Shown one piece after another: positions 1 to 64,000 of a stretch of DNA of 64,000 nt; position 1 is the first letter of the stretch, and each line of letters begins with the position of its first letter. This DNA is from Pseudobdellovibrionaceae bacterium. Lineage in GTDB: Bacteria > Bdellovibrionota > Bdellovibrionia > Bdellovibrionales > Bdellovibrionaceae. Below the pieces are notes generated by a model. The model was not told the DNA's origin. It saw nothing but the letters and a program-made list of their open reading frames with translations, and did not search any database. The stretch covers positions 3,132,565 through 3,196,564 of the forward strand of contig JAHBUV010000001.1 in assembly GCA_019637915.1 (NCBI GenBank), in the 5' to 3' direction. A program made the position numbers and the translations under genes.

Positions 1-1388
1 GCCGCCTGGGGATCGAAACCGATTCGGCCTATCGCTTCAGCCGCGGCGTCGATCCCGACGGCGCCCTGCGGGCCGCCGATCGCGCCACGGAATTGCTGTT
101 GAAGGTGGCCGGGGGCGAGGCCTTCGGCGACATCCACGACACGAACCCCCAGCCGGTGCGCAAGCAGTTCATCGAAATCCGTTTGAACGACATCAGCGAG
201 CGCCTGGGCTACGCGGCCGAAGAGTCGCGCTTCCTGGATTACATGAAGCGCCTGACCTGCCAGGTGGAGACCCTCACCGAGGGCGCTTACCGCGTGCTGC
301 CGCCGAGCTTCCGCTTCGATCTCGAGATGGATGTGGACCTCGTCGAGGAGTACGCGCGCCTGACGGGCTATGAGCACATCCCCGAGGCCCTGCCGGTCTT
401 CGCGCAGGCGCCGGCCGCCCATGATGAGAAATACCGCCTCCTGCAGAAGTGGCACCGGCTGTTCCGTGGCCGCGGTTTCCTGCAGGCCGTGAACCCGGGA
501 TTCACGTCCTCCGCGCGGGAGAAGGCCTTCCTCGGGGGCCAGCGTGGTCTGCCGGCGGCGGGCCTCGCGCTGTCGGAAGAGCCGATCCGGTTGAAGAACC
601 CGCTCTCGGACGACCTCGATGTCATGCGCTCGAGTTTGAGCGAAAGCCTTTACCGCAATCTTTTGACCAATGTGAAGTACGGCAATGAAGAGGGCGCCCT
701 GTACGAGATCGGTTCCACCTTCTCGCGGGCTGAGGGCGGCGCTTACGTGGAGAAAACCCGTTTGGGCCTGATGGCCTGGGGCCGTCCGCGGGGCTTGTGG
801 ACGAAGACGCTGCAACACCCGGTGGTGTTTGACCTCAAGGCCGTGGTGGAGAACCTGCTCGAGTCCTTGCGCATTTCCTCTTACACCTGGGTGACGCCCC
901 CGGATCGCGGCGAGGTGCCGGGCTTCTGCCACCGTGGGCAGTACGCCCAGCTTCTGGTGGAGGGCAAAAAGGTCGGCTTCATCGGCACCCTGCATCCGGT
1001 GCTGCTGGAGGAGGAGAAAATCCGCGTGCCGGCGGCCGTGGCCGAGTTCGACGTGGAGGCTTTGCTGAAGGGCCAGCCGCGCCCGTACCGGGCCGATTCG
1101 CTGTCGAAGTTCCCGGCGGTGGAGCGCGATTTCGCCTTCGTCATGCCGAAGAACGTGAAGATCGGCGAGGTTCTGAAGGACATCCGCAAGGCGGCGGGCG
1201 GGTTGCTTGTGGAGGCCGAGGTCTTTGACGTCTATGAGGGCGACAAGGTGGAGGCCGGCAAGAAGTCGGTCGCCGTGCGCTTGGTCTATCAGGACAAAAA
1301 TGCCACGCTGCAAGAAGCGCAGATCCAAGAGCTGCAGAGCAAGATCCTGGAGTCGGTGTCGAAAACTTTCGGGATCGTGGTGCGATAA
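1..1388 (+). CDS. pheT: Phenylalanine-tRNA ligase beta subunit, 3' part (5' end outside window)
   Basis: The beta subunit of the heterotetrameric phenylalanyl-tRNA synthetase charges tRNA-Phe in the cytoplasm. The reading frame is open from base 3 and enters in the B3/4 region, where ETDSAYRFSRGVDP matches the family's SxRFxRGVDP motif. A B5 segment (RLNDISERLGY) follows, then the catalytic-like core, and finally a C-terminal FDX-ACB anticodon-binding domain beginning near LSKFPAVERDFAF. The frame ends with TAA at 1386-1388. About 462 codons are present, so roughly the N-terminal 40 percent is missing. ihfA follows 73 bases downstream on the same strand, the usual pheT-ihfA arrangement of proteobacteria and relatives. 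Confidence 0.96.
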   Translation, partial: RLGIETDSAYRFSRGVDPDGALRAADRATELLLKVAGGEAFGDIHDTNPQPVRKQFIEIRLNDISERLGYAAEESRFLDYMKRLTCQVETLTEGAYRVLPPSFRFDLEMDVDLVEEYARLTGYEHIPEALPVFAQAPAAHDEKYRLLQKWHRLFRGRGFLQAVNPGFTSSAREKAFLGGQRGLPAAGLALSEEPIRLKNPLSDDLDVMRSSLSESLYRNLLTNVKYGNEEGALYEIGSTFSRAEGGAYVEKTRLGLMAWGRPRGLWTKTLQHPVVFDLKAVVENLLESLRISSYTWVTPPDRGEVPGFCHRGQYAQLLVEGKKVGFIGTLHPVLLEEEKIRVPAAVAEFDVEALLKGQPRPYRADSLSKFPAVERDFAFVMPKNVKIGEVLKDIRKAAGGLLVEAEVFDVYEGDKVEAGKKSVAVRLVYQDKNATLQEAQIQELQSKILESVSKTFGIVVR

Positions 1389-1461
1389 AAAACTTGATCG
1401 GTTTCAAAGGGTTGGTAGGCTTTCTTTCAGATCGCCTTAATTGAAGGAGTGAGCGGGGTTT

Positions 1462-1812
1462 ATGACAGGTCAGAATTTGGGCAAATCCACAGTCACCAAA
1501 GCGGACATTGTCGAGAAGGTCTATCAAAAGATCGGCTTCTCCAAGAAAGAGGCCTCGGAGCTGGTGGAACTGGTGTTCACCTCTTTGAAGGACGTCCTTC
1601 AGAACGGCGAAAAGGTGAAGATTTCCGGTTTCGGGAACTTCGTCGTGCGCGGCAAGAATGAACGGGTGGGCCGCAACCCTCAAACGGGCGAGCAGATCAA
1701 GATCTCCGCCCGCCGGGTGTTGACCTTCCGTCCGTCGCAGGTCCTCAAGGCCATGCTGAACGGGGAGGATCTCACCAATCTGAAGGATGACGATGACGAC
1801 GACAACGATTAA
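1462..1812 (+). CDS. ihfA: Integration host factor alpha subunit (HU/IHF family)
   Basis: This is a small DNA-bending protein of the HU/IHF family, probably IHF-alpha because it follows pheT. The 116-residue protein has the family's helical N-terminus (TKADIVEKVY), the core motif KVKISGFGNFVVR, and the beta-arm tip GRNPQTG with the intercalating proline. It ends in an unusual acidic tail, DDDDDDND, absent from typical IHF. The ATG at 1462 has an AAGGAG at 1444-1449. The last 26 bases overlap the next gene, so the two are likely co-transcribed and translationally coupled. It could act as a homodimeric HU-like protein, since no beta subunit is visible here. Confidence 0.93.
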   Translation: MTGQNLGKSTVTKADIVEKVYQKIGFSKKEASELVELVFTSLKDVLQNGEKVKISGFGNFVVRGKNERVGRNPQTGEQIKISARRVLTFRPSQVLKAMLNGEDLTNLKDDDDDDND

Positions 1813-2338
1813 GCCCCAGCTTCCGGATCATCAGATCCAGGAGGCCGCTTCGGCCGCCGGCGGCGGCGAGCTTTACCTTGATGACCTGGATTTCGTCGAA
1901 ACCCCGCAGGTCCCGGTTTCGGCCACGGAGCCCCTGTCCCTGCCGGCCGCTCTCGTTGACGACAAACTGCTCGAAGAGATCAACGCCATCCCCGACAAGA
2001 TGGGCTTCAAGATCGGCGATGTCGCCGAGCTCCTGGACGTGAAACAGTACGTCCTGCGCTACTGGGAGAGTGAATTCGAGATCCTCCGTCCCAAAAAAGC
2101 CTCCAACAACCAGCGCATGTACACCCGCAAGGACGTCGAAAACGCCTTTCTGATCCGCAAATTGCTCTACCGGGACCGTTTCTCCATCGAGGGCGCCCGC
2201 CAGGTCCTGCGCGACATGAAGCAATTCGTCCGCCGCGAGAAGGACATCTCCCAGGTTGTGCAAAAGCTGGGCAGCACCTCCGAGCGCCTGCACGAGCTGG
2301 CCGCTCAAGTCCGTCAATTGAGACAGATGTTTCGCTAG
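1787..2338 (+). CDS. MerR-family transcriptional regulator
   Basis: A 183-residue DNA-binding protein. An N-terminal acidic, low-complexity stretch of about 65 residues precedes a MerR-type winged helix-turn-helix (KIGDVAELLDVKQYVLRYWE, then the wing residues around NNQRMYTRKDVE). A short coiled C-terminus suggests dimerisation; no effector-binding domain or metal-binding cysteines are seen. The gene overlaps ihfA by 26 bases, the same pheT-ihfA-merR order that is found in many proteobacterial genomes. The target is not apparent. The start at 1787 is the first ATG of a run encoding MTMTTTT and could lie one or two codons further in. Confidence 0.88.
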   Translation: MTMTTTTIKPQLPDHQIQEAASAAGGGELYLDDLDFVETPQVPVSATEPLSLPAALVDDKLLEEINAIPDKMGFKIGDVAELLDVKQYVLRYWESEFEILRPKKASNNQRMYTRKDVENAFLIRKLLYRDRFSIEGARQVLRDMKQFVRREKDISQVVQKLGSTSERLHELAAQVRQLRQMFR

Positions 2339-2411
2339 GGTCCGCCCAATAAGCCTTGATTTTCAGCCCATGATTGCCTAAGTTCGACCGGTCGCCTCTC
2401 AAAGGGCGAGT

Positions 2412-2488
2412 CGGCGTGTGGCGCAGCCTGGTAGCGCACTTGCTTGGGGTGCAAGGGGTCGTCGGTTCAAATCCGGCCACGCCGACCA
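2412..2488 (+). tRNA. tRNA-Pro (anticodon GGG)
   Basis: A 77-base tRNA with an encoded CCA end. The acceptor stem pairs CGGCGTG with CACGCCG, the D arm contains GCGCAGCCTGGTAGCGC, the anticodon stem is CTTGC/GCAAG around loop TTGGGGT (anticodon GGG), and the T arm has GTCGG-TTCAAAT-CCGGC. It resembles bacterial proL-type tRNAs. It lies 73 bases after the MerR gene. Confidence 0.96.
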
Positions 2489-2558
2489 ATTTTACTCTCC
2501 GAAATCACAAGACAATGAGTTAAATTCGAGGGGCGTTTCCGCCCTCTTATCCCAATCA

Positions 2559-2867
2559 TCACCGGTCGCAGCGGCTGGCCGTGTAGGCGCGGGCGGTGCA
2601 GCGGTATCCGGGGGTGGCGCGGGCGCAGACTCGTTCGGCGGCTTGTTCGGCCTCTTGGGCGGTCTCGTAGCAACGGTGAGTCCAGTACACCCCGTGCGGG
2701 CCGCGCGGGGAGAAGTTGATCGTGCGGGCGATCGCCTGACAGAAACCGGGCACGCAGCTGCCGCGGCTGACGGACAGCCCGGGCGTCGCCATGTCGGAAG
2801 CATGGGCTTGAACGACGTGATGTGAAAACAAGGCGAAAAACAAAATCAGTGGCAGTGCGGCTCTCAT
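2559..2867 (-). CDS. Small exported Cys-containing protein
   Basis: A 102-residue protein with a clear Sec signal peptide (MRAALPLILFFALFSHHVVQAHA). The mature part is short and basic and holds five cysteines, so disulfides in the periplasm are plausible. The start at 2867 is preferred over upstream in-frame starts because a GGGGAGGA ribosome site lies just before it and the signal peptide begins there. No function is recognised. A protein of similar size and layout is encoded at 55458-55757. The sequence preceding tRNA-Pro on this strand contains a weak hairpin (about 2528-2546) that may end the transcript. Confidence 0.7.
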   Translation of the reverse strand: MRAALPLILFFALFSHHVVQAHASDMATPGLSVSRGSCVPGFCQAIARTINFSPRGPHGVYWTHRCYETAQEAEQAAERVCARATPGYRCTARAYTASRCDR

Positions 2868-3000
2868 GAAAGTCCTCCCCGGATCGCATCCTTCAGGCAA
2901 GCCTTTACAATCCCCGGGAGTGAACCGCAACTTTTTTGATGGCGATCCCCGGCCTTGGCGCCTTCGATGCGCCTGGGGCCGAAACAGAAGGCCGGGACCC

Positions 3001-3747
3001 TCAGAGCCCCATGAACTCCAACAAGCCTTGGATGTCCTTGGACGTGCCGTCAGCCTGGATTCCCAGTTTCTCCGTGGGCAAGTTGAACCGGTTGACCCAG
3101 TAGGTCGGGTAGCCGAAGCTCTTGGCGCCAAAGGCGTCCCAGCCACCGAAGGCGGCGAACACGATCTCATTTTTCTTCAGTTGAAGGCGTTTCATTCCCA
3201 GCTCGTAGGCTTTCGGATCGGGTTTGTAGGTCCGGTTCACTTCCGTGCTCAAAAGCTCGTCGAAAAGATTTTCGATCCCCGCGTTTCGCGCATTGGCCTC
3301 GAGCATCGTCTTGCTGAAATTCGCAATCGTGATGATGCGCAAACCGGACGCTTTCATCTTTTTCAGCGCCGCGACCGCATCCGGCCAAGGTTTCAGGTTC
3401 AAATAAGCCTTTAAGAGGCGCTCCCGCTGTTCCGCCGTGAGTTTGATCCCCATGGCTTCGGCCGTGTAATCCAAGGCATCGCCGGTGACTTGAAAGAAAT
3501 CCTCATGGCGGGAGGTGATCGAGCGCAGAAAGCCATATTCGAATTGCTTGCTCCGCCATGACTTGGTGAACTCCAGTCCTTTTCCCGGCAATTCCTTTTC
3601 GACAACGGGGGTCACCGAGTTGGGATCGAAGATCACGAAATAATCGAAAGCGATGGCTTTGAAGCGCGGCTTGGAAACCTCGGCCGCGAACGAGGCCTGT
3701 CCCAGCAGGAAAACAAAGACGCACAGAGAAGCTTTCAGATTGGTCAT
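3001..3747 (-). CDS. Exported HAD-superfamily (2-haloacid dehalogenase-like) hydrolase
   Basis: A 248-residue protein with a Sec signal peptide (MTNLKASLCVFVFLLGQASFAAE) followed by a haloacid-dehalogenase-type HAD domain. FDYFVIFD carries the nucleophile Asp (motif I, in place of the usual FDxYGT), IANFSKTML is the motif II region, YKPDPKAYELG carries the motif III Lys, and WDAFGAKSFG is the motif IV region typical of type II dehalogenases, followed by TYWVNR. The family normally works in the cytoplasm, so export is unusual. The start at 3747 is chosen for the signal peptide and a purine-rich AAGGGGGATGAG upstream. Substrate unknown; it may be a phosphatase or an unrelated hydrolase. Confidence 0.8.
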   Translation of the reverse strand: MTNLKASLCVFVFLLGQASFAAEVSKPRFKAIAFDYFVIFDPNSVTPVVEKELPGKGLEFTKSWRSKQFEYGFLRSITSRHEDFFQVTGDALDYTAEAMGIKLTAEQRERLLKAYLNLKPWPDAVAALKKMKASGLRIITIANFSKTMLEANARNAGIENLFDELLSTEVNRTYKPDPKAYELGMKRLQLKKNEIVFAAFGGWDAFGAKSFGYPTYWVNRFNLPTEKLGIQADGTSKDIQGLLEFMGL

Positions 3748-3852
3748 CCGCTCATCCCCCTTCGGTTCGATTCTGACTCTCAACCAAATTAATCTGTGAT
3801 CCCGCTCATGTCCAGACGCCCCGGCGCGGAGTCCCGAGGGACCAGGTTGGAT

Positions 3853-5010
3853 TCAGTTCCAGACCGATTGGCAGCTCAAGACGGCTTTTTGCGGGCGGTT
3901 GATTCCGGCGCGGACGGACTGGCGAAGGCCGGGGGGCAGGGCGCGGTGCATGTGATCGAGCAGGCTCAGCTGATCTCGCGGGTTCACGCCGCGGATCAGG
4001 CGGTAATAGAGAAGCATCGGCTTCATGCCGCGCACGTACTCCTCGCCCGGCGCGGGCGTGAGGAGGATTTGAGTCAACATCGACCTGTCCATTTTGGAGA
4101 TGCGGCTTTGGAAATCCAAGGACCAATCCTGAAAGCCCTGGTGACGGGCGATCTCCTGCAGGCTCGCGATCGGATCGGGATCGGCCATCACCCGCAGGAT
4201 CAGCCGCGCGAACGCATGACGACGGTAATTGGACAGGCCATCCCGCTCTTTGGCTTGCTGAATGCTCGCCAACAACTGGGGCGGCACTTGGGTCACTTGC
4301 ATTTTCGCGAGGGTGCGCACCGTCCTCACGAGGAGATCCGGCCAGGCCGGCACTGGGGCCATCAGGGTGTTGTGTTTGATGTTTTTTTGCTTCCAGGACA
4401 GATAACCGTTTGCAGGGTCGTTGATGAGCCCCGCCCGCACGGCGCCGAGGTAGCCGCGCTGGCGCACCTCCTGGGCCACGTTCAACAAACTCTCATGAGA
4501 CATCACCCGCAGTTTCATGCGGTCGAAGTCGAAAAGCCCGCGGGTGTCCCAGAGCGGATTGTCGGCCGCGACCAGGGTCACATCCAGGCTGATTCCGAGG
4601 ATCAAAACCGAAACCGTGAACTCGCCCTTGGCGGGCGGCTCCAGGCGGCCCGGCAGGCTCACGGCCGCGGCGCCGTAAACGCTGACCAGGGATTTCTCCA
4701 GGCGATCCCACTGGGCCGGCGTGGGCGCGCGGGCGATGCGGGCGCCCATGTCCAGGTCGCGGTAAGACAGGGGCTCCTGATCCAGGACATGGCCGACCAG
4801 CGTGCGGGCCGTGCCTCCCCACAGGGAAACCGACTCGGTGCCCAGAACTTCCTGCAGGATCTGTTGCAAGGGACGCAAGGATTTCGAAAGGGCGTTCAAT
4901 TCCACCGTCCGGGTCGAAACACCGGGGGTCTCGGAGGAGGCTTGCGCCGACGACAGCACGGGGAAAAGCATGGTCAGGAGGAGAAGGGCGGGTGACCAAG
5001 ATCTATTCAA
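3853..5010 (-). CDS. Exported nucleotidyltransferase-fold-like protein
   Basis: About 385 residues beginning at a TTG with AGGGAG upstream, which puts a signal sequence (WSPALLLLTMLFPVLSSAQA) at the N-terminus. The segment VSLWGGTARTLVGHVL followed by SYRDLDMGARI resembles the GG...R...DxD core of the poly(A)-polymerase/CCA-adding nucleotidyltransferase head. A later acidic patch (TVSVLILGISLDVTLV) could supply the third carboxylate. The C-terminal half is helical. Family members act on RNA or transfer nucleotides in the cytoplasm, so a signal peptide is odd. The fold assignment is inferred from motif shape only and could be wrong. An ATG-initiated longer form from 5106 is open but has no ribosome site. 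Confidence 0.55.
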   Translation of the reverse strand: MNRSWSPALLLLTMLFPVLSSAQASSETPGVSTRTVELNALSKSLRPLQQILQEVLGTESVSLWGGTARTLVGHVLDQEPLSYRDLDMGARIARAPTPAQWDRLEKSLVSVYGAAAVSLPGRLEPPAKGEFTVSVLILGISLDVTLVAADNPLWDTRGLFDFDRMKLRVMSHESLLNVAQEVRQRGYLGAVRAGLINDPANGYLSWKQKNIKHNTLMAPVPAWPDLLVRTVRTLAKMQVTQVPPQLLASIQQAKERDGLSNYRRHAFARLILRVMADPDPIASLQEIARHQGFQDWSLDFQSRISKMDRSMLTQILLTPAPGEEYVRGMKPMLLYYRLIRGVNPRDQLSLLDHMHRALPPGLRQSVRAGINRPQKAVLSCQSVWN

Positions 5011-5204
5011 ACGGCAGCTCCCTGTTTGATCTTTCGACACGGCAACATCAAAAACAAGGGCGGGAAGCGTTTTAAGCGGTTCCCAGACCGCTGAAAATCT
5101 TCCCACCGAGTTGACGATGGGGGAGAAGCAAGAAGGGTTCCAGCCGTCATTTTCGGCCCTTGCGCCTCTGGCGTGCCGGGGGCCGAAAAAGTCAGCGGGA
5201 GCCT

Positions 5205-7388
5205 CTAGTCGCAGAGGGGAGCGGCGGGGTCTTTGCGGCAGAGGTAGGCTTTCAAACGCGCGTTTTCCGCTTCCAGGGCGGTGACCCGCTCGTCGGTCGC
5301 GCTCAATCGGGCGATCAGGGCTTTCAAGGACTCGATCACCGGCGCCACCAATTTGTCGTAAGCCACGGATTTGAAGCCCGTGCGTTGATCCGTGTGCACG
5401 ACTTCCGGGTACACCTGTTCCACGTCCTGGGCGATGAAGCCGACTTGGTGCTGATTCCCGAAACGCTCCGCTTCGATCCAGTCGTAGCTCACGCCCTGCA
5501 GCCGCTGGATTTTCTCCAGGGAGTTCCGCAAGGGCTCGATGTCCTTCTTGTAACGCTTGTCCGAGGGCGTGGGGCAGCCGGTGACGCTGCAGATGGCGGT
5601 CGTGCCGAAGTACAAGGTCGCCGAGTTTTCGATGCGCACGTCGCCGTTCACGTCGAGCTTGTAGGTGGTCGGGGTGACGCCGACGCCGAGGTTGCCGCCG
5701 GTCAAGTGCAGGCGGGTCGTGCCCGTGCCGTCCAGGAACGCGTGGGAACCGTTGGCGGACTGATAGGTGAGGGCGCCGTTCCAGCCGGCCTGGAAGAACG
5801 ACGTGGAACTCGATCCGCCGTTTTTACCGATGAGTTGCAAGGTCGCGGCCCCTCCGGCCGCCGCCTGAGTGGGGCCGACGGCCACCGTGGGGTTGCCGGC
5901 GGTGTCGCTCACGGTCAGCCGCGATCCGGGATTGGTCGTGCCGATCCCGACGTTGCCGGCGCCGTTCTTGTAGAGGATGCCCGCGCCCCAGGGGTTGCCG
6001 CGGTTGGAGGAACTCGGATAGTCCAGCTCCTCCACGAGCATCGAAACCAGATAAGCGGTCGCGGAGTTGTAAAGACGCAGGCTCGGGACCCCGGCGTTCA
6101 AAAAGAACTCCGGATGCTGAACGGTCGTCCCCGCTTCGTAGTCTTTGTAGAGCAGAAAGTTCGTGCCGTCGCTGGTCACCACGGCCTGCGCGCCGGTGGC
6201 GAGCGAGGTGCCGGCCACCCAGGCGGTCAGGCGGTACTGACGGTTCAGGGCGAGCGCCGTTCCCGAGCAGTCCACCAGGGACGCCGGCGCCGCCGTCGTC
6301 AGACCGGTGTAGTTGCGAATGCAGTTTTTTGAAACCACGCCGTTCATGGACAGCGTCAGGTCGCCCTCGACGTTGAGTTTGCCGGCCGGGGTGGCCGTGC
6401 CGATCCCGACGTTGCCGCCCGACAGCACCGTCACGCGCGGATTGTTGTTGGTGTTGATCGTCAGCGCCGTGTTGTTGCTCGTGCCCAAAGTCAGGGCGCC
6501 ATCCTGGCCGCCGGCCTTCACGGCGTCCGTGATGCCGTAACCGGCGAGGGTCGTGGGGCTCGTGCCCGCCGTCACGCGGCCCGTGGCGTCCACCGTGACC
6601 GAGGTGTAGGTGCCCGTGGTGACGGCGCTGGCCGGAACCGGGTCCAGGGTTTTCGTCGTGCCTCCGCTGCGGAATTTCAGCGTGCCCGTGCCGGAATCGA
6701 TCCACACCGTGCCGTTCGCCGGCGAGGACGGGTCGACCGTCACCTGCGTGCCTGAGTTGCCCGACGCTCTGGAGTACTGCGCCGAGCTGCCGTTGATGAG
6801 GTTCATCAACTCAGTGAAATTCGTTGAGGTCAGCGCGCCGACGGCCTGGGGCACGCCGGCGTCAGCGACGCGGCAGAGGTGATCGGCCTGAAAACCCCCG
6901 GCCAAGGTGTCGGCCTCCAGGGCGTAGGGGACCGAACGGATGATGTAGGGATCGGTGAAGTTCACGACGGTGCCGGCGTCGTCGAAGCTCAGGTACATTT
7001 TGCGGATCTTGTCGGGGCCGGTCACGAAGCTGCCGCCGCTCGCGCAGTGCAGACCCGTGCGCGTGCCGGTGTTGCTGAAGACCGAGGCCAGGCTCAGGCC
7101 CACGTCGTCCCCGCCGCGAACGCCGCCGCCGATCGCGATCGAGAAATTCCCGTCCGTGCCCGCGAAGTTCACGTTGTGGGTTTCCTCGAGCAAGGTGCAA
7201 TCTTCGGTGCTGTCGCTGGCGATGCGCACGGTGACCATGACGCCGTTGGAGTTGATGGGTTGGCCGTCCGGCTGCAGGAGCCGGCCCTGGTAAGTCAGCC
7301 GGTGGGGCACCGCCTGCGCGACGGAGGCCAGCAAAGACGAAAGTCCCAGCGAAATGAAAAATTTTGCGAACGGGCCGGTGTTTTTCAT
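5205..7388 (-). CDS. Tail-fibre-like surface protein with C-terminal S74 chaperone domain (MAT-type fibre)
   Basis: A 727-residue exported fibre. A Sec signal peptide (to about residue 27) is followed by an N-terminal domain opening with HRLTYQGRLLQPDG and ending near SVPYALEAD. A long Gly/Thr/Ser-rich, beta-repetitive shaft contains GNVGIGTxxPxxxL and TLAGYGITDAVK units typical of trimeric phage fibres. From about residue 608, SDKRYKKDI begins a peptidase S74 intramolecular chaperone, and a short coiled coil (VTALEAENARLKAYL) closes the protein. S74 domains trimerise and then self-cleave beta fibres. Bdellovibrio is known to use such chimeric fibres to contact prey. It lies 9 bases after the lipoprotein gene and its GGGGAG site abuts that gene's stop. 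Confidence 0.85.
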   Translation of the reverse strand: MKNTGPFAKFFISLGLSSLLASVAQAVPHRLTYQGRLLQPDGQPINSNGVMVTVRIASDSTEDCTLLEETHNVNFAGTDGNFSIAIGGGVRGGDDVGLSLASVFSNTGTRTGLHCASGGSFVTGPDKIRKMYLSFDDAGTVVNFTDPYIIRSVPYALEADTLAGGFQADHLCRVADAGVPQAVGALTSTNFTELMNLINGSSAQYSRASGNSGTQVTVDPSSPANGTVWIDSGTGTLKFRSGGTTKTLDPVPASAVTTGTYTSVTVDATGRVTAGTSPTTLAGYGITDAVKAGGQDGALTLGTSNNTALTINTNNNPRVTVLSGGNVGIGTATPAGKLNVEGDLTLSMNGVVSKNCIRNYTGLTTAAPASLVDCSGTALALNRQYRLTAWVAGTSLATGAQAVVTSDGTNFLLYKDYEAGTTVQHPEFFLNAGVPSLRLYNSATAYLVSMLVEELDYPSSSNRGNPWGAGILYKNGAGNVGIGTTNPGSRLTVSDTAGNPTVAVGPTQAAAGGAATLQLIGKNGGSSSTSFFQAGWNGALTYQSANGSHAFLDGTGTTRLHLTGGNLGVGVTPTTYKLDVNGDVRIENSATLYFGTTAICSVTGCPTPSDKRYKKDIEPLRNSLEKIQRLQGVSYDWIEAERFGNQHQVGFIAQDVEQVYPEVVHTDQRTGFKSVAYDKLVAPVIESLKALIARLSATDERVTALEAENARLKAYLCRKDPAAPLCD

Positions 7389-7397
7389 CTGCTCCCC

Positions 7398-7712
7398 TTA
7401 CCTTGAGATCGCGTTTCCTTCCGCGCCTCCGTGGAGTTTCCATCCGCCCGTGCCGGTCAGGACGACCTCGGACTGAGTGGACCCCACGGTGCCGGAAAGT
7501 CGATAATTCGTGTTGGAACGCTGTCCGAACTGAGCCGCGCTGGTCAGGCCGCTGATCGACCCGGTCGAAACGTCATCGCCCCCGCGAAGTCCCTTGTTCT
7601 TACGATCGCTCAAATGCACCTGGCCGTCGCAGGCGGGGAGCATCAGCGCCACCAGCGCCAGCAGGCCCCAACGGTGACGTCGTGAGCGGAGAATTTTAGA
7701 ACTCAAAGCCAT
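7398..7712 (-). CDS. Small lipoprotein of the fibre cassette
   Basis: A 104-residue lipoprotein. A basic N-terminus and hydrophobic stretch end in the lipobox LPAC with lipidated Cys28. The mature 76 residues are Gly/Ser/Thr-rich (GGDDVSTGSISG, LTGTGGWKLHGG) and lack recognised domains. Its ATG overlaps the 3' end of the upstream barrel-like gene by 17 bases, and its TAA (7398-7400) lies directly before the ribosome site of the S74 fibre, so the three are almost certainly one translationally coupled operon. An inferred role is anchoring or assembly of the fibre at the outer membrane. A GGDD(V/I)S motif also occurs near the N-terminus of the giant lipoprotein at 10503-17993. Confidence 0.75.
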   Translation of the reverse strand: MALSSKILRSRRHRWGLLALVALMLPACDGQVHLSDRKNKGLRGGDDVSTGSISGLTSAAQFGQRSNTNYRLSGTVGSTQSEVVLTGTGGWKLHGGAEGNAISR

Positions 7713-8781
7713 ATCTCACTTCCATGCTGGAATAAAAAAGTCTTTGATCGCCGTTGAACGAGGTCGCCCCTTCGTGTTCGAAGCGGTACTGGATCCATTG
7801 GCCGTACCAAAACAGGCCTAAACGCGAATTCCCGCCGGTGCGGATCACGCCCCCCACCGAGCCGTCCAAGGCCACGCCCGGCGACACCTTGAAACGGCTG
7901 GCGTTCGACGAGGCGCTGGCGACGGGGTGCTGGTAGCGCATCTGCCACTCGACGCGCACGTCTTCGGACACCGGGACGAAACGCTCGACACCGACCGTGA
8001 GCAAGGTCAGGCTGTTGGATTTGATGTCGATCACGGCGTCCACGGGATCGCGGTCCATGAAGGGCACCATGTGGTGCTGCAGGCCGAATCTCCACGCCCA
8101 GTCGGAATTCGTGGAGGAACGGTACAAAGCCTCGGTGGTGATGTGGCGCCAGTTGTAAGCGCCGTTCGTGATGACCACGGAGTCCGAGGAGTTCATTTTC
8201 CCGGGAGTGTCCTTGTAGGTCAGATCCAGCCCCCAGTGCGACAGCCAAAATCCGCCCCGCCACAGCCAGTTCGGGCCCTGGATATTCTGAAAGCGCGCCG
8301 TCCCCAGGTCGGGAACGCTTTGCTCCTGCGATTGGAAGTTGAGTCCTGTGCCGAACCACAGCCAGGCTTGCACGGCCGGAGCGGGAGTCAGAGCGCGCGG
8401 AGCTTCCCCCGGCACCGCCGGGGCGGCCGCCTCCGGCGCGGGGATCAACGACGGCGGCGCGGATTTTTTTCGAGGCTCCGGAGAAAGGGGCGCCCCTTCA
8501 TGTCGGCTGGCGACCGCGGGCTTGGCCGTCGTCGCGAGGGACTCGGCTTTCACCGTGACCCGTGCGGAAGCGCCCGTCTCGCTTTTCGCGGGAGCGGAGA
8601 GGTCCTCGCGGGACTCTTGCGCCGGCCCGCGCGGATGGTCCTCGCGAGGGGTCGTGACGTCGGCTGAGTCTTGCGGGGATCCGTGGAAAAGAGAAATCCA
8701 CGCCGCGCCCACGGCGAGCAAAACGAGAAACAACAAAAAGAATTGTTTGGGATCGCGGGGCAAAAATCCTCTTTTCTCCAC
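7696..8781 (-). CDS. Envelope protein: TM anchor, Pro/Ala linker and outer-membrane-barrel-like C-terminus
   Basis: A 361-residue protein starting at GTG (8781). One transmembrane or uncleaved signal segment (FFLLFLVLLAVGAAWISLF) is followed by about 100 residues rich in Pro, Ala, Ser and Glu, then about 230 residues with alternating aromatic/hydrophobic strands and the terminal sequence EVRYGFEF, which ends in the Phe typical of outer-membrane beta-barrels. It could therefore bridge inner and outer membranes, in the manner of TonB-like or linker proteins joined to a barrel, but no family is recognised. It is the first gene of the fibre cassette. Upstream lies an AT-richer segment but no strong Shine-Dalgarno. 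Confidence 0.7.
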   Translation of the reverse strand: MEKRGFLPRDPKQFFLLFLVLLAVGAAWISLFHGSPQDSADVTTPREDHPRGPAQESREDLSAPAKSETGASARVTVKAESLATTAKPAVASRHEGAPLSPEPRKKSAPPSLIPAPEAAAPAVPGEAPRALTPAPAVQAWLWFGTGLNFQSQEQSVPDLGTARFQNIQGPNWLWRGGFWLSHWGLDLTYKDTPGKMNSSDSVVITNGAYNWRHITTEALYRSSTNSDWAWRFGLQHHMVPFMDRDPVDAVIDIKSNSLTLLTVGVERFVPVSEDVRVEWQMRYQHPVASASSNASRFKVSPGVALDGSVGGVIRTGGNSRLGLFWYGQWIQYRFEHEGATSFNGDQRLFYSSMEVRYGFEF

Positions 8782-8951
8782 TCACTTTTATCGGAGGAAG
8801 GGCCCGCGTCTGAAAGGTCACAACGAATTCTCTTGGGTGCCGGCCGTGAAAACTGGACGGCCAGCACCCCCCTCGATCACGGGTGATTGAGTGGATTCCT
8901 CGGATTCGCGGGCCGGACATCGCGGGATGAATCCGGAAGAAACGCCGGAGT

Positions 8952-9485
8952 TCAACCGCCGTGGATCTGTCCCTTGTTCACGCGGCGGATGGTGAGTTCA
9001 TCCCCCTTCAGGTCGAAAAGCACGCGATAACCGTCATTGAGGCGCACCGAGTAGCTGTCCTGTCCGAACTGATTCAGTTTCTCGAAATTCCAGCGGCCGC
9101 GGTTGGCGCGGATTTGCGTCATGCCGCCGGGTTGCAGGGCGGTCGCCAGGAACTCATCCACCTTCTGGCGCAAATGGCCGGGCAGATCATTGATCTCTTT
9201 CCGGGCGCGATGATGCACGTCCAGGCGGCTTGTGGAGGGGACGAAGGCGCTCGGTGGCGTCGCGGCCGCGGCGCCGGACACGCGGTATTTGGACGTCAGT
9301 CTTTGCAGGTCGGCTTCGGCCACGGCGCCTTTCGAACGCTCGTTCAATGCGGCGTACTCGCGCCAGAAATCCATGTTCGAACTGAGCTTCGGATCGCGCA
9401 AAGCCTCCGCCAGCAGGCAGTTGTTTTTCGCCCGCCCCTCCAGGGAGATCAGCAGAATCAGGATGAACAGCCACTCAAAGCGCAC
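8952..9485 (-). CDS. Exported protein with C-terminal RelE/ParE-like domain
   Basis: A 177-residue protein with an N-terminal signal or anchor sequence (FEWLFILILLISLEGRA). Residues about 88-177 look like a RelE/ParE fold: an amphipathic helix pair (HHRARKEINDLPGHLRQKV), then KLNQF...YSVRLNDGYRVLFDLKGDELTIRRV, the strand pattern that ends canonical RelE/YoeB/ParE toxins. Known members are cytoplasmic ribosome-dependent RNases or gyrase poisons paired with small antitoxins; no antitoxin is adjacent here, and the signal peptide implies export. The GTG start lies inside the last codons of the upstream gene (GTGCGCTTTGA overlap), so translation is coupled. A non-toxin scaffold use of the fold is also possible. 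Confidence 0.65.
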   Translation of the reverse strand: MRFEWLFILILLISLEGRAKNNCLLAEALRDPKLSSNMDFWREYAALNERSKGAVAEADLQRLTSKYRVSGAAAATPPSAFVPSTSRLDVHHRARKEINDLPGHLRQKVDEFLATALQPGGMTQIRANRGRWNFEKLNQFGQDSYSVRLNDGYRVLFDLKGDELTIRRVNKGQIHGG

Positions 9486-10449
9486 AGCGAATCACCTCAT
9501 CTGTCCACTGCGCCTTGTTCGGGATGCGCAGCCCGGATTTTTCCAGCTGGCCCAGGTTTTTCAGCATCGCCACGGTGGATCTCAATTTCAAGGTCAGGGC
9601 GGGCAGCGTCTTCGCCAGACCGACTCCCCCCAGGGCGGCTTGCGCGCCCTCCATCACCAAGCTGCCGCTGAGGGTGCAGGCGATTTTGGTTTTTTCCTCC
9701 GCCGAGAGCCCTTGAAGATGGGCCCAGGCCCCTTTCAGCTCCTCATGGATGTTCGTGACGAAGTTTTTCAGGGCCAGCATCGATTCTTTGGTCTCTTGCC
9801 AGAGCGCTTTGGGGTTGGTCGCGAGTTTTTTGAAAAAATCCAAAGTGGCGCCGGCCGAGCTTTTGATCCCGCTCCAGGCGTCGGCCCCGCATCGGCCGAT
9901 CTGGCGCAGGATCGATTCCTCCTCGATGTGGGACGCCACCGACGCCAAAGAGCGCGTCGGGCCCACGCGGGGGCCCTCGCAGGCCTCCGCGGCTTCGGCG
10001 GCGGGCAGAAGGAGCCTTGACCGGATCGCGGCCGCCGAGCCCGCCGGGGCGCGCAGCCAGGGGCGCAGGATTTGTTTCAATTCGGGACGGCTCAGTCCCA
10101 GGGCGACCAGGACATAGGCGACATCGCGATGGCGGAAGTGAAAGACGGACAGTCCGAGATCCTTGTCTTCCAGGATCCGGCCCTCCCACGAGGGCGGCAG
10201 GGCCAGCCCCGCCTTCAACGAAAAACTCTTGCTCCAATCGTGATTCACGAACAGCCGGTCGAAGGGAAGCCCCGCCGGCGCGAGGCGGAGATCCGTCACG
10301 GACTCGTAACCGTGGGGTGAAAAACGCTGTGAGATCTCGTGCAGGTCCAGGAAACTCGGCGCCAGGAGGGGAGCGGTCTCGAGAGCGTATTGCCAGGCCC
10401 GGGCCGGCAGGGTGAAAGCGAGAATGACGACCAGAAGGCTCCACTTCAT
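9475..10449 (-). CDS. Exported helical protein, partner of the RelE-like protein
   Basis: About 324 residues with a Sec signal peptide (MKWSLLVVILAFTLPARAW). The N-terminal part is mixed alpha/beta. The C-terminal half is mainly helical, with Trp/Lys-rich helices (LFKK-like DFFKKLATNPKALWQE) and a hydrophobic helix in SAEEKTKIACTLSGSLVMEG followed by a Gly/Ala/Leu-rich segment that could insert into or cross a membrane. No family is recognised with confidence. It overlaps the RelE-like gene by 11 bases and lies 53 bases after the giant lipoprotein gene. An inferred role is carrier, secretion partner or immunity for the RelE-like protein. The start at 10449 is chosen for the signal peptide; the ribosome site is weak. 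Confidence 0.65.
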   Translation of the reverse strand: MKWSLLVVILAFTLPARAWQYALETAPLLAPSFLDLHEISQRFSPHGYESVTDLRLAPAGLPFDRLFVNHDWSKSFSLKAGLALPPSWEGRILEDKDLGLSVFHFRHRDVAYVLVALGLSRPELKQILRPWLRAPAGSAAAIRSRLLLPAAEAAEACEGPRVGPTRSLASVASHIEEESILRQIGRCGADAWSGIKSSAGATLDFFKKLATNPKALWQETKESMLALKNFVTNIHEELKGAWAHLQGLSAEEKTKIACTLSGSLVMEGAQAALGGVGLAKTLPALTLKLRSTVAMLKNLGQLEKSGLRIPNKAQWTDEVIRCAL

Positions 10450-10502
10450 GGCGGGCTTATCGGCGATATGAGGATTCTTTCCGAGTCCAGTCCTGAACCC
10501 GC

Positions 10503-13500
10503 TCACGGATCCAGGTACTCCGCGATGCCCATGAGGCCGTTCTGCTTGTAAATGAACACCACGCTGTTGCGGGCGGCGTCCCACTGCATGCTGTACTTCT
10601 GGCAGGAGATCGAGGGGATCGGCCACGACAGGGCGGTGTCGGAGACGCGGTTCAGATCGTTGTCGAGCACCACCTTGCGGAGCGTGTTGGTGGCGGCGGC
10701 GCAGTAGTAAACGGCTTTTTGATTCGCGTCCTCACGGTAGGCGACGGCGGTGGCGTTGTCGTCGAAGGTCACGCCCTCGACGTTGCTGTCGTACTTCAGC
10801 CTGTACAGGACGTTCTTGTTGTAGAGGGCGGCGAGCCACGAGGACTTGCTGTCGCTGTAGAAGGCCTGCGGGAGGTTCATGCCGACGGCGCTGGCGAAAC
10901 GGCAGGTGTTCGTGGAGGTCCCGAGGGCGCAAACGTTGTTCACGATCTTGTTGGGGCCGGCCGAGGACGCCAGCGGCTCCTGAATCTTGTCGATCAGCCG
11001 GTAAGCCTTCAGCACGACGCCGCGGTAGAGGGGATCGTTGCTGGAGATTTCCGTCGAGTTGTAGTGGTGGCTGACCAGGAGGCGGTTGTTGCCGATCGCC
11101 AAAGGTTTCGGGTAACCGCAGGTCGCCGTTTTTTGCGTCAGGCTGTCATAGCCGATGGTGTTGCAGCCCGTGTTGAAACTGATCGACGAAAGCCCGTCCG
11201 CCGAAGACGGCACCGTGCTGCCGCCGCCGATCCAGGTCTGCCATTTGCCGACGGAACCGATGGCGGACGTGTCGCGCACCAGGCGGCTGATGCGGTAGCC
11301 GCCGGCGTAGTTGAAGACGTCGCCGGTGCCGGGATCGACCACGATGGAGTTCCCTTCGAAGGGTGTGGTCGTGCTGTCGATGTTGTTGGTGGCGATGCCG
11401 GACAGCGAGTTCCCGGCGATCAGATGCACGTTGCCGCCCACGTTGAATTCCCGCAGCGTGCGCGAGAAATCGTCCGTGAAAGCGTAAACGCCCGTGCCGC
11501 GCATGGAGATCGAGGCGAGGTTCGAACCCAGACGCGCCGACAGCGCCGGCGTGCCGGAGGGACTGACCAGAGGCTGGCCGTAGATCGTCTTGATGGTCTT
11601 TTGGGGCGTGACGATGCGGATCGCCCCCCACTCGGAAATGTAGGCCTGGCCGCTTTCATCGACGAAGAGGGAGTCGATGCGGCTCGAGCAGGCGTCGGCG
11701 GTCTGATCATCGGCGCAGAACTGCTGGTTGTCGAGGCCGCTGCCGTAGATGCGCGTCCAGGTGTTGGCGGCGACGCCCTCGTAGCGCCAGACGCCGATGC
11801 GCCGGACCATGTAGATCATGCCGTCCATGCCCGTGGTGAAACGGGCGTAATCGGAGGCGCTGATCACCGGTGGGGCGGTGGACAGGCTTTTGCCGGCGGC
11901 GTCGATCAGGGTGTACTGGAAGCCGGCGGCCGCGGGGATGTTGCAGGTGGCGACGGAGTTGACGGCCGTGAAGATCAGCATGCGGGCCAGGATGTTCCCG
12001 TCCGTGTCGAACTGGACGCCGGTGCTCTCGCGCTGAAAGCAGCCCATCATGTCGACGCCGGTGTAGCCGCTCGAGTTGGTGAGGCTTGTCAGCTTCATGG
12101 TGGTGACGGAGTTGTCGGAGGCGTTCCACGTGCGCAGTTTCCAGGTCGACATCGTGCCGCCGGCCGCGAAATCGGCGCGGTTGGAGAAGAGCAGGTTGCC
12201 GTTCGGCAGCGGCGTGAAACTGCCCAGCGAAACCCAGTAATCGTCGGCGCTGTAGGTGACTTTCAGGGTCTTCGGGTTGGCCACGGTGTCGGCGGTGGCG
12301 CTGCCGGGGCCGATGACGTTCTCGATGGTGTTGGTCTCGAGGTCGATGCGGCGGATCTGGTTGTAGTCGAAGACCCACAGTTTTTGTTTCGGGTAACTGA
12401 AATCGAGGGCGATCTTGACGATGAATCTCGCCGTGGCGCTGCTGACCGGGCCGCCGTTGCCGCTGGGATCGGTGCCGGCGTATTTCAGGAAAACCTTTTT
12501 CAGGCCGTCCTCGGGGTTGATGGTGAGCAGCCCCAGGGATTTATCGACCACGAAGACCACGTTGTCACGGGTGACGGCCAGCTGACCTGGCGAGGTCTGC
12601 ACTTCCGAGGCGACTTGATAGGGGAAGAACACGGCCCCGGTGGCGCTCAGGTTGTTGCCTTCGTCGGTGTTGCCGGCCAGGAAGTTGATCTTGTCGGCGA
12701 CGTTGATCGCCGTGGAGGTGGTGCCGCCGGTCAGACCGTCGTTGTCGCGGGCGCTCAGGCGGATGCGGTAGTAGCCTGCCGTCGGCGCCGAGGCCCAGCG
12801 GTAGCAACCGGTCATCGTGTCGTCCGCCGCGGTGGCGGGGTTGTTGATGGTGCAGGCGGTGCCGTTGGTGGAGGCGTCGCTCAGGCTGCCCGTGATGGTC
12901 GAGTAGTTGGTGTCATCCGTGGTGAATTCGAGTTTGACGCCGCCGCTGGCGAGGTTGTCGTCGGTGATCTGCCACTTGATGAAAACCGGGGCGCCGGAGC
13001 TGATCGTCAGGTCGGCGGCGGTGGGCGGTTGCGCCGGATCGTCGCGTTTGGTGACCAGGAGCTTGTTGACCACCGGGGTTTGCGGCACGGTGTAGGTGAT
13101 CTCCTCCATGTCGCGGTTCAAAGTGCCGTTGCCGCCGTTGCTGAGCGACGAGACGTTGGCGGCCTCGTCCATCACCCACACGAAGAGGCGGTAGTCGTCG
13201 GGCACCAGGGGCAGATTGTAACCGTAAGCGCTCAGGTTCAGCGTCGTCGACGCCGTCTGGCCCGCGCTTTCCACCGAGATCCAGCACGGCGCCGTCGCGG
13301 CGGGATTGGCCGGGGCCGCGTCCACCTGGCGTTTCGTCATCAGGCAGAAATCGGTGATGCGGGTGAGGGAGTCGCTGGCCGAAAGGTCGATGCTGACACG
13401 GGATTTGCGCGCCGGCGAGGTGTCGTTGTTGATCTTGAACTGCCCCGCCGCGAGCGTCGGTTTGCCGGTGTCGCGGATCCAGGTGAAGGAACGGGTGATG

Positions 13501-16500
13501 GACTGCAGGGACGCCTGCTGCTTCAGGGTGATCACGTATTGGCCGTCCGACCCGTTGGCGTAAGGGTAAGTGTAACGACCCGAGGAGCAGGTGAAGGCCG
13601 ACTGGTCGACGACGCCGTTGACTTTGATCTCGATGCCGTAGGCGCTGTCGCAATTTCCCTCGAGGACGATGGAGCCGTCCTGGTTGATGGCGGGCGAGAT
13701 GTTGTCGATGCTCAGGTTCGGCACGCTGGCGTTGCGTTCCCAGACGCCCGTGAGGGTGGTGGAGTTGCCGGCCTTGTCGCTCTGGGTGAATTCGTAGGAG
13801 CGGGCCATGTCCGTGGTCTGGGTCGTCGTGGTGTAGGAGAACGTCCCGCCGACGCTGCAGGTGGCGGAGCCCGTCGTGATCAAGGTTCCCGCGTTGTTTT
13901 TTTCCTTCACGACGAGGGCGTTGTTGTTCGAACTCCCGGTGGCGCAGGTGCCGGAGAAAGTTTCGGCGTTGTTCGCGGTCACCAGGGTGACCGCCGAGGT
14001 GATGCTCATGGACGGCGGGACGACGTCGCGGATCCATTGCGAGGACGTCGACGCCGAATTGCCGACGCTGTCGGTCTGCTTGAAGCTGTAAGTGTAGGCG
14101 CCGTCGGAGGTCTGCGTGGCCACGGTGTAGGACCAGGCCGAGGCCGTGCAAGGCACGCTCGTGCTCTCCGTGACGCTGGCGTTGCGGATGACGGTGATGG
14201 GCAGGCCCGTCTCGCAGGAACCGCCGAAGGTGATGTTGTTGCCGTTCGAGTACTTCGGGTTCGAGGTGATCGTCGTCTGCGTGATGGCCGGCGGCGTTTC
14301 ATCGCGGTAGAAGGTTTTCGTCAGGGTCGTGAGATTGCCGGCCAGGTCGGTCTGCGAGATGGTGATGGGCTTGGCACCGTCCGAAGCGCTGAAGTACAGA
14401 ACTTGCGAATAAGATCCCCCCGCGCACATCTGTGAGGTGGCGCCGACCAGGCCCGCGCCGGTGATGGCGATGTTCAAACCCGTTTCACAGGCCCCCGTCG
14501 CCGTGATCTGGGTGAGGGCCGCCGTTCCGGTGGCGGGTGAAGTCCAGGTGAGGGCCGGTGACTCGGTGTCGCGGATCCAGACGGCGCTGGTGGCGGCGGA
14601 GTTTCCGGCGCCGTCCGTTTGCGTGAAGGTGTAATTGTAAGTGGCGTCCGTGGTTTTGTTGGCGGACCAGGTCCAGGCGCCGGCGCTGCAGGGCACGGAC
14701 GCGTTTTGATCACCTGAAATGACGACGCTCAAGCCGGTTTCGCAGGCCCCGCCGTAAGCGAGGGAGCTGGTGTTGGAGTATTTGGGGCTGCTCTGGGCCG
14801 TTTGCGTCAGGATCGGCGCGGTGTTGTCGCGAAGCAAGGTGAAGCTCAAGGTGGCGGTGTTGCCGACGCCGTCGGTTTCCGTCAGGGTCACGGCCTTGCT
14901 GCCTTCGCCGCTCGTGAGGACGACATCCACCGAGTAACTGCCGGCGACGCAAAGATCGCTTTCGCCGCTGACCAGGCCCGTGCCGCCGGCCACGACGGAA
15001 CGACCCGCCTCGCAGGTCCCGGTGAGGGTCACCGTCGATTGGACGGCCGCGCCGTCCGCCGGCGAGCTTTTCGTCAGCACGGGCGGAGTTTTGTCCAGAG
15101 TCAGGTTCAAATTCAAGGTGCCGCCGTTGCCGGCGCTGTCGGTTTGCGTGAAGGTCAGGGTCTTGGTGCCGTCGGCGCCCGTGAGGGCGAGGGAGAAAGC
15201 GAACGCCCCGGCCGTGCAGCCGGTCGTCTGCGGGGCGGCGATCGCGGTGGAGCTGACCGAAACATCACCGCCGCCGTTTTCGCAGGTTCCGCTCACGCTC
15301 ACTGTGGCGGGCACGATGGCGCCCGCCGAAGGCGAGGACACCGCCAGCACCGGGGGAGAGGTGTCCTTGATGAAGTCGCGATCGACGCTGGTCGCGTTGC
15401 CGGCCGCGTCGGTCTGGGTCGCGACGATGTTTTTGGTCTCGTCGTTGGCCGTGAAGACCGCGTTGAAACTGTAAGCGTTGGCGGCGCAGACGACCGCGCC
15501 CGCGTTGGACAGCCCCGCGCCCGAGAACTCCACGGGCAGCCCGGTCTCGCAAACGCCGCTCAGGGTGACGCCGTTCTGCGCCCGCGTGTTCGCCATCGGG
15601 GAGGCGATCGTCAGGGCCGGCGCGTCCGTGTCCTTGGTCACGTTCAAGGTGAGGGTGGTCGTCACGCTGGCGGCATCCGTTTGTTCGACGACGAAGCTCT
15701 TGGCGCCGTCCGCCCCACTCAAGGTGATGGCGCGGGCGAAGGTGCCGGAGGCGCAGGTGGCGGTCTGCGGGGATGAGTTCACGTCCGCGCCGGTGATGCT
15801 GATGGAACCGCCGGCGTCATCGCAGATGCCGCTCACGGAGAAGGTGGCCGGCACTTCGTCGCCGTCCTCGGGCGTGGTCACGGCCAGGGAGGCGGCGTTG
15901 CTGTCGCGGACGAAATCGCGGTTCGCGGTGGCGGTGTTGCCGGCGCTGTCGGACTGGGTGATGACGATGTTTTTGGCGCCGTCCCCGGCGGAGAAAACGA
16001 GCGAGGCCGAAAACACCCCGGCCGTGCAGGCCGCGGGAACGGGCGCGGCCGCCCCCGTTCCCGAGATGTCGACGTTCTGGCCGCTTTCACAAACACCCGT
16101 GATCAGCACGCCGTTTTTCGCGGAGGTGCCGGCCAGGGGTCCGGTGAAGCTCAAGTTCGGGGGAGTGGTGTCCCTATAAAAGTTGCGGTTCACGGTGGTG
16201 GTGTTGCCGGCCGCGTCGGTCTGCGAAACGGTGATGTTCTTGGCGCCGTCGCCGCCCGTGAAAGTGAGCGCTTGCGAGTAGGCGGACGAGGCGCAGGCCA
16301 CGGTGACCGGGGCGTCGGCGCCACTGCCACCCAAGGTGACGTTGAGACCGGTTTCGCAAGCGCCCGCCACGGTGACGCCGCTTTGCGCCCGCGTGCCCGC
16401 CGCCGGAGACACGATGGTGACGGTCGGCGGGGTGGCGTCGACGGTGAAAGCGCCGGATTCCAGGGAGGCCGTGTTGCCCGCCTCATCCGTCGCGATCAGT

Positions 16501-17993
16501 TTGAACTTTCCGACGGCGACATCATAAGACGGCACGCTCCACGCGTGAGGGGAGGACGCCCCCATCAGATCGGCGACGTCGGCGTAGGCGCCACCCTCCT
16601 CCGAGTATTGCAGTTTCAAGGTGGCCAGCCCGGAGGTCGCGTCCGAGGCCGTGTAAGGGATGTCGAAACCCGCGCCGCCTTTCAGAATCGTGGCCAGTGT
16701 GCCGAAGCCCAGGGACGGATTCGTTTCATCGAGGATCACCGAGGCCGTCGCCGGCACGGACGAGATGTTGCCGGCGGCGTCGCGCACCCACAGGGCGACG
16801 ACGCGGGAGCCGTCGCCGGCGGTCAAGGTGTGGGTGAGGCTCTGCAGGCCGGCTTGAGTGCAGGTCAGGTTGTAGTCGCTCGCGATCAAGGGGGCGACCA
16901 GGGCGTTTTCCGTGAGGGCCATGGTGGAGAAAGTGCCGCAGGCGCTCATCCCCGTGCCGGTGTGGATGTTCACCGTGATGGCGCGGTTTTTCACTTTGCC
17001 TGTACCCGAGATGGACAGCGCCGGGGCGACGGCGGGAACCGTGTTGTTCACCAGCACCTGGAAGGCGCGGCTGACGACGGGCTTGGCCGGGTCGATGACC
17101 GAACCGGTTTTGCTGCCGACCTTCAAGGTGACGTTGTACCGGCCCTGCGAGTTCGCGGTCGTGGAGAACACCCAGGTCGAGGTGGTCGACACCGTGCTGG
17201 AGTTCGCCACCCACTCGAAGGCGGGCACGTAGTTGTGGTTCCAATGCTTCAGCGTCACGGCGTAGTTGTTGGCGGTGTTTTCCTCGAGAGGGCTTGGCGT
17301 CGTCAGCGTGATCTCCGGCGGGATTTCCTGCAGCTTCACCGGATCGACGGCGGTGAGATCCCGGTAGAGGGTGTTCAGCGCGGGGTCCGCGATGACCTGA
17401 TCGAGAAGATCCGTGAGATCGGCCGCCGCGACGGCGTCGATCCGCGAGATGGCCGCGATCATGGAGGCGCGATCCATTTCGGGCAGTGTTTTTTTGCCCG
17501 CTTGCGAAACCTGCGCCGAAAAGGTCACCAGGGTCGAGGCCAGGGTGACGTCCTGCTGGGTGGCCCCCGTCAGGGGGCGCAGGTTCTCGGTGCCGCAGCC
17601 GGAGACGCGGATCACGTATTTGATCCGCGGGTCGTTGACGTCGATGCCCACCTCGTTGACCTGGCGGAAAATGAAATGGCCGTCGCTTTCCACCGGGGTC
17701 GTCATCAGAGCGGACTCGCCGATGGCGCCGTCGGCGGCCAGGGGATGCAGGCTCGCCGTCGTCGTGGTGCAGGCGCTTTGACTGCTCAGGTTGGAGGAGG
17801 CGAAGGAACTGAAGGAGTGGGCCGTGCCGCTGATGTCGTCACCGCCCGACAACGTCGATAAAACGATGAATTCCCCGCTGCAGGCGGTGAGAAAGAAGGA
17901 GAGAAAAAAGGCGCCGATCCCTCCAAGCCGGGAAAGGCCTGGCGGATTCCGGGGGGAGGGGGGAGGAGAGCGCCGAAAGGATCCAGGTCGCAT
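10503..17993 (-). CDS. Giant lipoprotein: about 11 Ig-like repeats and a C-terminal propeller-like domain
   Basis: A 2496-residue protein with a lipobox (FFLTAC, Cys38). Residues to about 520 contain a unique N-terminal domain and two Ig-like modules. From about 520 to 1510 come roughly eleven tandem modules of 85-95 residues, each opening with a TPPxLT-type strand and containing GxCETG plus a second Cys, QTDxAGN and a closing RD/KD linker, which suggests an intradomain disulfide. After a further beta region, residues from about 1620 on show WxF/DxxG-type repeats resembling an NHL/SMP-30 beta-propeller. It probably sits at the outer surface as an adhesin. The first 20 codons are Pro/Arg-rich, so the true start may be further in. 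No processing protease site is evident. Confidence 0.85.
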   Translation of the reverse strand: MRPGSFRRSPPPSPRNPPGLSRLGGIGAFFLSFFLTACSGEFIVLSTLSGGDDISGTAHSFSSFASSNLSSQSACTTTTASLHPLAADGAIGESALMTTPVESDGHFIFRQVNEVGIDVNDPRIKYVIRVSGCGTENLRPLTGATQQDVTLASTLVTFSAQVSQAGKKTLPEMDRASMIAAISRIDAVAAADLTDLLDQVIADPALNTLYRDLTAVDPVKLQEIPPEITLTTPSPLEENTANNYAVTLKHWNHNYVPAFEWVANSSTVSTTSTWVFSTTANSQGRYNVTLKVGSKTGSVIDPAKPVVSRAFQVLVNNTVPAVAPALSISGTGKVKNRAITVNIHTGTGMSACGTFSTMALTENALVAPLIASDYNLTCTQAGLQSLTHTLTAGDGSRVVALWVRDAAGNISSVPATASVILDETNPSLGFGTLATILKGGAGFDIPYTASDATSGLATLKLQYSEEGGAYADVADLMGASSPHAWSVPSYDVAVGKFKLIATDEAGNTASLESGAFTVDATPPTVTIVSPAAGTRAQSGVTVAGACETGLNVTLGGSGADAPVTVACASSAYSQALTFTGGDGAKNITVSQTDAAGNTTTVNRNFYRDTTPPNLSFTGPLAGTSAKNGVLITGVCESGQNVDISGTGAAAPVPAACTAGVFSASLVFSAGDGAKNIVITQSDSAGNTATANRDFVRDSNAASLAVTTPEDGDEVPATFSVSGICDDAGGSISITGADVNSSPQTATCASGTFARAITLSGADGAKSFVVEQTDAASVTTTLTLNVTKDTDAPALTIASPMANTRAQNGVTLSGVCETGLPVEFSGAGLSNAGAVVCAANAYSFNAVFTANDETKNIVATQTDAAGNATSVDRDFIKDTSPPVLAVSSPSAGAIVPATVSVSGTCENGGGDVSVSSTAIAAPQTTGCTAGAFAFSLALTGADGTKTLTFTQTDSAGNGGTLNLNLTLDKTPPVLTKSSPADGAAVQSTVTLTGTCEAGRSVVAGGTGLVSGESDLCVAGSYSVDVVLTSGEGSKAVTLTETDGVGNTATLSFTLLRDNTAPILTQTAQSSPKYSNTSSLAYGGACETGLSVVISGDQNASVPCSAGAWTWSANKTTDATYNYTFTQTDGAGNSAATSAVWIRDTESPALTWTSPATGTAALTQITATGACETGLNIAITGAGLVGATSQMCAGGSYSQVLYFSASDGAKPITISQTDLAGNLTTLTKTFYRDETPPAITQTTITSNPKYSNGNNITFGGSCETGLPITVIRNASVTESTSVPCTASAWSYTVATQTSDGAYTYSFKQTDSVGNSASTSSQWIRDVVPPSMSITSAVTLVTANNAETFSGTCATGSSNNNALVVKEKNNAGTLITTGSATCSVGGTFSYTTTTQTTDMARSYEFTQSDKAGNSTTLTGVWERNASVPNLSIDNISPAINQDGSIVLEGNCDSAYGIEIKVNGVVDQSAFTCSSGRYTYPYANGSDGQYVITLKQQASLQSITRSFTWIRDTGKPTLAAGQFKINNDTSPARKSRVSIDLSASDSLTRITDFCLMTKRQVDAAPANPAATAPCWISVESAGQTASTTLNLSAYGYNLPLVPDDYRLFVWVMDEAANVSSLSNGGNGTLNRDMEEITYTVPQTPVVNKLLVTKRDDPAQPPTAADLTISSGAPVFIKWQITDDNLASGGVKLEFTTDDTNYSTITGSLSDASTNGTACTINNPATAADDTMTGCYRWASAPTAGYYRIRLSARDNDGLTGGTTSTAINVADKINFLAGNTDEGNNLSATGAVFFPYQVASEVQTSPGQLAVTRDNVVFVVDKSLGLLTINPEDGLKKVFLKYAGTDPSGNGGPVSSATARFIVKIALDFSYPKQKLWVFDYNQIRRIDLETNTIENVIGPGSATADTVANPKTLKVTYSADDYWVSLGSFTPLPNGNLLFSNRADFAAGGTMSTWKLRTWNASDNSVTTMKLTSLTNSSGYTGVDMMGCFQRESTGVQFDTDGNILARMLIFTAVNSVATCNIPAAAGFQYTLIDAAGKSLSTAPPVISASDYARFTTGMDGMIYMVRRIGVWRYEGVAANTWTRIYGSGLDNQQFCADDQTADACSSRIDSLFVDESGQAYISEWGAIRIVTPQKTIKTIYGQPLVSPSGTPALSARLGSNLASISMRGTGVYAFTDDFSRTLREFNVGGNVHLIAGNSLSGIATNNIDSTTTPFEGNSIVVDPGTGDVFNYAGGYRISRLVRDTSAIGSVGKWQTWIGGGSTVPSSADGLSSISFNTGCNTIGYDSLTQKTATCGYPKPLAIGNNRLLVSHHYNSTEISSNDPLYRGVVLKAYRLIDKIQEPLASSAGPNKIVNNVCALGTSTNTCRFASAVGMNLPQAFYSDSKSSWLAALYNKNVLYRLKYDSNVEGVTFDDNATAVAYREDANQKAVYYCAAATNTLRKVVLDNDLNRVSDTALSWPIPSISCQKYSMQWDAARNSVVFIYKQNGLMGIAEYLDP

Positions 17994-18181
17994 AGAGATC
18001 TTTTCGGAATTGTGAGCAGGGGCTCAAGGCGGGGGATCCCGCTCTGGGACGTTCAGTCCGCTGAAATGCCTCAAAAAAAGAATCAAAGTGCGCGGGTCGC
18101 GCCCCTGGCGGAATTCTTCACCGGGGACCGATCGTTCCTCGTGTTTTGAAAGGGTCGTTTTTCGCGAGTCCTGAAGAAACG

Positions 18182-18207
18182 CGGCCCGGGTTTTTCGACC
18201 CGGGCCG
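18182..18207 (-). terminator. Hairpin terminator of the GH16 gene
   Basis: A perfect 10-bp stem, CGGCCCGGGT paired with ACCCGGGCCG around a six-base loop, lies 13 bases beyond the GH16 stop codon on the minus strand and is followed there by GTTTCTTC. The T tract is short, so termination may be partial. Confidence 0.6.
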
Positions 18208-18220
18208 GCGGGGATTCACG

Positions 18221-20383
18221 TCAAGGAACGAAGACCACATCCACGAAGTAGTTGGTGTTCTGGTAACTCGAGGTCGGGCGCGTGCCGCCGCTGGAGCCGT
18301 AGCGATAGACCCCGTTGCCGCCGTTGCTCGTGCCCGCGAGGAAGGACAGCGTGCCGTTGGTGACGGCGTTGGCGATCCCGTTGCTCTCGTAAGGATAGGC
18401 GCCGGCCGGGGCGAAGTACGAGGCCGTGTAGGTCGTGTTCGCCGAGATCGCGATGGGTGTCGCGAAATTCACCTGCACGTAACCCGGGACCGTGACGCTG
18501 GCGGCGGCGATGCTCGCCGTTCCCAGCCGCGTTCCGCTCGAGTTGTACAGGTAAACGCTGAACCCGCTGCTCGAAGCCGCCGCCCGGTAGAAACGGATGG
18601 CTTTGATCTTGCCGGCCACGGTGCTGCGGAACTTCACGCCCAATTCGACGGCGTTGCGGTCGCTGTCGATCGGGTTCGCCGGCACGCGCGAGCCCAGCAC
18701 GTTCAACTCCGTCGCCGGAGGCGGCGGCGTCGGTTCACTGAAGGTGGTCGCCGACACGGCGCCGGAGTTCAGGGACTCGTTGCCGGCGGCGTCGATGGCC
18801 GAGATCTGGTAACTGTAGGCCGTCGCGGCGCTCAGGCCCGTGTTGGAGTAACTGGTCTGGGTCACCTGCGTGAGCAGGTTGCCGTTGCGGTAGATCTTGT
18901 AACCCGTCACTCCCACATTGTCGCTGGACGCGGACCAGGTCAGGTTGATCTGCGAGGTCGACACGGCCGTGGCCATCAATCCCGCCGGCACCGTGGGCGA
19001 CTGCGTGTCCACCGGAGGCGGCGGGGGCGTGGAGGCCGACTTGAAGAGCACGTCGACGTAGTAGTTGCTCGCCTGCCAGCTCAGGGTCGGGAAACCGCCG
19101 CCGTAAGCGTAGACGCCGTTGCCGCCGCTTGAGTTGCCCAGAGCCGTGAGGGGCGCTTTGGTGACGGCGTTCAGCAGGCCGTTCGTTTGATAGGCGTACT
19201 GGCCGTTGGAAGTGTAATAAGACGCCACGTAGGTCGTGTTGGCGCTGATCGAGACCGGCGAGGCGAAAGCGGCCTCAATCCATCCGGGCATGGGTTTTCC
19301 CGCCGGCACGTTCGCCGATGCAAGCAGGTTGCCGTTCGCGGAATAGAGCTTCACCACGAAGCCCGAGCTGTTGTCGACTGCACGGTAGAAACGGATGCCC
19401 GTGATCTGACCGGCCTGGCTGCTCTGGAACTTCAGGCCGAGCTCGACGGCGTTGGGATCCGTGTCGGCCGCCACGGCCGGCGCGACGTTGCCGAAGATGC
19501 TCACGGTCGCGCCCGGTTGCGGTTCCGGTTCGGGTTCCGGAGGGGGGGTCGTGCCGCCGCCGCCGCCCGGGGTCGGGATCGGATCGTTGGGGCCGGGGAT
19601 GTTCGTGTAGCCGCCGGAGTTCACGCGCTTGTAGGCGCGGATGTAATCGATGTCCATGTAGTTCGGGAAAACCGTCGTGGCGTCGGGATTGCCGACCCAG
19701 CTGCCGCCGACCGCGAGGTTGGCGACGATGTACATCGGTTCGTTGGGCACGAAGCTCGCGGCCGAGCTCGGCGTGCGGTAAACCTCCGCGCCGTCCAGGT
19801 ACCAGATGATCAAACCGGGCTGCCAGTCCACCGCGAAGGTGTGATAGCCCGCCGTGAGGTCGGCCACCACCTTGTAGTTGCCGCTGATGTCGTGGGCGCC
19901 GTTGCGCAGGAAGTGCAGGGTCGTGTAGAGGCCGGTCGGATCGCGGCCCTGATGCTCGAGGATATCGATCTCCGGCGGCCAGGCGCCCGTGATGGGCAGG
20001 AGCCAGAAGGCGGGCCAGAAGCCCATGCCCTTCGGCAGTTTGGCGCGCATCTCGAAGTAACCGTACATCTGGGAGAAAACCGGCGAGGAGTTGATCAGGC
20101 CGGAGGTGTAATTGTAGGTCCGGCCGTCCGACAGGGTCATGGTGCGCTTGCGGGCGATGATGCGCAGGTTGCTGCCGTTCGACTCGAAGGAGTCCGGCGT
20201 GTAACCTTCCAGCTCGTCGTTGTTGGTGAGCTCGCCCGTCATGTAACGCGTCTGCCACCGGGCGGTGTCCAGAGAGCTTCCGTTGAATTCGTCGCTGAAA
20301 CTCAATTCCCAGTTGGCTTGCGCCGGACCGGCGAGGCCCAGACAGAGTGTCATGAAAATCAAAAACGATGAAACGCGCGGCAT
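18221..20383 (-). CDS. Secreted GH16 beta-glucanase with two DUF4082 modules and an FN3 module
   Basis: A 720-residue secreted enzyme. A signal peptide (to about residue 23, AQA) precedes a GH16 catalytic domain (residues about 24-256) with the signature EIDILEH; Glu138 is the likely nucleophile, Asp140 the helper and Glu143 the acid/base. GH16 enzymes cleave beta-1,3/1,4-glucans such as laminarin and lichenan. A Pro/Glu/Gly linker leads to a DUF4082 module (about 282-430), a fibronectin type III module (about 450-540) and a second DUF4082 module (about 560-720), the latter probably carbohydrate-binding. The start at 20383 has a GGGGGAGGA site and gives a clean signal peptide. The gene stands alone. 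Confidence 0.92.
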   Translation of the reverse strand: MPRVSSFLIFMTLCLGLAGPAQANWELSFSDEFNGSSLDTARWQTRYMTGELTNNDELEGYTPDSFESNGSNLRIIARKRTMTLSDGRTYNYTSGLINSSPVFSQMYGYFEMRAKLPKGMGFWPAFWLLPITGAWPPEIDILEHQGRDPTGLYTTLHFLRNGAHDISGNYKVVADLTAGYHTFAVDWQPGLIIWYLDGAEVYRTPSSAASFVPNEPMYIVANLAVGGSWVGNPDATTVFPNYMDIDYIRAYKRVNSGGYTNIPGPNDPIPTPGGGGGTTPPPEPEPEPQPGATVSIFGNVAPAVAADTDPNAVELGLKFQSSQAGQITGIRFYRAVDNSSGFVVKLYSANGNLLASANVPAGKPMPGWIEAAFASPVSISANTTYVASYYTSNGQYAYQTNGLLNAVTKAPLTALGNSSGGNGVYAYGGGFPTLSWQASNYYVDVLFKSASTPPPPPVDTQSPTVPAGLMATAVSTSQINLTWSASSDNVGVTGYKIYRNGNLLTQVTQTSYSNTGLSAATAYSYQISAIDAAGNESLNSGAVSATTFSEPTPPPPATELNVLGSRVPANPIDSDRNAVELGVKFRSTVAGKIKAIRFYRAAASSSGFSVYLYNSSGTRLGTASIAAASVTVPGYVQVNFATPIAISANTTYTASYFAPAGAYPYESNGIANAVTNGTLSFLAGTSNGGNGVYRYGSSGGTRPTSSYQNTNYFVDVVFVP

Positions 20384-20798
20384 GGTTCCTCCCCCATTTG
20401 CTTCCATGGCAGATTAACAAAAAGAAAAGAGACCCTCCATGTCTCGCCGCAAAGAAGGCGCGTGAGACAGGGGGGAAACGGGATTTATTGTTAAGGCGAA
20501 AGAACTTAGCCCGGCGGCGAAAATGAGACGTCCTCACGAGCGCCTCGAAAGAGGAACGTCCATTCCTTGACGGGGATCTTGTTTTCCCGAAGGTTTCCGA
20601 CGGCGCCGAAGCATCCCCCGCGGGGCGTTTCCCGGAACAAGGCGATTTCTTCACCCGCTCCGAGGGCGGCAAAAACCACGCGCCGCGAGACGCATGTCTT
20701 GTTTCGATGAATGAAAGAATCTCATTTTACATTTTGAAAAATGTGGCCGTACACATTTGTCGTTGAGCGCGATGGTCTTCATCAAAGGGACGACAGCG
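20384..20798. other. Divergent intergenic region between GH16 and hybrid kinase genes
   Basis: No gene is supported in these 415 bases. Next to GH16 lies a hairpin with TGTCTC (20440-20445) and GAGACA (20464-20469) as arms in its 5' untranslated region. Near the kinase, 20700-20760 is AT-rich and holds two dyads (see 20729-20744), so both promoters are probably here. Confidence 0.6.
20729..20744. promoter_or_regulatory. Palindromic operator-like site upstream of hybrid kinase
   Basis: ACATTTT and AAAATGT flank a central GA, making a 16-base dyad. It is immediately followed by a second dyad, ATGTG/CACAT at 20741-20756. Both lie in the AT-rich stretch just before the kinase start and could be an operator or part of the promoter. 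No known regulator consensus is recognised. Confidence 0.3.
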
Positions 20799-22490
20799 AT
20801 GATCCACGGTCCATCCATGGAACCGAAAAAACAGGATGCGGATTTTCTCTCGGAGCAGGAGGAGAGGGCCCGCAACCGTCTGCTCGCGGCCCTGCGCTGG
20901 AGCGAATGCAATTTCCGCACGCTGGCGGACTCCATGCCGCAGATCGTGTGGACGACGGACGGGGACGGGCGGCTCACTTACTGCAACAAGCAGTGGTTCG
21001 ACTACAGCGGTTACCCTCCGGGACCCCCCGAAGTCCTTCATTGGGAATCGGTGCTCCATCCGGAGGACCTGCACGACGTTCTTCAGGCGTGGCGTTATTC
21101 CGTCGAGACGGGCACGGTGTTCTCCAAAGAGTACCGTCTGCGCCGCCACGGGGACGGATCCTATCGCTGGCATCTGGCGCGGGCCCTGCCGGCCCGCGAT
21201 GACCAGGGCGAGATCATCAAGTGGTTCGGCACCTGCACCGACGTCCACGATTTCAAGAAATTGTCGGAGCAGCTGGAGCAGGCCCGGCGCGAGGCCGAAG
21301 CCGCCAACGCGGCGAAGAGCGCTTTCCTGGCGAACATGAGCCACGAGATCCGCACGCCTTTGGGGGCGATCCTGGGTTTTATCGATCTGTTGAAACAACC
21401 CGATCTGCCGCTCGCCGAAAGGAACGAGTACATCGCGGTGCTGGACCGGAACTCCGAGCATCTGCTGCACATTGTGGACGACATCCTCGATCTTTCCAAG
21501 GTGGAAGCCGGGAAGATCATTTTTGAAAACCGCGATTTCAACCTGATCGAGATGCTGAGCGATTTCTGCTCGATGATGGGCATGCGCGCCCGGGAGAAAG
21601 GCATCGCTTTTTCCCTGAAGGCCCTGACGACCCTGCCCGAAGTGGTGAATTCCGACGCCATCCGTTTGCGGCAGATCCTCACCAACGTGGTGGGCAACGC
21701 CATCAAGTTCACCGAGCGCGGCCAGGTGGAGGTCAAAGTCAGCGCCGTCCGCGGCGAGCTGCAGTTCCGCGTGAGCGACACGGGCCGCGGCATCCCGCCG
21801 GAGCAAAGGGAAAGGCTGTTTCAGCCTTTCGTGCAGGCCGATTCCTCGACGACGCGGAAATTCGGCGGCACGGGCCTGGGCCTCGTGCTGACGCGGCGTT
21901 TGAGCGAGGGCATGGGCGGCCGCTTTGAGCTCATCGACAGCGAGCCCGAGCGGGGCAGCGTGTTCCTGGCCGCCGTGAAGGTGAGGATCCCCGAGAAGAC
22001 GAAAATCCTCGAGATCGACAACATCGACTTCTCCGCCACGCGCGCGGCCCCGGTGCTGACCATCGAGCGCCACCTGCAGGGTTTGAAAGTCCTCCTGGTC
22101 GAGGACTCGCCGGACAATCAGGTGCTGATCCGCAAGCTGCTCGACAAAGCCGGCGCCCAGGTGGACGTGGCGGGGGACGGCCAGGAAGGCGTCGAAAAAG
22201 CGTTCGCGAGCGAACACGACGTGATCCTGATGGACATTCAGATGCCCCGCATGGACGGTCACGAGGCCGCGGTGACCCTGCGCGAGCGGGGCTACGGCGG
22301 CCCGCTCATCGCTCTCACAGCCCATGCGATGAAGGAGGAACAGGAAAAATGCGAACGCTCGGGGTTTTCGCACTTCCTGTCGAAGCCTCTCTCCCGCCAG
22401 GACCTGCTGAATCTGCTCGCCCGCCTGCGCCGCCCCTCTCCTGGCACTCATTTTGGAAAAGACCCCTTCGTTCCGAAATCCAGAGTCTAG
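20799..22490 (+). CDS. PAS-containing hybrid sensor histidine kinase/response regulator
   Basis: A 563-residue cytoplasmic two-component protein with no membrane segment. A PAS domain of the PAS_3 type spans about residues 36-150 (NFRTLADSMPQIVWTTDGDG, ending GTCTDV). The HisKA domain contains NMSHEIRTPL with phospho-His182. The HATPase domain has the N box LTNVVGNAIKF (Asn300), DTGRGIPP and GGTGLGL. A receiver domain (about 428-545) has LVEDSPDN, phospho-acceptor Asp479 in LMDIQMPRMDG, and SKP. No output domain is fused, so the partner is elsewhere. Starts at TTG 20757, ATG 20772 and ATG 20799 are all open; AAAGGGA eight bases before 20799 favours it. Confidence 0.92.
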   Translation: MIHGPSMEPKKQDADFLSEQEERARNRLLAALRWSECNFRTLADSMPQIVWTTDGDGRLTYCNKQWFDYSGYPPGPPEVLHWESVLHPEDLHDVLQAWRYSVETGTVFSKEYRLRRHGDGSYRWHLARALPARDDQGEIIKWFGTCTDVHDFKKLSEQLEQARREAEAANAAKSAFLANMSHEIRTPLGAILGFIDLLKQPDLPLAERNEYIAVLDRNSEHLLHIVDDILDLSKVEAGKIIFENRDFNLIEMLSDFCSMMGMRAREKGIAFSLKALTTLPEVVNSDAIRLRQILTNVVGNAIKFTERGQVEVKVSAVRGELQFRVSDTGRGIPPEQRERLFQPFVQADSSTTRKFGGTGLGLVLTRRLSEGMGGRFELIDSEPERGSVFLAAVKVRIPEKTKILEIDNIDFSATRAAPVLTIERHLQGLKVLLVEDSPDNQVLIRKLLDKAGAQVDVAGDGQEGVEKAFASEHDVILMDIQMPRMDGHEAAVTLRERGYGGPLIALTAHAMKEEQEKCERSGFSHFLSKPLSRQDLLNLLARLRRPSPGTHFGKDPFVPKSRV

Positions 22491-22513
22491 GCTCGCCATC
22501 AAAGGGGTTTGAA

Positions 22514-22594
22514 ATGAAAATGATTCAGATGCGTAGTGTGGCGCCCGTTCCTCGTCGGAGCGGCGTTATTCGAACCCCCATTCCAAACCGCTGA
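22514..22594 (+). CDS. Possible 26-residue basic peptide
   Basis: A short frame beginning MKMIQMRSVAPVPRR and ending TPIPNR, rich in Arg and Pro. It has AAAGGGG eight bases before the ATG, follows the hybrid kinase by 23 bases, and is followed by a strong terminator at 22617-22652. The layout (ribosome site, compact ORF, terminator) suggests a real small transcript, but a non-coding RNA or chance ORF is equally possible. Confidence 0.25.
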   Translation: MKMIQMRSVAPVPRRSGVIRTPIPNR

Positions 22595-22616
22595 TCACCA
22601 TTTTACGGCAAATTCC

Positions 22617-22652
22617 AAACGGCGTCTCAATTTGGGGCGCCGTTTTTCGTTT
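22617..22652 (+). terminator. Rho-independent terminator after kinase/small ORF
   Basis: AAACGGCG at 22617-22624 pairs with CGCCGTTT at 22638-22645, followed by TTCGTTTT. It lies downstream of the hybrid kinase and the small ORF and before the next promoter. Confidence 0.75.
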
Positions 22653-22707
22653 TATGCGACCTGATGCGGCCCGGCCCTTGCTTCCCTGAAGGGGATCGAG
22701 GTGTCCG

Positions 22708-24942
22708 ATGAAAGCCGCTTTTTACGCCACGGCCGTGGTTTTGAGTTTCTCCGCCTTCGCGGCGACCGCCGCCGGCGGCGCCCGTGCGGACGAACGCCGT
22801 GAGTTCCTGAAAGGCCTGGGGTTCGAAGACCACGTGGCCATCACCCGCGAGTACCAGCGGCAAAAGCTCTATTACAATGAAATGAACCGCCGTCAGCAGG
22901 ACCGCAACCTCAAGACCTACGAGACGGTGAACGCCTCGCGGGAGCTGGCCATCCTGATTTTCGAGGGCCTGGATGCGCGCCTGGAGAACGGCCCCGATCG
23001 CGCGGCCCTGGTGGAGTTCACCGCCAAGATGCTGGCCCTGCAGCCCTTGCCGCCGCCTTTGGATTACCCGAAGTCCGTGATGTCCCGGCCCGCCGGCGAA
23101 GAGCGCAGCGCCGCTTTGAACGACTGGTTGATCGGGCAGCGCCGCCAGCAGATGGAAACCCACAGCCGTCAGGTGGTGGCGGACATCGCCGGCCTCCTGC
23201 ACGGCGACGACCTGCAGGGCCGCGAGCGCGAACTCGGCCGTCTTTATCACCTGGTGAGCACGATCATCGATCGCGTTTATCTGGACACGCAAGTCGGGGA
23301 GACGCGCTTTTTCGGGCGCGCCCTGGCGGCGCTCATCGCCCGTCAGGACCAGACCTCCCCGCGCCCCGGCCTGCGCTCCGCGCTCGCCCAAGAAGTGCGG
23401 CGCTATGACCTGCACCTGGAGAACTTCCTCGGTGACCAATGGATCATCGACAGCTCCTCGGGGCCCCGTCGCGTCCCGGTGGAAAACGGCACCATGCTCT
23501 CCACCCGCAACCTCGCCGTCGAGTCCCTGCAGATCGCTTTCGCGGCCCTGCCCGCGAACCGCGGCGACCGCTGGCGCGCCAAGGCCCGCGGCCTGGTCGG
23601 GCAGTTGCGCTCGATGCCGTTCTTCGTGACGCCGGAGGATGCCGCCGAGGGCATGAGCATGGCGAAACAGATCAAGGATAAAATCCAACAGCTCGATCTG
23701 CCGATGAACTGGGGCCTGTCCCACATCGGTTACGTCCTGGTGAAGCGGGACCGCAAGACCGGCATCAAGATGAGCTGGACCGTCGACAACTACCCGCAGA
23801 CGACGGCCGATTCATCGCAGATCCTGGCCAATCCGGGCGGCGTGCGCCTGGCGGGCCTGGAGCAGATGCTGGATCCCTCGCACCATTCGAAGATCGCCAT
23901 CGGCCGCATCGACCACGAGAAATTCCACGCCTGGGCGCAAGAGTCCCGCCGCGAGATCGGCTACCCGAAGGACGGCGCCGTGTTCGACTCCTTCGCCGTC
24001 GGTTTGCAGGAAGGCCACGCGGTGGCGCCGAACGAGCCGAAGAGCGATCCGTGGATGATCCACCTGACCCCGCAAGAGTACGAAAAATTGCACGATCAGA
24101 AGAACCCCGAAGCCTGGTACCGCGACGTCTCGGAGAATTTCGTCAACAAGGGCCTGATGGACATGCTCTACCGCGGCGTGAATTTCCAGTGGGTCACGGC
24201 CGGGATGTATTTCAAAGGCGGCGCTTACTGCTCTTCGACGGGCTTCATCGCCTGGTTGCAGTCGACGGGGCTCTCCATCGAGCGTCTGTTCCGAAGCGGC
24301 GAGGGCGCGCGCTACCGCGCGGAGCTGGCCCGCCAGCAACTGGAAAAGCCGGGCTTTCGGCCCACCGACGGTTGGAGCTGGCACGTGCGTTTGCTGAACA
24401 ACCTGGGGCAGCTGGCGGAGCGCATGCAAGGGAAGAACATCCTGCCGAAGGTCGCGGAGCGCATCCTCGGCAACAATGCCGTCCGTCAGGCCATGCTCTT
24501 CACGCAAATGGACATCGTGGCCCCGAGCGGATTGATGGCGCAGGCCCACGTGAAGACGGAGATCGTGGATTTGGCCGATCGCCGCATCGATGAACGGCTG
24601 CGCCTGCCTTACCGCGACTACCGCGAGAAAAACGCCAAGCTCTTGAGCGACGTGGAGCGCCTCCTCCCGCGGGAGAACGAGGCCTTCCGCCGTCACCTGA
24701 GCCGGCGCATGGATCCTTCCGACACCTCAGGCGCGGCGATGCGCGACGTGGAGTACCGCATGGCCGTCATGGGCATGCGGCAAAAGAAAACCAAAGGCTT
24801 GGACCCGGCCGACATGGCCGTTCTGGGCGCCGAGCGCTCCATGGTGAAAGTCCTCCATGAATGGGAACGTCGCGGCACCCCGGACAATCTCGATCTGGTG
24901 GAAAGCTCCGCCGTGCGCTGCGAAGCCGTCCTGGCTCACTGA
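22708..24942 (+). CDS. Exported protein with permuted NlpC/P60 (YiiX-like) papain-fold motifs
   Basis: A 744-residue exported protein (signal peptide MKAAFYATAVVLSFSAFAATA). The central region has features of permuted papain-fold amidases of the YiiX/DUF830 type: a His motif GLSHIGYVLVKR, then a Cys motif GGAYCSSTGFIAWLQ about 175 residues later; in this family the His comes before the Cys. Such enzymes hydrolyse peptide or amide bonds in cell walls or lipids. Long helical regions flank this core. The gene converges with an M28 peptidase gene, overlapping it by 7 bases, and may be expressed in the periplasm alongside other hydrolases here. The family call rests on motif layout only. Confidence 0.6.
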   Translation: MKAAFYATAVVLSFSAFAATAAGGARADERREFLKGLGFEDHVAITREYQRQKLYYNEMNRRQQDRNLKTYETVNASRELAILIFEGLDARLENGPDRAALVEFTAKMLALQPLPPPLDYPKSVMSRPAGEERSAALNDWLIGQRRQQMETHSRQVVADIAGLLHGDDLQGRERELGRLYHLVSTIIDRVYLDTQVGETRFFGRALAALIARQDQTSPRPGLRSALAQEVRRYDLHLENFLGDQWIIDSSSGPRRVPVENGTMLSTRNLAVESLQIAFAALPANRGDRWRAKARGLVGQLRSMPFFVTPEDAAEGMSMAKQIKDKIQQLDLPMNWGLSHIGYVLVKRDRKTGIKMSWTVDNYPQTTADSSQILANPGGVRLAGLEQMLDPSHHSKIAIGRIDHEKFHAWAQESRREIGYPKDGAVFDSFAVGLQEGHAVAPNEPKSDPWMIHLTPQEYEKLHDQKNPEAWYRDVSENFVNKGLMDMLYRGVNFQWVTAGMYFKGGAYCSSTGFIAWLQSTGLSIERLFRSGEGARYRAELARQQLEKPGFRPTDGWSWHVRLLNNLGQLAERMQGKNILPKVAERILGNNAVRQAMLFTQMDIVAPSGLMAQAHVKTEIVDLADRRIDERLRLPYRDYREKNAKLLSDVERLLPRENEAFRRHLSRRMDPSDTSGAAMRDVEYRMAVMGMRQKKTKGLDPADMAVLGAERSMVKVLHEWERRGTPDNLDLVESSAVRCEAVLAH

Positions 24943-25907
24943 AGTTCCTGGGCGACCCCGAAGAGGCCGTCGACGGTCTGGGCCATGCGCCGGTAGTCGA
25001 GGGTCTCGGGCCGGTCGCTGACCTTGTGATAGTGCGGGTTGCGGGCGAAGGACGTGTCCGTCACCATGGCCGCCGTGTAACCCGCATCCCAGTAATTGCG
25101 ATGATCCGACCAGTCCACGCCCTCGAGCAGGCGGGGCGCGCCGATCGCCTGCGTGGGCAAATCCGTGCGCGCGGCGAAGACGCGCTTCAGGCGGTGCACG
25201 AGGAACCCCTCCGAGGGGCGGGCGACGAAACCGATGAAATTGCCGACGGTCGGGTAAAACCAGCGCAAGGCGTTCAAGGGATAGTGCTGCGAGTCCGGTG
25301 CATCGCTGAAGTAGCCGATCATCTCCACGGACAGCATCATCTGCACGGGGATGTTTTCGGCGAGCAGGCTTTGCGCGTGCACGTGGCTGCCCATGTTCTC
25401 CGTGTCGAATTGAGGCGGTTCTTCCAGGGTGTAAAAGACCAGCTCCACGGGGCGGGGCAGGTTTTTCTGGACGGGCGCGAGCAGGCGCGCCAGCTCCAGC
25501 AGGCCCGCGACGCCGCTGGCGTTGTCATCGGCGCCGGGCTGGTCTTCGCAGACATCGTAATGGGCGCCGATCACCAGGCGCTTGCCTTGCGCGGGCCCCA
25601 GCAGGACGCGGATGTTTTGATACGTCTCACCTTCGACCTGGTAGGCTTGCTCGGTGGAAGGGAGGCCCATTTCGGTGAGACGCGCCTGAATGTACGCGGC
25701 GGCGCGATTCAGGCTCTCCACCTGGCCGAAGCGCCGCGCCGGTTGCAGGGCCGCCAGGAACTCCACGTGCTGTTGTAAAAGCGCGGGGCGGGCTCTTTCC
25801 GGCCCGGGCTGCCCTGAACGGGCCGCCCCCGTCACGGACAGCAGGACGGCGCCGAGGGTGAGGGCTCGAGGGAAAAAACGCCAGGAAGCGGTCTTCGGAA
25901 AATCCAT
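24936..25907 (-). CDS. Exported M28-family metallopeptidase
   Basis: A 323-residue zinc peptidase with a signal peptide (LTLGAVLLSVTGAARS). The co-catalytic zinc site is visible: GAHYDV (His and Asp), GADDNASG (bridging Asp), TLEEPP (general-base Glu and zinc Glu), SVEMIGY (Glu in place of the more usual Asp) and NPHYHKVSD (His). Family members are aminopeptidases or carboxypeptidases that release amino acids from peptides in the periplasm or outside. Start ATG at 25907. A second M28 enzyme is encoded at 37040-38296, and the two are not closely alike outside the motifs. Confidence 0.9.
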   Translation of the reverse strand: MDFPKTASWRFFPRALTLGAVLLSVTGAARSGQPGPERARPALLQQHVEFLAALQPARRFGQVESLNRAAAYIQARLTEMGLPSTEQAYQVEGETYQNIRVLLGPAQGKRLVIGAHYDVCEDQPGADDNASGVAGLLELARLLAPVQKNLPRPVELVFYTLEEPPQFDTENMGSHVHAQSLLAENIPVQMMLSVEMIGYFSDAPDSQHYPLNALRWFYPTVGNFIGFVARPSEGFLVHRLKRVFAARTDLPTQAIGAPRLLEGVDWSDHRNYWDAGYTAAMVTDTSFARNPHYHKVSDRPETLDYRRMAQTVDGLFGVAQELQ

Positions 25908-25979
25908 GGGAGCCAGGCTAAAGGGCTCCCCGGGGTTTGGCGAGGTCTATCGCGTCACGTCTCGTGAGGGGCTGTTCCC

Positions 25980-28907
25980 TCACTGTCCCAGACAGCGGTA
26001 CTGGATGCTGTGGCTTCCCACCGGCAGGGTCTGCGAGAAGGTGAGCTTCAGTTGATCCACCGTGAAGGAGGGCACCGTGCCGCCGTTCTGCAGGGTCACC
26101 GTGATGTCGGGCTTGCCGTCTTTGTCCAGATCCAGGGGCGCGCAGCTCAAACTCACGGAGTTCACCAGGTCCACCACGCCGTTGCCCATGGCCGCCAGCT
26201 GCGAGGAGTAATCGTCGGCGCAGACGCTGCCGATCACGCCGCCGGTCATCGTCGACAGGGCCTCATAGGACACGCCGTAGCCCTCGTTGCCGGAGCCCGC
26301 CAGCCGCAAACAGGCCGAGTCGCCGGACTTCACGACGATGGAGTGGAACTGGAAGGGCTTGTTCGGCCACAGGGTCTTCACGTGGTTGAACAGATTCTGC
26401 GGAAGGTTGCGGGCTTCCGTGTTGCCTTGCGGGGTTTCGTCGGCGTCGCTCACCACGAGAACGGCCAGCACGGCGTCGTCGCGGAAGAAACCGACGTTCG
26501 GCGCGTTGGCGGAGACGCTGGGATCGCGGCTGCGCTCGAGGGCGCGGTAAGTGGCCTTGATGCCCTGCTCATAACCGCTGCCCTCGGAGGCCGGACGCGT
26601 GATGGTGCTGGCGAAGGCGGTCTGCGCCGTCGCGCGGCTCATCGACGAGTTCAGGACGTAGGTGTTCGAGGGCATGTTCTTGAAGGGCAGGAAGAGGCCA
26701 TCGGCGCCGGGAGGGGCCGTGCCCCAGCTGTTCTGCGGAGCGATGGTCGTCGTGGTGATGGCCAGGCGCCAATCGAGCGAGCTCAGCTTGTCGATGAAGT
26801 TGTTGAAGCGGTTGCCCATGTTGGTCTGCTCGGTGTTCATCGAGCCGGAGTTGTCGATCACCACCAGAACGTCGGCTTTGCGCGTTTCATTGACCGTCAC
26901 GGTGCTGGTCACGGCGCGCGTGTTGTCGATGACGGTCCAGCTGTAGGAGTTCTCGGACTCGTTGCCGAGGGCGTCCACGGCCTTCACCGTGTAGGTGTAG
27001 GCGCCGGTGGGCTGCTGCGGGAACGAGGCTTCGTGGGTTTGCGGGCAGGTGGTCAGCGAGCCGGCCAGGCCGCACTGCACGCTTTGCACCGTGCTGTACT
27101 CATCCGTCACTTCGAATTTGATGCGGGCGGTGGTGAAGGTGTCGATGGTCGACGGCGTGACCGAGACGAAGCGGATGGCGGGACCCGTGGCATCGACCGT
27201 CCAGCTGTGGACCTTGGCTTCGGAGACGTTGCCGGCGGCGTCTTTGGCGCGGGCCGTGAAGACGTGACCGCCTTCCGCGAGATTCTGATAAGCCTTGGTC
27301 AGGGTGCAGGGGACGTAATTGGCCTCGAGGTCCAACTTGCATTCGGCGCTGACGCTTTCGCCGGAATCGCCGAAGACCTCCATGACGAGGACGGCGGACT
27401 TTTCATTGGTGAGCGCGGCCGGTCCCGAGATGATGTTCAGGCGCGGCGGCGTCAGGTCGATGCTCCAGGTGTGGCTGGCGACCGTCGAGGTGTTGCCGGC
27501 CTTGTCGAGGGCGCGCGCTTCGAAGGTGTGGGAGCCGGCGCCCAGGTTCGTGTAGGATTTTTGTCCCGACGAGCAGTCCGCGAAAGCGGCCCCGTCGAGG
27601 CGGCATTCGATGCGGGCAATGCCGCTGCCGCTGTCCGTGGCGCTGTAACCGAAGTTGGCGCCGGTCTGATTGGTCGGCGAGGCGGGCCGGGTGGTGATCG
27701 TCACGGCCGGCGGGGTCGTGTCGACGAGCCAGGACGCCGTGGCCGGGGCCGAGACGTTGCCGACGTTGTCGTAACCGCGCACGGAGAACTCGTGGCGGCC
27801 TTCGGAGAGGCCGCTCAAGGCGCGCGGGCTCGCGCAAGTCGCGTAGGCGCCCTGATCGATTTTGCACTCGAAGCGGGCCAGGGGCTGGCCGTCGTCCGAG
27901 CCGGTGAAACCGATGCTGGCGTTGGTGTCGCGCACGAAAGGGGCCGGCTGCGAGGTGATCTCCACGCTGGGCACCGACAGGTCGATGGTCCACGAGTGGC
28001 TGATCACGCCCGAAGCGTTGCCGGCTTCGTCGCGGGCGCGCACTTTCAGGCTGTGGGCGCCGGCCGCGACGTTGAAGGACTTCGGCGACGCGCAGGCGGC
28101 GAAGGCGGCGCTGTCGAGGCTGCATTCGTACTGCAGGTTGGCGCTGTGGTTGTCGCTCCCGGAGAAGGTGAAACCCGCCGCGGTCTGGTTCGACAGGACC
28201 GCCGGCGTCGTGTTGAAGGCCACGGTCGGCGGCGTGCGGTCGACGAACCAGCTGACGTTCACCGGCGCGCTCATGTTGCCGGCGCGGTCGACGGCTTTCG
28301 CCTCGACGGAGCCCGGGCCCTCGGCGAGGTTCGAGAGGCTGAGCGCCGTCGAGCACGACGAGAAGAAACTGTCGGTCGGACGGCGGCACAGGAAGCTTTC
28401 GATGCCCGACACCGCGTCGGTGGCGGTGAAGCCGGCCTGGATCGAGGCGGCGTTGGTCAGGGCCGGCGGCATCGTCGACACGGTCACGACGGGCGGTTGG
28501 TTGTCGTGGGTGATGTCGTCGCTGAAGCAGCTGGATTCGACTTCGGGGCGCTCGGCCTTGCGGAATTTGATGTACACGCGGGTGTTGGTGTTCTCTTCGG
28601 CCAGGGTCCACGAGCGGATGGGGTTGTAGGGCTCCCATTGACCGCGGCTGCAGTCCGGCTCGTTGGTGATGTACATCTGGTCGGTGTCGCGGTTGGTGAT
28701 GATCAGCGTGACGAGTTTGTCGTTGGTGTAGAGGTCGCCGCGGTTGATGATCATGCCGCCGCTGGCGTTCAGGCTCTGCATGATGGCCTCGTCGGTCATG
28801 GCGAAGCGGGCCTGCGAGCAGTTCTGGAAGGGAAGGGCGAGCAAAGTGAGAAAGCCGAGCGACGCGGCCAGATGGAAATAACGAATCCTCGCGGATGGTT
28901 TTCTCAT
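25980..28907 (-). CDS. Ig-repeat lipoprotein with C-terminal von Willebrand A domain
   Basis: About 975 residues. A signal sequence ends in LPFQNCSQARF, a non-standard lipobox with Cys30. Six Ig-like modules of about 85 residues (about 135-660) each begin with a TPP/VPS-type strand and contain a Cys pair of the form YECSLDxAxFAxC, followed by xxAxDxAGN. The C-terminal vWA domain (about 675-870) has the MIDAS motif DNSGS at about residue 683. vWA domains bind ligands through a metal ion, so a surface adhesion role is inferred. The second ATG of an ATGATG pair (28907) is preferred because AAGGGGG lies at good distance. No operon partner. Confidence 0.85.
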   Translation of the reverse strand: MRKPSARIRYFHLAASLGFLTLLALPFQNCSQARFAMTDEAIMQSLNASGGMIINRGDLYTNDKLVTLIITNRDTDQMYITNEPDCSRGQWEPYNPIRSWTLAEENTNTRVYIKFRKAERPEVESSCFSDDITHDNQPPVVTVSTMPPALTNAASIQAGFTATDAVSGIESFLCRRPTDSFFSSCSTALSLSNLAEGPGSVEAKAVDRAGNMSAPVNVSWFVDRTPPTVAFNTTPAVLSNQTAAGFTFSGSDNHSANLQYECSLDSAAFAACASPKSFNVAAGAHSLKVRARDEAGNASGVISHSWTIDLSVPSVEITSQPAPFVRDTNASIGFTGSDDGQPLARFECKIDQGAYATCASPRALSGLSEGRHEFSVRGYDNVGNVSAPATASWLVDTTPPAVTITTRPASPTNQTGANFGYSATDSGSGIARIECRLDGAAFADCSSGQKSYTNLGAGSHTFEARALDKAGNTSTVASHTWSIDLTPPRLNIISGPAALTNEKSAVLVMEVFGDSGESVSAECKLDLEANYVPCTLTKAYQNLAEGGHVFTARAKDAAGNVSEAKVHSWTVDATGPAIRFVSVTPSTIDTFTTARIKFEVTDEYSTVQSVQCGLAGSLTTCPQTHEASFPQQPTGAYTYTVKAVDALGNESENSYSWTVIDNTRAVTSTVTVNETRKADVLVVIDNSGSMNTEQTNMGNRFNNFIDKLSSLDWRLAITTTTIAPQNSWGTAPPGADGLFLPFKNMPSNTYVLNSSMSRATAQTAFASTITRPASEGSGYEQGIKATYRALERSRDPSVSANAPNVGFFRDDAVLAVLVVSDADETPQGNTEARNLPQNLFNHVKTLWPNKPFQFHSIVVKSGDSACLRLAGSGNEGYGVSYEALSTMTGGVIGSVCADDYSSQLAAMGNGVVDLVNSVSLSCAPLDLDKDGKPDITVTLQNGGTVPSFTVDQLKLTFSQTLPVGSHSIQYRCLGQ

Positions 28908-29108
28908 CATTCCCCCTTCGGAAATAAAAGACTTCCCCAAAGTCCTGTTCGGATGATCCTTGGGCGTTTTTGAGGGCTTTTTTCGTTTCGAAAGGGGACT
29001 CCTTCCCGTTGTGGGACGGGGGCGGGTCCAGGTCCCCGGGATGAGGGGGGTTTCGCGGGTCTCAGGGCGGGATGGCGGGGGAAATTTTTTTCCGGGCGCG
29101 GCGGGAGG

Positions 29109-29909
29109 TCAAACCGGCTTGGTTTTCGCGCTGTCGATCTCTTTGTCAGCCAGGGAGAAGTCGATGGGGAAAGCGTGCACGATCAGGTTCATGAGCTTGT
29201 CTTTGGGCCCGACATCCGCTTCCAGGAGGATGCGGTCGCAGAGCTTGATCACCTCCTCACTCAGGCGGGCCAGTTGCTTTTCGCTGCCCGCGTAGGTGAG
29301 GTGGGTGAGGCTCTGATACTCCGGGGGCAGTTTCTCGATGGCGAGAGCCGAGAGCTGGAGGCGATCCTGATAAAGCTGGCGGCGCAGCGGCGGGGAAAGG
29401 GTTTCCCTGGTCGACCAGTTGCGGTCTTTCGCCCGGAAAATGCCGCCGTCGGGCCGTTTTTGCAGAAGCCCCTGGCGCAGGAAAAGATTGATCTTTTTCT
29501 GCATCTTTTTCGGGGTGCTGGCGAGCCGCAGGGCCAGCTCCGAGGCGCTCACCGCCAGGTTCTCGAACTCGAAGTAACCCAGGATGGACTGATCCACCCA
29601 ATGCAGGATGTTCTTCACGGTTTCAGGCGGCATGACGGAGCGCTCGAAGCTCACGGGATAGCCCATCAAGCTCAAGAGGTACTTGTTCTCGCGCTCCGAG
29701 AGCGGCAGCAGCTCGAGGATCTTGCGCGCGCGCTCGCGGGAGATCCGGCGTTTTTCGCGCAGGATCTCGGAGAGCGCCCCCACGGACAGATCCAGCTTCT
29801 GGGCGATCAGCCGCAAAGAAGAGCCGTTTTGTTTCTTCTTTTTTTCCGCGACGTATTTTCTCAGGATTTGAACGAAGGCGCGTTCCCAGTCTTGTTGCAC
29901 GAGGGGCAT
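29109..29909 (-). CDS. TIGR02147/DUF4423-family regulator
   Basis: A 266-residue cytoplasmic protein. The N-terminal third is a helix-turn-helix (SSLRLIAQKLDLSVGALSEILREKRRIS), followed by the family's hallmark segment with ARKILELLPLSERENKYLLSLM and then HWVDQSILGYFEFEN. The C-terminal part is alpha/beta. This family is expanded in Bdellovibrio and Fibrobacter relatives and is thought to regulate transcription; the targets are unknown. It stands alone, with a long Lys-rich stretch near residue 25. Start ATG at 29909, weak ribosome site. Confidence 0.85.
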   Translation of the reverse strand: MPLVQQDWERAFVQILRKYVAEKKKKQNGSSLRLIAQKLDLSVGALSEILREKRRISRERARKILELLPLSERENKYLLSLMGYPVSFERSVMPPETVKNILHWVDQSILGYFEFENLAVSASELALRLASTPKKMQKKINLFLRQGLLQKRPDGGIFRAKDRNWSTRETLSPPLRRQLYQDRLQLSALAIEKLPPEYQSLTHLTYAGSEKQLARLSEEVIKLCDRILLEADVGPKDKLMNLIVHAFPIDFSLADKEIDSAKTKPV

Positions 29910-30055
29910 TTCAGCAAAAAATGCCGTGATTCACAACGAAGCAGCCAGAGAAATTGTCCCAAGAGCTAGAACATGTTGCGAGGCAGCTAGGAGGCGGGGG
30001 GCTTGGTGGCCGGGGCTTTCAGGGAAAATCCCGAATGTGGAACGGCCGGATCCGC

Positions 30056-30529
30056 TCAGAAGATCCTGCGCCGGGCCGGGGGCGGGATCAGAAGATGGTG
30101 GATTTTGAAGCCGCGTTGGGCCCGCGCTTTCAGGTCCCGGGCCACGAAGGAGCGATGGCAGTCTTCGGCATCGGCTTCATAGCAGAGCAAAGCCACCTCT
30201 TTTGTTTGCAAGAGCTCCTGCAGGCGCTCGAGGGACGCCTGGCCCCGCGGCAGGATTTTTCGTGCGTAATCATGGAACATGCGGGCGCGGGTGATTTCAC
30301 CGGCCTTGGCTTTTTTGCGCCATTCCGCGGGGACGCCTAAGTCGGGCAGGTGAAGATAGTCGATCCTCCGCTCCTGAAGAGCGGCGGCCAGGCGGTTTTT
30401 CGAGAAGCCCTTCTTGCGGCTCAAGGGGTTTTTGCGCAGATCGGCCACCAGCTCGATGCCTTGCTTTTTCAAGCTCCGGGTGAAGTGGTCGATGTCGCAG
30501 CCTTCGTAGCCGACCGTGAACACGTGCAT
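30056..30529 (-). CDS. DUF488 family protein
   Basis: A 157-residue cytoplasmic protein. HVFTVGYEGCDID opens the family, DLRKNPLSRKKGFSK follows, and CYEADAEDCHRSFVARDL is the conserved Cys/Glu/His motif near the C-terminus. The biochemical function of DUF488 is not established. The ATG at 30529 is chosen because it matches the usual family start, although the frame is open 39 codons further upstream; there is no Shine-Dalgarno, and the transcript may be leaderless. Confidence 0.88.
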   Translation of the reverse strand: MHVFTVGYEGCDIDHFTRSLKKQGIELVADLRKNPLSRKKGFSKNRLAAALQERRIDYLHLPDLGVPAEWRKKAKAGEITRARMFHDYARKILPRGQASLERLQELLQTKEVALLCYEADAEDCHRSFVARDLKARAQRGFKIHHLLIPPPARRRIF

Positions 30530-30719
30530 GGGGGGAGCATAGCGCGGGCGGCGGGGCTTGGCAGCTTGTTGTCTGACAGGGCGAGGGGCTGTCAATGGCC
30601 GCAACGGGCGGGTAAAAAGCACAAGCTCCGGGGGGCCCAGGCCCAAATGGCGCGCTTTGGGGGCGGCCCGGGCTTTGCTTTATTCCGGGCGGATCAAGAA
30701 CCCCCATGAGGATAAAAAC

Positions 30720-31364
30720 ATGAAAAAGTCCCTGAGCGCGATGTTGGTGTTGGCCGTTTTCTCCGCCCTGCCGGCGATGGCCGACGAGTTGTTCGTGAAT
30801 GATTACGCCTCCGTCGATCCCCAGGTCCGTGAGCAGAAGAAGGACCTGACCATCGAGTCGGAAGTCGCCGACCTCGATCAGGACGCGTTCATGGAAGCGG
30901 AAAAGCAGGCCCTGCAGGAAGTCGAGCAGGTCAGTCAGGACATCCGCTCGCTGGAGAGCCAGGTGAAGGCCGCGAAGAGCGGCGTCGCCCGCGCCGAGAA
31001 AAAGGCCGAACTCGCCGGCAAGCGCCTGGAGCTGAAGCGCAAGCAGGAAGCCGAGAGCAGCCTCAAACTCAAGGCCGCGGAAAAAGAAAAGCAAAAATCC
31101 GACGGCCGTCTGGCGGCGATGACCGAAAAGGTGCGGAAAGCCGAGTCCCAGCTGAAGGAGCGCCAGGAGCGCAACCGCGAGGTGGCCAAGTCCTTGCGTG
31201 AAACGGAAAGGGAAAACGCCCAGCTGCAAAAGCGCATCGCCCGCGCCGAACGCCAGCTGGCCGCGGAAAAGAAACGCGACAAGGCCCTGCGCGAAAAATC
31301 AAAGCGCGCGGCCCAGGAGAACGCCCGCTTGAAGGCCCGCGCCAACAAGTTCAGCTCTCTGTAA
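30720..31364 (+). CDS. Exported coiled-coil protein
   Basis: A 214-residue protein with a signal peptide (MKKSLSAMLVLAVFSALPAMADE). From residue about 55 to the end it is a long charged coiled coil (repeats of Ala, Glu, Lys, Arg, Leu) with almost no aromatic residues. Such proteins form periplasmic rods or bind the cell wall. GAGGA seven bases before the ATG fixes the start. A strong terminator follows at 31423-31465, so this is a single-gene transcript. No family recognised. Confidence 0.8.
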   Translation: MKKSLSAMLVLAVFSALPAMADELFVNDYASVDPQVREQKKDLTIESEVADLDQDAFMEAEKQALQEVEQVSQDIRSLESQVKAAKSGVARAEKKAELAGKRLELKRKQEAESSLKLKAAEKEKQKSDGRLAAMTEKVRKAESQLKERQERNREVAKSLRETERENAQLQKRIARAERQLAAEKKRDKALREKSKRAAQENARLKARANKFSSL

Positions 31365-31422
31365 GAAAAAAGGGGAAAGCGGCCCGGGCATTTCCCCGCC
31401 CGGGTCGGAAGGTGGGAATCAG

Positions 31423-31465
31423 CGAAAGCCCGGCGCCACACGGCCCCGGGCTTTCGTTTTTTTTT
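31423..31465 (+). terminator. Strong Rho-independent terminator
   Basis: CGAAAGCCCGG (31423-31433) pairs with CCGGGCTTTCG (31446-31456) and is followed by nine T residues. It ends the coiled-coil gene. A second GC hairpin (CCCGGGC/GCCCGGG, about 31383-31404) precedes it. Confidence 0.92.
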
Positions 31466-31559
31466 AGCCTCTGAGATGGAGACCCGACATCGGAGATCCG
31501 CTCTCGGGATGGCGCACTTCAACTTGTCAAAGCCGCCCCCCGAAGCCATGATGCCCGCC

Positions 31560-33440
31560 ATGAGTCTGCTGCAGATCAACGGGGCCTCCAAGGCCTACGC
31601 CCACAAGGTGCTCTTCCGGGACGCCGGCTTCGCCGTCGGCGAGGGGGAGCACATCGGCCTCATCGGTCCGAACGGCGCCGGCAAAACGACCCTGCTGAAG
31701 GTCCTCATGGGACTCGAGGAGCTCGACGCGGGCGAGGTGATCCGCTCGCGCTCCTTGCGCCTGGGCTACCTCGAGCAGGAAGCCGATTGGGACACCGAGG
31801 AGACCATCGAGGCCTGTCTGCTGCGGCAGTGTTCGATGCCGCTCTGGGACCTGAAGAAGCACGGCCGCGAGCTCGGCCTTTTCGAGGAGCACTTCTCGCG
31901 GCCCTTGAAATCCTTCTCCGGCGGTTACCGCATGCGCGTGAAGCTGCTTTCCCTCATCGGCAAAGAGGCGAATCTGCTGCTCCTCGATGAGCCGACGAAC
32001 TTCCTCGATCTGGAAACCGTGCTGGTCGTCGAGCGCTTCTTGCAGGGTTACGACGGCGCTTTCCTGCTGATCTCCCACGACCGCGAGTTTTTGCGCCGGG
32101 TGACCGACCACACGGTGGAGGTCGAATCCGGCGACATCACCAAGTACCCGGGCAACATCGACGACTACTTCGAACAGAAGGCCCTGCTGCGCGAGCAGCT
32201 GGAAAAAGCCGCGGCCGGCCAGGCCGCCAAGCGCGAGCAGGTGATGGACTTCGTCCGCCGCTTCGGCGCCAAGGCGACCAAGGCCCGCCAGGCGCAGTCG
32301 CGCCTCAAGTCCCTCGACAAGATGGAGAGGATTGAGCTCAAGGACGTGCCCGTGCGCGCCCGCATCCCCATTCCGGCGCCGATCAGGACCGGCAAGGAGG
32401 TGCTGCGCACCGAGGGCCTCGATTGCGGTTACGGCGCGGAGCCTGTGTTGCGGGACGTGCGCCTGGTCCTCAACCGCGGCGAGCACGCGGGCATCGTGGG
32501 ATTGAACGGCGCCGGCAAGTCGACGCTGTTGAAAACGCTGGCGGAAGCCCTGCCGGCGCAAAAAGGCTCCCTGCAGTGGGGGATGAACGTCAGCCGCGCG
32601 CTCTTTTCCCAGCATTCGGCCGAGCAGCTCAACGCCCAGGACAGCGTTTTTGAAGCCTTGTCCAACGCCGCCCATCCCGACGTCACCCGTCAGGAGGTGC
32701 TGAACCTCGCGGGCGGTCTCCTGTTCGGCGGCGACAACATCGAGAAGAAAATCCGCGTGCTCTCCGGCGGGGAAAAGGCCCGCGTGGCCCTCGGCCAGGT
32801 GCTGTTGTCGAAATCCAGCCTGCTGTTGCTGGATGAACCGACGAACCATCTCGACTTCGACACGGTGGAGGCCCTGACCCACGCGCTGGCGTCTTTTGAC
32901 GGCACCCTCGTCGTCGTCAGCCACGATCGCGGTTTCGTCCGCCGCGTGTCGAGCCGGATCCTGGAGGTCAATCACGGCCAGGTGACCCTCTTTCCGGGCA
33001 GCTACGACGATTACGTCTGGAGCCTGCAAAAAGGCGTTCTCGCCGGGCGCGACCCCGCCGCCCCCGGGCGCCCCGGCAATCCCGCGCCGCCGCCCGCGGC
33101 CTCCCGCGGTTCCGCCGCGGCCGCGGTCCGCCCCTCGGGCGAGGAGGCCGCCGCCGGCCCTTCCGCCGCGGATCTCCGTCAGCGGCTGAAAGAGCACGAC
33201 GCCGAAGCCCGCAAGCTCGAAAAAAGCCTGCCGGGGCTGGAGAAAAAACTGGCGGAGAAAACCGCTCAGCGCGATGAGCTGAACGAGCGCCTGACGAAAA
33301 CGCCGGCCGCGGAGATGGGCGCCGTGCTCAAGGACTTTCAGGAGGTCAGCCATCGCGTCGAGCAGCTCGAGGACGAACTGCTGACGATGATGGAGCGGCT
33401 GGAGTGGCTCCAGCAAGAGCGCGCGCGTTTGCGGCCCTGA
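31560..33440 (+). CDS. ABC-F ATPase with C-terminal coiled coil (Uup-like)
   Basis: A 626-residue soluble protein with two ABC cassettes. Cassette 1 has Walker A GPNGAGKTT, signature SFSGGYRMR and Walker B LLLLDEPTNFLD; cassette 2 has GLNGAGKST, LSGGEKARV and LLLLDEPTNHLD. An interdomain linker (about 225-300) and a C-terminal helical hairpin (RLKEHDAEARKLEK to the end) after an Ala/Pro-rich spacer give the Uup-type arrangement. ABC-F proteins act on the ribosome rather than in transport. The start at 31560 gives the usual MSLLQINGASKAY N-terminus; the ribosome site is weak and ATGs at 31548 and 31551 also exist. Confidence 0.92.
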   Translation: MSLLQINGASKAYAHKVLFRDAGFAVGEGEHIGLIGPNGAGKTTLLKVLMGLEELDAGEVIRSRSLRLGYLEQEADWDTEETIEACLLRQCSMPLWDLKKHGRELGLFEEHFSRPLKSFSGGYRMRVKLLSLIGKEANLLLLDEPTNFLDLETVLVVERFLQGYDGAFLLISHDREFLRRVTDHTVEVESGDITKYPGNIDDYFEQKALLREQLEKAAAGQAAKREQVMDFVRRFGAKATKARQAQSRLKSLDKMERIELKDVPVRARIPIPAPIRTGKEVLRTEGLDCGYGAEPVLRDVRLVLNRGEHAGIVGLNGAGKSTLLKTLAEALPAQKGSLQWGMNVSRALFSQHSAEQLNAQDSVFEALSNAAHPDVTRQEVLNLAGGLLFGGDNIEKKIRVLSGGEKARVALGQVLLSKSSLLLLDEPTNHLDFDTVEALTHALASFDGTLVVVSHDRGFVRRVSSRILEVNHGQVTLFPGSYDDYVWSLQKGVLAGRDPAAPGRPGNPAPPPAASRGSAAAAVRPSGEEAAAGPSAADLRQRLKEHDAEARKLEKSLPGLEKKLAEKTAQRDELNERLTKTPAAEMGAVLKDFQEVSHRVEQLEDELLTMMERLEWLQQERARLRP

Positions 33441-33441
33441 A

Positions 33442-33909
33442 TCAGTTCAGGTCCGAGCGGTTCTTGCGCGTGCGTTCGTGCCAGGCCTGGCGGCGCTCGT
33501 CGGCGTCGGCGATGGGGGTCGTTGATGCGGCCGGCAGGGCCTCCAGGTGCTTGCGCAAATGGCTGTGCGAGATCAGCAGGTCGGAGTCTTTTTGCAGCAG
33601 GCGTTGATAGCGGGCGCGGAAGGACTCTTCGCCCTCGCTCTCGCGGAAAAAATCCTCCCACACCTGGCGCACCAGCTGCAGATCGGATTCGGCGATGCCC
33701 GGCCATTCCGACAGGGCGTCGACATCGGCGAGGTAGCGGGTCAAGGGGGCGAGCCAGCGGTACTCCGGCGCTCCCGTGACCAGGTTCAGCCACTCGGCGG
33801 GCGCGAACTCGCGCTGGAAATGATGCTCGCGCTCGGCCTTCAGGGCCTGCAGCAGATGGCGGTGCATTTGGAACAAACTTTGGCGGAAGGGCATCAATCG
33901 CTGAGTCAT
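33442..33909 (-). CDS. Uncharacterised helical cytoplasmic protein
   Basis: A 155-residue protein with no signal peptide or membrane segment. It is largely helical, rich in Arg, Glu, Leu and Trp, and no domain is recognised. It converges with the ABC-F gene with one base between the stop codons, and it is divergent from the antiporter. Of two adjacent ATGs, 33909 has better spacing from AGAGAGG than 33912. Codon use matches its neighbours, so it is likely a real gene. Confidence 0.65.
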   Translation of the reverse strand: MTQRLMPFRQSLFQMHRHLLQALKAEREHHFQREFAPAEWLNLVTGAPEYRWLAPLTRYLADVDALSEWPGIAESDLQLVRQVWEDFFRESEGEESFRARYQRLLQKDSDLLISHSHLRKHLEALPAASTTPIADADERRQAWHERTRKNRSDLN

Positions 33910-33976
33910 CATCAACCTCTCTTGACGTGCTAACACAAAAAGAGTTCCCTGGAAACCGCGCAGCCCCGGAGGAATT

Positions 33977-35008
33977 TTGACCCTTGTCGCCGCCGTTTTT
34001 CTGATTCTGAGCCTGAGCTGGTTTTTGGGGCGCTGCTTTCAATTCCTCGATCAACCCCGGGTCATCGGCGAGATCATCGCCGGCCTTGTCCTCGGCCCGT
34101 CCTTGCTGGGACTCTGGTCGCCGGAGTGGCAGCACCGGCTGTTCAGTCCCGAGCACATGTCCCTTCTCACCTGGCCCGCGCACCTCGGCCTGTGGGTGTT
34201 TCTGTTCTCGGTGGGTTTGGACTCCCGGCACGAGGACTGGCGCCGCCAGCCGGGAAGGCTCTTCAAGGTCTGGATGGGGAGTTTTTTCGTGCCCCTGGCG
34301 ATCGGGGCCTGGGTGGGTTGGTTCTGGCTTTATCCCCTGGAAGGGGGACTTGAAGCCTCGCGCCTTCGTTTCAGCGCGTTCATCGCCGTCGCCATGGCGG
34401 TGACGGCCTTTCCGGTGTTGGTGCGCATGCTCGAAGACCGCGGTTGGCACCGTCGGCCTCTCGGCCGGTTGGCGATCGGCGTCGCCTCGATGGATGACCT
34501 CTGCACCTGGGTGTTTCTGGCCTTCATCGTGCACGAGGGGGCGGGGGCGGCCCTGCACGGTCTTTTCATCGCTTTCGCCCTGGGTTGGGCGCTCTCCGGA
34601 ACCCGGCTCAAGAGCTGGAAGGGCCGCGCGTGGATGCACCGGATCGCCGCCTGGATGATGCCGTTTTTCTTCGTGCTGAGCGGCCTGCGCACGGATCTGA
34701 ATCTGCTGCGCAACGTGGAGGGGCTCGGCGTTTTGATCGGCATTCTCCTCATCGCCGTTTTCGTCAAGATCGCCGGCACCTGGTTCGGCGCGCGTTGGGC
34801 GGGGCTCAAGCCGCGGCCGGCCCTGGTGCTGGGGGTGTTGATGAACACGCGGGGATTGGTGGAGCTGGTGGTCCTGAACCTGGGCTTGCGCGCCGGGCTT
34901 TTGTCACCGCGGCTGTTCGCCGCCTTCGTCGTCATGGCTCTGGTCACCACGCTGATGACGGGGCCGCTGCTCCTTGCGATGCATGCGCCACGCGAAATGG
35001 ATCAGTGA
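33977..35008 (+). CDS. CPA2-type cation/proton antiporter (Kef/NapA-like), short form
   Basis: A 343-residue integral membrane protein with about ten transmembrane segments. GEIIAGLVLGPSLLG is the typical TM2 region and ASMDDLCTWV contains the conserved acidic Asp-Asp pair of electrogenic Na+/H+ antiporters; MNTRGLVELVVLNLG is a late conserved helix. The RCK/TrkA-N regulatory domain of Kef proteins is absent, so it is a pore-only exchanger; the substrate cation cannot be told. The start is TTG at 33977 with GGAGG five bases before. Its last 105 bases overlap the convergent gene at 34904-35494. Confidence 0.87.
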   Translation: MTLVAAVFLILSLSWFLGRCFQFLDQPRVIGEIIAGLVLGPSLLGLWSPEWQHRLFSPEHMSLLTWPAHLGLWVFLFSVGLDSRHEDWRRQPGRLFKVWMGSFFVPLAIGAWVGWFWLYPLEGGLEASRLRFSAFIAVAMAVTAFPVLVRMLEDRGWHRRPLGRLAIGVASMDDLCTWVFLAFIVHEGAGAALHGLFIAFALGWALSGTRLKSWKGRAWMHRIAAWMMPFFFVLSGLRTDLNLLRNVEGLGVLIGILLIAVFVKIAGTWFGARWAGLKPRPALVLGVLMNTRGLVELVVLNLGLRAGLLSPRLFAAFVVMALVTTLMTGPLLLAMHAPREMDQ

Positions 35009-35494
35009 GCCGAAAGAGAACGCCACCACCGCGAGCAGCACCAGCTTGTTCTCGACCGTCGGATCGTCGGCGGCTTTGAGGCCGAAGTAATAAACGACGA
35101 GCTTCATGATGATCGCCGCCTGCACGAAGACCCAGAGATAGGGGATCAGTTCCTTGGCCTGCGGCGAGAGTTCTTTTTTCGGCCGCTTCGGCGCCGCGCC
35201 CTTTTCCGGCGTGAAGCCCCAGTGCCGGTTGGACAGGAAATCCCGCACCACGCCGGTCCACGCCTCGCGCGCCTCGTCGGTGGACGGGGCGGCGGACGGC
35301 AGGCGCTCGCGGAACTCCAGGGCGGCCCGGTCCGACAGCGCGTCGAGGTCGCCGGCCGCGAAGCGCAGGCCCAGGTGGCGGGTGAGGTCATCGAGGTGGC
35401 CGGCGCTGATCTCCTCGAGCAGGCGGCGGGTGTCGGGCGGCATCTCCGCCGCCTTCAGGGTGGTGAGAAAACGTTCCCGCCGCTCCCCGCTCAT
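34904..35494 (-). CDS. Uncharacterised membrane protein with two C-terminal TM helices
   Basis: A 196-residue protein. The first 120 residues are soluble and helical; two transmembrane segments follow (about 118-140, LIPYLWVFVQAAIIMKLVVY, and about 151-173), then a highly charged tail (HRKEQRPRHQRGDQSHDDEGG). The tail is encoded on the strand opposite to the end of the antiporter (105-base overlap). Its ATG overlaps the stop of the upstream PhoD gene by four bases (ATGA), implying translational coupling with the phosphatase. No family recognised. Confidence 0.7.
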   Translation of the reverse strand: MSGERRERFLTTLKAAEMPPDTRRLLEEISAGHLDDLTRHLGLRFAAGDLDALSDRAALEFRERLPSAAPSTDEAREAWTGVVRDFLSNRHWGFTPEKGAAPKRPKKELSPQAKELIPYLWVFVQAAIIMKLVVYYFGLKAADDPTVENKLVLLAVVAFSFGSLIHFAWRMHRKEQRPRHQRGDQSHDDEGGEQPR

Positions 35495-36879
35495 CGCTTC
35501 ACTTCCAGGTTCACGCGGAAGTAATCCTGGCCCGAGAGGCCGAGGGCGCGCGCGTCGGCGCGCAGGCGGCCCTCGAAATTCTCCGACGTCACCAGCAGGA
35601 AATTGAATTCGCCGGTCTGCGCGCCGGGCACGCGCAGGGGATTCGCCCAGGGCTCGCGGGCCTTGGCGTGCATCGAGCTCGAGGTGAGCTCGTAAGTGGG
35701 GAATCCGGGACCCCGTTCGGCGGGGATTTTCATGACTTCGGAGAACTGCGCGTCCCCCGAGACGAAGACCACGGGCGTTTTCAGCATTTTCAGGTCGTCC
35801 ATCAGGCGTTTGAAGTGCTTGGGGTGGTCGCCCTCGAAGCTCTCTTTGTCGGTGTGGTCCTTGCCGTTGAAGAACTGGTCGCCGTTGAACACCCAGGAGG
35901 GCAGGGGGCGCGAGGCGAGGGCCGCCAGCAGCCAGCGGTGCTGGGTCTCACCCCAGTGGGCGAAGGGCTCGTTCTCCTTCAGGCTCTTCGGCAGGCGATG
36001 GCTGCGGTTGTCCATCAGCAGGAAGCGCTGGTTGAAGCCGGTGAAGACGGCGTAGGTTCCGCCGGCGCCGGTCTCATAGACGCCGGGCAGATCCGGCGCG
36101 CCGAAAAAAGCGTTGAACACGCGGCGGGCGGCGTCCTTCGCCAGGAACTCGCGGTCGGCGTTGTTCGTGCCGTAATCGAGGTCGTCCCACGTGGCCAGCA
36201 CCGGCACCAGGCGGCTCTGGTGGTAAAAAGGCACGCGCTGGAAGGTGTCGATGTAGCGCTGCCACAGGTCCTGCTCGCTGGCGCGGCGGCGCTCAACGAA
36301 ATCGTGTGAGTCGACGTGGACGACGTCGCCGTTCAGCACCACGAAGTCGGGCTTTTCCCGGGCCAGGCGGGCCCACATGGGGTCGATGACGGTGTCGAAG
36401 CGCCATTCGTCGCTCAGGCCCGAGGCCACCGCGAAACGGGCCCGCGGTTTCGCCAGGTCCAGGCTGCTGAAGCTTCTTTCGTCGATGAGGGTGCGTCTTT
36501 TGGCGCTCTGGTCGATCACCTGCAGTTTGTAGCTCGGTCCCGGGCGCAGGCCTTTCACGCGCAGTTTGTCGACTTTGTAGAAGACCGGGGCGTACTGGAT
36601 GCTTTCGTATTTCACGACCACGACGTTCTGCCCGTCCGGGTCGGTGACGGTGTAGATGTAATTCTTCAGTCGCGGCACGAGAATGTTCAAAAAGCTTTCG
36701 TTTTGCGAGGTCACGCCCTGGATAATGACCAGATGGCCGGGACGGAGCTTCAGGGTGCGGCTGATCTCCACGGCGGATTGGCCGGTGGCGCTGTCGTCCT
36801 GGCCGGCGGAATTGAAAAGGCCCGTGGCGCAGCCGAGCAGCGAGAGGGACAACAGCGAGAGCAGGGGGAATTTCAGCAT
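35491..36879 (-). CDS. PhoD-like metallophosphatase lipoprotein
   Basis: A 462-residue lipoprotein (LLGC lipobox, Cys17). It has the alkaline phosphatase D/metallophosphoesterase pattern: VVLNGDVVHVDS (metal-binding Asp), ATWDDLDYGTN, a WVFNGDQFFNG block and VVFVSGDAQFSEV. Such enzymes hydrolyse phosphomonoesters or diesters outside the cytoplasm with a Fe/Ca-type metal centre. The start at 36879 follows GGAGCC and begins the signal peptide; a longer frame to 37146 overlaps the divergent M28 gene and is rejected. It is coupled to the two-TM gene downstream (ATGA overlap). The start of pst phosphate uptake lies 25 kb away. Confidence 0.88.
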   Translation of the reverse strand: MLKFPLLSLLSLSLLGCATGLFNSAGQDDSATGQSAVEISRTLKLRPGHLVIIQGVTSQNESFLNILVPRLKNYIYTVTDPDGQNVVVVKYESIQYAPVFYKVDKLRVKGLRPGPSYKLQVIDQSAKRRTLIDERSFSSLDLAKPRARFAVASGLSDEWRFDTVIDPMWARLAREKPDFVVLNGDVVHVDSHDFVERRRASEQDLWQRYIDTFQRVPFYHQSRLVPVLATWDDLDYGTNNADREFLAKDAARRVFNAFFGAPDLPGVYETGAGGTYAVFTGFNQRFLLMDNRSHRLPKSLKENEPFAHWGETQHRWLLAALASRPLPSWVFNGDQFFNGKDHTDKESFEGDHPKHFKRLMDDLKMLKTPVVFVSGDAQFSEVMKIPAERGPGFPTYELTSSSMHAKAREPWANPLRVPGAQTGEFNFLLVTSENFEGRLRADARALGLSGQDYFRVNLEVKR

Positions 36880-37039
36880 GAAGAGGCTCCGTGAGTGACA
36901 GTCCTTTTTCCGACGTTTGCGTCTCTCCGTCAAATCCGCCGGAGAAAAGCGGATGACATGATGCGCGGCAGGGTCTCCCGGCTTGCCAGCGGGTGGAAAG
37001 TTGAGTGTTCTAAGAGGGTCCATTTCTCGAGGGGGTTTG

Positions 37040-38296
37040 ATGAAACGGGCAAATGCAAAAGCAAGTCTTCTTTTCGCCATGACCGTGGGCGCGCTCGCGG
37101 CTTTGCCGTCGCAGGCCCAGACGCGGCCGCCGTCGTCGTCGGGCATCGAGGTCTTCAGTGACCTGCGTTTGCTGCGCGCCGTGGGGGCGTCGGTGCTGGC
37201 TCAGGACGCGCGTCTGGGTTTGGGTTACGCCCGCCTGGACGCCTTCCAGATCGGGCGCCTGGTGCGTTTCAATCACGCCGGCGGCAAGTGCGCCGGTTAT
37301 GAAGTGCTGCCGCCCGCGAAGCCGGGTTTCCTGTCCACGACCGAGCAGCGTCAGCAGGAGCTGAACGCCCTCGCCCACCGCGCCGGCCGGGACATGGCCT
37401 GGTCGCGCGTCGGTCGCCGTGAAATGAGGGGCGCCCAGGATCCGAAGATCGCGCAAGCTCTCACTCAGCTGGAGGAGAACAATCTGCGCCAGTTCGTCGG
37501 TTGGGCGAGCGCGTTCCCGAACCGCGACAACCGCGTGGAAAATCCCAATACGCACGTCGAGGCCCTGGCCGCGAAGTTGCGCCAGTTGGGGGCGTCTTTG
37601 CGGGCGCCGATCCAGGTCGACCTGATCGATCACAAGAGCACGAAGCAGAAATCCATCCGGGTGAGAGTGCCCGGCACGAGCCGCGCCCAGGAAGTGGTGG
37701 TGCTCGGCGCCCACTTCGATTCGATCAGTTTCTGGCGCGGCAACGCCCCGGGGGCGGACGACAACGCTTCGGGCTCGGCCAACATCTTCGACGTCTTGCG
37801 CGTTTTGCTCGCCCAGGGTCCCAGCGCCCGCACCGTGGAGTTTTACTGGTACGCCGGGGAGGAGTCGGGCCTTTTGGGTTCCGCCGAGATCGCCAAGGAC
37901 GCCAAGGCCAACAACCGCCAGATCATCGGCGTCCTTCAATTGGACATGACCCTGTTCCCGGGCAACGGCGAAATGACCATCGGCAACACCAACGACTACA
38001 CCAGCAGCTGGTTGCGCGAGAAATTGGTGGGCTGGAATCAGACCTACGCGCTGGGCGCGCGCATCGTTGACGACCGCTGCGGTTACGCCTGTAGCGACCA
38101 TGCGTCCTGGTACCGTCAGGGTTATGCGACCCTGATGCCCTTCGAGGCGACCATGGACACGATGAACAGCAAGATCCACTCGCCCGGCGACGTGGTGTCG
38201 AACCAGCTGAGCTTCCGTCACTCGATGATCTTTTCGAAGATCGGCCTGATCTTCGCCATGGAGCTCGCCAATTCCGGCGAACGTCAGCCGTATTGA
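37040..38296 (+). CDS. Exported M28-family aminopeptidase
   Basis: A 418-residue exported zinc aminopeptidase resembling Vibrio/Aeromonas leucyl aminopeptidases. Signal peptide to about residue 25 (PSQAQ), then a propeptide-like region, then the catalytic domain with LGAHFDS (His, Asp), GADDNASG (bridging Asp), GEESGLLGS (catalytic and zinc Glu), QLDMT (zinc Asp) and a final His in NSKIHSPGD. Cysteines in DDRCGYACSDH probably form the usual disulfide. The ATG at 37040 follows GAGGGGG. Divergent from PhoD; tRNA-Pro(CGG) lies downstream. Confidence 0.92.
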   Translation: MKRANAKASLLFAMTVGALAALPSQAQTRPPSSSGIEVFSDLRLLRAVGASVLAQDARLGLGYARLDAFQIGRLVRFNHAGGKCAGYEVLPPAKPGFLSTTEQRQQELNALAHRAGRDMAWSRVGRREMRGAQDPKIAQALTQLEENNLRQFVGWASAFPNRDNRVENPNTHVEALAAKLRQLGASLRAPIQVDLIDHKSTKQKSIRVRVPGTSRAQEVVVLGAHFDSISFWRGNAPGADDNASGSANIFDVLRVLLAQGPSARTVEFYWYAGEESGLLGSAEIAKDAKANNRQIIGVLQLDMTLFPGNGEMTIGNTNDYTSSWLREKLVGWNQTYALGARIVDDRCGYACSDHASWYRQGYATLMPFEATMDTMNSKIHSPGDVVSNQLSFRHSMIFSKIGLIFAMELANSGERQPY

Positions 38297-38461
38297 TTCA
38301 AAAGCCCTCTGATTCCGGCGATTTACGCTGAATCGGGGGGCTGCCTGCTGAAAGGGTGGGCGGCCGACAAAAATCTCTTCCCATTCCGGCCTGGCTCTTG
38401 TTATGAATGCTCTTCGGCCGAACGAATCCTTCGTCTTCATTCGGTTGTTTTCCCAAGGTGT

Positions 38462-38538
<77 letters not shown>

Positions 38539-38577
38539 GTTTTCTGTTCGGCCTTTGATTGGGAAAAATGGCCCTTT

Positions 38578-38603
38578 CACTTCTGCTTCGCGGAAGTGGT
38601 TTC
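38578..38603 (+). terminator. Possible terminator after tRNA-Pro(CGG)
   Basis: CACTTC (38578-38583) pairs with GAAGTG (38593-38598), followed by GTTTCT and a T-rich stretch further on. It sits 40 bases after the tRNA and is a plausible, not strong, transcription stop. Confidence 0.35.
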
Positions 38604-38663
38604 TCAAGTTGTTTTTAAGCCTTTTGATGTGAATCAGAGGGCTTTTTTGTTTGCGAGGTCGAT

Positions 38664-38987
38664 TTGAACAGGTCCGACCAGAAAAAAATCAATCAGATTA
38701 AAGACACTCTGAAGGCGGAATTCTCTCCTGTCCGACTCTTTCTGTTTGGATCGCGGGCGAATGGGACCGCCCACAAAAACAGCGACTATGATTTCGTGAT
38801 GGTGGTCTCTCATCCAAAAAAATCATCCACCGACGAAATGAGCCGGGCTCGATCTTTGATTTTCAAAAATCACGGTGTCATCGCGGATGTTTTTATCTAT
38901 TCTGAAAAGGAATTTGACGACTGGAAGGATGAGTTCAGCTCCATCCCTGAAACTGCTTTAAACACCGGCAAAGAAATTAAACTATGA
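38664..38987 (+). CDS. MNT-type minimal nucleotidyltransferase (antitoxin of HEPN/MNT pair)
   Basis: A 107-residue nucleotidyltransferase of the Mnt/NTP_transf_2 family. [20 protein letters not shown] holds the GS motif (Gly29-Ser30) and the metal-binding Asp41 and Asp43; Asp75 in IADVFIY is the likely third carboxylate. MNT proteins neutralise HEPN RNase toxins by AMPylating them. The TTG start at 38664 has GAGG five bases before. Its stop overlaps the HEPN start by four bases (ATGA). Base composition is AT-richer than in the flanking core genes. Confidence 0.88.
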
Positions 38988-39379
38988 AAATTTCCAAGGC
39001 CGTTCAGCAGTGGATCAAGTATGCCCGCACGGATCTCAGCATGGCAAAGGCTTCGCTGGGCATTTCCAGCCAGTACAAAAATGGGGCGGCTTTTCTTGCC
39101 CAGCAAAGCTCTGAGAAGATTGTGAAGGCCTACTTAACCTCCAAAAAAGTTCGAACACCGAAGACCCATGACATGGAACTTCTTTTGGCGGAAGTTGCTC
39201 GAATAGACCCTGTTCTTGCCAAGAGAATTGCCAAGGCTGAAAGCCTGACGGTCTATGCCGTCACTTACAGATATCCTGATGCGGAAAGAAAGACTTTGAC
39301 GGTGGCCAAAGTAAAAAAAGCGATTCAGATCGCGGATGAGGTTTTTGAAGCTTGCCTTGAGGCCGTCAAGTCGTCTTAA
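38984..39379 (+). CDS. HEPN domain protein (toxin of HEPN/MNT pair)
   Basis: A 131-residue helical HEPN protein of the PF05168 type. The RNase motif R-x4-H is present as RTPKTH (Arg57, His62) followed by DMELLL, and TYRYPD near residue 97 is a second conserved block. HEPN dimers cleave RNA, often tRNA. In the characterised HepT proteins the motif is Rx4HxY and the Tyr is AMPylated by MntA; here Met64 stands at that position. It is translationally coupled to MNT through a four-base overlap. Confidence 0.88.
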   Translation: MKISKAVQQWIKYARTDLSMAKASLGISSQYKNGAAFLAQQSSEKIVKAYLTSKKVRTPKTHDMELLLAEVARIDPVLAKRIAKAESLTVYAVTYRYPDAERKTLTVAKVKKAIQIADEVFEACLEAVKSS

Positions 39380-39446
39380 TCCGAAGAACGATTCGACTCC
39401 GAATGATTTTAAGTCTTTAGAAGGGGTTTCCTTGCCCGACTTCTCC

Positions 39447-40007
39447 TCAAGTTTGAACTCGGTAGCGAAGATAGACCCAGCCTTCGCTGAATCGGCACTC
39501 TTCGAGCAGTTCCAGTCTCAGGACGGCGTCTTTCGGTAAAACCGGGATCACGGGAATGCCGTTGCCGATTGTCGTTGGCACCATGAACAAATGAATTTCA
39601 TCGACGAGATGATCGCGAATGGCCTGCGCCGCGAGAGTCGGGCCGCCGATGCAGAGATCTTTTGCGGAACCCGCTTTCATTTCGCGGATCTTTTGCGCGT
39701 CGTAATCACGCTCAAGACGGGTCTTTCGAGTGGTCGCTGATTTTAAGGTCTTGGAATAGACGACTTTTTCGGCGGATTGCCAAACGCTCGTGAATTCCCG
39801 GTGCTCTTCCCCCATCTCGCCCAGATCCGGCGATTCCCAGAAAGACATCGTCTCGAAATTCTTGCGTCCGTATAGATAGATCCCGATGGGGCGCATGATC
39901 CGGGTGATGAACGCGGTGGACCCTTCAGCCGGAAGAGACCAGTTGTAATGCCCATCGCCGATGTAGCCGTCCAAGGACATCACGGACACGTAATGAAGTT
40001 TCGCCAT
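39447..40007 (-). CDS. RibD C-terminal/DHFR-like reductase family protein
   Basis: A 186-residue cytoplasmic protein of the dihydrofolate reductase-like RibD_C family. KLHYVSVMSLDGYIG is the conserved first strand, YGRKNFETM the nucleotide-loop region, CIGGPTLAAQAI the glycine motif, and DEIHLFMVPTTIGNGIPV the terminal block. Homologues are NADPH-dependent reductases of unknown substrate. AAGGAG nine bases upstream supports the ATG at 40007. It lies in the AT-richer island, transcribed toward HEPN, with palindromes behind it. Confidence 0.88.
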   Translation of the reverse strand: MAKLHYVSVMSLDGYIGDGHYNWSLPAEGSTAFITRIMRPIGIYLYGRKNFETMSFWESPDLGEMGEEHREFTSVWQSAEKVVYSKTLKSATTRKTRLERDYDAQKIREMKAGSAKDLCIGGPTLAAQAIRDHLVDEIHLFMVPTTIGNGIPVIPVLPKDAVLRLELLEECRFSEGWVYLRYRVQT

Positions 40008-40027
40008 CCCTCGACTCCTTCAGGAGA

Positions 40028-40120
40028 GGGGTCAAAGTTCCCTTTTTTGCACGACCCAACCAGAGGGGTCACAGTTCCTTTTTTGGATCGCACCATCGTG
40101 CAAAAAGGGAACTGTGACCC
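40028..40120. repeat. REP-like palindrome cluster (family A, core GTTCCCTTTTT)
   Basis: Arms GGGTCACAGTTCC... (40066-40084) and ...GGGAACTGTGACCC (40102-40120) form a near-perfect hairpin. A third arm in the first orientation, GGGTCAAAGTTCCC..., lies at 40028-40047 and continues TTGCACGA, complementary to TCGTGCAA before the right arm, so it can pair as an alternative. The cluster is between the RibD-like and DUF1428 genes. Confidence 0.85.
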
Positions 40121-40128
40121 TGAGCCCG

Positions 40129-40494
40129 CTACTTTTTCGAATTCACCAAGACCTTGCAGCCGGCCATGGCGAATCTCTTCATGTCAAAGGGCATTTGGAA
40201 GGCGCTGTCCGCATCCATGGCGGCAAATTCCTTGTGGACCTTCTTGTTCACCTGGTTGCGGTGGGCCTTGGATTTAAAAACAATGTAAGCAAACACGGCC
40301 GTCTCGTCCGGCTTGAGCTTGCACATCTTCTTGAAGCCCATTCCGTGCTTGGAGTGGTCATCCGTCACGCACTCATAGTAGCTCAGAGCCCCGTGCTTCA
40401 TCCATGTATTGCAGCCGATTTGAGCCATCTTCTTGTAGGCTTTGACATTCTTTTTCTTGATCGGAATGACAAATCCATCCACGTAATGCGCCAT
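40129..40494 (-). CDS. DUF1428 family protein
   Basis: A 121-residue protein of the DUF1428 (YbaA-like) family. YVDGFVIPIKKKN opens the domain, HGALSYYECVTDD and KPDETAVFAYIVFKSKAHR are the conserved centre, and MPFDMKR closes it. The fold is a dimeric alpha/beta barrel; the function is unknown. AAGGAGG six bases before the ATG. Its stop lies nine bases from the family A palindrome. Lys-rich composition fits the AT-richer island. Confidence 0.88.
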   Translation of the reverse strand: MAHYVDGFVIPIKKKNVKAYKKMAQIGCNTWMKHGALSYYECVTDDHSKHGMGFKKMCKLKPDETAVFAYIVFKSKAHRNQVNKKVHKEFAAMDADSAFQMPFDMKRFAMAGCKVLVNSKK

Positions 40495-40657
40495 CGTCGC
40501 CTCCTTGTTTGAAAATAGCTTAAACTTCCATCCTGCATTCCATCAAGCCGCTTTTGGATCGCGGTGGGGGGAACGCGAAGTCGCGCATTTTTCCTGGAAG
40601 TGAAATCGGGATGCCGTCCAGGGTTTGGTGCTCCGATTTTTGATCGGATACGGACAC

Positions 40658-40714
40658 GGGGCAACAGTTCCCTATTTGTATCGCTCAGCGGTCCAAATAG
40701 GGAACTGTTGCCCC
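40658..40714. repeat. REP-like palindrome (family A)
   Basis: A perfect 21-base inverted repeat: the left arm (40658-40678) reads GGGGCAACAGTTCCC then TATTTG, and the right arm (40694-40714) is its exact complement; the loop is 15 bases. It shares the CAGTTCCC core with the copies at 40028 and 49750. It lies between DUF1428 and the 1000-residue exported protein, 23 bases from the latter's stop. Confidence 0.9.
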
Positions 40715-40736
40715 AGCGGACGGACTTTAGAATTTT

Positions 40737-43700
40737 TTAGAGATCATTTCGTTGGTACTGAACACGTTCTTTGAACCATTCAAAGAAACCGGATGAATGT
40801 TTCCTTGATTGATCCCGATATGAACGCAAGGCATCTACATATGGTTCAATCATATTAATAGCGGGCCGCAATCCCGCTGTATTTTCGATTTCCTTTAAAT
40901 GCTTCTGAGCATTCGTGATACGTGTTTCGAGCTTTTCATAAGCGACAGAGGGTGACAACTCAACGCTCTGAGCTGCATAATTTTTTCCGCTGGGCAAAGT
41001 CTCTCCCAGAAGGATTTTATAAAATTGCAAAAGAGATTCGTTGTTCATATCGGTGCCTTCTCTCAGAAGATAAGAGAGTTGCCAACGGATTCGATCGAGT
41101 GAATCGATCATCTCAGATGAGTTTTTAAGGACTTCGTTTAAAATGGGAGCCTTCTTATGATCCAGAATTTTTGCGAATATGTTTTCGAACTCAAGAAGCG
41201 CTTGCTGCATTTCAGGTGTGGCAGGCGTTTTTTGGAAGAATTCAGTGGGTGAATTTTTGAGACCAAAGCCACGACGCGGATCGCGGCTTTTGAAAAGTTG
41301 TATGCCGAACCCGTTCGCTTCCCCGGTCCAAGCCATGCGGATAACACCAGGAGTCCAGCGTGGATCCCAGTATTTTTTTTCATCGCGCTGGGCGCTATGG
41401 ATTCTTGAGACAAGGAATGTCTTTTCGGTTCCTTCGAATTTATAGTGCAACCAAATATCCATCGTCAGGGCGAGCTGGAGCTTGGTGTAACCATCGGGGT
41501 TTTCTGGATTGAAGAAAACGCCGTTGTGTTGGATTGAAAACTGCTGGATTTCCACCTGGCTGAAGCATGAGACAAGCTGGAATCCTTCAAAGCCCATCCC
41601 ATTCAACTTGTCTGCCAGTTTCACTGACGATGGGAGAAAAGAAAGGAATTCTCGAGTCAGGCCCATGAGCGAAGGGTCGAAAGCATAAACTCGCTTGTAT
41701 CTTTCAGAAACCTCATTGTTGAACTTAAAACCGACTTCTTGCCATCCTTTCATCGTCACTTTGGTGTTGTCGCAGAGGCCGACTGTGCTGCCCAAGAATG
41801 GGAAAGCCGTGTTCGGCGCGGAATCTTCAAAAGACTTATTCCATTTCAACGCGGGATCATAGGTTCCGCCGGTCGAAGCAAGCACGTTTTGATCAACGGA
41901 TTTTCCAACGTGAAGAGCGTATTCAAGATATTTATCCATCAAATTCTCGAAAATCTCGGTGCGCAAACGGTATTGCCCAGATTTTTTTTCCAACGCCATC
42001 GATTCGTGAAATTTGACCAGTTTTTCGCCGTGCTCGACAAGATCGGCGAAATTAGATTTATTCTTGTTGATTTCGGATTTCCAATTCCCATTGACCGCCA
42101 TGGTTTTATATCTTGGATTTATCTCCAGGAGTTTCATCAAGAGCGAAGATCCAAAAATAAAATGTGCTGGCGAGTAAGCGGCAATGGGCTCGATCTGCGC
42201 TGATTTGCTGACAGTGTCTGCCAATTCAAAAAAAGCTTGTTTGTCAAAATCTTGTCCCGTTTCTTTTTGGTTGATGTTCGTCAAATATGAAAAGTCGCCT
42301 TCGGCCACTGAGAAAACTCGGCTCAAGCAGTTGTTTGCATGGTAGGCATCACGCAATGGCAAGTAGCGGGTGGCGGACTTGGACACGCCGAAGCAATCGC
42401 CATGGATTTGTTTCAATGAATAGCGGCCCATGTTGTCGAGGCCCTTTTGCATGAAATTTCTCAGATTCGCGATCTCTTTGGAAGCGCTGTAAATCGCCTG
42501 GCGAATGTTTTCTTGGGACGCCTTCATTTTTGTCAGATCAATGGATGCCTCGTAAAAATAATGGTCCATTTTGGTTTCCAGTTGATCAAAGCGGGAATGC
42601 ATCTCTTCCCTCAGCTTTTCAATTTGCAGGGCGATCTGCTCCAGCTGTTTCATGATCGCGTTGAACTCGGCATTTTCCTGGGCACCGCTGATCAGATTCA
42701 AGGCGATGTTCGCTGTGGCGAGGTATAGATTCAGGCACATGAATGGATTTTCTTTGAAAATTTCAAGCGGCAATTTTTTGATATCGTATAAATTTCCGGC
42801 CAAACTTCCCGCGTTCGAAAAGAATCTGGCTGCGCTTTCATCTTTGAACAAGCTGGCGATTCCAGCCATGGCGTAGAAAGGTCCTGAGATGTTGTTTCTT
42901 TCGATTGCTCGTTTTTTTTGTCCTGCTTCGTCCGTTTGGTTCCTCTTTAAAATAGCCAAAGCTTGAGCCGCCTCCGCGCGAAGCTCTCCCGTGGCGAGAG
43001 TGAATTGCCTCTTGAGGTTTTCATATTCTTCCCTGGTTACCCGATTGTCGCTTAAGACATCTTTGATGGACTTCGAAATTCTGGAGTTTTCGTCTTGGAG
43101 GTCGTGAATGGTGTTTTCCGTTCGCACGGCGGGATCCGAAGAGGGATCCGTCTTAAAAACCCCAATATCCAATTCGCTTTTAACGTCTTTGAAGTCCGGG
43201 TTGGATTTCAAATAGAAATCGCCGTAATTGTTAAGTGAAATGATCTCTTGAACGGAGAGGTTCGCGCCCGCTTGGGCTCGGGTGGCGACATCTTTGTCCT
43301 CAAAATGTTTGGTGATCAATGTGTCCATGTAGACCCCACCAGCGGCGGCTGTGATGCTGCCCGCCACAGTGGGCGCTGCGACCAGAGTGGTGGTCCCAAA
43401 CGCAGCCGCTGAGGTCATGCGAAGCCCGGTCTCAACCAGACCACCGCTCCACTTGTCAAGCGCGGCCTCTGCGCGGCCGCGATCGGCGAATCTTCGGTAA
43501 AGGTCGGTCCTCATTTTTTTATTTGACGAGTAATTTGGGTTCAGCCGGGCAATACTATCTGCCTCCAACAGAGCGCGGATAATCACAGCCCGCGTTCTGG
43601 CGTCGTCCGTGTGCGCATGCATATAGTTTCGGATCGTTACGTTCTTTGTTTTAGCATCGATCAACACGGAAGATGTTGTTTGACCCCAAATGAGAGTCGA

Positions 43701-43739
43701 TGCGAAAAGCGGCGCCAGCAGAGAAATTGACGGAAGCAT
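40737..43739 (-). CDS. Large exported helical protein of unknown function
   Basis: A 1000-residue protein with a signal peptide (MLPSISLLAPLFASTLIWGQ) and no lipobox. Near residue 95-135 is an Ala/Gly/Thr-rich hydrophobic stretch (AAFGTTTLVAAPTVAGSITA) that could insert into a membrane. Around residues 355-440 lies a coiled coil (MKQLEQIALQIEKLREEMHS, FDQLETKMD). The C-terminal half is mixed, with a Trp/Phe-rich part and few Cys. No family recognised; the hydrophobic hairpin plus coiled coil recalls alpha-helical pore-forming toxins, but only loosely. AT-richer codon use marks it as acquired. GAGGT before the ATG at 43739; the frame is open to 43973 but upstream lacks support. Confidence 0.75.
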   Translation of the reverse strand: MLPSISLLAPLFASTLIWGQTTSSVLIDAKTKNVTIRNYMHAHTDDARTRAVIIRALLEADSIARLNPNYSSNKKMRTDLYRRFADRGRAEAALDKWSGGLVETGLRMTSAAAFGTTTLVAAPTVAGSITAAAGGVYMDTLITKHFEDKDVATRAQAGANLSVQEIISLNNYGDFYLKSNPDFKDVKSELDIGVFKTDPSSDPAVRTENTIHDLQDENSRISKSIKDVLSDNRVTREEYENLKRQFTLATGELRAEAAQALAILKRNQTDEAGQKKRAIERNNISGPFYAMAGIASLFKDESAARFFSNAGSLAGNLYDIKKLPLEIFKENPFMCLNLYLATANIALNLISGAQENAEFNAIMKQLEQIALQIEKLREEMHSRFDQLETKMDHYFYEASIDLTKMKASQENIRQAIYSASKEIANLRNFMQKGLDNMGRYSLKQIHGDCFGVSKSATRYLPLRDAYHANNCLSRVFSVAEGDFSYLTNINQKETGQDFDKQAFFELADTVSKSAQIEPIAAYSPAHFIFGSSLLMKLLEINPRYKTMAVNGNWKSEINKNKSNFADLVEHGEKLVKFHESMALEKKSGQYRLRTEIFENLMDKYLEYALHVGKSVDQNVLASTGGTYDPALKWNKSFEDSAPNTAFPFLGSTVGLCDNTKVTMKGWQEVGFKFNNEVSERYKRVYAFDPSLMGLTREFLSFLPSSVKLADKLNGMGFEGFQLVSCFSQVEIQQFSIQHNGVFFNPENPDGYTKLQLALTMDIWLHYKFEGTEKTFLVSRIHSAQRDEKKYWDPRWTPGVIRMAWTGEANGFGIQLFKSRDPRRGFGLKNSPTEFFQKTPATPEMQQALLEFENIFAKILDHKKAPILNEVLKNSSEMIDSLDRIRWQLSYLLREGTDMNNESLLQFYKILLGETLPSGKNYAAQSVELSPSVAYEKLETRITNAQKHLKEIENTAGLRPAINMIEPYVDALRSYRDQSRKHSSGFFEWFKERVQYQRNDL

Positions 43740-43823
43740 GATGACCTCAAGAGGTTGGAGACCCTGCTCGAATTGTTTGCGAGACATATGCCAGTCAATG
43801 AATGGCTTATTCGTATCTGAATA

Positions 43824-43836
43824 TCTCAAATTGAGA
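43824..43836. promoter_or_regulatory. Dyad upstream of the large exported protein
   Basis: TCTCAA and TTGAGA flank a single A, 85 bases upstream of the start at 43739 and within an AT-rich stretch. It may be an operator or promoter element. No regulator is assigned. Confidence 0.25.
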
Positions 43837-43954
43837 CAGAGACGCTTTTTGCCCGACAGGACGCGCGTTTTGCTCATTTTTGTGATGGACTTTGCGGACG
43901 GCTGGTTCTGTGGCTTGTGTTCTTGAGAGGCGAAGCCTTGAGGTTCTTCGCCAG

Positions 43955-46018
43955 CTATTTTGTGATCCCGCAATCGCGTTTTTCAAAACTCCCCTCCCGC
44001 TCCAGCACCGACAGCATGAAGGCGCCCGCCCCGTAGCCCGTCATCGGGATTGATCCCGTGTAGGGACGGGCGGCCGACTTGAGGTCGACGGCGTCGAACA
44101 TCTCGGGAAGCAGGTTGAAGTTCTCTTTCGCCTGGAGGGTCATGCGCTCGATCAGGGCCCGCGCTTTTTCCGGCTGTCCCAGGCGCAGGAAGGCGTTCGC
44201 CATGCGGTAATTGACGAAGGCCCATTCGTTGATCTCGTAATCCGTGACGCCGCCGGTGCGTTTGTAACCGCCGTGGGGCAGTTTCAATTTTTGCAGGTGC
44301 GCGAAGGTCTTGCGGGCCAGGTCGGAATTGAAATCCGGGATCACGTCCAGCGAGAACGCCTCGACGAGGGCGGCGTCCAGATCGGTCTCGCGGGTGCGCT
44401 CCCGGGCGCCGACCAGGTAGCCGCCGTCGACGACGAAAGCGCGGCCGATGTCCGTGCGCACCTGCTCGCTCAGTCGCGCGTAGTGGCGCTGATCGGCCTG
44501 CTCGGCCGCCAGTGCCGCCAGCCAGGCGAAGTCGCAAAGGCCGCGGGCGGCGGTGAGGGACGAGTAAATGAAATGCTTGGCGTTCTCCTGGTGGGCCTCC
44601 CAAATGGACGAATCCGGCTTCATGATGCGGGGATCGGGCTCCAGCTGGGACTCGATGGGGCGGGCCACCTCATCACGCAGGACCTGGTAGACGCGTCCTT
44701 GCCGGGTTTTTCGCTTCAGCCACTCGTGGTCGCCCGAGGCCTCGACGTACTGGCGCGCGGCCCACAGGAACAAACCCCAACCGTCGGTCTCGATGTTGGG
44801 GCTGTTGTGGCCGGCGTAGTCGGATTCCTCCTGGCCGTTGCCGTAGTAGCGGGTGACGGAAATGCGGTAGGGGACGTTGTCGACGTGCTCTTTGAACAGA
44901 CCCACCGGGTGGGCGTTCAGAAAGAAATCGAGGGATTTCCGGGCCTCCTCGAAATGACCGGCGCGGATCAAAGCGACGGTGGCGTAAATGCCGTCGCGCA
45001 CCCATGCGATGGACCAGCCGCCCGGGGGGAGGCTCGCCAGGATCATGCCGTGGTTGGAACGCTTCGGCCCGTTGGTTTCAAGCACCTGTCCCATGCGCAG
45101 CACGGCCTCACTCTGCCGCCAGAGCTTCCGTTCCGCTTCGTCCTGGAGGGCGACGGGCGGGGGCTTTCGCCATTGCGCCCAGGCGGCGCGCTCCCGCTGC
45201 AGAAGCGAGGCGGCCTCCTGCTGATCGATCCAGCGGACGATCTCGCGGGCTTTTTGGCGGACCTGCCGGGGATTTTCCACGTAGGCGACGACCACGCCGC
45301 TCCACAGGGTGGGCTCGCGACTTTTCAACTCCAGCAGGACTTGCTCGCTCTGGCAGCTCGGTTGGCAGGATCCCTCGCTGTCCTCCAGGGCGACATACAG
45401 AAGGGCTCCCGGGGTTTTTCCCGTTTCCATCCAGGCCGGGCGTCCGAGGCCTTGGAGCTCCTCCACTTTTTCACCCGGGACCAAGCCCACCTTGAAGGGA
45501 CTTTCCCAGAACATGTCGCTCTTCACCTCGTGACCCAGGTGAAAACCGAGCTTGGTGCGGGCGATCGTGGGCTGCGAGAACTTGGTGAGCGACACCCACG
45601 CGTTCTGCGGCAGCGTGAAAGGGGCGAACAGATAACGTTCGGCCCCGGGCAGCCGCACCGAGATGATATTGGATTCGTCCAGGTACTCGGCGGATTCGGG
45701 CCGGGTCTTGGACAACCACGCGGTGGGACCGTTCGGGGACTCCGCCCCGACATCGAATTCCAGCAGGAGATTGCGGCGCTCCTGGCCGAATTGCCGCAGG
45801 TCCTTCGCCGGTGTCACATAACGATAAGGATGATCCAGAAAGGCGGTGAGTTGGTTTTTGCGGACGTCATAAAGCTGAAATCCATGCCCATTGCCCGTCG
45901 TGAGCGTGAAGGAGCTCCGCTTTTCCGGCACGGAGCCGCAGCCGATGAGGACGAGCAGGGGAGTGCAGAGCGAGAGCTGTTTCCAGGTATTTTTTGCCAA
46001 GATCACGGTGAAATCCAT
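43955..46018 (-). CDS. GH15 glucoamylase-like lipoprotein
   Basis: A 687-residue lipoprotein (LIGC, Cys27). An N-terminal beta-sandwich of about 270 residues precedes an (alpha/alpha)6-barrel catalytic domain of the GH15 type, with GGWSIAWVRDGIYATVALIRAG and the block NIETDGWGLFLW. GH15 enzymes remove glucose from alpha-glucans, or cleave related alpha-glucosides such as trehalose. The catalytic Glu pair cannot be fixed by eye; DYEINEWAFVNYR near the end is a candidate. The start at 46018 is chosen for the AGAGAGGA site and the lipobox. Core-like GC-rich codon use marks the right edge of the AT-richer island. Confidence 0.85.
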   Translation of the reverse strand: MDFTVILAKNTWKQLSLCTPLLVLIGCGSVPEKRSSFTLTTGNGHGFQLYDVRKNQLTAFLDHPYRYVTPAKDLRQFGQERRNLLLEFDVGAESPNGPTAWLSKTRPESAEYLDESNIISVRLPGAERYLFAPFTLPQNAWVSLTKFSQPTIARTKLGFHLGHEVKSDMFWESPFKVGLVPGEKVEELQGLGRPAWMETGKTPGALLYVALEDSEGSCQPSCQSEQVLLELKSREPTLWSGVVVAYVENPRQVRQKAREIVRWIDQQEAASLLQRERAAWAQWRKPPPVALQDEAERKLWRQSEAVLRMGQVLETNGPKRSNHGMILASLPPGGWSIAWVRDGIYATVALIRAGHFEEARKSLDFFLNAHPVGLFKEHVDNVPYRISVTRYYGNGQEESDYAGHNSPNIETDGWGLFLWAARQYVEASGDHEWLKRKTRQGRVYQVLRDEVARPIESQLEPDPRIMKPDSSIWEAHQENAKHFIYSSLTAARGLCDFAWLAALAAEQADQRHYARLSEQVRTDIGRAFVVDGGYLVGARERTRETDLDAALVEAFSLDVIPDFNSDLARKTFAHLQKLKLPHGGYKRTGGVTDYEINEWAFVNYRMANAFLRLGQPEKARALIERMTLQAKENFNLLPEMFDAVDLKSAARPYTGSIPMTGYGAGAFMLSVLEREGSFEKRDCGITK

Positions 46019-46097
46019 TCCTCTCTTGGAGCAACCACATTCCTCATCATAAACATTCCCGACCTTGATAGCGTCTAATATTTCCCAGGAGATCGCA

Positions 46098-46427
46098 ATG
46101 AAATCGATTTTGATGTCAGGCTTTTTGTTTCTTTCCACCGTGCCGGCCATGGCCGCTTTTGAATGCGTGAGCGGCCAGACGCGGGGGCTGCTGCAAATTG
46201 AAGAATTGATGAGAAATGGTTACGCCCGCGCGTTTTTCTTTTCTCACGACGGGCAGGAGTCGGACTTGGCCGCGGTCTCCTATGCCGGCAAAGCGGACAA
46301 TTTCATCGGCACGTTGCTCGATGACGAAGGCGATGACCTCGGGTCGATCGAAGTGCGCGGCACTTCCGCCAGGATGTGTTTGCACGGCCTCCATTTTCAA
46401 TGCCAGAAAATCAACTTGAGCAAGTGA
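46098..46427 (+). CDS. Small exported protein
   Basis: A 109-residue protein with a signal peptide (MKSILMSGFLFLSTVPAMAA). The mature part is a likely small beta fold with three Cys (FECVSG, ARMCLHGLHFQCQ). AGGAG six bases before ATG 46098 fixes the start. Divergent from the GH15 gene, with promoters between them in 46019-46097. A family B palindrome starts eight bases after its stop. Function unknown. Confidence 0.7.
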   Translation: MKSILMSGFLFLSTVPAMAAFECVSGQTRGLLQIEELMRNGYARAFFFSHDGQESDLAAVSYAGKADNFIGTLLDDEGDDLGSIEVRGTSARMCLHGLHFQCQKINLSK

Positions 46428-46434
46428 CTCGAAA

Positions 46435-46477
46435 AGGTGCCAGGTCCTGTTTGTGGACACATGGCGACTTGGCACCT
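46435..46477. repeat. REP-like palindrome (family B, core GGTGCCAGGTCC)
   Basis: AGGTGCCAGGTC (46435-46446) is complementary, with one mismatch, to GACTTGGCACCT (46466-46477); the loop contains GTGGACA. It follows the small exported gene. Confidence 0.75.
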
Positions 46478-46571
46478 AGAAGATGTTGGAGCAGCGAAGG
46501 CTGGAGGCCGGGGCCTTGAGACGCAGGCGACGCAGGTTTTCTGGCACCGGGCAGCCGGCCAGGCACCAAAA

Positions 46572-46624
46572 GGTGCCAGGTCCGCAATGGACAAGCATCG
46601 CGTCACGAAACAGGACCTGGCACC
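46572..46624. repeat. REP-like palindrome (family B)
   Basis: GGTGCCAGGTCC (46572-46583) pairs exactly with GGACCTGGCACC (46613-46624). The next bases, CTA at 46625-46627, are the stop codon (TAG) of the minus-strand gene that ends there. A small hairpin GGCACC/GGTGCC (46562-46577) overlaps the left arm. Confidence 0.85.
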
Positions 46625-49117
46625 CTATCGCGGCAGGCCTGCGGCTTCGCAGCTGGTGATCAATTCGGGATTCGCCAGGAAATCATCCGCCACTTGAGCC
46701 CGCGTCAACGTGCCTTTGTCGATCAGCGGGGCCCAATAGAGAACTCCCGCCGTGTCGCCGACGCGGCGATAAAGACCTTCATACAGGCGGCTCACGAATT
46801 TCGCGCCCGACAGCTTTCGGCCGATCTCGACGAACTCCGGGGCCTGCACGAAACTGATCGACAACTCCACGCAGGTCTGGCGGCCCTCGGCGTGGAATTT
46901 CACGCCCGCTTCGTCGGGGGCGCGCTGGTACAATTTCTGATAAAGACCGCGCACGAAGGCACGACGTTTTTCCAGATCGTCCTCGGTGCGCCCGTCACCG
47001 CGCACGGGCGTCGCCTTGGCGTGGGGATTCACCGCCGTGCGCCCGCGGGCGGCGCCGGGCGAGCAAATCAAATCCTGGGCCTGGCAAAAGCTTTGGAATT
47101 CCGGGGAGGCCAGGATCGTCTCTTCAATCTGCATGCGGCTGATGGCGCCGGTATTCAACTGCGAGATCCACACCGACAATCCCGCCAGGTCCGGTTCGCG
47201 CTCGAACAGGCCGCGATACACGCGTTGCAGGAAAACCTCGTTGCTGATCCGCGACGCTTGGGCGAAGTACTCGTCGCTCTCCAGAATCTGCACGGCCAAA
47301 CCGGCCGCACCGAACGTGCGCTGACGGTAGAGGTCCGTCAGATGATCCATTCCCGAAGCGTCCACTTCCCGCTGCAGGAGCGCGCGGTACATCCGCGCGA
47401 TGAAGGCCTGGGCCGCTTCGACGCTGCTCTCCGACGGCGGCGGCAAGGGCGCCGGCACGGGCGCGCGGGGCGGTTCAGGAGCGGGAGCGCCGTCCAGAAT
47501 CAATGCCGTCCCCTGGCGGAGCAGATCGTTGGCCGCCAAACCCAGAGTGCGGCCGCGAACGCGGGCGGCCCACTCGGAACGCTCATGCTCCGTCGGAGCC
47601 CGCGCGAAGAGTTTTTGGAAAACATCGCTCACGACCTTGCGGCGGGCCTCCTCGGACCCGGCGACGTTGCGGAAAAAGTTCGCCCGTCCTCCTTCCACAT
47701 AGATGCGGACGGGAAAGGCCGAAGCCTCCTCCCACGAGGGCTCGCGCCCCAAGAGCAGGCGATAGGACCAAATACCCACTTCGTAGTCGCTCACATTCAG
47801 CGCCAGGAAAGGCTGCATGCCCTGGTACAGCAGTCCCAAACTGCCTGAAGCCTTGCGCATCCAGAAGCCCATGGTCAGGCCGTCGTCTTCGGTGTTGAGG
47901 TGAGCGCCGTTGAAATCCACCAGGCAGCTGTTCCCGGTCTGGCATTCGTTGTCGTACATCTGCCAGGCGACGAACGCCGGGATGTTCAGCGTCTTCAGCC
48001 AGTACTGCACGCGCGACGCATAAGCGATGATGTCGGCGGGCGAGCTCTTGTTCTCCGGGATGCCGAACTCCGTGACCATGACGTTGTTGCGACCGAAGGC
48101 CGCGCTCGGTTGCGTGTGCTGGCGGATGTACTCGAGCGCCCCCGCGAGCACGTGGACATCGGACTGGTGAGTGGCGTCGTAAGCCGAGTACCCGTAGGCG
48201 TCGCAATCCAGGCGCGGCAGCACTTCCGTGGTGAGGGAGGTGGTCAGCAGCGTCTGGCCCGCGGCTTCCGCCGCCTGGCGCAAACCCGCCAGAAGATCCG
48301 GCCGGTAGGTGCGCACCACGGCGTTCACTTCGCAGACATGGTAAACGGCGACGTTGCGGGCGCCGGCCTCGATGCGCGCGCGGCGGACCGCGGCCTGTCG
48401 GGTTTTGAAGTACCTTTCGTAGTTGGCGTAAGCGACGGAGGTCGGCGGCACGACGTTCGGCTCTTTGACGGCGTAGCGGGCGTTGCCGAAATCCGCCAGG
48501 TGATTGTCGCCCTCGTGGTTCTGGATCAAAAACACGCGCCCCGTGCCGGCGTGATTCTGGATCAAGCGCCGGGTCAGCTGGTAGATCTCATGATCGATGT
48601 CGGCGATCTCGGCTTCGCTCAGAAAGCGGTTCTCGATGTTCGCCGCGGCGATGTGATCGTCGACCTCCAGGAAGAACGCCTTGAAGGGCATGTTGAAGGT
48701 CTCCACGAATTCCGGCTGCTCGATCAGATCGGCCAGCAGCATATCGGGATGCACGTTCGGATTGCGCGCGCGGAAATTGCCGCCGGAAGGCGAGTTCGGA
48801 TCGACCCAGATTTTCAAGGAATTGAAGCCCAGGAGGCGCGCATCCATCGCCCCGCGGATCATGATCTTCGCGTCGAACAAGCCATTGGGATCGTACTGGG
48901 CCGCCGTGTGCGCCGTGCCGATCAAAGGCGCCATGTAGGGCCAGGCGTAAATGGCCTCTTGAGGGCTGGCGAAGGGGGTGAGGTTCAGGTTCGCGGAGGT
49001 GAGGAGGCTGAGATCGTTCGAGCTCTGCGAGCTTTCATCGAGGCTTTGCAGGGGCGAACAGCCCAGGGCGAAGAGCAGGGAAAAAGCCGTGGCGAGCGCG
49101 AAGAAAAGTGATCTCAC
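46625..49117 (-). CDS. Glycosidase-like TIM-barrel lipoprotein with DUF4214 repeats
   Basis: An 830-residue lipoprotein (FALGC, Cys20; GTG start at 49117). Residues about 45-460 look like a TIM-barrel glycoside hydrolase of the GH5/GH-A type: LGFNSLKIWVD, a candidate acid Glu in FFLEVDDH, DAYGYSAYD, and NVMVTEFGIPENKSSP with a candidate nucleophile Glu. After a Pro-rich linker, the C-terminal part has three DUF4214-type modules (AFIARMYRALLQREVDASG, VFLQRVYRGLFEREPDLAG, FVRGLYQKLYQRAPDEAG). DUF4214 is often found in surface proteins. The stop codon touches a family B palindrome. The substrate is unknown. Confidence 0.75.
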   Translation of the reverse strand: MRSLFFALATAFSLLFALGCSPLQSLDESSQSSNDLSLLTSANLNLTPFASPQEAIYAWPYMAPLIGTAHTAAQYDPNGLFDAKIMIRGAMDARLLGFNSLKIWVDPNSPSGGNFRARNPNVHPDMLLADLIEQPEFVETFNMPFKAFFLEVDDHIAAANIENRFLSEAEIADIDHEIYQLTRRLIQNHAGTGRVFLIQNHEGDNHLADFGNARYAVKEPNVVPPTSVAYANYERYFKTRQAAVRRARIEAGARNVAVYHVCEVNAVVRTYRPDLLAGLRQAAEAAGQTLLTTSLTTEVLPRLDCDAYGYSAYDATHQSDVHVLAGALEYIRQHTQPSAAFGRNNVMVTEFGIPENKSSPADIIAYASRVQYWLKTLNIPAFVAWQMYDNECQTGNSCLVDFNGAHLNTEDDGLTMGFWMRKASGSLGLLYQGMQPFLALNVSDYEVGIWSYRLLLGREPSWEEASAFPVRIYVEGGRANFFRNVAGSEEARRKVVSDVFQKLFARAPTEHERSEWAARVRGRTLGLAANDLLRQGTALILDGAPAPEPPRAPVPAPLPPPSESSVEAAQAFIARMYRALLQREVDASGMDHLTDLYRQRTFGAAGLAVQILESDEYFAQASRISNEVFLQRVYRGLFEREPDLAGLSVWISQLNTGAISRMQIEETILASPEFQSFCQAQDLICSPGAARGRTAVNPHAKATPVRGDGRTEDDLEKRRAFVRGLYQKLYQRAPDEAGVKFHAEGRQTCVELSISFVQAPEFVEIGRKLSGAKFVSRLYEGLYRRVGDTAGVLYWAPLIDKGTLTRAQVADDFLANPELITSCEAAGLPR

Positions 49118-49278
49118 TGTGTTCAGCCCCACCGGGAATCCACCGTCACGGACCACATATTCCCTGCTCCCAGATTAGGTGAAAGCCGGGTCTTTTCCCA
49201 GCTTTCCGCGAGGGGATTCCCGGATTGAGACCCTCGAAAAAGAGGCGCGAAAAAAATGGCGCACAGTGATTCACCACC

Positions 49279-49298
49279 CTTTCGACAGCTGTCGAAAG
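49279..49298. promoter_or_regulatory. Perfect 20-bp palindrome upstream of glycosidase-like gene
   Basis: The ten bases CTTTCGACAG are followed directly by their exact complement, with no spacer. The site lies 162 bases upstream of the GTG at 49117, in a 256-base intergenic region, and resembles a dimeric-regulator operator more than a hairpin. Confidence 0.45.
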
Positions 49299-49361
49299 CG
49301 AGGACATCGACCTCCTGGCTTTGACATCTGAGCCTTTCGGGATGCGGTGCGGCCCGAAAGA

Positions 49362-49374
49362 GGACCTGGCACCC
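49362..49374. repeat. Single arm of the family B repeat
   Basis: GGACCTGGCACCC, identical to the right arm of the copy at 46613-46624, directly precedes the CTA that is the minus-strand stop codon of the alkyltransferase-like gene. No partner arm is visible nearby. Confidence 0.6.
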
Positions 49375-49739
49375 TAGAGGAAAAGGCGGGGGGTGTTTTT
49401 CTTGGGGGATCGCGCCTTGGGTTTTTTCTTCCATTGGAATTTCGTCATGTCGATGCCGCCGTTCGCGGCGACCACGACGCCTTCGGCGCGCAAACGCGTT
49501 TTTTGCAGCTGATGGTTGCGGGTGAGCACCGGAAAGGCGATGCGCCCCTGGGAACTCACCACCCGCTGCCAGGGCAATCCGTGCTTTTCCGAGGAGGACT
49601 TCAGGATCCACGCGACCCCGCGGCTGCCGTGGGGCTTGCCGCACAGGCCGGCGATCTGCTTGTAAGTCGCCACTTTGCCTCGCGGGATGGAGGCGATCAT
49701 TTTGATCACGCGCCGGGAAAATTCCGTGGGTTCAGCCAT
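49374..49739 (-). CDS. Alkyltransferase-like protein (ATL, MGMT family)
   Basis: A 121-residue homologue of the C-terminal domain of O6-methylguanine-DNA methyltransferase. VIKMIASIPRGKVATYKQIA is the helix-turn-helix region and GLPWQRVVSSQGRIAF is the active-site block, in which the catalytic Cys of PCHRV is replaced by Trp57. ATL proteins bind and flip O6-alkylguanine without removing the alkyl group and hand the lesion to nucleotide excision repair. The ATG at 49739 fits the family start. The C-terminal tail is Lys-rich (KKKPKARSPKKN). Confidence 0.92.
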   Translation of the reverse strand: MAEPTEFSRRVIKMIASIPRGKVATYKQIAGLCGKPHGSRGVAWILKSSSEKHGLPWQRVVSSQGRIAFPVLTRNHQLQKTRLRAEGVVVAANGGIDMTKFQWKKKPKARSPKKNTPRLFL

Positions 49740-49749
49740 GCCGGGCAAA

Positions 49750-49802
49750 GGTAACAGTTCCCTTTTTGTCGCGCAAGGCGCAACAAAAAGGGAACTGTTA
49801 CC
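49750..49802. repeat. REP-like palindrome (family A) containing a stop codon
   Basis: A perfect 20-base inverted repeat: the left arm (49750-49769) begins GGTAACAGTTCCC and the right arm (49783-49802) is its complement. The TTA at 49798-49800 inside the right arm is the minus-strand TAA stop of the response-regulator gene. The arms are the same family as those at 40066 and 40658. Confidence 0.9.
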
Positions 49803-51156
49803 CGGCGGCGTTTTTCGCGAGGCGGACGGTCAGTTGGCCCAGGGTGTTCACGAAGCTCTGGTCGAAGTCGCGCTGATAGTCGAATTTCAGCACCTCGAAG
49901 GCGCGGTACGGGGGCATGCCCTTCGTCCCGGGCGGGGTCAGGACCAGATCGCAGAACATGTCCGCCACGGCCACCAGGCGGGCGAGCGGATGGATCTGGT
50001 CGCCGCGCAGGCGCTGCGGGTAACCGCCGCCGCTCATCATTTCATGATGTTGCCCCGCCACGGCGGCGATGTCCTCGGACATGCCCGGCACGGAATTCAG
50101 GATCAGGCGGCCGCGCGTCGTGTGGCTTTCCAGCAGGGCGCACTCGCTCTGGCTCAGCTCGAAACGCTTTTTCGTCAGCAGCTCCGGCGGCAGCTCCTTC
50201 TGGCCGATATCGTGGAAAAGGCCCGCCAGGTTCACCTTGAACAAAGTCGTGCGCGCCGTCCAGCCGTGCTTGTGGGCGATGAGGCTGGCGATCATGCTGA
50301 CGGCGATGGCGTGCTCCGACATGCTCTGGGCGCTCAGGATCGAATCAAGTAATTTCGTTGTGTCGTCGTTCTTCAGCAGCAGGTCCACCGTGCTCGTCAC
50401 CATGCTGGAGGCGTCCTTCAGCCGCTCGCGGTTGAAACCGCCGGAGCACAGGTTCTCCATCAGGGAGTCCGTCAGATGGCGGACGAAGTTCATCTTACGG
50501 TCGATCTCGATCAGGGGCTGGCCCTGCACGGCGGTGAAGAGCCGCATGTTGAAGCCGACGTAGCGCGCGAAGTCCTCTTTGCGCATGTAGAAATGCTCGA
50601 TGCCTTTCGCCTGGTACATCTCGATGCGGTCGGTGGGGACGGACTGCCCCTGGCTGGCCAGACGGATGTACTTCTCGTCCGACAGGCGCAGGTAAATGTC
50701 CGTGGGCAGGGTGCTGCCCGAGATGAAATCCGAAATCTCCACCTGGCAGTAATCCGGGTCCATGCGGGGCATGACGGTGCCCGGGCTGCGGGTTTTTTCC
50801 TCGATCTGGGCGAGCGCGCGCAGCAGCTCCTCCTTGCGGAAGGGCTTGGACAGAAAGCCGTCCACGCCCAGCTCGTGGGCCTGGCGCACCTCCGCGAGTT
50901 CCGGGAACCCCGTCATCAGCAGGAACTGCGAGTTGGTTTTTTCTTTGACGAATTCCAGCAGCTTCAGGCCGTTCATCACCGGCATCTGCAGATCGGAAAT
51001 GATCAGATCAAAGGACGTGAGCTCCAGAATGGTTTTCGCGACCAGTCCGTTTTCGGCCAGCCGCACTTCGTGGTTTTGCGCTTCCAGATGGGTTTTGAGC
51101 ACCTGGCGGAAGACCTCGTCGTCCTCCACGATCAGAGTTTTTTTCCTCGCCTGCAC
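49798..51156 (-). CDS. Response regulator with HD-GYP-like output domain
   Basis: A 452-residue cytoplasmic protein. The receiver domain (1-120) has LIVEDDE, phospho-acceptor Asp55 in ISDLQMP, and LSKPF. A middle segment (about 130-265) is PilZ-like in length but unassigned. The HD domain has LFHDIGQKELPPELL (His315, Asp316) and QHHEMMSGGGYPQRL (370-382), close to the HD-GYP consensus HHExxDGxGYP but with Ser for the Asp. HD-GYP proteins hydrolyse cyclic di-GMP. It starts at GTG 51156; the fibre gene's TAA is part of its TAAGGAGG ribosome site, so it is translationally coupled to the fibre. It ends inside a family A palindrome. Confidence 0.85.
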   Translation of the reverse strand: MQARKKTLIVEDDEVFRQVLKTHLEAQNHEVRLAENGLVAKTILELTSFDLIISDLQMPVMNGLKLLEFVKEKTNSQFLLMTGFPELAEVRQAHELGVDGFLSKPFRKEELLRALAQIEEKTRSPGTVMPRMDPDYCQVEISDFISGSTLPTDIYLRLSDEKYIRLASQGQSVPTDRIEMYQAKGIEHFYMRKEDFARYVGFNMRLFTAVQGQPLIEIDRKMNFVRHLTDSLMENLCSGGFNRERLKDASSMVTSTVDLLLKNDDTTKLLDSILSAQSMSEHAIAVSMIASLIAHKHGWTARTTLFKVNLAGLFHDIGQKELPPELLTKKRFELSQSECALLESHTTRGRLILNSVPGMSEDIAAVAGQHHEMMSGGGYPQRLRGDQIHPLARLVAVADMFCDLVLTPPGTKGMPPYRAFEVLKFDYQRDFDQSFVNTLGQLTVRLAKNAAG

Positions 51157-51161
51157 GCCGT

Positions 51162-51169
51162 CCTCCTTA
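51162..51169 (-). promoter_or_regulatory. Overlapping stop codon and Shine-Dalgarno (TAAGGAGG)
   Basis: The fibre gene's TAA (51167-51169) is the first part of a perfect TAAGGAGG ribosome-binding site for the response-regulator GTG at 51156. Ribosomes finishing the fibre would therefore be placed to start the regulator. This fixes the GTG start and argues for one operon. Confidence 0.85.
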
Positions 51170-53449
51170 CCACCAGACAATGACCCGGCCCGCGGCCCCG
51201 ACGCCGCCGCTGCTCGAAGGTCCCAGGGCCGTGCTGCCGCCGCCCCCGCCGCCTCCGCCCCAGACCTGCACGAAGACGCGCTTCACGGTGGGCGGGACGA
51301 TGAAGGTGTTGTTGCCGTCGTAGACTTCCATGTTGCCGAAGGGGATCGGCACGCCGGTCAGCTGGCTGCCGTCCACGGCGGGCAGGCGTCCCGAGGAGTC
51401 GAGTTGCACGATCTTGTTCGCGCCCGTGCCGACATCGACGTTCAAGGTGCCGCTCACGGTGATGGTGCCCGCCACCAGGCCCGTGCCCGCCGCGACGGAG
51501 GTGACCGTGCCGCCGGAGTTGTTGTCGGCGGCCGGCTCCCAACGGCTGTCGGCGGTGCTGTATTTCAGAACCTGGTTGTTGCCCGGCGCCGCGCCGGAGA
51601 CGCTGACACCCTGGATTTTCCCGACCGTGGGGGCGCCCGCCGTGCCCGACAGATCGCCGCCGGCGCTGGCGTTCGCCTGCAAGGCGCCCGTGAGGCGGCT
51701 GTCATCGCCCGCCGCGAGCGTTCCCGCCGTGGTGCCGACGCTCAAGCTTGCGGCGCCCCCGAGGCCGGAGATTTGCGTGGAACTGATCGCGATGTTCGCG
51801 CAGATGAAGGTGTCCGTCAGCGATTGGTAGGACCAGACCTGGGCGGAGGTGCAACCGGTCGGGACCTGCGCCGCCGAGGCCACGCCGCGCAGCTGGCTCA
51901 TGTTCGGGTGGGCGCTGACCCAGGCGCTGCCGTTCCAGATCAGGGCGTGCCCGGAGGACGCGCCGTTTTGCAAAGCGACGGTCGGCGTGCTCGCGCCCTG
52001 GCTCACCGTCAGGGGGGCCGAGGCCGAGACCTGCGTCACCGTGCCGCCGCTGCCCGCCGACGAGGTGATCAGCTCCCAGGAGGAACCCGTGTCGCGGAAA
52101 ATTTTCTTCGTGTCCGTGGTGATGTAAAGTCTTCCGACCGTGTCCGCGAGGGGCATGGCGGCTTCCGTGCCCGACACGAAACTCGGGATGCCGGAGCTTT
52201 TCACGGCGTCGGTGATGCCGTAACCCGACAGGGTGGTGGGCATGCCCGTGAGGCTCGCCCAGGCGACATGGCTCCAGGACAGCGCGCCGTTGCCGTCGGT
52301 TTTCATGAACTGGTTCGCGAGCCCCTTGTCGACGGGCAGGATCAGATTGTAGGTGGAGGACTGCGCGGCCGAGGCCGAGATGTTCACGCCGATCGTCGAA
52401 TTCGGCGGCGTCGCCTGGAGGACGGCGAGAGAGCGCGTGCTCGCGGAGTTGGCGGCGAGGCTGCCCGTGGTGCTGATGGAGGTGCTGCCGCCGATGGTGC
52501 CCGAGGTGATGGCGGCGCCCGAAACCTTTCCCGCCGTCGTGATGGTGGAGAAATCGCCGTCGCTCAGCGCGGCGCCGCCGGTGACGCGGCCATAGGCATC
52601 GTAAGTGACCTTGGCGGCCGTGCCGCCGGAACCGATGGTGGCGAGCGAGATCGTGCCCGATCCCGTGATGGTGCCGCCGCTCAGGCCCGTGCCGGCGGTG
52701 ACGGAGGACACGGTGCCCGTGTTGAGGCTGCTCGCGATCCATTTGTTTTGCGATGAATTCCAGGTGAGGACCTGGCCGTTCGAGAGGCTCGTGATGTCCA
52801 CGCTGCGTCCGGCGAGGGAGCTGTTCACGTAGGTCGGGGTGGCGTACTGCGGGGACGTGCCGGCGGCCAGGGCGATCAGCGTCGTGGCGGACGCGGTCAG
52901 GTCATCGATCTTGGCCTGCGTGGCGGTGGCGTTCGTCTGCAGGAACTCGCTGGCCGAGCGGCCGCCCAGGTACTGGGAGTAATAGGCGTAAGGAACATGG
53001 AAGATGTTCTGATCCATCGGCAGGCTGATGATCTGTCCGCCCACCTCGTAGCTGAGGCGCAGGCGGCGTCCGTCGCCTGGGGACGGATTGTAGGAACAAC
53101 CGCCCGAGCCGGTCAGCAGGGCGGCGTTGCTGAAAGATTGCAAGAGGGTGAGCGAGGCGACGTTGCTGTTCGTGCCTTGCCCGACTTCAAGGGCGAAGAC
53201 GCCGGAGGTGCCCGTCATGTCGCGGTTGTGGGTCTCGTCATAGAGCAGGCACAGGCCGTCGGGTGAACGCACCTGCAGGCGGAAGATCACCGAAGAGCTC
53301 TCCTCGGAGTTGACGCCGTCGGCCTGCAGGAGACGCCCTTGGAAAGTGAAAACCGCGGACAGCGGCGTCGCTCCGGCGGGACCCGCCGCCAGGATCAGGA
53401 CCAGGAACAGAAGCGAGCGAATGAGGAAAGAAGGCGCGGCTTTTTTCAT
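51167..53449 (-). CDS. Tail-fibre-like surface protein with glycine-rich C-terminus
   Basis: A 760-residue exported fibre (signal peptide to about residue 28, AGA). The N-terminal domain, FTFQGRLLQADG to FHVPYAYYSQYLGG, parallels that of the fibre at 5205-7388. A long Gly/Ser/Thr-rich shaft has TLSGYGITDAVK, GTGLSGGTITGSGTISL and similar units of trimeric fibres. The C-terminus is YDGNNTFIVPPTVKRVFVQV followed by a poly-Gly run, ending GAAGRVIVWW, a glycine-rich tip module seen in phage adhesins. There is no S74 chaperone. It is translationally coupled to the HD-GYP-like regulator downstream and overlaps a small upstream ORF by four bases. Confidence 0.83.
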   Translation of the reverse strand: MKKAAPSFLIRSLLFLVLILAAGPAGATPLSAVFTFQGRLLQADGVNSEESSSVIFRLQVRSPDGLCLLYDETHNRDMTGTSGVFALEVGQGTNSNVASLTLLQSFSNAALLTGSGGCSYNPSPGDGRRLRLSYEVGGQIISLPMDQNIFHVPYAYYSQYLGGRSASEFLQTNATATQAKIDDLTASATTLIALAAGTSPQYATPTYVNSSLAGRSVDITSLSNGQVLTWNSSQNKWIASSLNTGTVSSVTAGTGLSGGTITGSGTISLATIGSGGTAAKVTYDAYGRVTGGAALSDGDFSTITTAGKVSGAAITSGTIGGSTSISTTGSLAANSASTRSLAVLQATPPNSTIGVNISASAAQSSTYNLILPVDKGLANQFMKTDGNGALSWSHVAWASLTGMPTTLSGYGITDAVKSSGIPSFVSGTEAAMPLADTVGRLYITTDTKKIFRDTGSSWELITSSAGSGGTVTQVSASAPLTVSQGASTPTVALQNGASSGHALIWNGSAWVSAHPNMSQLRGVASAAQVPTGCTSAQVWSYQSLTDTFICANIAISSTQISGLGGAASLSVGTTAGTLAAGDDSRLTGALQANASAGGDLSGTAGAPTVGKIQGVSVSGAAPGNNQVLKYSTADSRWEPAADNNSGGTVTSVAAGTGLVAGTITVSGTLNVDVGTGANKIVQLDSSGRLPAVDGSQLTGVPIPFGNMEVYDGNNTFIVPPTVKRVFVQVWGGGGGGGGSTALGPSSSGGVGAAGRVIVWW

Positions 53450-53655
53450 GGGAACTCCGTCATCAAAGTGGGTAAGTGGGAGGTGCTGACCCTTGACACT
53501 CCGTTGCTGTCTTTCAAGGAAATCGGACCCTCCGTGATTCCGGAGGTCGCCAGGATTTTGCGGCCCGAGGAGTGGGTGTGCAGCGACGCCCCGGACACGA
53601 TGCTGAAGAGCATCTTGTTCGGCGGCGGCGGGAAGAACTCCACGCTCACCGTCAT
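53446..53655 (-). CDS. Small ORF coupled to the second fibre gene
   Basis: A 69-residue frame (MTVSVEFFPPPPNKMLFSIV...) whose TGA overlaps the fibre ATG by four bases (ATGA). Third positions are GC-rich like real genes here, but the opposite strand shares the same wobble positions, so this is weak proof. It has no signal peptide and no Shine-Dalgarno; the frame is open without another start to about 53735. It may be the small partner of the fibre, in the position of the lipoprotein in the first cassette, or the end of a decayed gene. Confidence 0.35.
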   Translation of the reverse strand: MTVSVEFFPPPPNKMLFSIVSGASLHTHSSGRKILATSGITEGPISLKDSNGVSRVSTSHLPTLMTEFP

Positions 53656-53832
53656 CGTGAAGGGCGCATGGCGTCCTTTTAATTCATATTTGTTTTCTTG
53701 TCCGATCTTAAAGGAAGAAAGACGGCGAGGCGATCAGGAAAGGAGGGGGTTTTCGACGAAGGGCCTGCCGGGCTTTGATCCTTCACAATCTTCGGACAAA
53801 GACCGGCGGTTGATTTTGAGCGAACTCGAGGG
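53450..53832. other. Region between carbonic anhydrase and second fibre genes
   Basis: These 383 bases hold the small ORF described at 53446-53655 and, further upstream, an AT-rich segment (about 53675-53705, with TATGAATT on the minus strand) that is the likely promoter of the fibre-regulator operon. A plus-strand frame also crosses it but has no start or ribosome site outside the fibre gene. Nothing else is seen. Confidence 0.5.
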
Positions 53833-54576
53833 TCAGCGGCCGGAGCTCGCGGGAACGCGCGGGCTCACACGCTCGGGAAAATCCACGACGCCGGAATCCA
53901 GGTGATAGAGAGCGCTTTGGAACTTGAGTTCGCCTTTTTTCCAGCGCGAGCGCAGGATCTCGGAGCGCACGAGCAGATCGGCCGTGACGCCGTTCACGTT
54001 GGCCAGGCTCTCGGCCTCAACGTCCTTGGAGGGCGTCTTGCCTTTGAAGGACTGCAGGTGGGGATGCAGGTCGCGCACAAGGCCGTTCAGGGCGGGGCTG
54101 CCGGCGTCTTTGCCGTCGAGGGTGCCGAGGGCGGCCTTCACGGCGCCGCAGCTGGTGTGGCCCATGACGATGATCAGGCGGGCGCCCAGATGCTCGACGG
54201 CGTACTCGATGCTGCCCACGGCGTTGTCGTTCAAGGCCTCGCCGGCGGTGCGCACGGTGAAGATCTCGCCGAGCTTCTGGTCAAAGACGATCTCCGGGGG
54301 CACGCGGCTGTCGCTGCAGGAAAGCACGATGGCGTGGGGCTGCTGGCCCGTGCTCAGGCGGGCGACGTCGCGGTGGGACTGGCCGTCCTTGCGCAGGAAG
54401 CCCTTCAGGAAACGGCGGTTGCCGTTCTTCAGCCATTTCAACGACTGCTCCGGATCGACGGAAACCGCCGGCGCGTGGGAGGAGTGGGAGGCGGCGGCGG
54501 AAGCCGTGGCCGTGGCGGAAGCCTGGGAGCCAAGGCCGAGCAGGAGCGCGAAGAGGGCGAGACACTTCGGAAACAT
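53833..54576 (-). CDS. Exported beta-class carbonic anhydrase
   Basis: A 247-residue protein that hydrates CO2 to bicarbonate. Signal peptide (MFPKCLALFALLLGLGSQASA), a Ala/Ser/His linker, then the beta-CA domain with zinc ligands Cys87 in LSCSDSR, His140 and Cys143 in MGHTSCG, and the Asp89-Arg91 dyad. EIFTVRTAGEAL and GSIEYAVEHLG are further family blocks. Beta-CAs are usually cytoplasmic, so a periplasmic copy may serve pH or bicarbonate supply. The stop is upstream of the fibre operon; it is transcribed alone. GAGG before the ATG at 54576. Confidence 0.93.
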   Translation of the reverse strand: MFPKCLALFALLLGLGSQASATATASAAASHSSHAPAVSVDPEQSLKWLKNGNRRFLKGFLRKDGQSHRDVARLSTGQQPHAIVLSCSDSRVPPEIVFDQKLGEIFTVRTAGEALNDNAVGSIEYAVEHLGARLIIVMGHTSCGAVKAALGTLDGKDAGSPALNGLVRDLHPHLQSFKGKTPSKDVEAESLANVNGVTADLLVRSEILRSRWKKGELKFQSALYHLDSGVVDFPERVSPRVPASSGR

Positions 54577-54690
54577 CGGGAAACCTCGAAGAAAAGAGTT
54601 TTTGGGGATTTCCTCGAGTTTAGAGCGGAAAAGGCGGAAAGGGCGAATGCCGAACGATGAAAAGGGCGCGAATGGGGTTTTGGTCCAGTC

Positions 54691-54720
54691 AAAACACCCG
54701 AAGTTTGAGGCTTCGGGTGT
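54691..54720 (-). terminator. Rho-independent terminator of the hemerythrin gene
   Basis: On the minus strand, ACACCCGAAG... pairs with CTTCGGGTGT (54694-54703 and 54711-54720), followed by TTTT. It is 21 bases after the hemerythrin stop. Confidence 0.85.
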
Positions 54721-54741
54721 CGGATGACGGCAATCCGCCGA

Positions 54742-55251
54742 TCAATGGGGGGCGTGGGCGGCCATTTCGTCCTCCACTTCCTGGACGGCCTCCTCGACCT
54801 CGATTTTGTCTTTCAGCCTGAGGAAGATGTGGCCGAGTTTGCGGCGCTCCTCCGGCTCCGAGTTCTTTTTGAATTCCGGCAGGAGTTCCTCCTCTTCCTC
54901 CTCGATGTGGTGCTCGACGAGTTCCGCCAGGACCTTCACGCGGGCGGTCCACAGGTCCTCGTCGTCGGTGCGCTTGGCCTCTTCGAGCATCTGATCCGCC
55001 AGGCCGTGCTCGACGTCGCCTTCCAGGGCTTCTTCGCGGGTGTCCTCGTCTTTTTTCATGTAGACGTACAGGGATTGCTCTTCCGGTTTGGCGTGGGTGA
55101 CGAGCAGGGGCGCGAACTGCTCGAAAGCGGCCTTGCGCTCCTCGAGGTCCTTGTCGGTGTCCTTCATGATCTTGATGAGCTTCTTCAGAGGTTTGTGGTC
55201 TTCCAGAATGAGCTGGACGATGTCTTCCGCGGCGGTGTGTTTGTGAGCCAT
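54742..55251 (-). CDS. Hemerythrin HHE domain protein
   Basis: A 169-residue cytoplasmic four-helix protein of the hemerythrin/HHE type. LILEDHKPLKKLIKIM gives the first His, THAKPEEQSLYVYM the H...E pair, DVEHGLADQMLEE and ELVEHHIEEEEEELLPEF the later ligands of a di-iron site. Homologues bind oxygen or nitric oxide or handle iron. The start at 55251 has GGGAGGA; an ATG 17 codons upstream is less likely. It is a single-gene unit with its own terminator. Confidence 0.92.
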   Translation of the reverse strand: MAHKHTAAEDIVQLILEDHKPLKKLIKIMKDTDKDLEERKAAFEQFAPLLVTHAKPEEQSLYVYMKKDEDTREEALEGDVEHGLADQMLEEAKRTDDEDLWTARVKVLAELVEHHIEEEEEELLPEFKKNSEPEERRKLGHIFLRLKDKIEVEEAVQEVEDEMAAHAPH

Positions 55252-55410
55252 GGTTCCTCCCGGTTGACGCGTTTTGAAGAAAAACGCGGTGATGATTCTC
55301 AACGGAGGGAAAGCAAGGACGGTGCCGGGGCTGGGAGGGAATTGAAAGCGGCTTGAGAAGAGGGCCGGGGCAAATCACCCGTCAGGCCGTGGAAAGATGG
55401 GACTGATGGA

Positions 55411-55443
55411 AAACAAGGCGTTCCCCGCGGAAGAGGAACGCCT
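55411..55443 (-). terminator. Terminator of the small Cys-rich gene
   Basis: AGGCGTTCC (55416-55424) pairs with GGAACGCCT (55435-55443); on the minus strand the stem is followed by TGTTTTCC. It is 15 bases after the gene's stop codon. Confidence 0.8.
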
Positions 55444-55457
55444 GTCAAGACACGGAA

Positions 55458-55757
55458 TCAGTGGCCGCTGCGGCAGTAGAAACCGACCACGCACTGTTTG
55501 TTGTCGGCGGTTCTCACCGGCAGAGGGGCCAGGAAGTAGCGCACGCCGCAGTTGGTGTTTTGGCTGACGGAAATCGGGATCGGACCGTCACCCGTGCAAC
55601 GGAAGTAGTAACCCGTGCTGGCGATCAGGTGCTGGGCGCTGGCGCAGCTCAGGTGGGCCACGTTGGTCCAAGCACCGGCGCGGCAAGCGGGTTGGCCGCT
55701 ATGGGCTTGCGCGGCCAGGCCGGACAGCATCAGGGCGGCGAAAATCATGGATTTCAT
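55458..55757 (-). CDS. Small exported Cys-rich protein
   Basis: A 99-residue protein with a signal peptide (MKSMIFAALMLSGLAAQAHS). The mature 80 residues have six Cys (QPACRAG, HLSCASA, YFRCTG, NTNCGV, NKQCVVGFYC), so three disulfides are likely. The start at 55757 follows AAAGGAG. It is a single gene with its own terminator. Size, location of Cys and the ending resemble the protein at 2559-2867 in plan but not clearly in sequence. Function unknown. Confidence 0.75.
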   Translation of the reverse strand: MKSMIFAALMLSGLAAQAHSGQPACRAGAWTNVAHLSCASAQHLIASTGYYFRCTGDGPIPISVSQNTNCGVRYFLAPLPVRTADNKQCVVGFYCRSGH

Positions 55758-55890
55758 GGAATCTCCTTTAAAAGGATGGTTGGTTGATGCCGGCAAGCTA
55801 CCTAAAAAGAGCCGTTTTTGTAAAGGAATGCTTGGCGATGGAAGCTTGTTTCTTGGCGGCGGGGCGGGGATTTGGTAAAGACCGCAGGGT

Positions 55891-56556
55891 ATGGAAACAA
55901 TTCTAGCCTGGATTCATCTGACTTTCGTGGCCGTGGTCACCCTTTTCCCGCCGGTCAATCCCATCGGGACGGCGCTGATCGTCGATCCTTTCCTGCATCA
56001 GTTGAGTATGCCGGAACGCAAGCAAGCCGCTTTTCGCATCGCTTTTTATTGTTTTCTCCTGTGCGCCGTCACCGCCGTGATCGGCAGCTGGATCTTCAAT
56101 CTTTTCGGGATCTCCCTGCCGGTGGTGGAACTGGCCGGGGGCCTTTTGATCTGCCAGATGGGCTGGAACCTGCTGTCGACGAAACAGTCGAGCGACGCCG
56201 AGAAAACCCCCGCCGACGATTCCGCCCGCAAGAAAAACGTCGACGACCTGTTGTTTTACCCCTTGGCGTTTCCGATGACGACGGGGGCGGGCAGCATCTC
56301 GGTGGTCCTCACCTTGAGCGCGCACGGCCACGACCAGAATTGGGATGTTTACGTCAGCAACCTGTCGGCGATTTTCATGGCCATCCTCCTCACGACAGTC
56401 ATGATCTACCTGTGCTACGCCTTCACGCCGATCCTGCTGCGCCGTCTGGGGGCGCAAGGGGAGCTCGTGGTCAACCGCCTGAGCGCTTTTTTGGTGTTCT
56501 GCGTGGGGCTGCAGATCGCCGTTTCAGGGGCGAGGCAGATCTTCGGACTGCATTAG
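55891..56556 (+). CDS. MarC-family integral membrane protein
   Basis: A 221-residue membrane protein of the MarC/UPF0056 family with six transmembrane segments. FPPVNPIGTALIVDPF is the conserved TM1-loop motif, GGLLICQMGWNLL the third-helix motif, and YPLAFPMTTGAGSISVVLTL the matching second-half motif of the internal duplication. Its transport role is unproven. Start ATG at 55891; the ribosome site GCAGGG is poor. It converges with the lipoprotein gene that follows. Confidence 0.93.
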   Translation: METILAWIHLTFVAVVTLFPPVNPIGTALIVDPFLHQLSMPERKQAAFRIAFYCFLLCAVTAVIGSWIFNLFGISLPVVELAGGLLICQMGWNLLSTKQSSDAEKTPADDSARKKNVDDLLFYPLAFPMTTGAGSISVVLTLSAHGHDQNWDVYVSNLSAIFMAILLTTVMIYLCYAFTPILLRRLGAQGELVVNRLSAFLVFCVGLQIAVSGARQIFGLH

Positions 56557-56559
56557 GCC

Positions 56560-57351
56560 TCACAGATCCAGATAATAATGAACGATCATGTTGAGTTCGA
56601 GTTTCTCGTGGTAGCAGTCGTCGCCGGGGTTGTTGTCGCCCGTGATGACGAAGCCGAAACGTTGCGGGCCTGAGCCGGCTTTGGCACCGGTGTGCATGAG
56701 CAGCTCGGGATCGAATTGCAGGCGGATCTGGCCGGCCTTCTCCGACACGGGCCAGGCGCAGGAGGACAGCCCCTGGGCGCTCCCCAGGCAGTAGTCGTCG
56801 GCGGAGTTGCTGAAGCCGCCGCCCAGCAGTTTCGGCCAATCGAAAGCGTAAAGACCGAGCGGGGCGCCATCGACGCTGATCTGGCCGGCGGGCAGGCGGC
56901 TCTGCAGGGCGGTCTTGTTGTTGGAGGCGAGGATCTGCCCGTTGTGGGTCAGGAAAAAGGCGTCGTCGTAGCGGAAGCTCTGCAGGGACGAGGTCATCTG
57001 CACGTCGCACAGCACGGCGCCGTCGGGAAGGTTGAGGGTGCGGCTCTGCTCGTAGCGGGCCTGCATGGCGCCCTCTTTCATGCCGCCGTTGCCGTCCTGA
57101 CCGAAGAGGCAGATGTTCGCACGCCCGCTCTCGACGCGGGTGTCGTCGAATTTCACGTTTTGCGTGAAGCTCTTCAGCAGGCCCTGCGCCGAGGCGTCCT
57201 GGCAGTGGCGCAGGATCTCGTCGACGGGACGCAGGGAGCTTTGCCGGTAAGCACCGGAAGCGTCGGAGAACGCCACCTGGGAGCAGTTGTTGTAGAGAAG
57301 CATCAAAAGCGAAGAAATGATGATTCCAAGAGCCCTTTTTTCCTGTGTCAT
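56560..57351 (-). CDS. Lipoprotein of unknown function with NNCSQ lipobox
   Basis: A 263-residue exported protein. The hydrophobic segment (RALGIIISSLLMLLY) ends in NNCSQVAF, Cys23, a lipobox with Asn at -1. The mature part is beta-rich with paired Cys (RHCQDA, NICLFG, VLCDV, DYCLGS, SSCAWP, DDCYHE) and no recognised domain. GAGGGG four bases before ATG 57351. The signal matches that of the vWA/Ig lipoprotein (QNCSQARF). Function unknown; probably surface-exposed or periplasmic. Confidence 0.75.
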   Translation of the reverse strand: MTQEKRALGIIISSLLMLLYNNCSQVAFSDASGAYRQSSLRPVDEILRHCQDASAQGLLKSFTQNVKFDDTRVESGRANICLFGQDGNGGMKEGAMQARYEQSRTLNLPDGAVLCDVQMTSSLQSFRYDDAFFLTHNGQILASNNKTALQSRLPAGQISVDGAPLGLYAFDWPKLLGGGFSNSADDYCLGSAQGLSSCAWPVSEKAGQIRLQFDPELLMHTGAKAGSGPQRFGFVITGDNNPGDDCYHEKLELNMIVHYYLDL

Positions 57352-57608
57352 GCGTCCCCTCACTCAAGAAATGAGCAAGAAAAGTGCCCGCGCGGCCCCG
57401 TCGGCGGCGAAATGGCGGCCTCACCGCCCGGTCGGAATGAGACATTCCCGTTCCGGGACGTCGATCTTCGCCAAACCGTCTGTTCGTTGGTGGGTTTTTT
57501 TTGCGGCTTGGCCCATGGTCGGGCGGGTCGGGGCCGGTCTTGAGCGACTCAACCTCGATTAAGTTGTCTTGGAGGGAGCCGATAGGAAAGCCAAGGAGTT
57601 TACCAGTG

Positions 57609-59390
57609 ATGTTGTCACGCCTGAGCCTCAAAGCCAAATTGATCAGCGCCTTCCTCGTGGTCGCTTCCCTGTTGCTGGTGGTCGGAGTGACGAACTCCCG
57701 GTCCATGCGCCAGGTGGACGGGGATTACTCCAAGATCGCCGACATCAGCCTGCCGAATCTGAGCAGCGTGTACGAAATGGACTCGCAGGCGCAGACCATC
57801 GCGCAAAAGGTCGTCGAGCTGGGCCTGCAGAAGGTGCACGGCGACCAGGACGCGCAGCTGTCGGCCACCCTCGACGCCGACATCAAGGACTATGAACTCA
57901 GCGCCGCAAAATACAAGAAACTGCCGGACCTGCCGGGTGAAGAGGACCTTTACAAACCGGTCGCGGAACAATGGGAGAAATTCAAAGACCTGAGCCTGCG
58001 TTTGAAGGCCCTTCACGACAGCCCCACGCCGGAATCCGCGGCGGAATTTTTGCAGATCTATGAGGCCTCCTACGGCAAGTCCTACGACGATTACGCCGCC
58101 AGCAGCGACCAGCTGATCCGGTTCCACCGTGACCGGGCGGCGGTTTTTTCGGCGCAGGCCAAAGAGACCGGCGCTTTCGCGCAGAATCTGTCTTTCGTTC
58201 TGGTGGCGGCCGGCTTCCTCCTCGCCGTCGCCCTGGGCTGGCTGAGCGCCGCCAACATCGGCAACGCCTTGGCGGGCATCGTCCGCCGGATCGAATCCGG
58301 CTCCGACGAAGTGGCTTCCGCCGCCTCGCAGATCTCGGACTCCAGCGCGCAGTTGAACGACAGCACCACCGAGCAGGCCGCCGCCATCCAGGAGACCGCC
58401 GCGTCCGTGGACGAATTGACCGCCATGGTCCAACGCAACGGCGACAATGCCGAGCAGTCGCGCCAGAGCTCCGGCCAGAGCAAGAGCGCCGCCGAGAACG
58501 GCAAGCAGTCCATCGAGGAGATGATCCACTCGATCGAGGAGATTTCCACCTCGAACAACCTGATCATGCAGCAGGTGGAAAGCGGCAACAAGGAGATGGC
58601 CGAGATCATCAAGGTCATCAACGAGATCGGCAGCAAGACGAAGATCATCAATGACATCGTTTTCCAGACGAAGCTCTTGTCCTTCAACGCCTCGGTGGAG
58701 GCGGCCCGCGCCGGCGAGCACGGCAAGGGCTTTGCCGTCGTCGCCGAGGAGATCGGCAATCTCGCGGCCATGAGCGGCGGCGCCGCCAAGGAGATCACCG
58801 AGATGCTCGACAGCGGCACGCGGAAGGTCGACAGCATCCTGCAACAGACCCGCGGTTCCGTCGAACGCCTGATCCAGGAGGGCAAAGAGAAAGTCGAGCG
58901 CGGCACCCGCGTCGCCCAGGAGTGCAGCGGGGCCCTCGAGCAGATCCTGCAAGCCGTGGGCGGGGTCGATCACATGATCTCCGAGATCGCCAGCGCGTCG
59001 CGCGAGCAGGCGCAGGGCATCGGCGAGATCAACAAAGCCATGACGCAATTGAACCAGGTGACGGCCCAGAACTCCCTCGTGGCCCAGCAGTGCGCTTCCG
59101 CCTCCGAGCAGTTGAGCGACCAGGCCGTGGGCCTGCGCGGTCTCGTGCTCGAGTTGAACCATCTGCTGAGCGGCCGCTCCGGGGAGTCCGTCCCCGCCGC
59201 CCCTCCCGGGAGCCCGGTCCGGACGACGAAATCCCGGATGGAGCCCGCGAACGTGGTGAAGCTCCATCATCCGGCCAGAAAAAAACCGGCTCAAAAGCCG
59301 GCTTCCTCCGCGCCCGTGAGGGCGCATCAAAAAGCGGTCGGGGACGAAAGAACGCCTTCGTTCAGTGATCCCGGTTTCAGCGAAGACTGA
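57609..59390 (+). CDS. Methyl-accepting chemotaxis protein without HAMP domain
   Basis: A 593-residue chemoreceptor. TM1 (about 11-28), a helical periplasmic domain of about 165 residues of four-helix-bundle type, TM2 (about 196-217), then directly a methylation helix region starting [15 protein letters not shown]. The HAMP linker of about 50 residues is absent. The signalling tip is [20 protein letters not shown] followed by [14 protein letters not shown], typical of CheA/CheW-binding hairpins. The last 60 residues are disordered and basic; no CheR-binding pentapeptide. AAGGAG ten bases before ATG 57609; a GTG one codon earlier is possible. Confidence 0.92.
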
Positions 59391-59393
59391 GTC

Positions 59394-59789
59394 TCAGGGA
59401 CTCGTCGCTTCGCTGTCATCCACGCTGGCGGGCAGCCGCTCCATTTCGGCGTCGGTCGAGACGCCCAAAGCCTGCAGGGTCGCCGTGTCGGCGTCACCCG
59501 TGACGCTCAGGCTGTTTTCAACCTGGAACTGGCGGATGGCGGCGCGCGTTTGCGGGCCCATCAGGCCGTCCTCTTTCACGGAGGCCGTGGTCTCCTCGTT
59601 CAACGCCGTTTGCAGGCGGCGGATTTCCGAGGAGGACAGGTAAGTCGGCGAAGACTGTTCCCAAGATCGCGCGGACAGGGGCTCGCTCCCGGTCGAAGTG
59701 GTCGAGGCCTTGTTGCTGCCGTCAGCCTGGGCCGTGACAGCCGCGGCGATGAAAGCGCCCGTCGTCAAGAGGTGTCGGAAGGTCATCAT
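59394..59789 (-). CDS. Exported peptidoglycan-binding domain protein
   Basis: A 131-residue exported protein. After a signal peptide (LLTTGAFIAAAVTAQA) and a Ser/Thr-rich linker comes one PG_binding_1 module (EIRRLQTALNEE... DGLMGPQTRAAIRQFQ...ATLQALG), which binds peptidoglycan. There is no catalytic domain. AAGGAG five bases before the ATG at 59789. Convergent with the chemoreceptor gene, with four bases between the stops. Confidence 0.88.
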   Translation of the reverse strand: MMTFRHLLTTGAFIAAAVTAQADGSNKASTTSTGSEPLSARSWEQSSPTYLSSSEIRRLQTALNEETTASVKEDGLMGPQTRAAIRQFQVENSLSVTGDADTATLQALGVSTDAEMERLPASVDDSEATSP

Positions 59790-59924
59790 GGGGTCTCCTT
59801 TCGAGTTCGATCCATTCGAACCCTGTCATGGGGAGACTTTATCAAGGCCGCAGTCGGGCGGACAAAGGCGATCCCGAGAATAAACCATGAAGAAAATGAC
59901 AAGGTCCAGGCCGGTCGGGATCAA

Positions 59925-60809
59925 CTATTTTTGATGAGTCGACCGGGCCACCCGCGTTTCGGCGGTCACGCAGCCCTGGCGGGCCTGGGCGATCAGTTTG
60001 CCCGTGAAAACGCCGGCGGCCTGCGAAGTTCCCGTCATCCGGTCGACGCCGCCGCCGGGAACGGTCGACAGGACGCGTTCCCCTTCCTCGCGGTAATGGT
60101 GCCCGCGGGGGGGCAGGTTGCTGGTGTTCAGCAAAACGCCGTGGGCGTCGGTGGCGGTGACGGAAAACAGGGACGCGTAGCCGTAAGAGGAGGGATAGAA
60201 GAAGCGGCTGTGGTCCAGGGGTTTTTTGTTGCCGCTGGCGCTGACGACGACGACGCCGCGGGCGGAGGCCTCGGCGAACAGCCGGCGTTCGCTTTCGGCG
60301 GGCTCGTAACCGCCGCCGGAAATGTGGATCAGGTGCGCCCCTTGGTCCAGGGCGTAGCGGACGGCGGCGCCGAAGGCCTTCGCCGTGCAGGGGAAGCCTT
60401 TTTTGCGGCAGTACTTCAACGTCATGAAGCGCACGCCGCTTGAGGCGCGGCTCATCTGCGGGTAGCCGCCCACCAGTCCCGCCACGTGGGTGCCGTGGCC
60501 GGATTCGTCGGTGAGGTCGGCGTTGCCTTGGGCGAAATTCCACCCGTGCACGTCGTCGACCAGGCCGTTGCCGTCGTCATCGACGCCGTTGGTGGCCTTG
60601 TCGCGGCCGAATTCATCGAGGCCGGTCTCGCCGGGGTTCGTCCACAGCGAGGAGGAAAAGAAGGGATGCCGCACATCGAGGCCGCTGTCGATGACGGCGA
60701 CGACGACCGGATTCGGTCCCGAAGGCAAGAAAACGCAGGGAGCCTCCGCCCAGGCCGTGGCGGATGACAAGAAAAGCGCCGCGTGAAGAATTCCCCATCT
60801 GATGTGCAT
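59925..60809 (-). CDS. Exported S8-family (subtilisin-like) serine protease
   Basis: A 294-residue exported protease with signal peptide (MHIRWGILHAALFLSSATAWA). The catalytic triad is Asp41 in AVIDSGLD, His105 in GHGTHVAGL, and Ser262 in GTSQAAGVF; Asn194 in SASGN is the oxyanion-hole residue. A calcium-loop-like insert (NGVDDDGNGLVDDVHGW) follows the Asp. The protein lacks a recognisable propeptide, and its size is close to the minimal subtilase. Cysteine pairs around YCRKKGFPC may form a disulfide. Start at 60809 because the signal peptide begins there. Confidence 0.92.
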   Translation of the reverse strand: MHIRWGILHAALFLSSATAWAEAPCVFLPSGPNPVVVAVIDSGLDVRHPFFSSSLWTNPGETGLDEFGRDKATNGVDDDGNGLVDDVHGWNFAQGNADLTDESGHGTHVAGLVGGYPQMSRASSGVRFMTLKYCRKKGFPCTAKAFGAAVRYALDQGAHLIHISGGGYEPAESERRLFAEASARGVVVVSASGNKKPLDHSRFFYPSSYGYASLFSVTATDAHGVLLNTSNLPPRGHHYREEGERVLSTVPGGGVDRMTGTSQAAGVFTGKLIAQARQGCVTAETRVARSTHQK

Positions 60810-60905
60810 GGGAAAAGTTTACGAAAACCTCACAACTCCGCAAACGAAGTTTGCGAAAGCGAGGGAAACGACGGATTGGCGCGGCTTTCCGGCTGCCGCC
60901 TGACA

Positions 60906-61298
60906 CTAATGCTGGGAGCTCATGCGTTCGCAGCTCTGGGCGCAAGTCCTGCACGCCGCCGCGCAGGTCTCCAGGGCCTCGTCCTCCTCCTCGAAATCCT
61001 CGCAGTCCTCGGCGCAGGCCCGGCAGATTTCCGCGCAAACCTCGCAGGCGCGGTGATGAAAGGTCGAGTCGCGCATCAGGAAGTTCGCCGTGATGGCGCA
61101 GATCTCCGCGCAATCGTGCAGCAAGCGGATATGATCGGCGTCGGCGTGTTCGCCTTTTTTCTCGAGGCTGTGAAACATCAGCTGTTCGCAGATCTGGTGA
61201 CAGGCCAGGCAGTTCCGTATGCACTCCTGGGCTTCCTCGGGAAGATTCTTGAAGATTTTGCCGGTGCTCCCCAGGGACACGTTGGGTTGAATGACCAT
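60906..61298 (-). CDS. Four-helix-bundle copper-storage-like (Csp/DUF326) protein
   Basis: A 130-residue protein with 15 Cys arranged along four helices: CIRNCLACHQICEQ, LLHDCAEICAI, RACEVCAEICRACAEDC and LETCAAACRTCAQSCER. This is the pattern of PF03860 copper-binding/storage proteins, which load Cu(I) on thiols in the bundle core. It has no signal peptide, so it would be a cytosolic Csp3-like store. GGAGGAGG five bases before the ATG at 61298. It is not next to a copper pump or regulator. Confidence 0.88.
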   Translation of the reverse strand: MVIQPNVSLGSTGKIFKNLPEEAQECIRNCLACHQICEQLMFHSLEKKGEHADADHIRLLHDCAEICAITANFLMRDSTFHHRACEVCAEICRACAEDCEDFEEEDEALETCAAACRTCAQSCERMSSQH

Positions 61299-61385
61299 CT
61301 CGCCTCCTCCGCCCCTGAGCTTGGCAAGGGGAGGCGCAAAGAGAAAGCCGTCACGGGTCTTTTGATGAATTCTTCCGCTCGGATT

Positions 61386-62147
61386 TCACTCGAGGTCCGA
61401 GAGCGAGAGATCGAAGCGGAAGGTTTCGCCGCGCGCGTCGCGGGCCGTGAAGCACCCTTGTCGCTGGGCCGAGACGTTGAAACCGGCGCCCCACCACCGG
61501 TAACCGGGCACGTCGCTGACGGTGTTGGCGCGGCTGCGGGGATTCTGCAGAAGCTCGAGGCGTCCCTCGCCGCGGTTGTCGCCGACGAGATTGCGGGAAT
61601 AAAACCGCCACTGCAGCCGACGGTCGCGGTCGAGCTCGCCGTCGGGCGTGCGCACCTCGAGCTGCTCGGCGGTGTGGTACAGGATCTTCAGCTCGGGATC
61701 GGCGAGCATTTTTTCGTACAAACGCGCCATCTCGCGAACGGGGATCGGGGCGTAGTCGCGATCCCACTTGTCTTGAGGGATGAGAAAATGCGAATGGCCC
61801 ATGTCGGGGAAAAAGACGCCGTCGATGTAATCCAGGCGCCAGGCTTCCTCCAGATGGCGGCGCACGGAGCGGATGAACGACTCCGGCAGGCGCACGGGCC
61901 CGCCGCGCGAAAGATCATAAGGCAAAATCCAAGCGGATTGGCTTTCATCCCAGAAAGCCCGTTGCGGCAGTCGCCGGGGGGACGCCAGGATTTCCTGAAA
62001 GCGCGTGATCAAGGCGGGCAGACTGTAGGACCACTGGAAGTCCGAGGCCCGCAGAACCTCTTCGTTCGGCGCGGGCGGCGGACATTGCGAAAAAGCCACA
62101 GAGTGGAGCAGCAACTTCAGAATCAGGGCGGAGAGGGACAGCGTCAT
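61386..62147 (-). CDS. Exported protein of unknown function
   Basis: A 253-residue exported protein with a signal peptide (MTLSLSALILKLLLHSVAFSQ) and mature N-terminus CPPPAPNEE, with Cys right after the cleavage region. The domain has DYIDGVFFPDMGHSHFLIPQ and HTAEQLEVRTPDGE, Trp-rich, probably alpha/beta. No family recognised. His-rich parts (MGHSHF, YHT) could bind a metal. Its frame is open far upstream, but the signal peptide marks the start at 62147; the ribosome site is weak. Divergent from pstS. Confidence 0.7.
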   Translation of the reverse strand: MTLSLSALILKLLLHSVAFSQCPPPAPNEEVLRASDFQWSYSLPALITRFQEILASPRRLPQRAFWDESQSAWILPYDLSRGGPVRLPESFIRSVRRHLEEAWRLDYIDGVFFPDMGHSHFLIPQDKWDRDYAPIPVREMARLYEKMLADPELKILYHTAEQLEVRTPDGELDRDRRLQWRFYSRNLVGDNRGEGRLELLQNPRSRANTVSDVPGYRWWGAGFNVSAQRQGCFTARDARGETFRFDLSLSDLE

Positions 62148-62201
62148 GCGGTGATGATGGCAAAAAGCGCTCAGAAGGGCCGCGCGCGGCGCAGCGAAAT
62201 C

Positions 62202-62219
62202 CTGACAATTCCCTAACAT
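62202..62219 (+). promoter_or_regulatory. Pho-box-like site upstream of pstS
   Basis: CTGACA (62202) and CTAACA (62213) are spaced 11 bases apart, the repeat spacing of PhoB boxes (CTGTCA type), 65-80 bases before the pstS start. The second repeat is also the left arm of a hairpin with TGTTAG near 62238-62243 in the probable leader. PhoB control of pst is well known; the matches here are imperfect. Confidence 0.4.
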
Positions 62220-62282
62220 GAGGGCATGAAATGCCAGTGTTAGGGTCGAGCCACGAAGCCAAACCACGATCGGAGCCTCACC

Positions 62283-63266
62283 ATGCTTTCCAGCATTTTT
62301 CTGAGTCTTTTCATGAGTTTCAACCTTCACGCCCAGTCCACGATCAAGATCGATGGATCGAGCACGGTTTTCCCGATCACGGAGGCCATGGCGGAGGAGT
62401 TTCAGACGTCCAAAAAAGGCGCCGTGCGCGTGACGGTGGGCATTTCCGGGACGGGCGGCGGTTTCAAAAAATTCTGCCGCGGTGAAACCGACGTGCAGGA
62501 CGCTTCGCGCCCGATCTCTTTGTCGGAAATGGAAAGCTGCCGCAAGGCCGGCGTGAAGTACGTCGAGCTGCCCATCGCTTATGACGCCATCGTCGTGGCG
62601 GTGAACCTGAAAAACGATTGGATGACGGAAGCCGCGGTTCCGGACCTCAAAAAAATGTGGTCCCCGGAGGCGCAAGGCAAAGTCACGCAGTGGGACCAGG
62701 TGAACGCCCAGTGGCCGAAAGAAAAACTGAAGCTCTTCGGCGCGGGTTCCGACTCGGGCACTTTCGACTTCTTCACGGAAGCCATCGTGGGCAAGGCGAA
62801 ATCCAGCCGCGGCGACTACACCGCCAGCGAGGACGACAACACCCTCGTGATGGGCGTCGCCAACGACCGTTTCGCCCTCGGTTACCTGCCTCTGGCCTAC
62901 TACGAGGCCAATAAAGCGAAGCTGCGCGCCCTGCCGGTGAAAAACGCCGAGGCCTCCGCCAAAGTGAAAAGCGTTCTGCCCAGCCGCGAGACGGTGGAGA
63001 ACGCGACCTACTACCTGGCGCGCCCGATCTTCATTTACGTCTCGGAGGCGTCCTTGAAAAAGCCGGAGGTGCGGGAGTTCACCGAGTTCTACCTGAAGAA
63101 CGCCGCGGAGATCGTGCCCTCGGTGAAGTACGTGGCCCTGCCGGCCAAGGCCTACACGATGAGCCTCGAGCACGCGAAGAAGAACCGCGTCGGTTCCATC
63201 TTCGGCGGCAAAGAGCCCATCGGCATGAAGATCGAAGACTTGTTGAAGCGCGAAGCTTCGATGTAA
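62283..63266 (+). CDS. pstS: Phosphate ABC transporter substrate-binding protein
   Basis: A 327-residue periplasmic phosphate-binding protein with a short signal peptide ([18 protein letters not shown]). [20 protein letters not shown] is the conserved Ser/Thr phosphate loop, [19 protein letters not shown] and DASRPI the second, and [15 protein letters not shown] the third; together they ligate phosphate. It starts at ATG 62283 with CGGAGC before it. pstC follows 10 bases after its stop, so it heads the pst operon. Confidence 0.93.
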
Positions 63267-63276
63267 GGTTGGGGAT

Positions 63277-64000
63277 GTGAGTCGACTGACCGCTTTCACT
63301 TCCGCTGACCATCCGGTGCGTCGCTGGCGCCGGATGAAGGAGCGCTTCATCGAGGCGATCCTGTTCCTCGCCGCGACCTCCTCCGTCTTCGTGACTTTCG
63401 GGATCGTCTGGATCCTCGTCAAAGAGTCCATCCCGTTTTTCGCCCATGTGCCGCTCGGGGAATTCCTGACCGGCACCGAGTGGACGCCGCTTTTTGAAAA
63501 CGCCCGCTTCGGCATCCTGCCTTTGCTGTGCGGGACCCTGCTGTCGACCGCCATCGCTTTGTCGGTGGCGATCCCCCTCGGAACGGTGGCCGCGGCCTTT
63601 TTGTCCGAGTACACGAAGCCCTGGCTGCGCGAGATTCTGAAGCCGATCCTGGAGTTGCTGGCGGCGGTGCCGACGGTGGTCTACGGTTATTTCGCCCTGC
63701 TTTTCGTGACGCCGCTCCTGCAGAAGATCCATCCGGACCTGGGCGGGTTCAACGTCCTGTCGGCGGGTCTGGTGATGGGCATGATGATCGTCCCTTACGT
63801 GAGCTCCTTGAGCGAGGACGCCATGCGCTCGGTGCCGGGGCATTTGAAAGAGGGCTCCTTCGCTTTGGGGGCTTCGCGTTTTCAGACGATCTTCCGCGTG
63901 GTGATCCCCACGGCGTTTTCCGGCATGACGTCCGCTTACATCCTCGCCATCTCGCGGGCTTTGGGGGAAACCATGGTGGTGTCCATCGCCGCCGGCATGC
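63277..64000 (+). CDS. pstC: Phosphate ABC transporter permease PstC, 5' part (runs off right edge)
   Basis: The frame opens at GTG 63277 and is open to the last base, about 241 codons. It shows a first transmembrane helix (AILFLAATSSVFVTFGIVWI), PLFENARFGILPLLCGTLLS, AIPLGTVAAAFLSEY, AAVPTVVYGYFAL and the ABC permease EAA loop, AMRSVPGHLKEGSFALGASR, ending RALGETMVVSIAAGM. PstC pairs with PstA to carry phosphate into the cytoplasm. GGGGAT lies just before the start. Ten bases separate it from pstS; pstA and pstB should follow beyond the window. Confidence 0.92.
   Translation, partial: MSRLTAFTSADHPVRRWRRMKERFIEAILFLAATSSVFVTFGIVWILVKESIPFFAHVPLGEFLTGTEWTPLFENARFGILPLLCGTLLSTAIALSVAIPLGTVAAAFLSEYTKPWLREILKPILELLAAVPTVVYGYFALLFVTPLLQKIHPDLGGFNVLSAGLVMGMMIVPYVSSLSEDAMRSVPGHLKEGSFALGASRFQTIFRVVIPTAFSGMTSAYILAISRALGETMVVSIAAGM

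Follow-up and report, generated by a model that had tools for sequence, protein, structure and literature searches.

Mosaic adhesive trimers (MATs) are prey-recognition fibers of Bdellovibrio (PMC10769870; Caulton et al., 2024). A text search of the MAT paper (PMC10769870) turned up neither operons nor HD-GYP proteins, and the sources that we found do not describe how MAT fibers are regulated. Predation in Bdellovibrio is under cyclic di-GMP control (PMC3271064). In the HD-GYP protein PmGH, alanine at Lys225 or at Asp183 abolishes activity (PMC4159591), and Bd1817 (PDB 3TM8), an unconventional HD-GYP protein, has been described as inactive. The wider question is by what means predatory bacteria detect contact with prey and relay the signal inward.

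Here we describe a locus in a 64,000-nucleotide stretch of DNA (the window) from a Pseudobdellovibrionaceae bacterium, whose genome comprises 3.3 Mb in 14 contigs. The window fiber resembles the MAT fibers of Bdellovibrio bacteriovorus in having a signal peptide, the N-terminal domain NF053851, a long repetitive shaft, and a C-terminal end corresponding to the exchangeable tip, but differs in that its tip is a shortened glycine-rich domain and its gene runs into that of a response regulator. At a probability of roughly 0.5, we read the locus as a lineage-specific operon, in which the gene for a rare-lineage MAT immediately precedes that for an orphan receiver-HD-GYP regulator as a result of local rearrangement and not as a conserved module. 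The features of the locus are as follows.

49750..49802, no strand assigned: 53-bp palindrome, one of about 20 dispersed copies, holding the regulator stop codon (sequence)
49798..51156, minus strand: response regulator, 452 residues from GTG, with receiver, Bd1817-like middle domain, and HD-GYP domain (PF00072, PF13487, Bd1817 match)
49858..50328, minus strand: HD-GYP domain, retaining the metal-ligand positions but with other residues in place of PmGH Lys225 and Asp183 (PF13487)
50800..51141, minus strand: receiver domain with phospho-acceptor Asp55, counting GTG as residue 1 (PF00072)
51157..51166, minus strand: 10-nt intergenic stretch with a GGAGG ribosome-binding site abutting the fiber TAA (sequence)
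51167..53449, minus strand: fiber gene encoding a MAT of 760 residues, with a signal peptide followed by the conserved N-terminal domain (NF053851)
51170..51337, minus strand: shortened glycine-rich tip, residues 705-760 (alignment with six relatives, pairwise comparison)
52931..53380, minus strand: MAT N-terminal domain, residues 24-173 (NCBIfam NF053851, Bdello_MAT_N)
53446..53733, minus strand: remnant of a companion Big_1-type lipoprotein, C-terminal part only, with homology at 53455-53691 (tblastn)

The fiber gene and its junction with the regulator gene

By its sequence, the fiber is a MAT, because it matches Bdello_MAT_N at 117.2 bits, above the curated cut-off of 60, over residues 24-173; it thus has the conserved N-terminal domain of ~130 residues after the signal peptide by which MATs are recognized. 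Membership of this family predicts a trimeric, surface-displayed fiber. The source genome encodes five MATs, one of which is the first fiber of the window (5205-7388). A Pfam search of the fiber returned no matches, and no relative was found by sequence in the PDB. A phage origin was considered and rejected, as matches to PHROGs were weak and involved the shaft repeats only.

Both genes lie on the minus strand, where the sequence-only reading had located them. The fiber gene extends from an ATG at 53449 to a TAA at 51169-51167, and the regulator gene from a GTG at 51156-51154 to a stop codon at 49800-49798. That reading also placed the fiber stop within the ribosome site of the regulator, with 10 bases between the genes, and the junction bears this out: the TAA lies directly against GGAGG (TTGTCTGGTGGTAAGGAGGACGGCGTGCAG), the written-out junction has 10 nt between the genes (TGGTGGTAAGGAGGACGGCGTG), and the GGAGG-to-GTG spacing is 5 nt. 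The word "fused" was too strong, as the fiber and regulator are two separate open reading frames. A TTG at 51180, upstream of the GTG and overlapping the fiber gene, is a less likely regulator start. A promoter scan found no promoter-like site at the junction and two weak promoter-like matches inside the fiber gene, the latter counting against the operon reading. The two genes are probably co-transcribed and probably translationally coupled. A short gap after a MAT gene is not rare, since several next genes in a survey of 40 MATs run in the same direction within ~20 nt.

In the lineage-specific operon that we favor, one transcript would start ahead of the fiber gene and end at the palindrome, and ribosomes terminating on the fiber would start on the regulator at the site shared between the two genes (TAAGGAGG), so that the fiber promoter would determine how much regulator is made. 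Asp55 would be phosphorylated by a kinase from another locus, and the HD-GYP domain, competent at its metal site but without two residues that PmGH requires for hydrolysis, would be more likely to bind a partner protein or a cyclic dinucleotide than to act as a strong phosphodiesterase. Local rearrangement would be the most likely origin of the pairing, rather than selection for a conserved fiber-control module.

The palindrome consists of GGTAACAGTTCCCTTTTTGT, 13 nt, and then the reverse complement, and occurs in about 20 copies in the genome compared to none for a reversed control pattern. The 81-nt stretch that holds it folds with a z-score of -9.2, and the palindrome could serve as the operon terminator. 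Further copies occur in the window at about 40067-40119 and 40660-40712. The genome also contains two matches to Y1 transposase (PF01797), a possible mobilizer of the palindrome.

Neighbors of the regulator and of the fiber in related genomes

Conservation of the pair in other genomes, which the sequence-only reading had proposed as a check, was not observed. With homologues accepted at E values up to 1e-75, the regulator is represented in 34 of 141 genomes from the order, and the one other genome of its genus lacks it. None of 55 distinct homologue loci with flanks has a codirectional MAT directly upstream; within this sample the codirectional pair is found only in the source genome, the outcome that the sequence-only reading had itself named as refuting, and a conserved fiber-regulator operon is rejected. 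A MAT occurs elsewhere in the flanks of two of the 55 homologues, once as a divergent gene 363 nt away (L078) and once ~4 kb away in a two-component cluster (L308). We also reject enrichment of MAT/HD-GYP adjacency from the regulator side, because MAT density (297 MATs in 60 genomes, ~187 Mb in all) predicts ~1.3 such homologues in 816 kb of flank compared to the two observed. The commonest partner of the 55 homologues is instead a histidine kinase, which is codirectional and immediately upstream in 12 cases and differs in its sensor part from one to another. In 39, a two-component gene lies no more than three genes away. Bdellovibrionales regulators such as those at L064, L072, and L169 share the three-part architecture of the window protein at 30-41% identity, but the gene in each of these three begins within the last 4 nt of a histidine-kinase gene, whereas the window copy follows a fiber gene. 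No kinase gene was recognized beside the window regulator, which therefore looks like an orphan.

Seen from the fiber, the neighborhood looks different. The C-terminal part of the window fiber matches a small lineage of glycine-rich-tip MATs, found in 7 of 140 genomes from the order, one of them the source genome. In four of six glycine-rich-tip relatives, spread over three families, a two-component gene lies convergent just after the MAT, compared to 1 of 40 other MATs (Fisher p = 4e-4), in a post hoc comparison with a small sample, a count inflated by shared ancestry, and comparison MATs drawn almost wholly from three genomes. Genomes G061, G005, and G124 have an OmpR-type regulator in this position, with a CHASE3 hybrid kinase alongside it in G061 and G124, and G090 has a hybrid kinase; no two-component gene follows the MAT in G089 and G098. 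One contig of G090 (C688, locus L308) carries a MAT, an OmpR-like regulator, a hybrid kinase, an OmpR-type regulator, and a receiver-HD-GYP homologue within ~8 kb.

These observations count against the lineage-specific operon, as the four-of-six adjacency may mean that the neighborhood is non-random and the G090 cluster unites a MAT, a kinase, regulators, and an HD-GYP homologue. They speak for a tentative alternative, an ancestral module in which a hybrid kinase and its regulators act together with glycine-rich-tip MATs, an OmpA-like protein, and a Big_1 lipoprotein; the source-genome cluster would then be a reduced one, with the HD-GYP regulator left over or replacing the OmpR-type protein. 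We regard this alternative as possible but doubtful. The two-component neighbors of the relatives are convergent with the MAT, lie outside a single operon, and are OmpR-type regulators or hybrid kinases, and their adjacency concerns an HD-GYP protein directly only in G090. Moreover, the OmpR-type regulator was rejected as a marker of these MATs: it has homologues in 123 of 140 genomes, and several relatives carry the regulator-kinase pair with no accompanying MAT. A looser link between fibers and phosphorelays is possible. At considerably longer odds, glycine-rich-tip MATs, the OmpA-family protein, and the Big_1 lipoprotein might make up a device at the cell surface that signals through a phosphorelay of its own, composed of a hybrid kinase, an OmpR-type regulator, and a receiver-HD-GYP protein; the predator would then sense prey contact through the fiber, and the window would hold a reduced version with the HD-GYP output placed in the fiber operon. 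The fiber-regulator pair alone is weak evidence on such matters; its main value is as a pointer to the glycine-rich-tip lineage, and the pattern that it brings out, in which a small group of MATs has a lipoprotein of its own and tends to adjoin two-component genes, is testable.

The shortened tip and the companion lipoprotein

The six glycine-rich-tip relatives (L219, L221, L222, L224, L240, and L241) share with the window fiber the junction that precedes the tip, the C-terminal end, and a lipoprotein gene upstream, of which the window retains a remnant; they differ in that the tip is complete and the lipoprotein, if covered by the contig, is fuller. The L219 protein contains a Gly_rich_2 domain (PF21722). 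Compared to all six, the window fiber is kept up to VWGGGGG and again at the end, GRVIVWW, and the ~130-150 residues between are missing, so that ~35 residues of glycine-rich tip remain. The deletion is in frame and leaves the open reading frame intact. The missing residues may also reflect assembly collapse of a GC-rich, glycine-rich repeat.

In relatives with enough upstream sequence on the contig, the MAT gene is immediately preceded by one for a lipoprotein of ~190-210 residues, at spacings from a 22-nt overlap to a 25-nt gap; where scanned, the lipoprotein matched Big_1 weakly (28.7 and 31.0 bits, below the Pfam cut-off of 34.9). The window remnant is 45% identical to the L222 lipoprotein (tblastn, E = 2e-13), its stop codon overlaps the fiber ATG, and it lacks the N-terminal part that carries the signal peptide and Ig-like domain. 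In three genomes (L242, L243, and L221), the gene order is OmpA-family protein, Big_1 lipoprotein, and glycine-rich-tip MAT.

Loss of the adhesive tip and of part of the lipoprotein, taken with the lack of conservation of the pair, would suit a neutral juxtaposition in a decaying locus, where the regulator is simply the next gene and has no functional tie to the fiber. We consider this explanation unlikely. The junction has a well-formed ribosome-binding site, both open reading frames are intact, and the in-frame deletion spares the extreme C-terminus; because the frames are intact and the deletion is in frame, the fiber may still be functional. The pair is real, but it is a single-genome arrangement of a shortened fiber and a probably non-catalytic regulator.

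A different small lipoprotein, of ~100 residues and often ending in a sequence like YKVYxSVQGxIxS, adjoins MAT genes in about a dozen genomes (the window at 7398-7712, minus strand, and L185, L188, L192, L194, L197, L199, L044, L052, L042, L226, and L268) and was not seen in any of the many non-MAT loci scanned. It is a candidate for a protein that partners or anchors the conserved N-terminal domain of MATs.

Regulator domains and predicted activity

The receiver (PF00072, 82.5 bits) has the residues expected of a response regulator, namely an acidic pair, the phospho-acceptor Asp, and the conserved Thr and Lys. The HD-GYP domain (PF13487, 101.7 bits) contains the HD and HHE...GGYP signatures. 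Asp55, HD, and HHE are thus present as the sequence-only reading had stated; its term "HD-GYP-like" was an understatement, since the GYP signature is there as well. Seven metal-ligand positions common to HD-GYP proteins are occupied by H281, H314, D315, H344, H369, H370, and D398. The counterparts of the two essential PmGH residues are absent. The position of Lys225 is Gln318 in the regulator (P0001 numbering), whereas most related Bdellovibrionales receiver/HD-GYP regulators retain the usual Lys, and that of Asp183 is Ala275 (P0001 numbering) by offset from the metal-ligand histidine; the neighboring Asp183 column by alignment contains Gln276, where most relatives have Asp. Because Lys225 and Asp183 lack counterparts, the suggestion that the protein may be active is doubtful: we would expect weak hydrolysis of a cyclic dinucleotide or none, and the domain is probably non-catalytic.

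The middle and HD-GYP domains align with Bd1817 over most of their length, although Bd1817 has neither a receiver nor the GYP tyrosine, whereas the window regulator has both a receiver and an intact GYP motif. Structure-alignment rows (VIA-align) were dominated by the receiver, with only the Bd1817 and DvhD rows covering the rest. The rmsd to Bd1817 was large, probably through differing domain placement; the regulator model had a mean pLDDT of 79.8 and a pTM of 0.46, and its domain arrangement is not trusted.

What stands of the sequence-only reading is the close codirectional genes, the real fiber family, and the real receiver-HD-GYP protein; conservation failed, and activity is doubtful. Its proposal that an active cyclic-di-GMP phosphodiesterase is made together with the fiber, linking fiber synthesis to a signaling state, draws on the intact receiver, metal-ligand positions, and GYP motif and on the control of predation by cyclic di-GMP, but is improbable given the replaced essential residues, the inactivity described for the structurally similar Bd1817, and the unconserved pair.

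Two other genes were observed near MAT genes. At L232, a PilZ-domain gene lies convergent just after a MAT, and in the window an 843-residue protein with four DUF4214 matches is encoded at 46625-49156 (minus strand), near the fiber-regulator pair.
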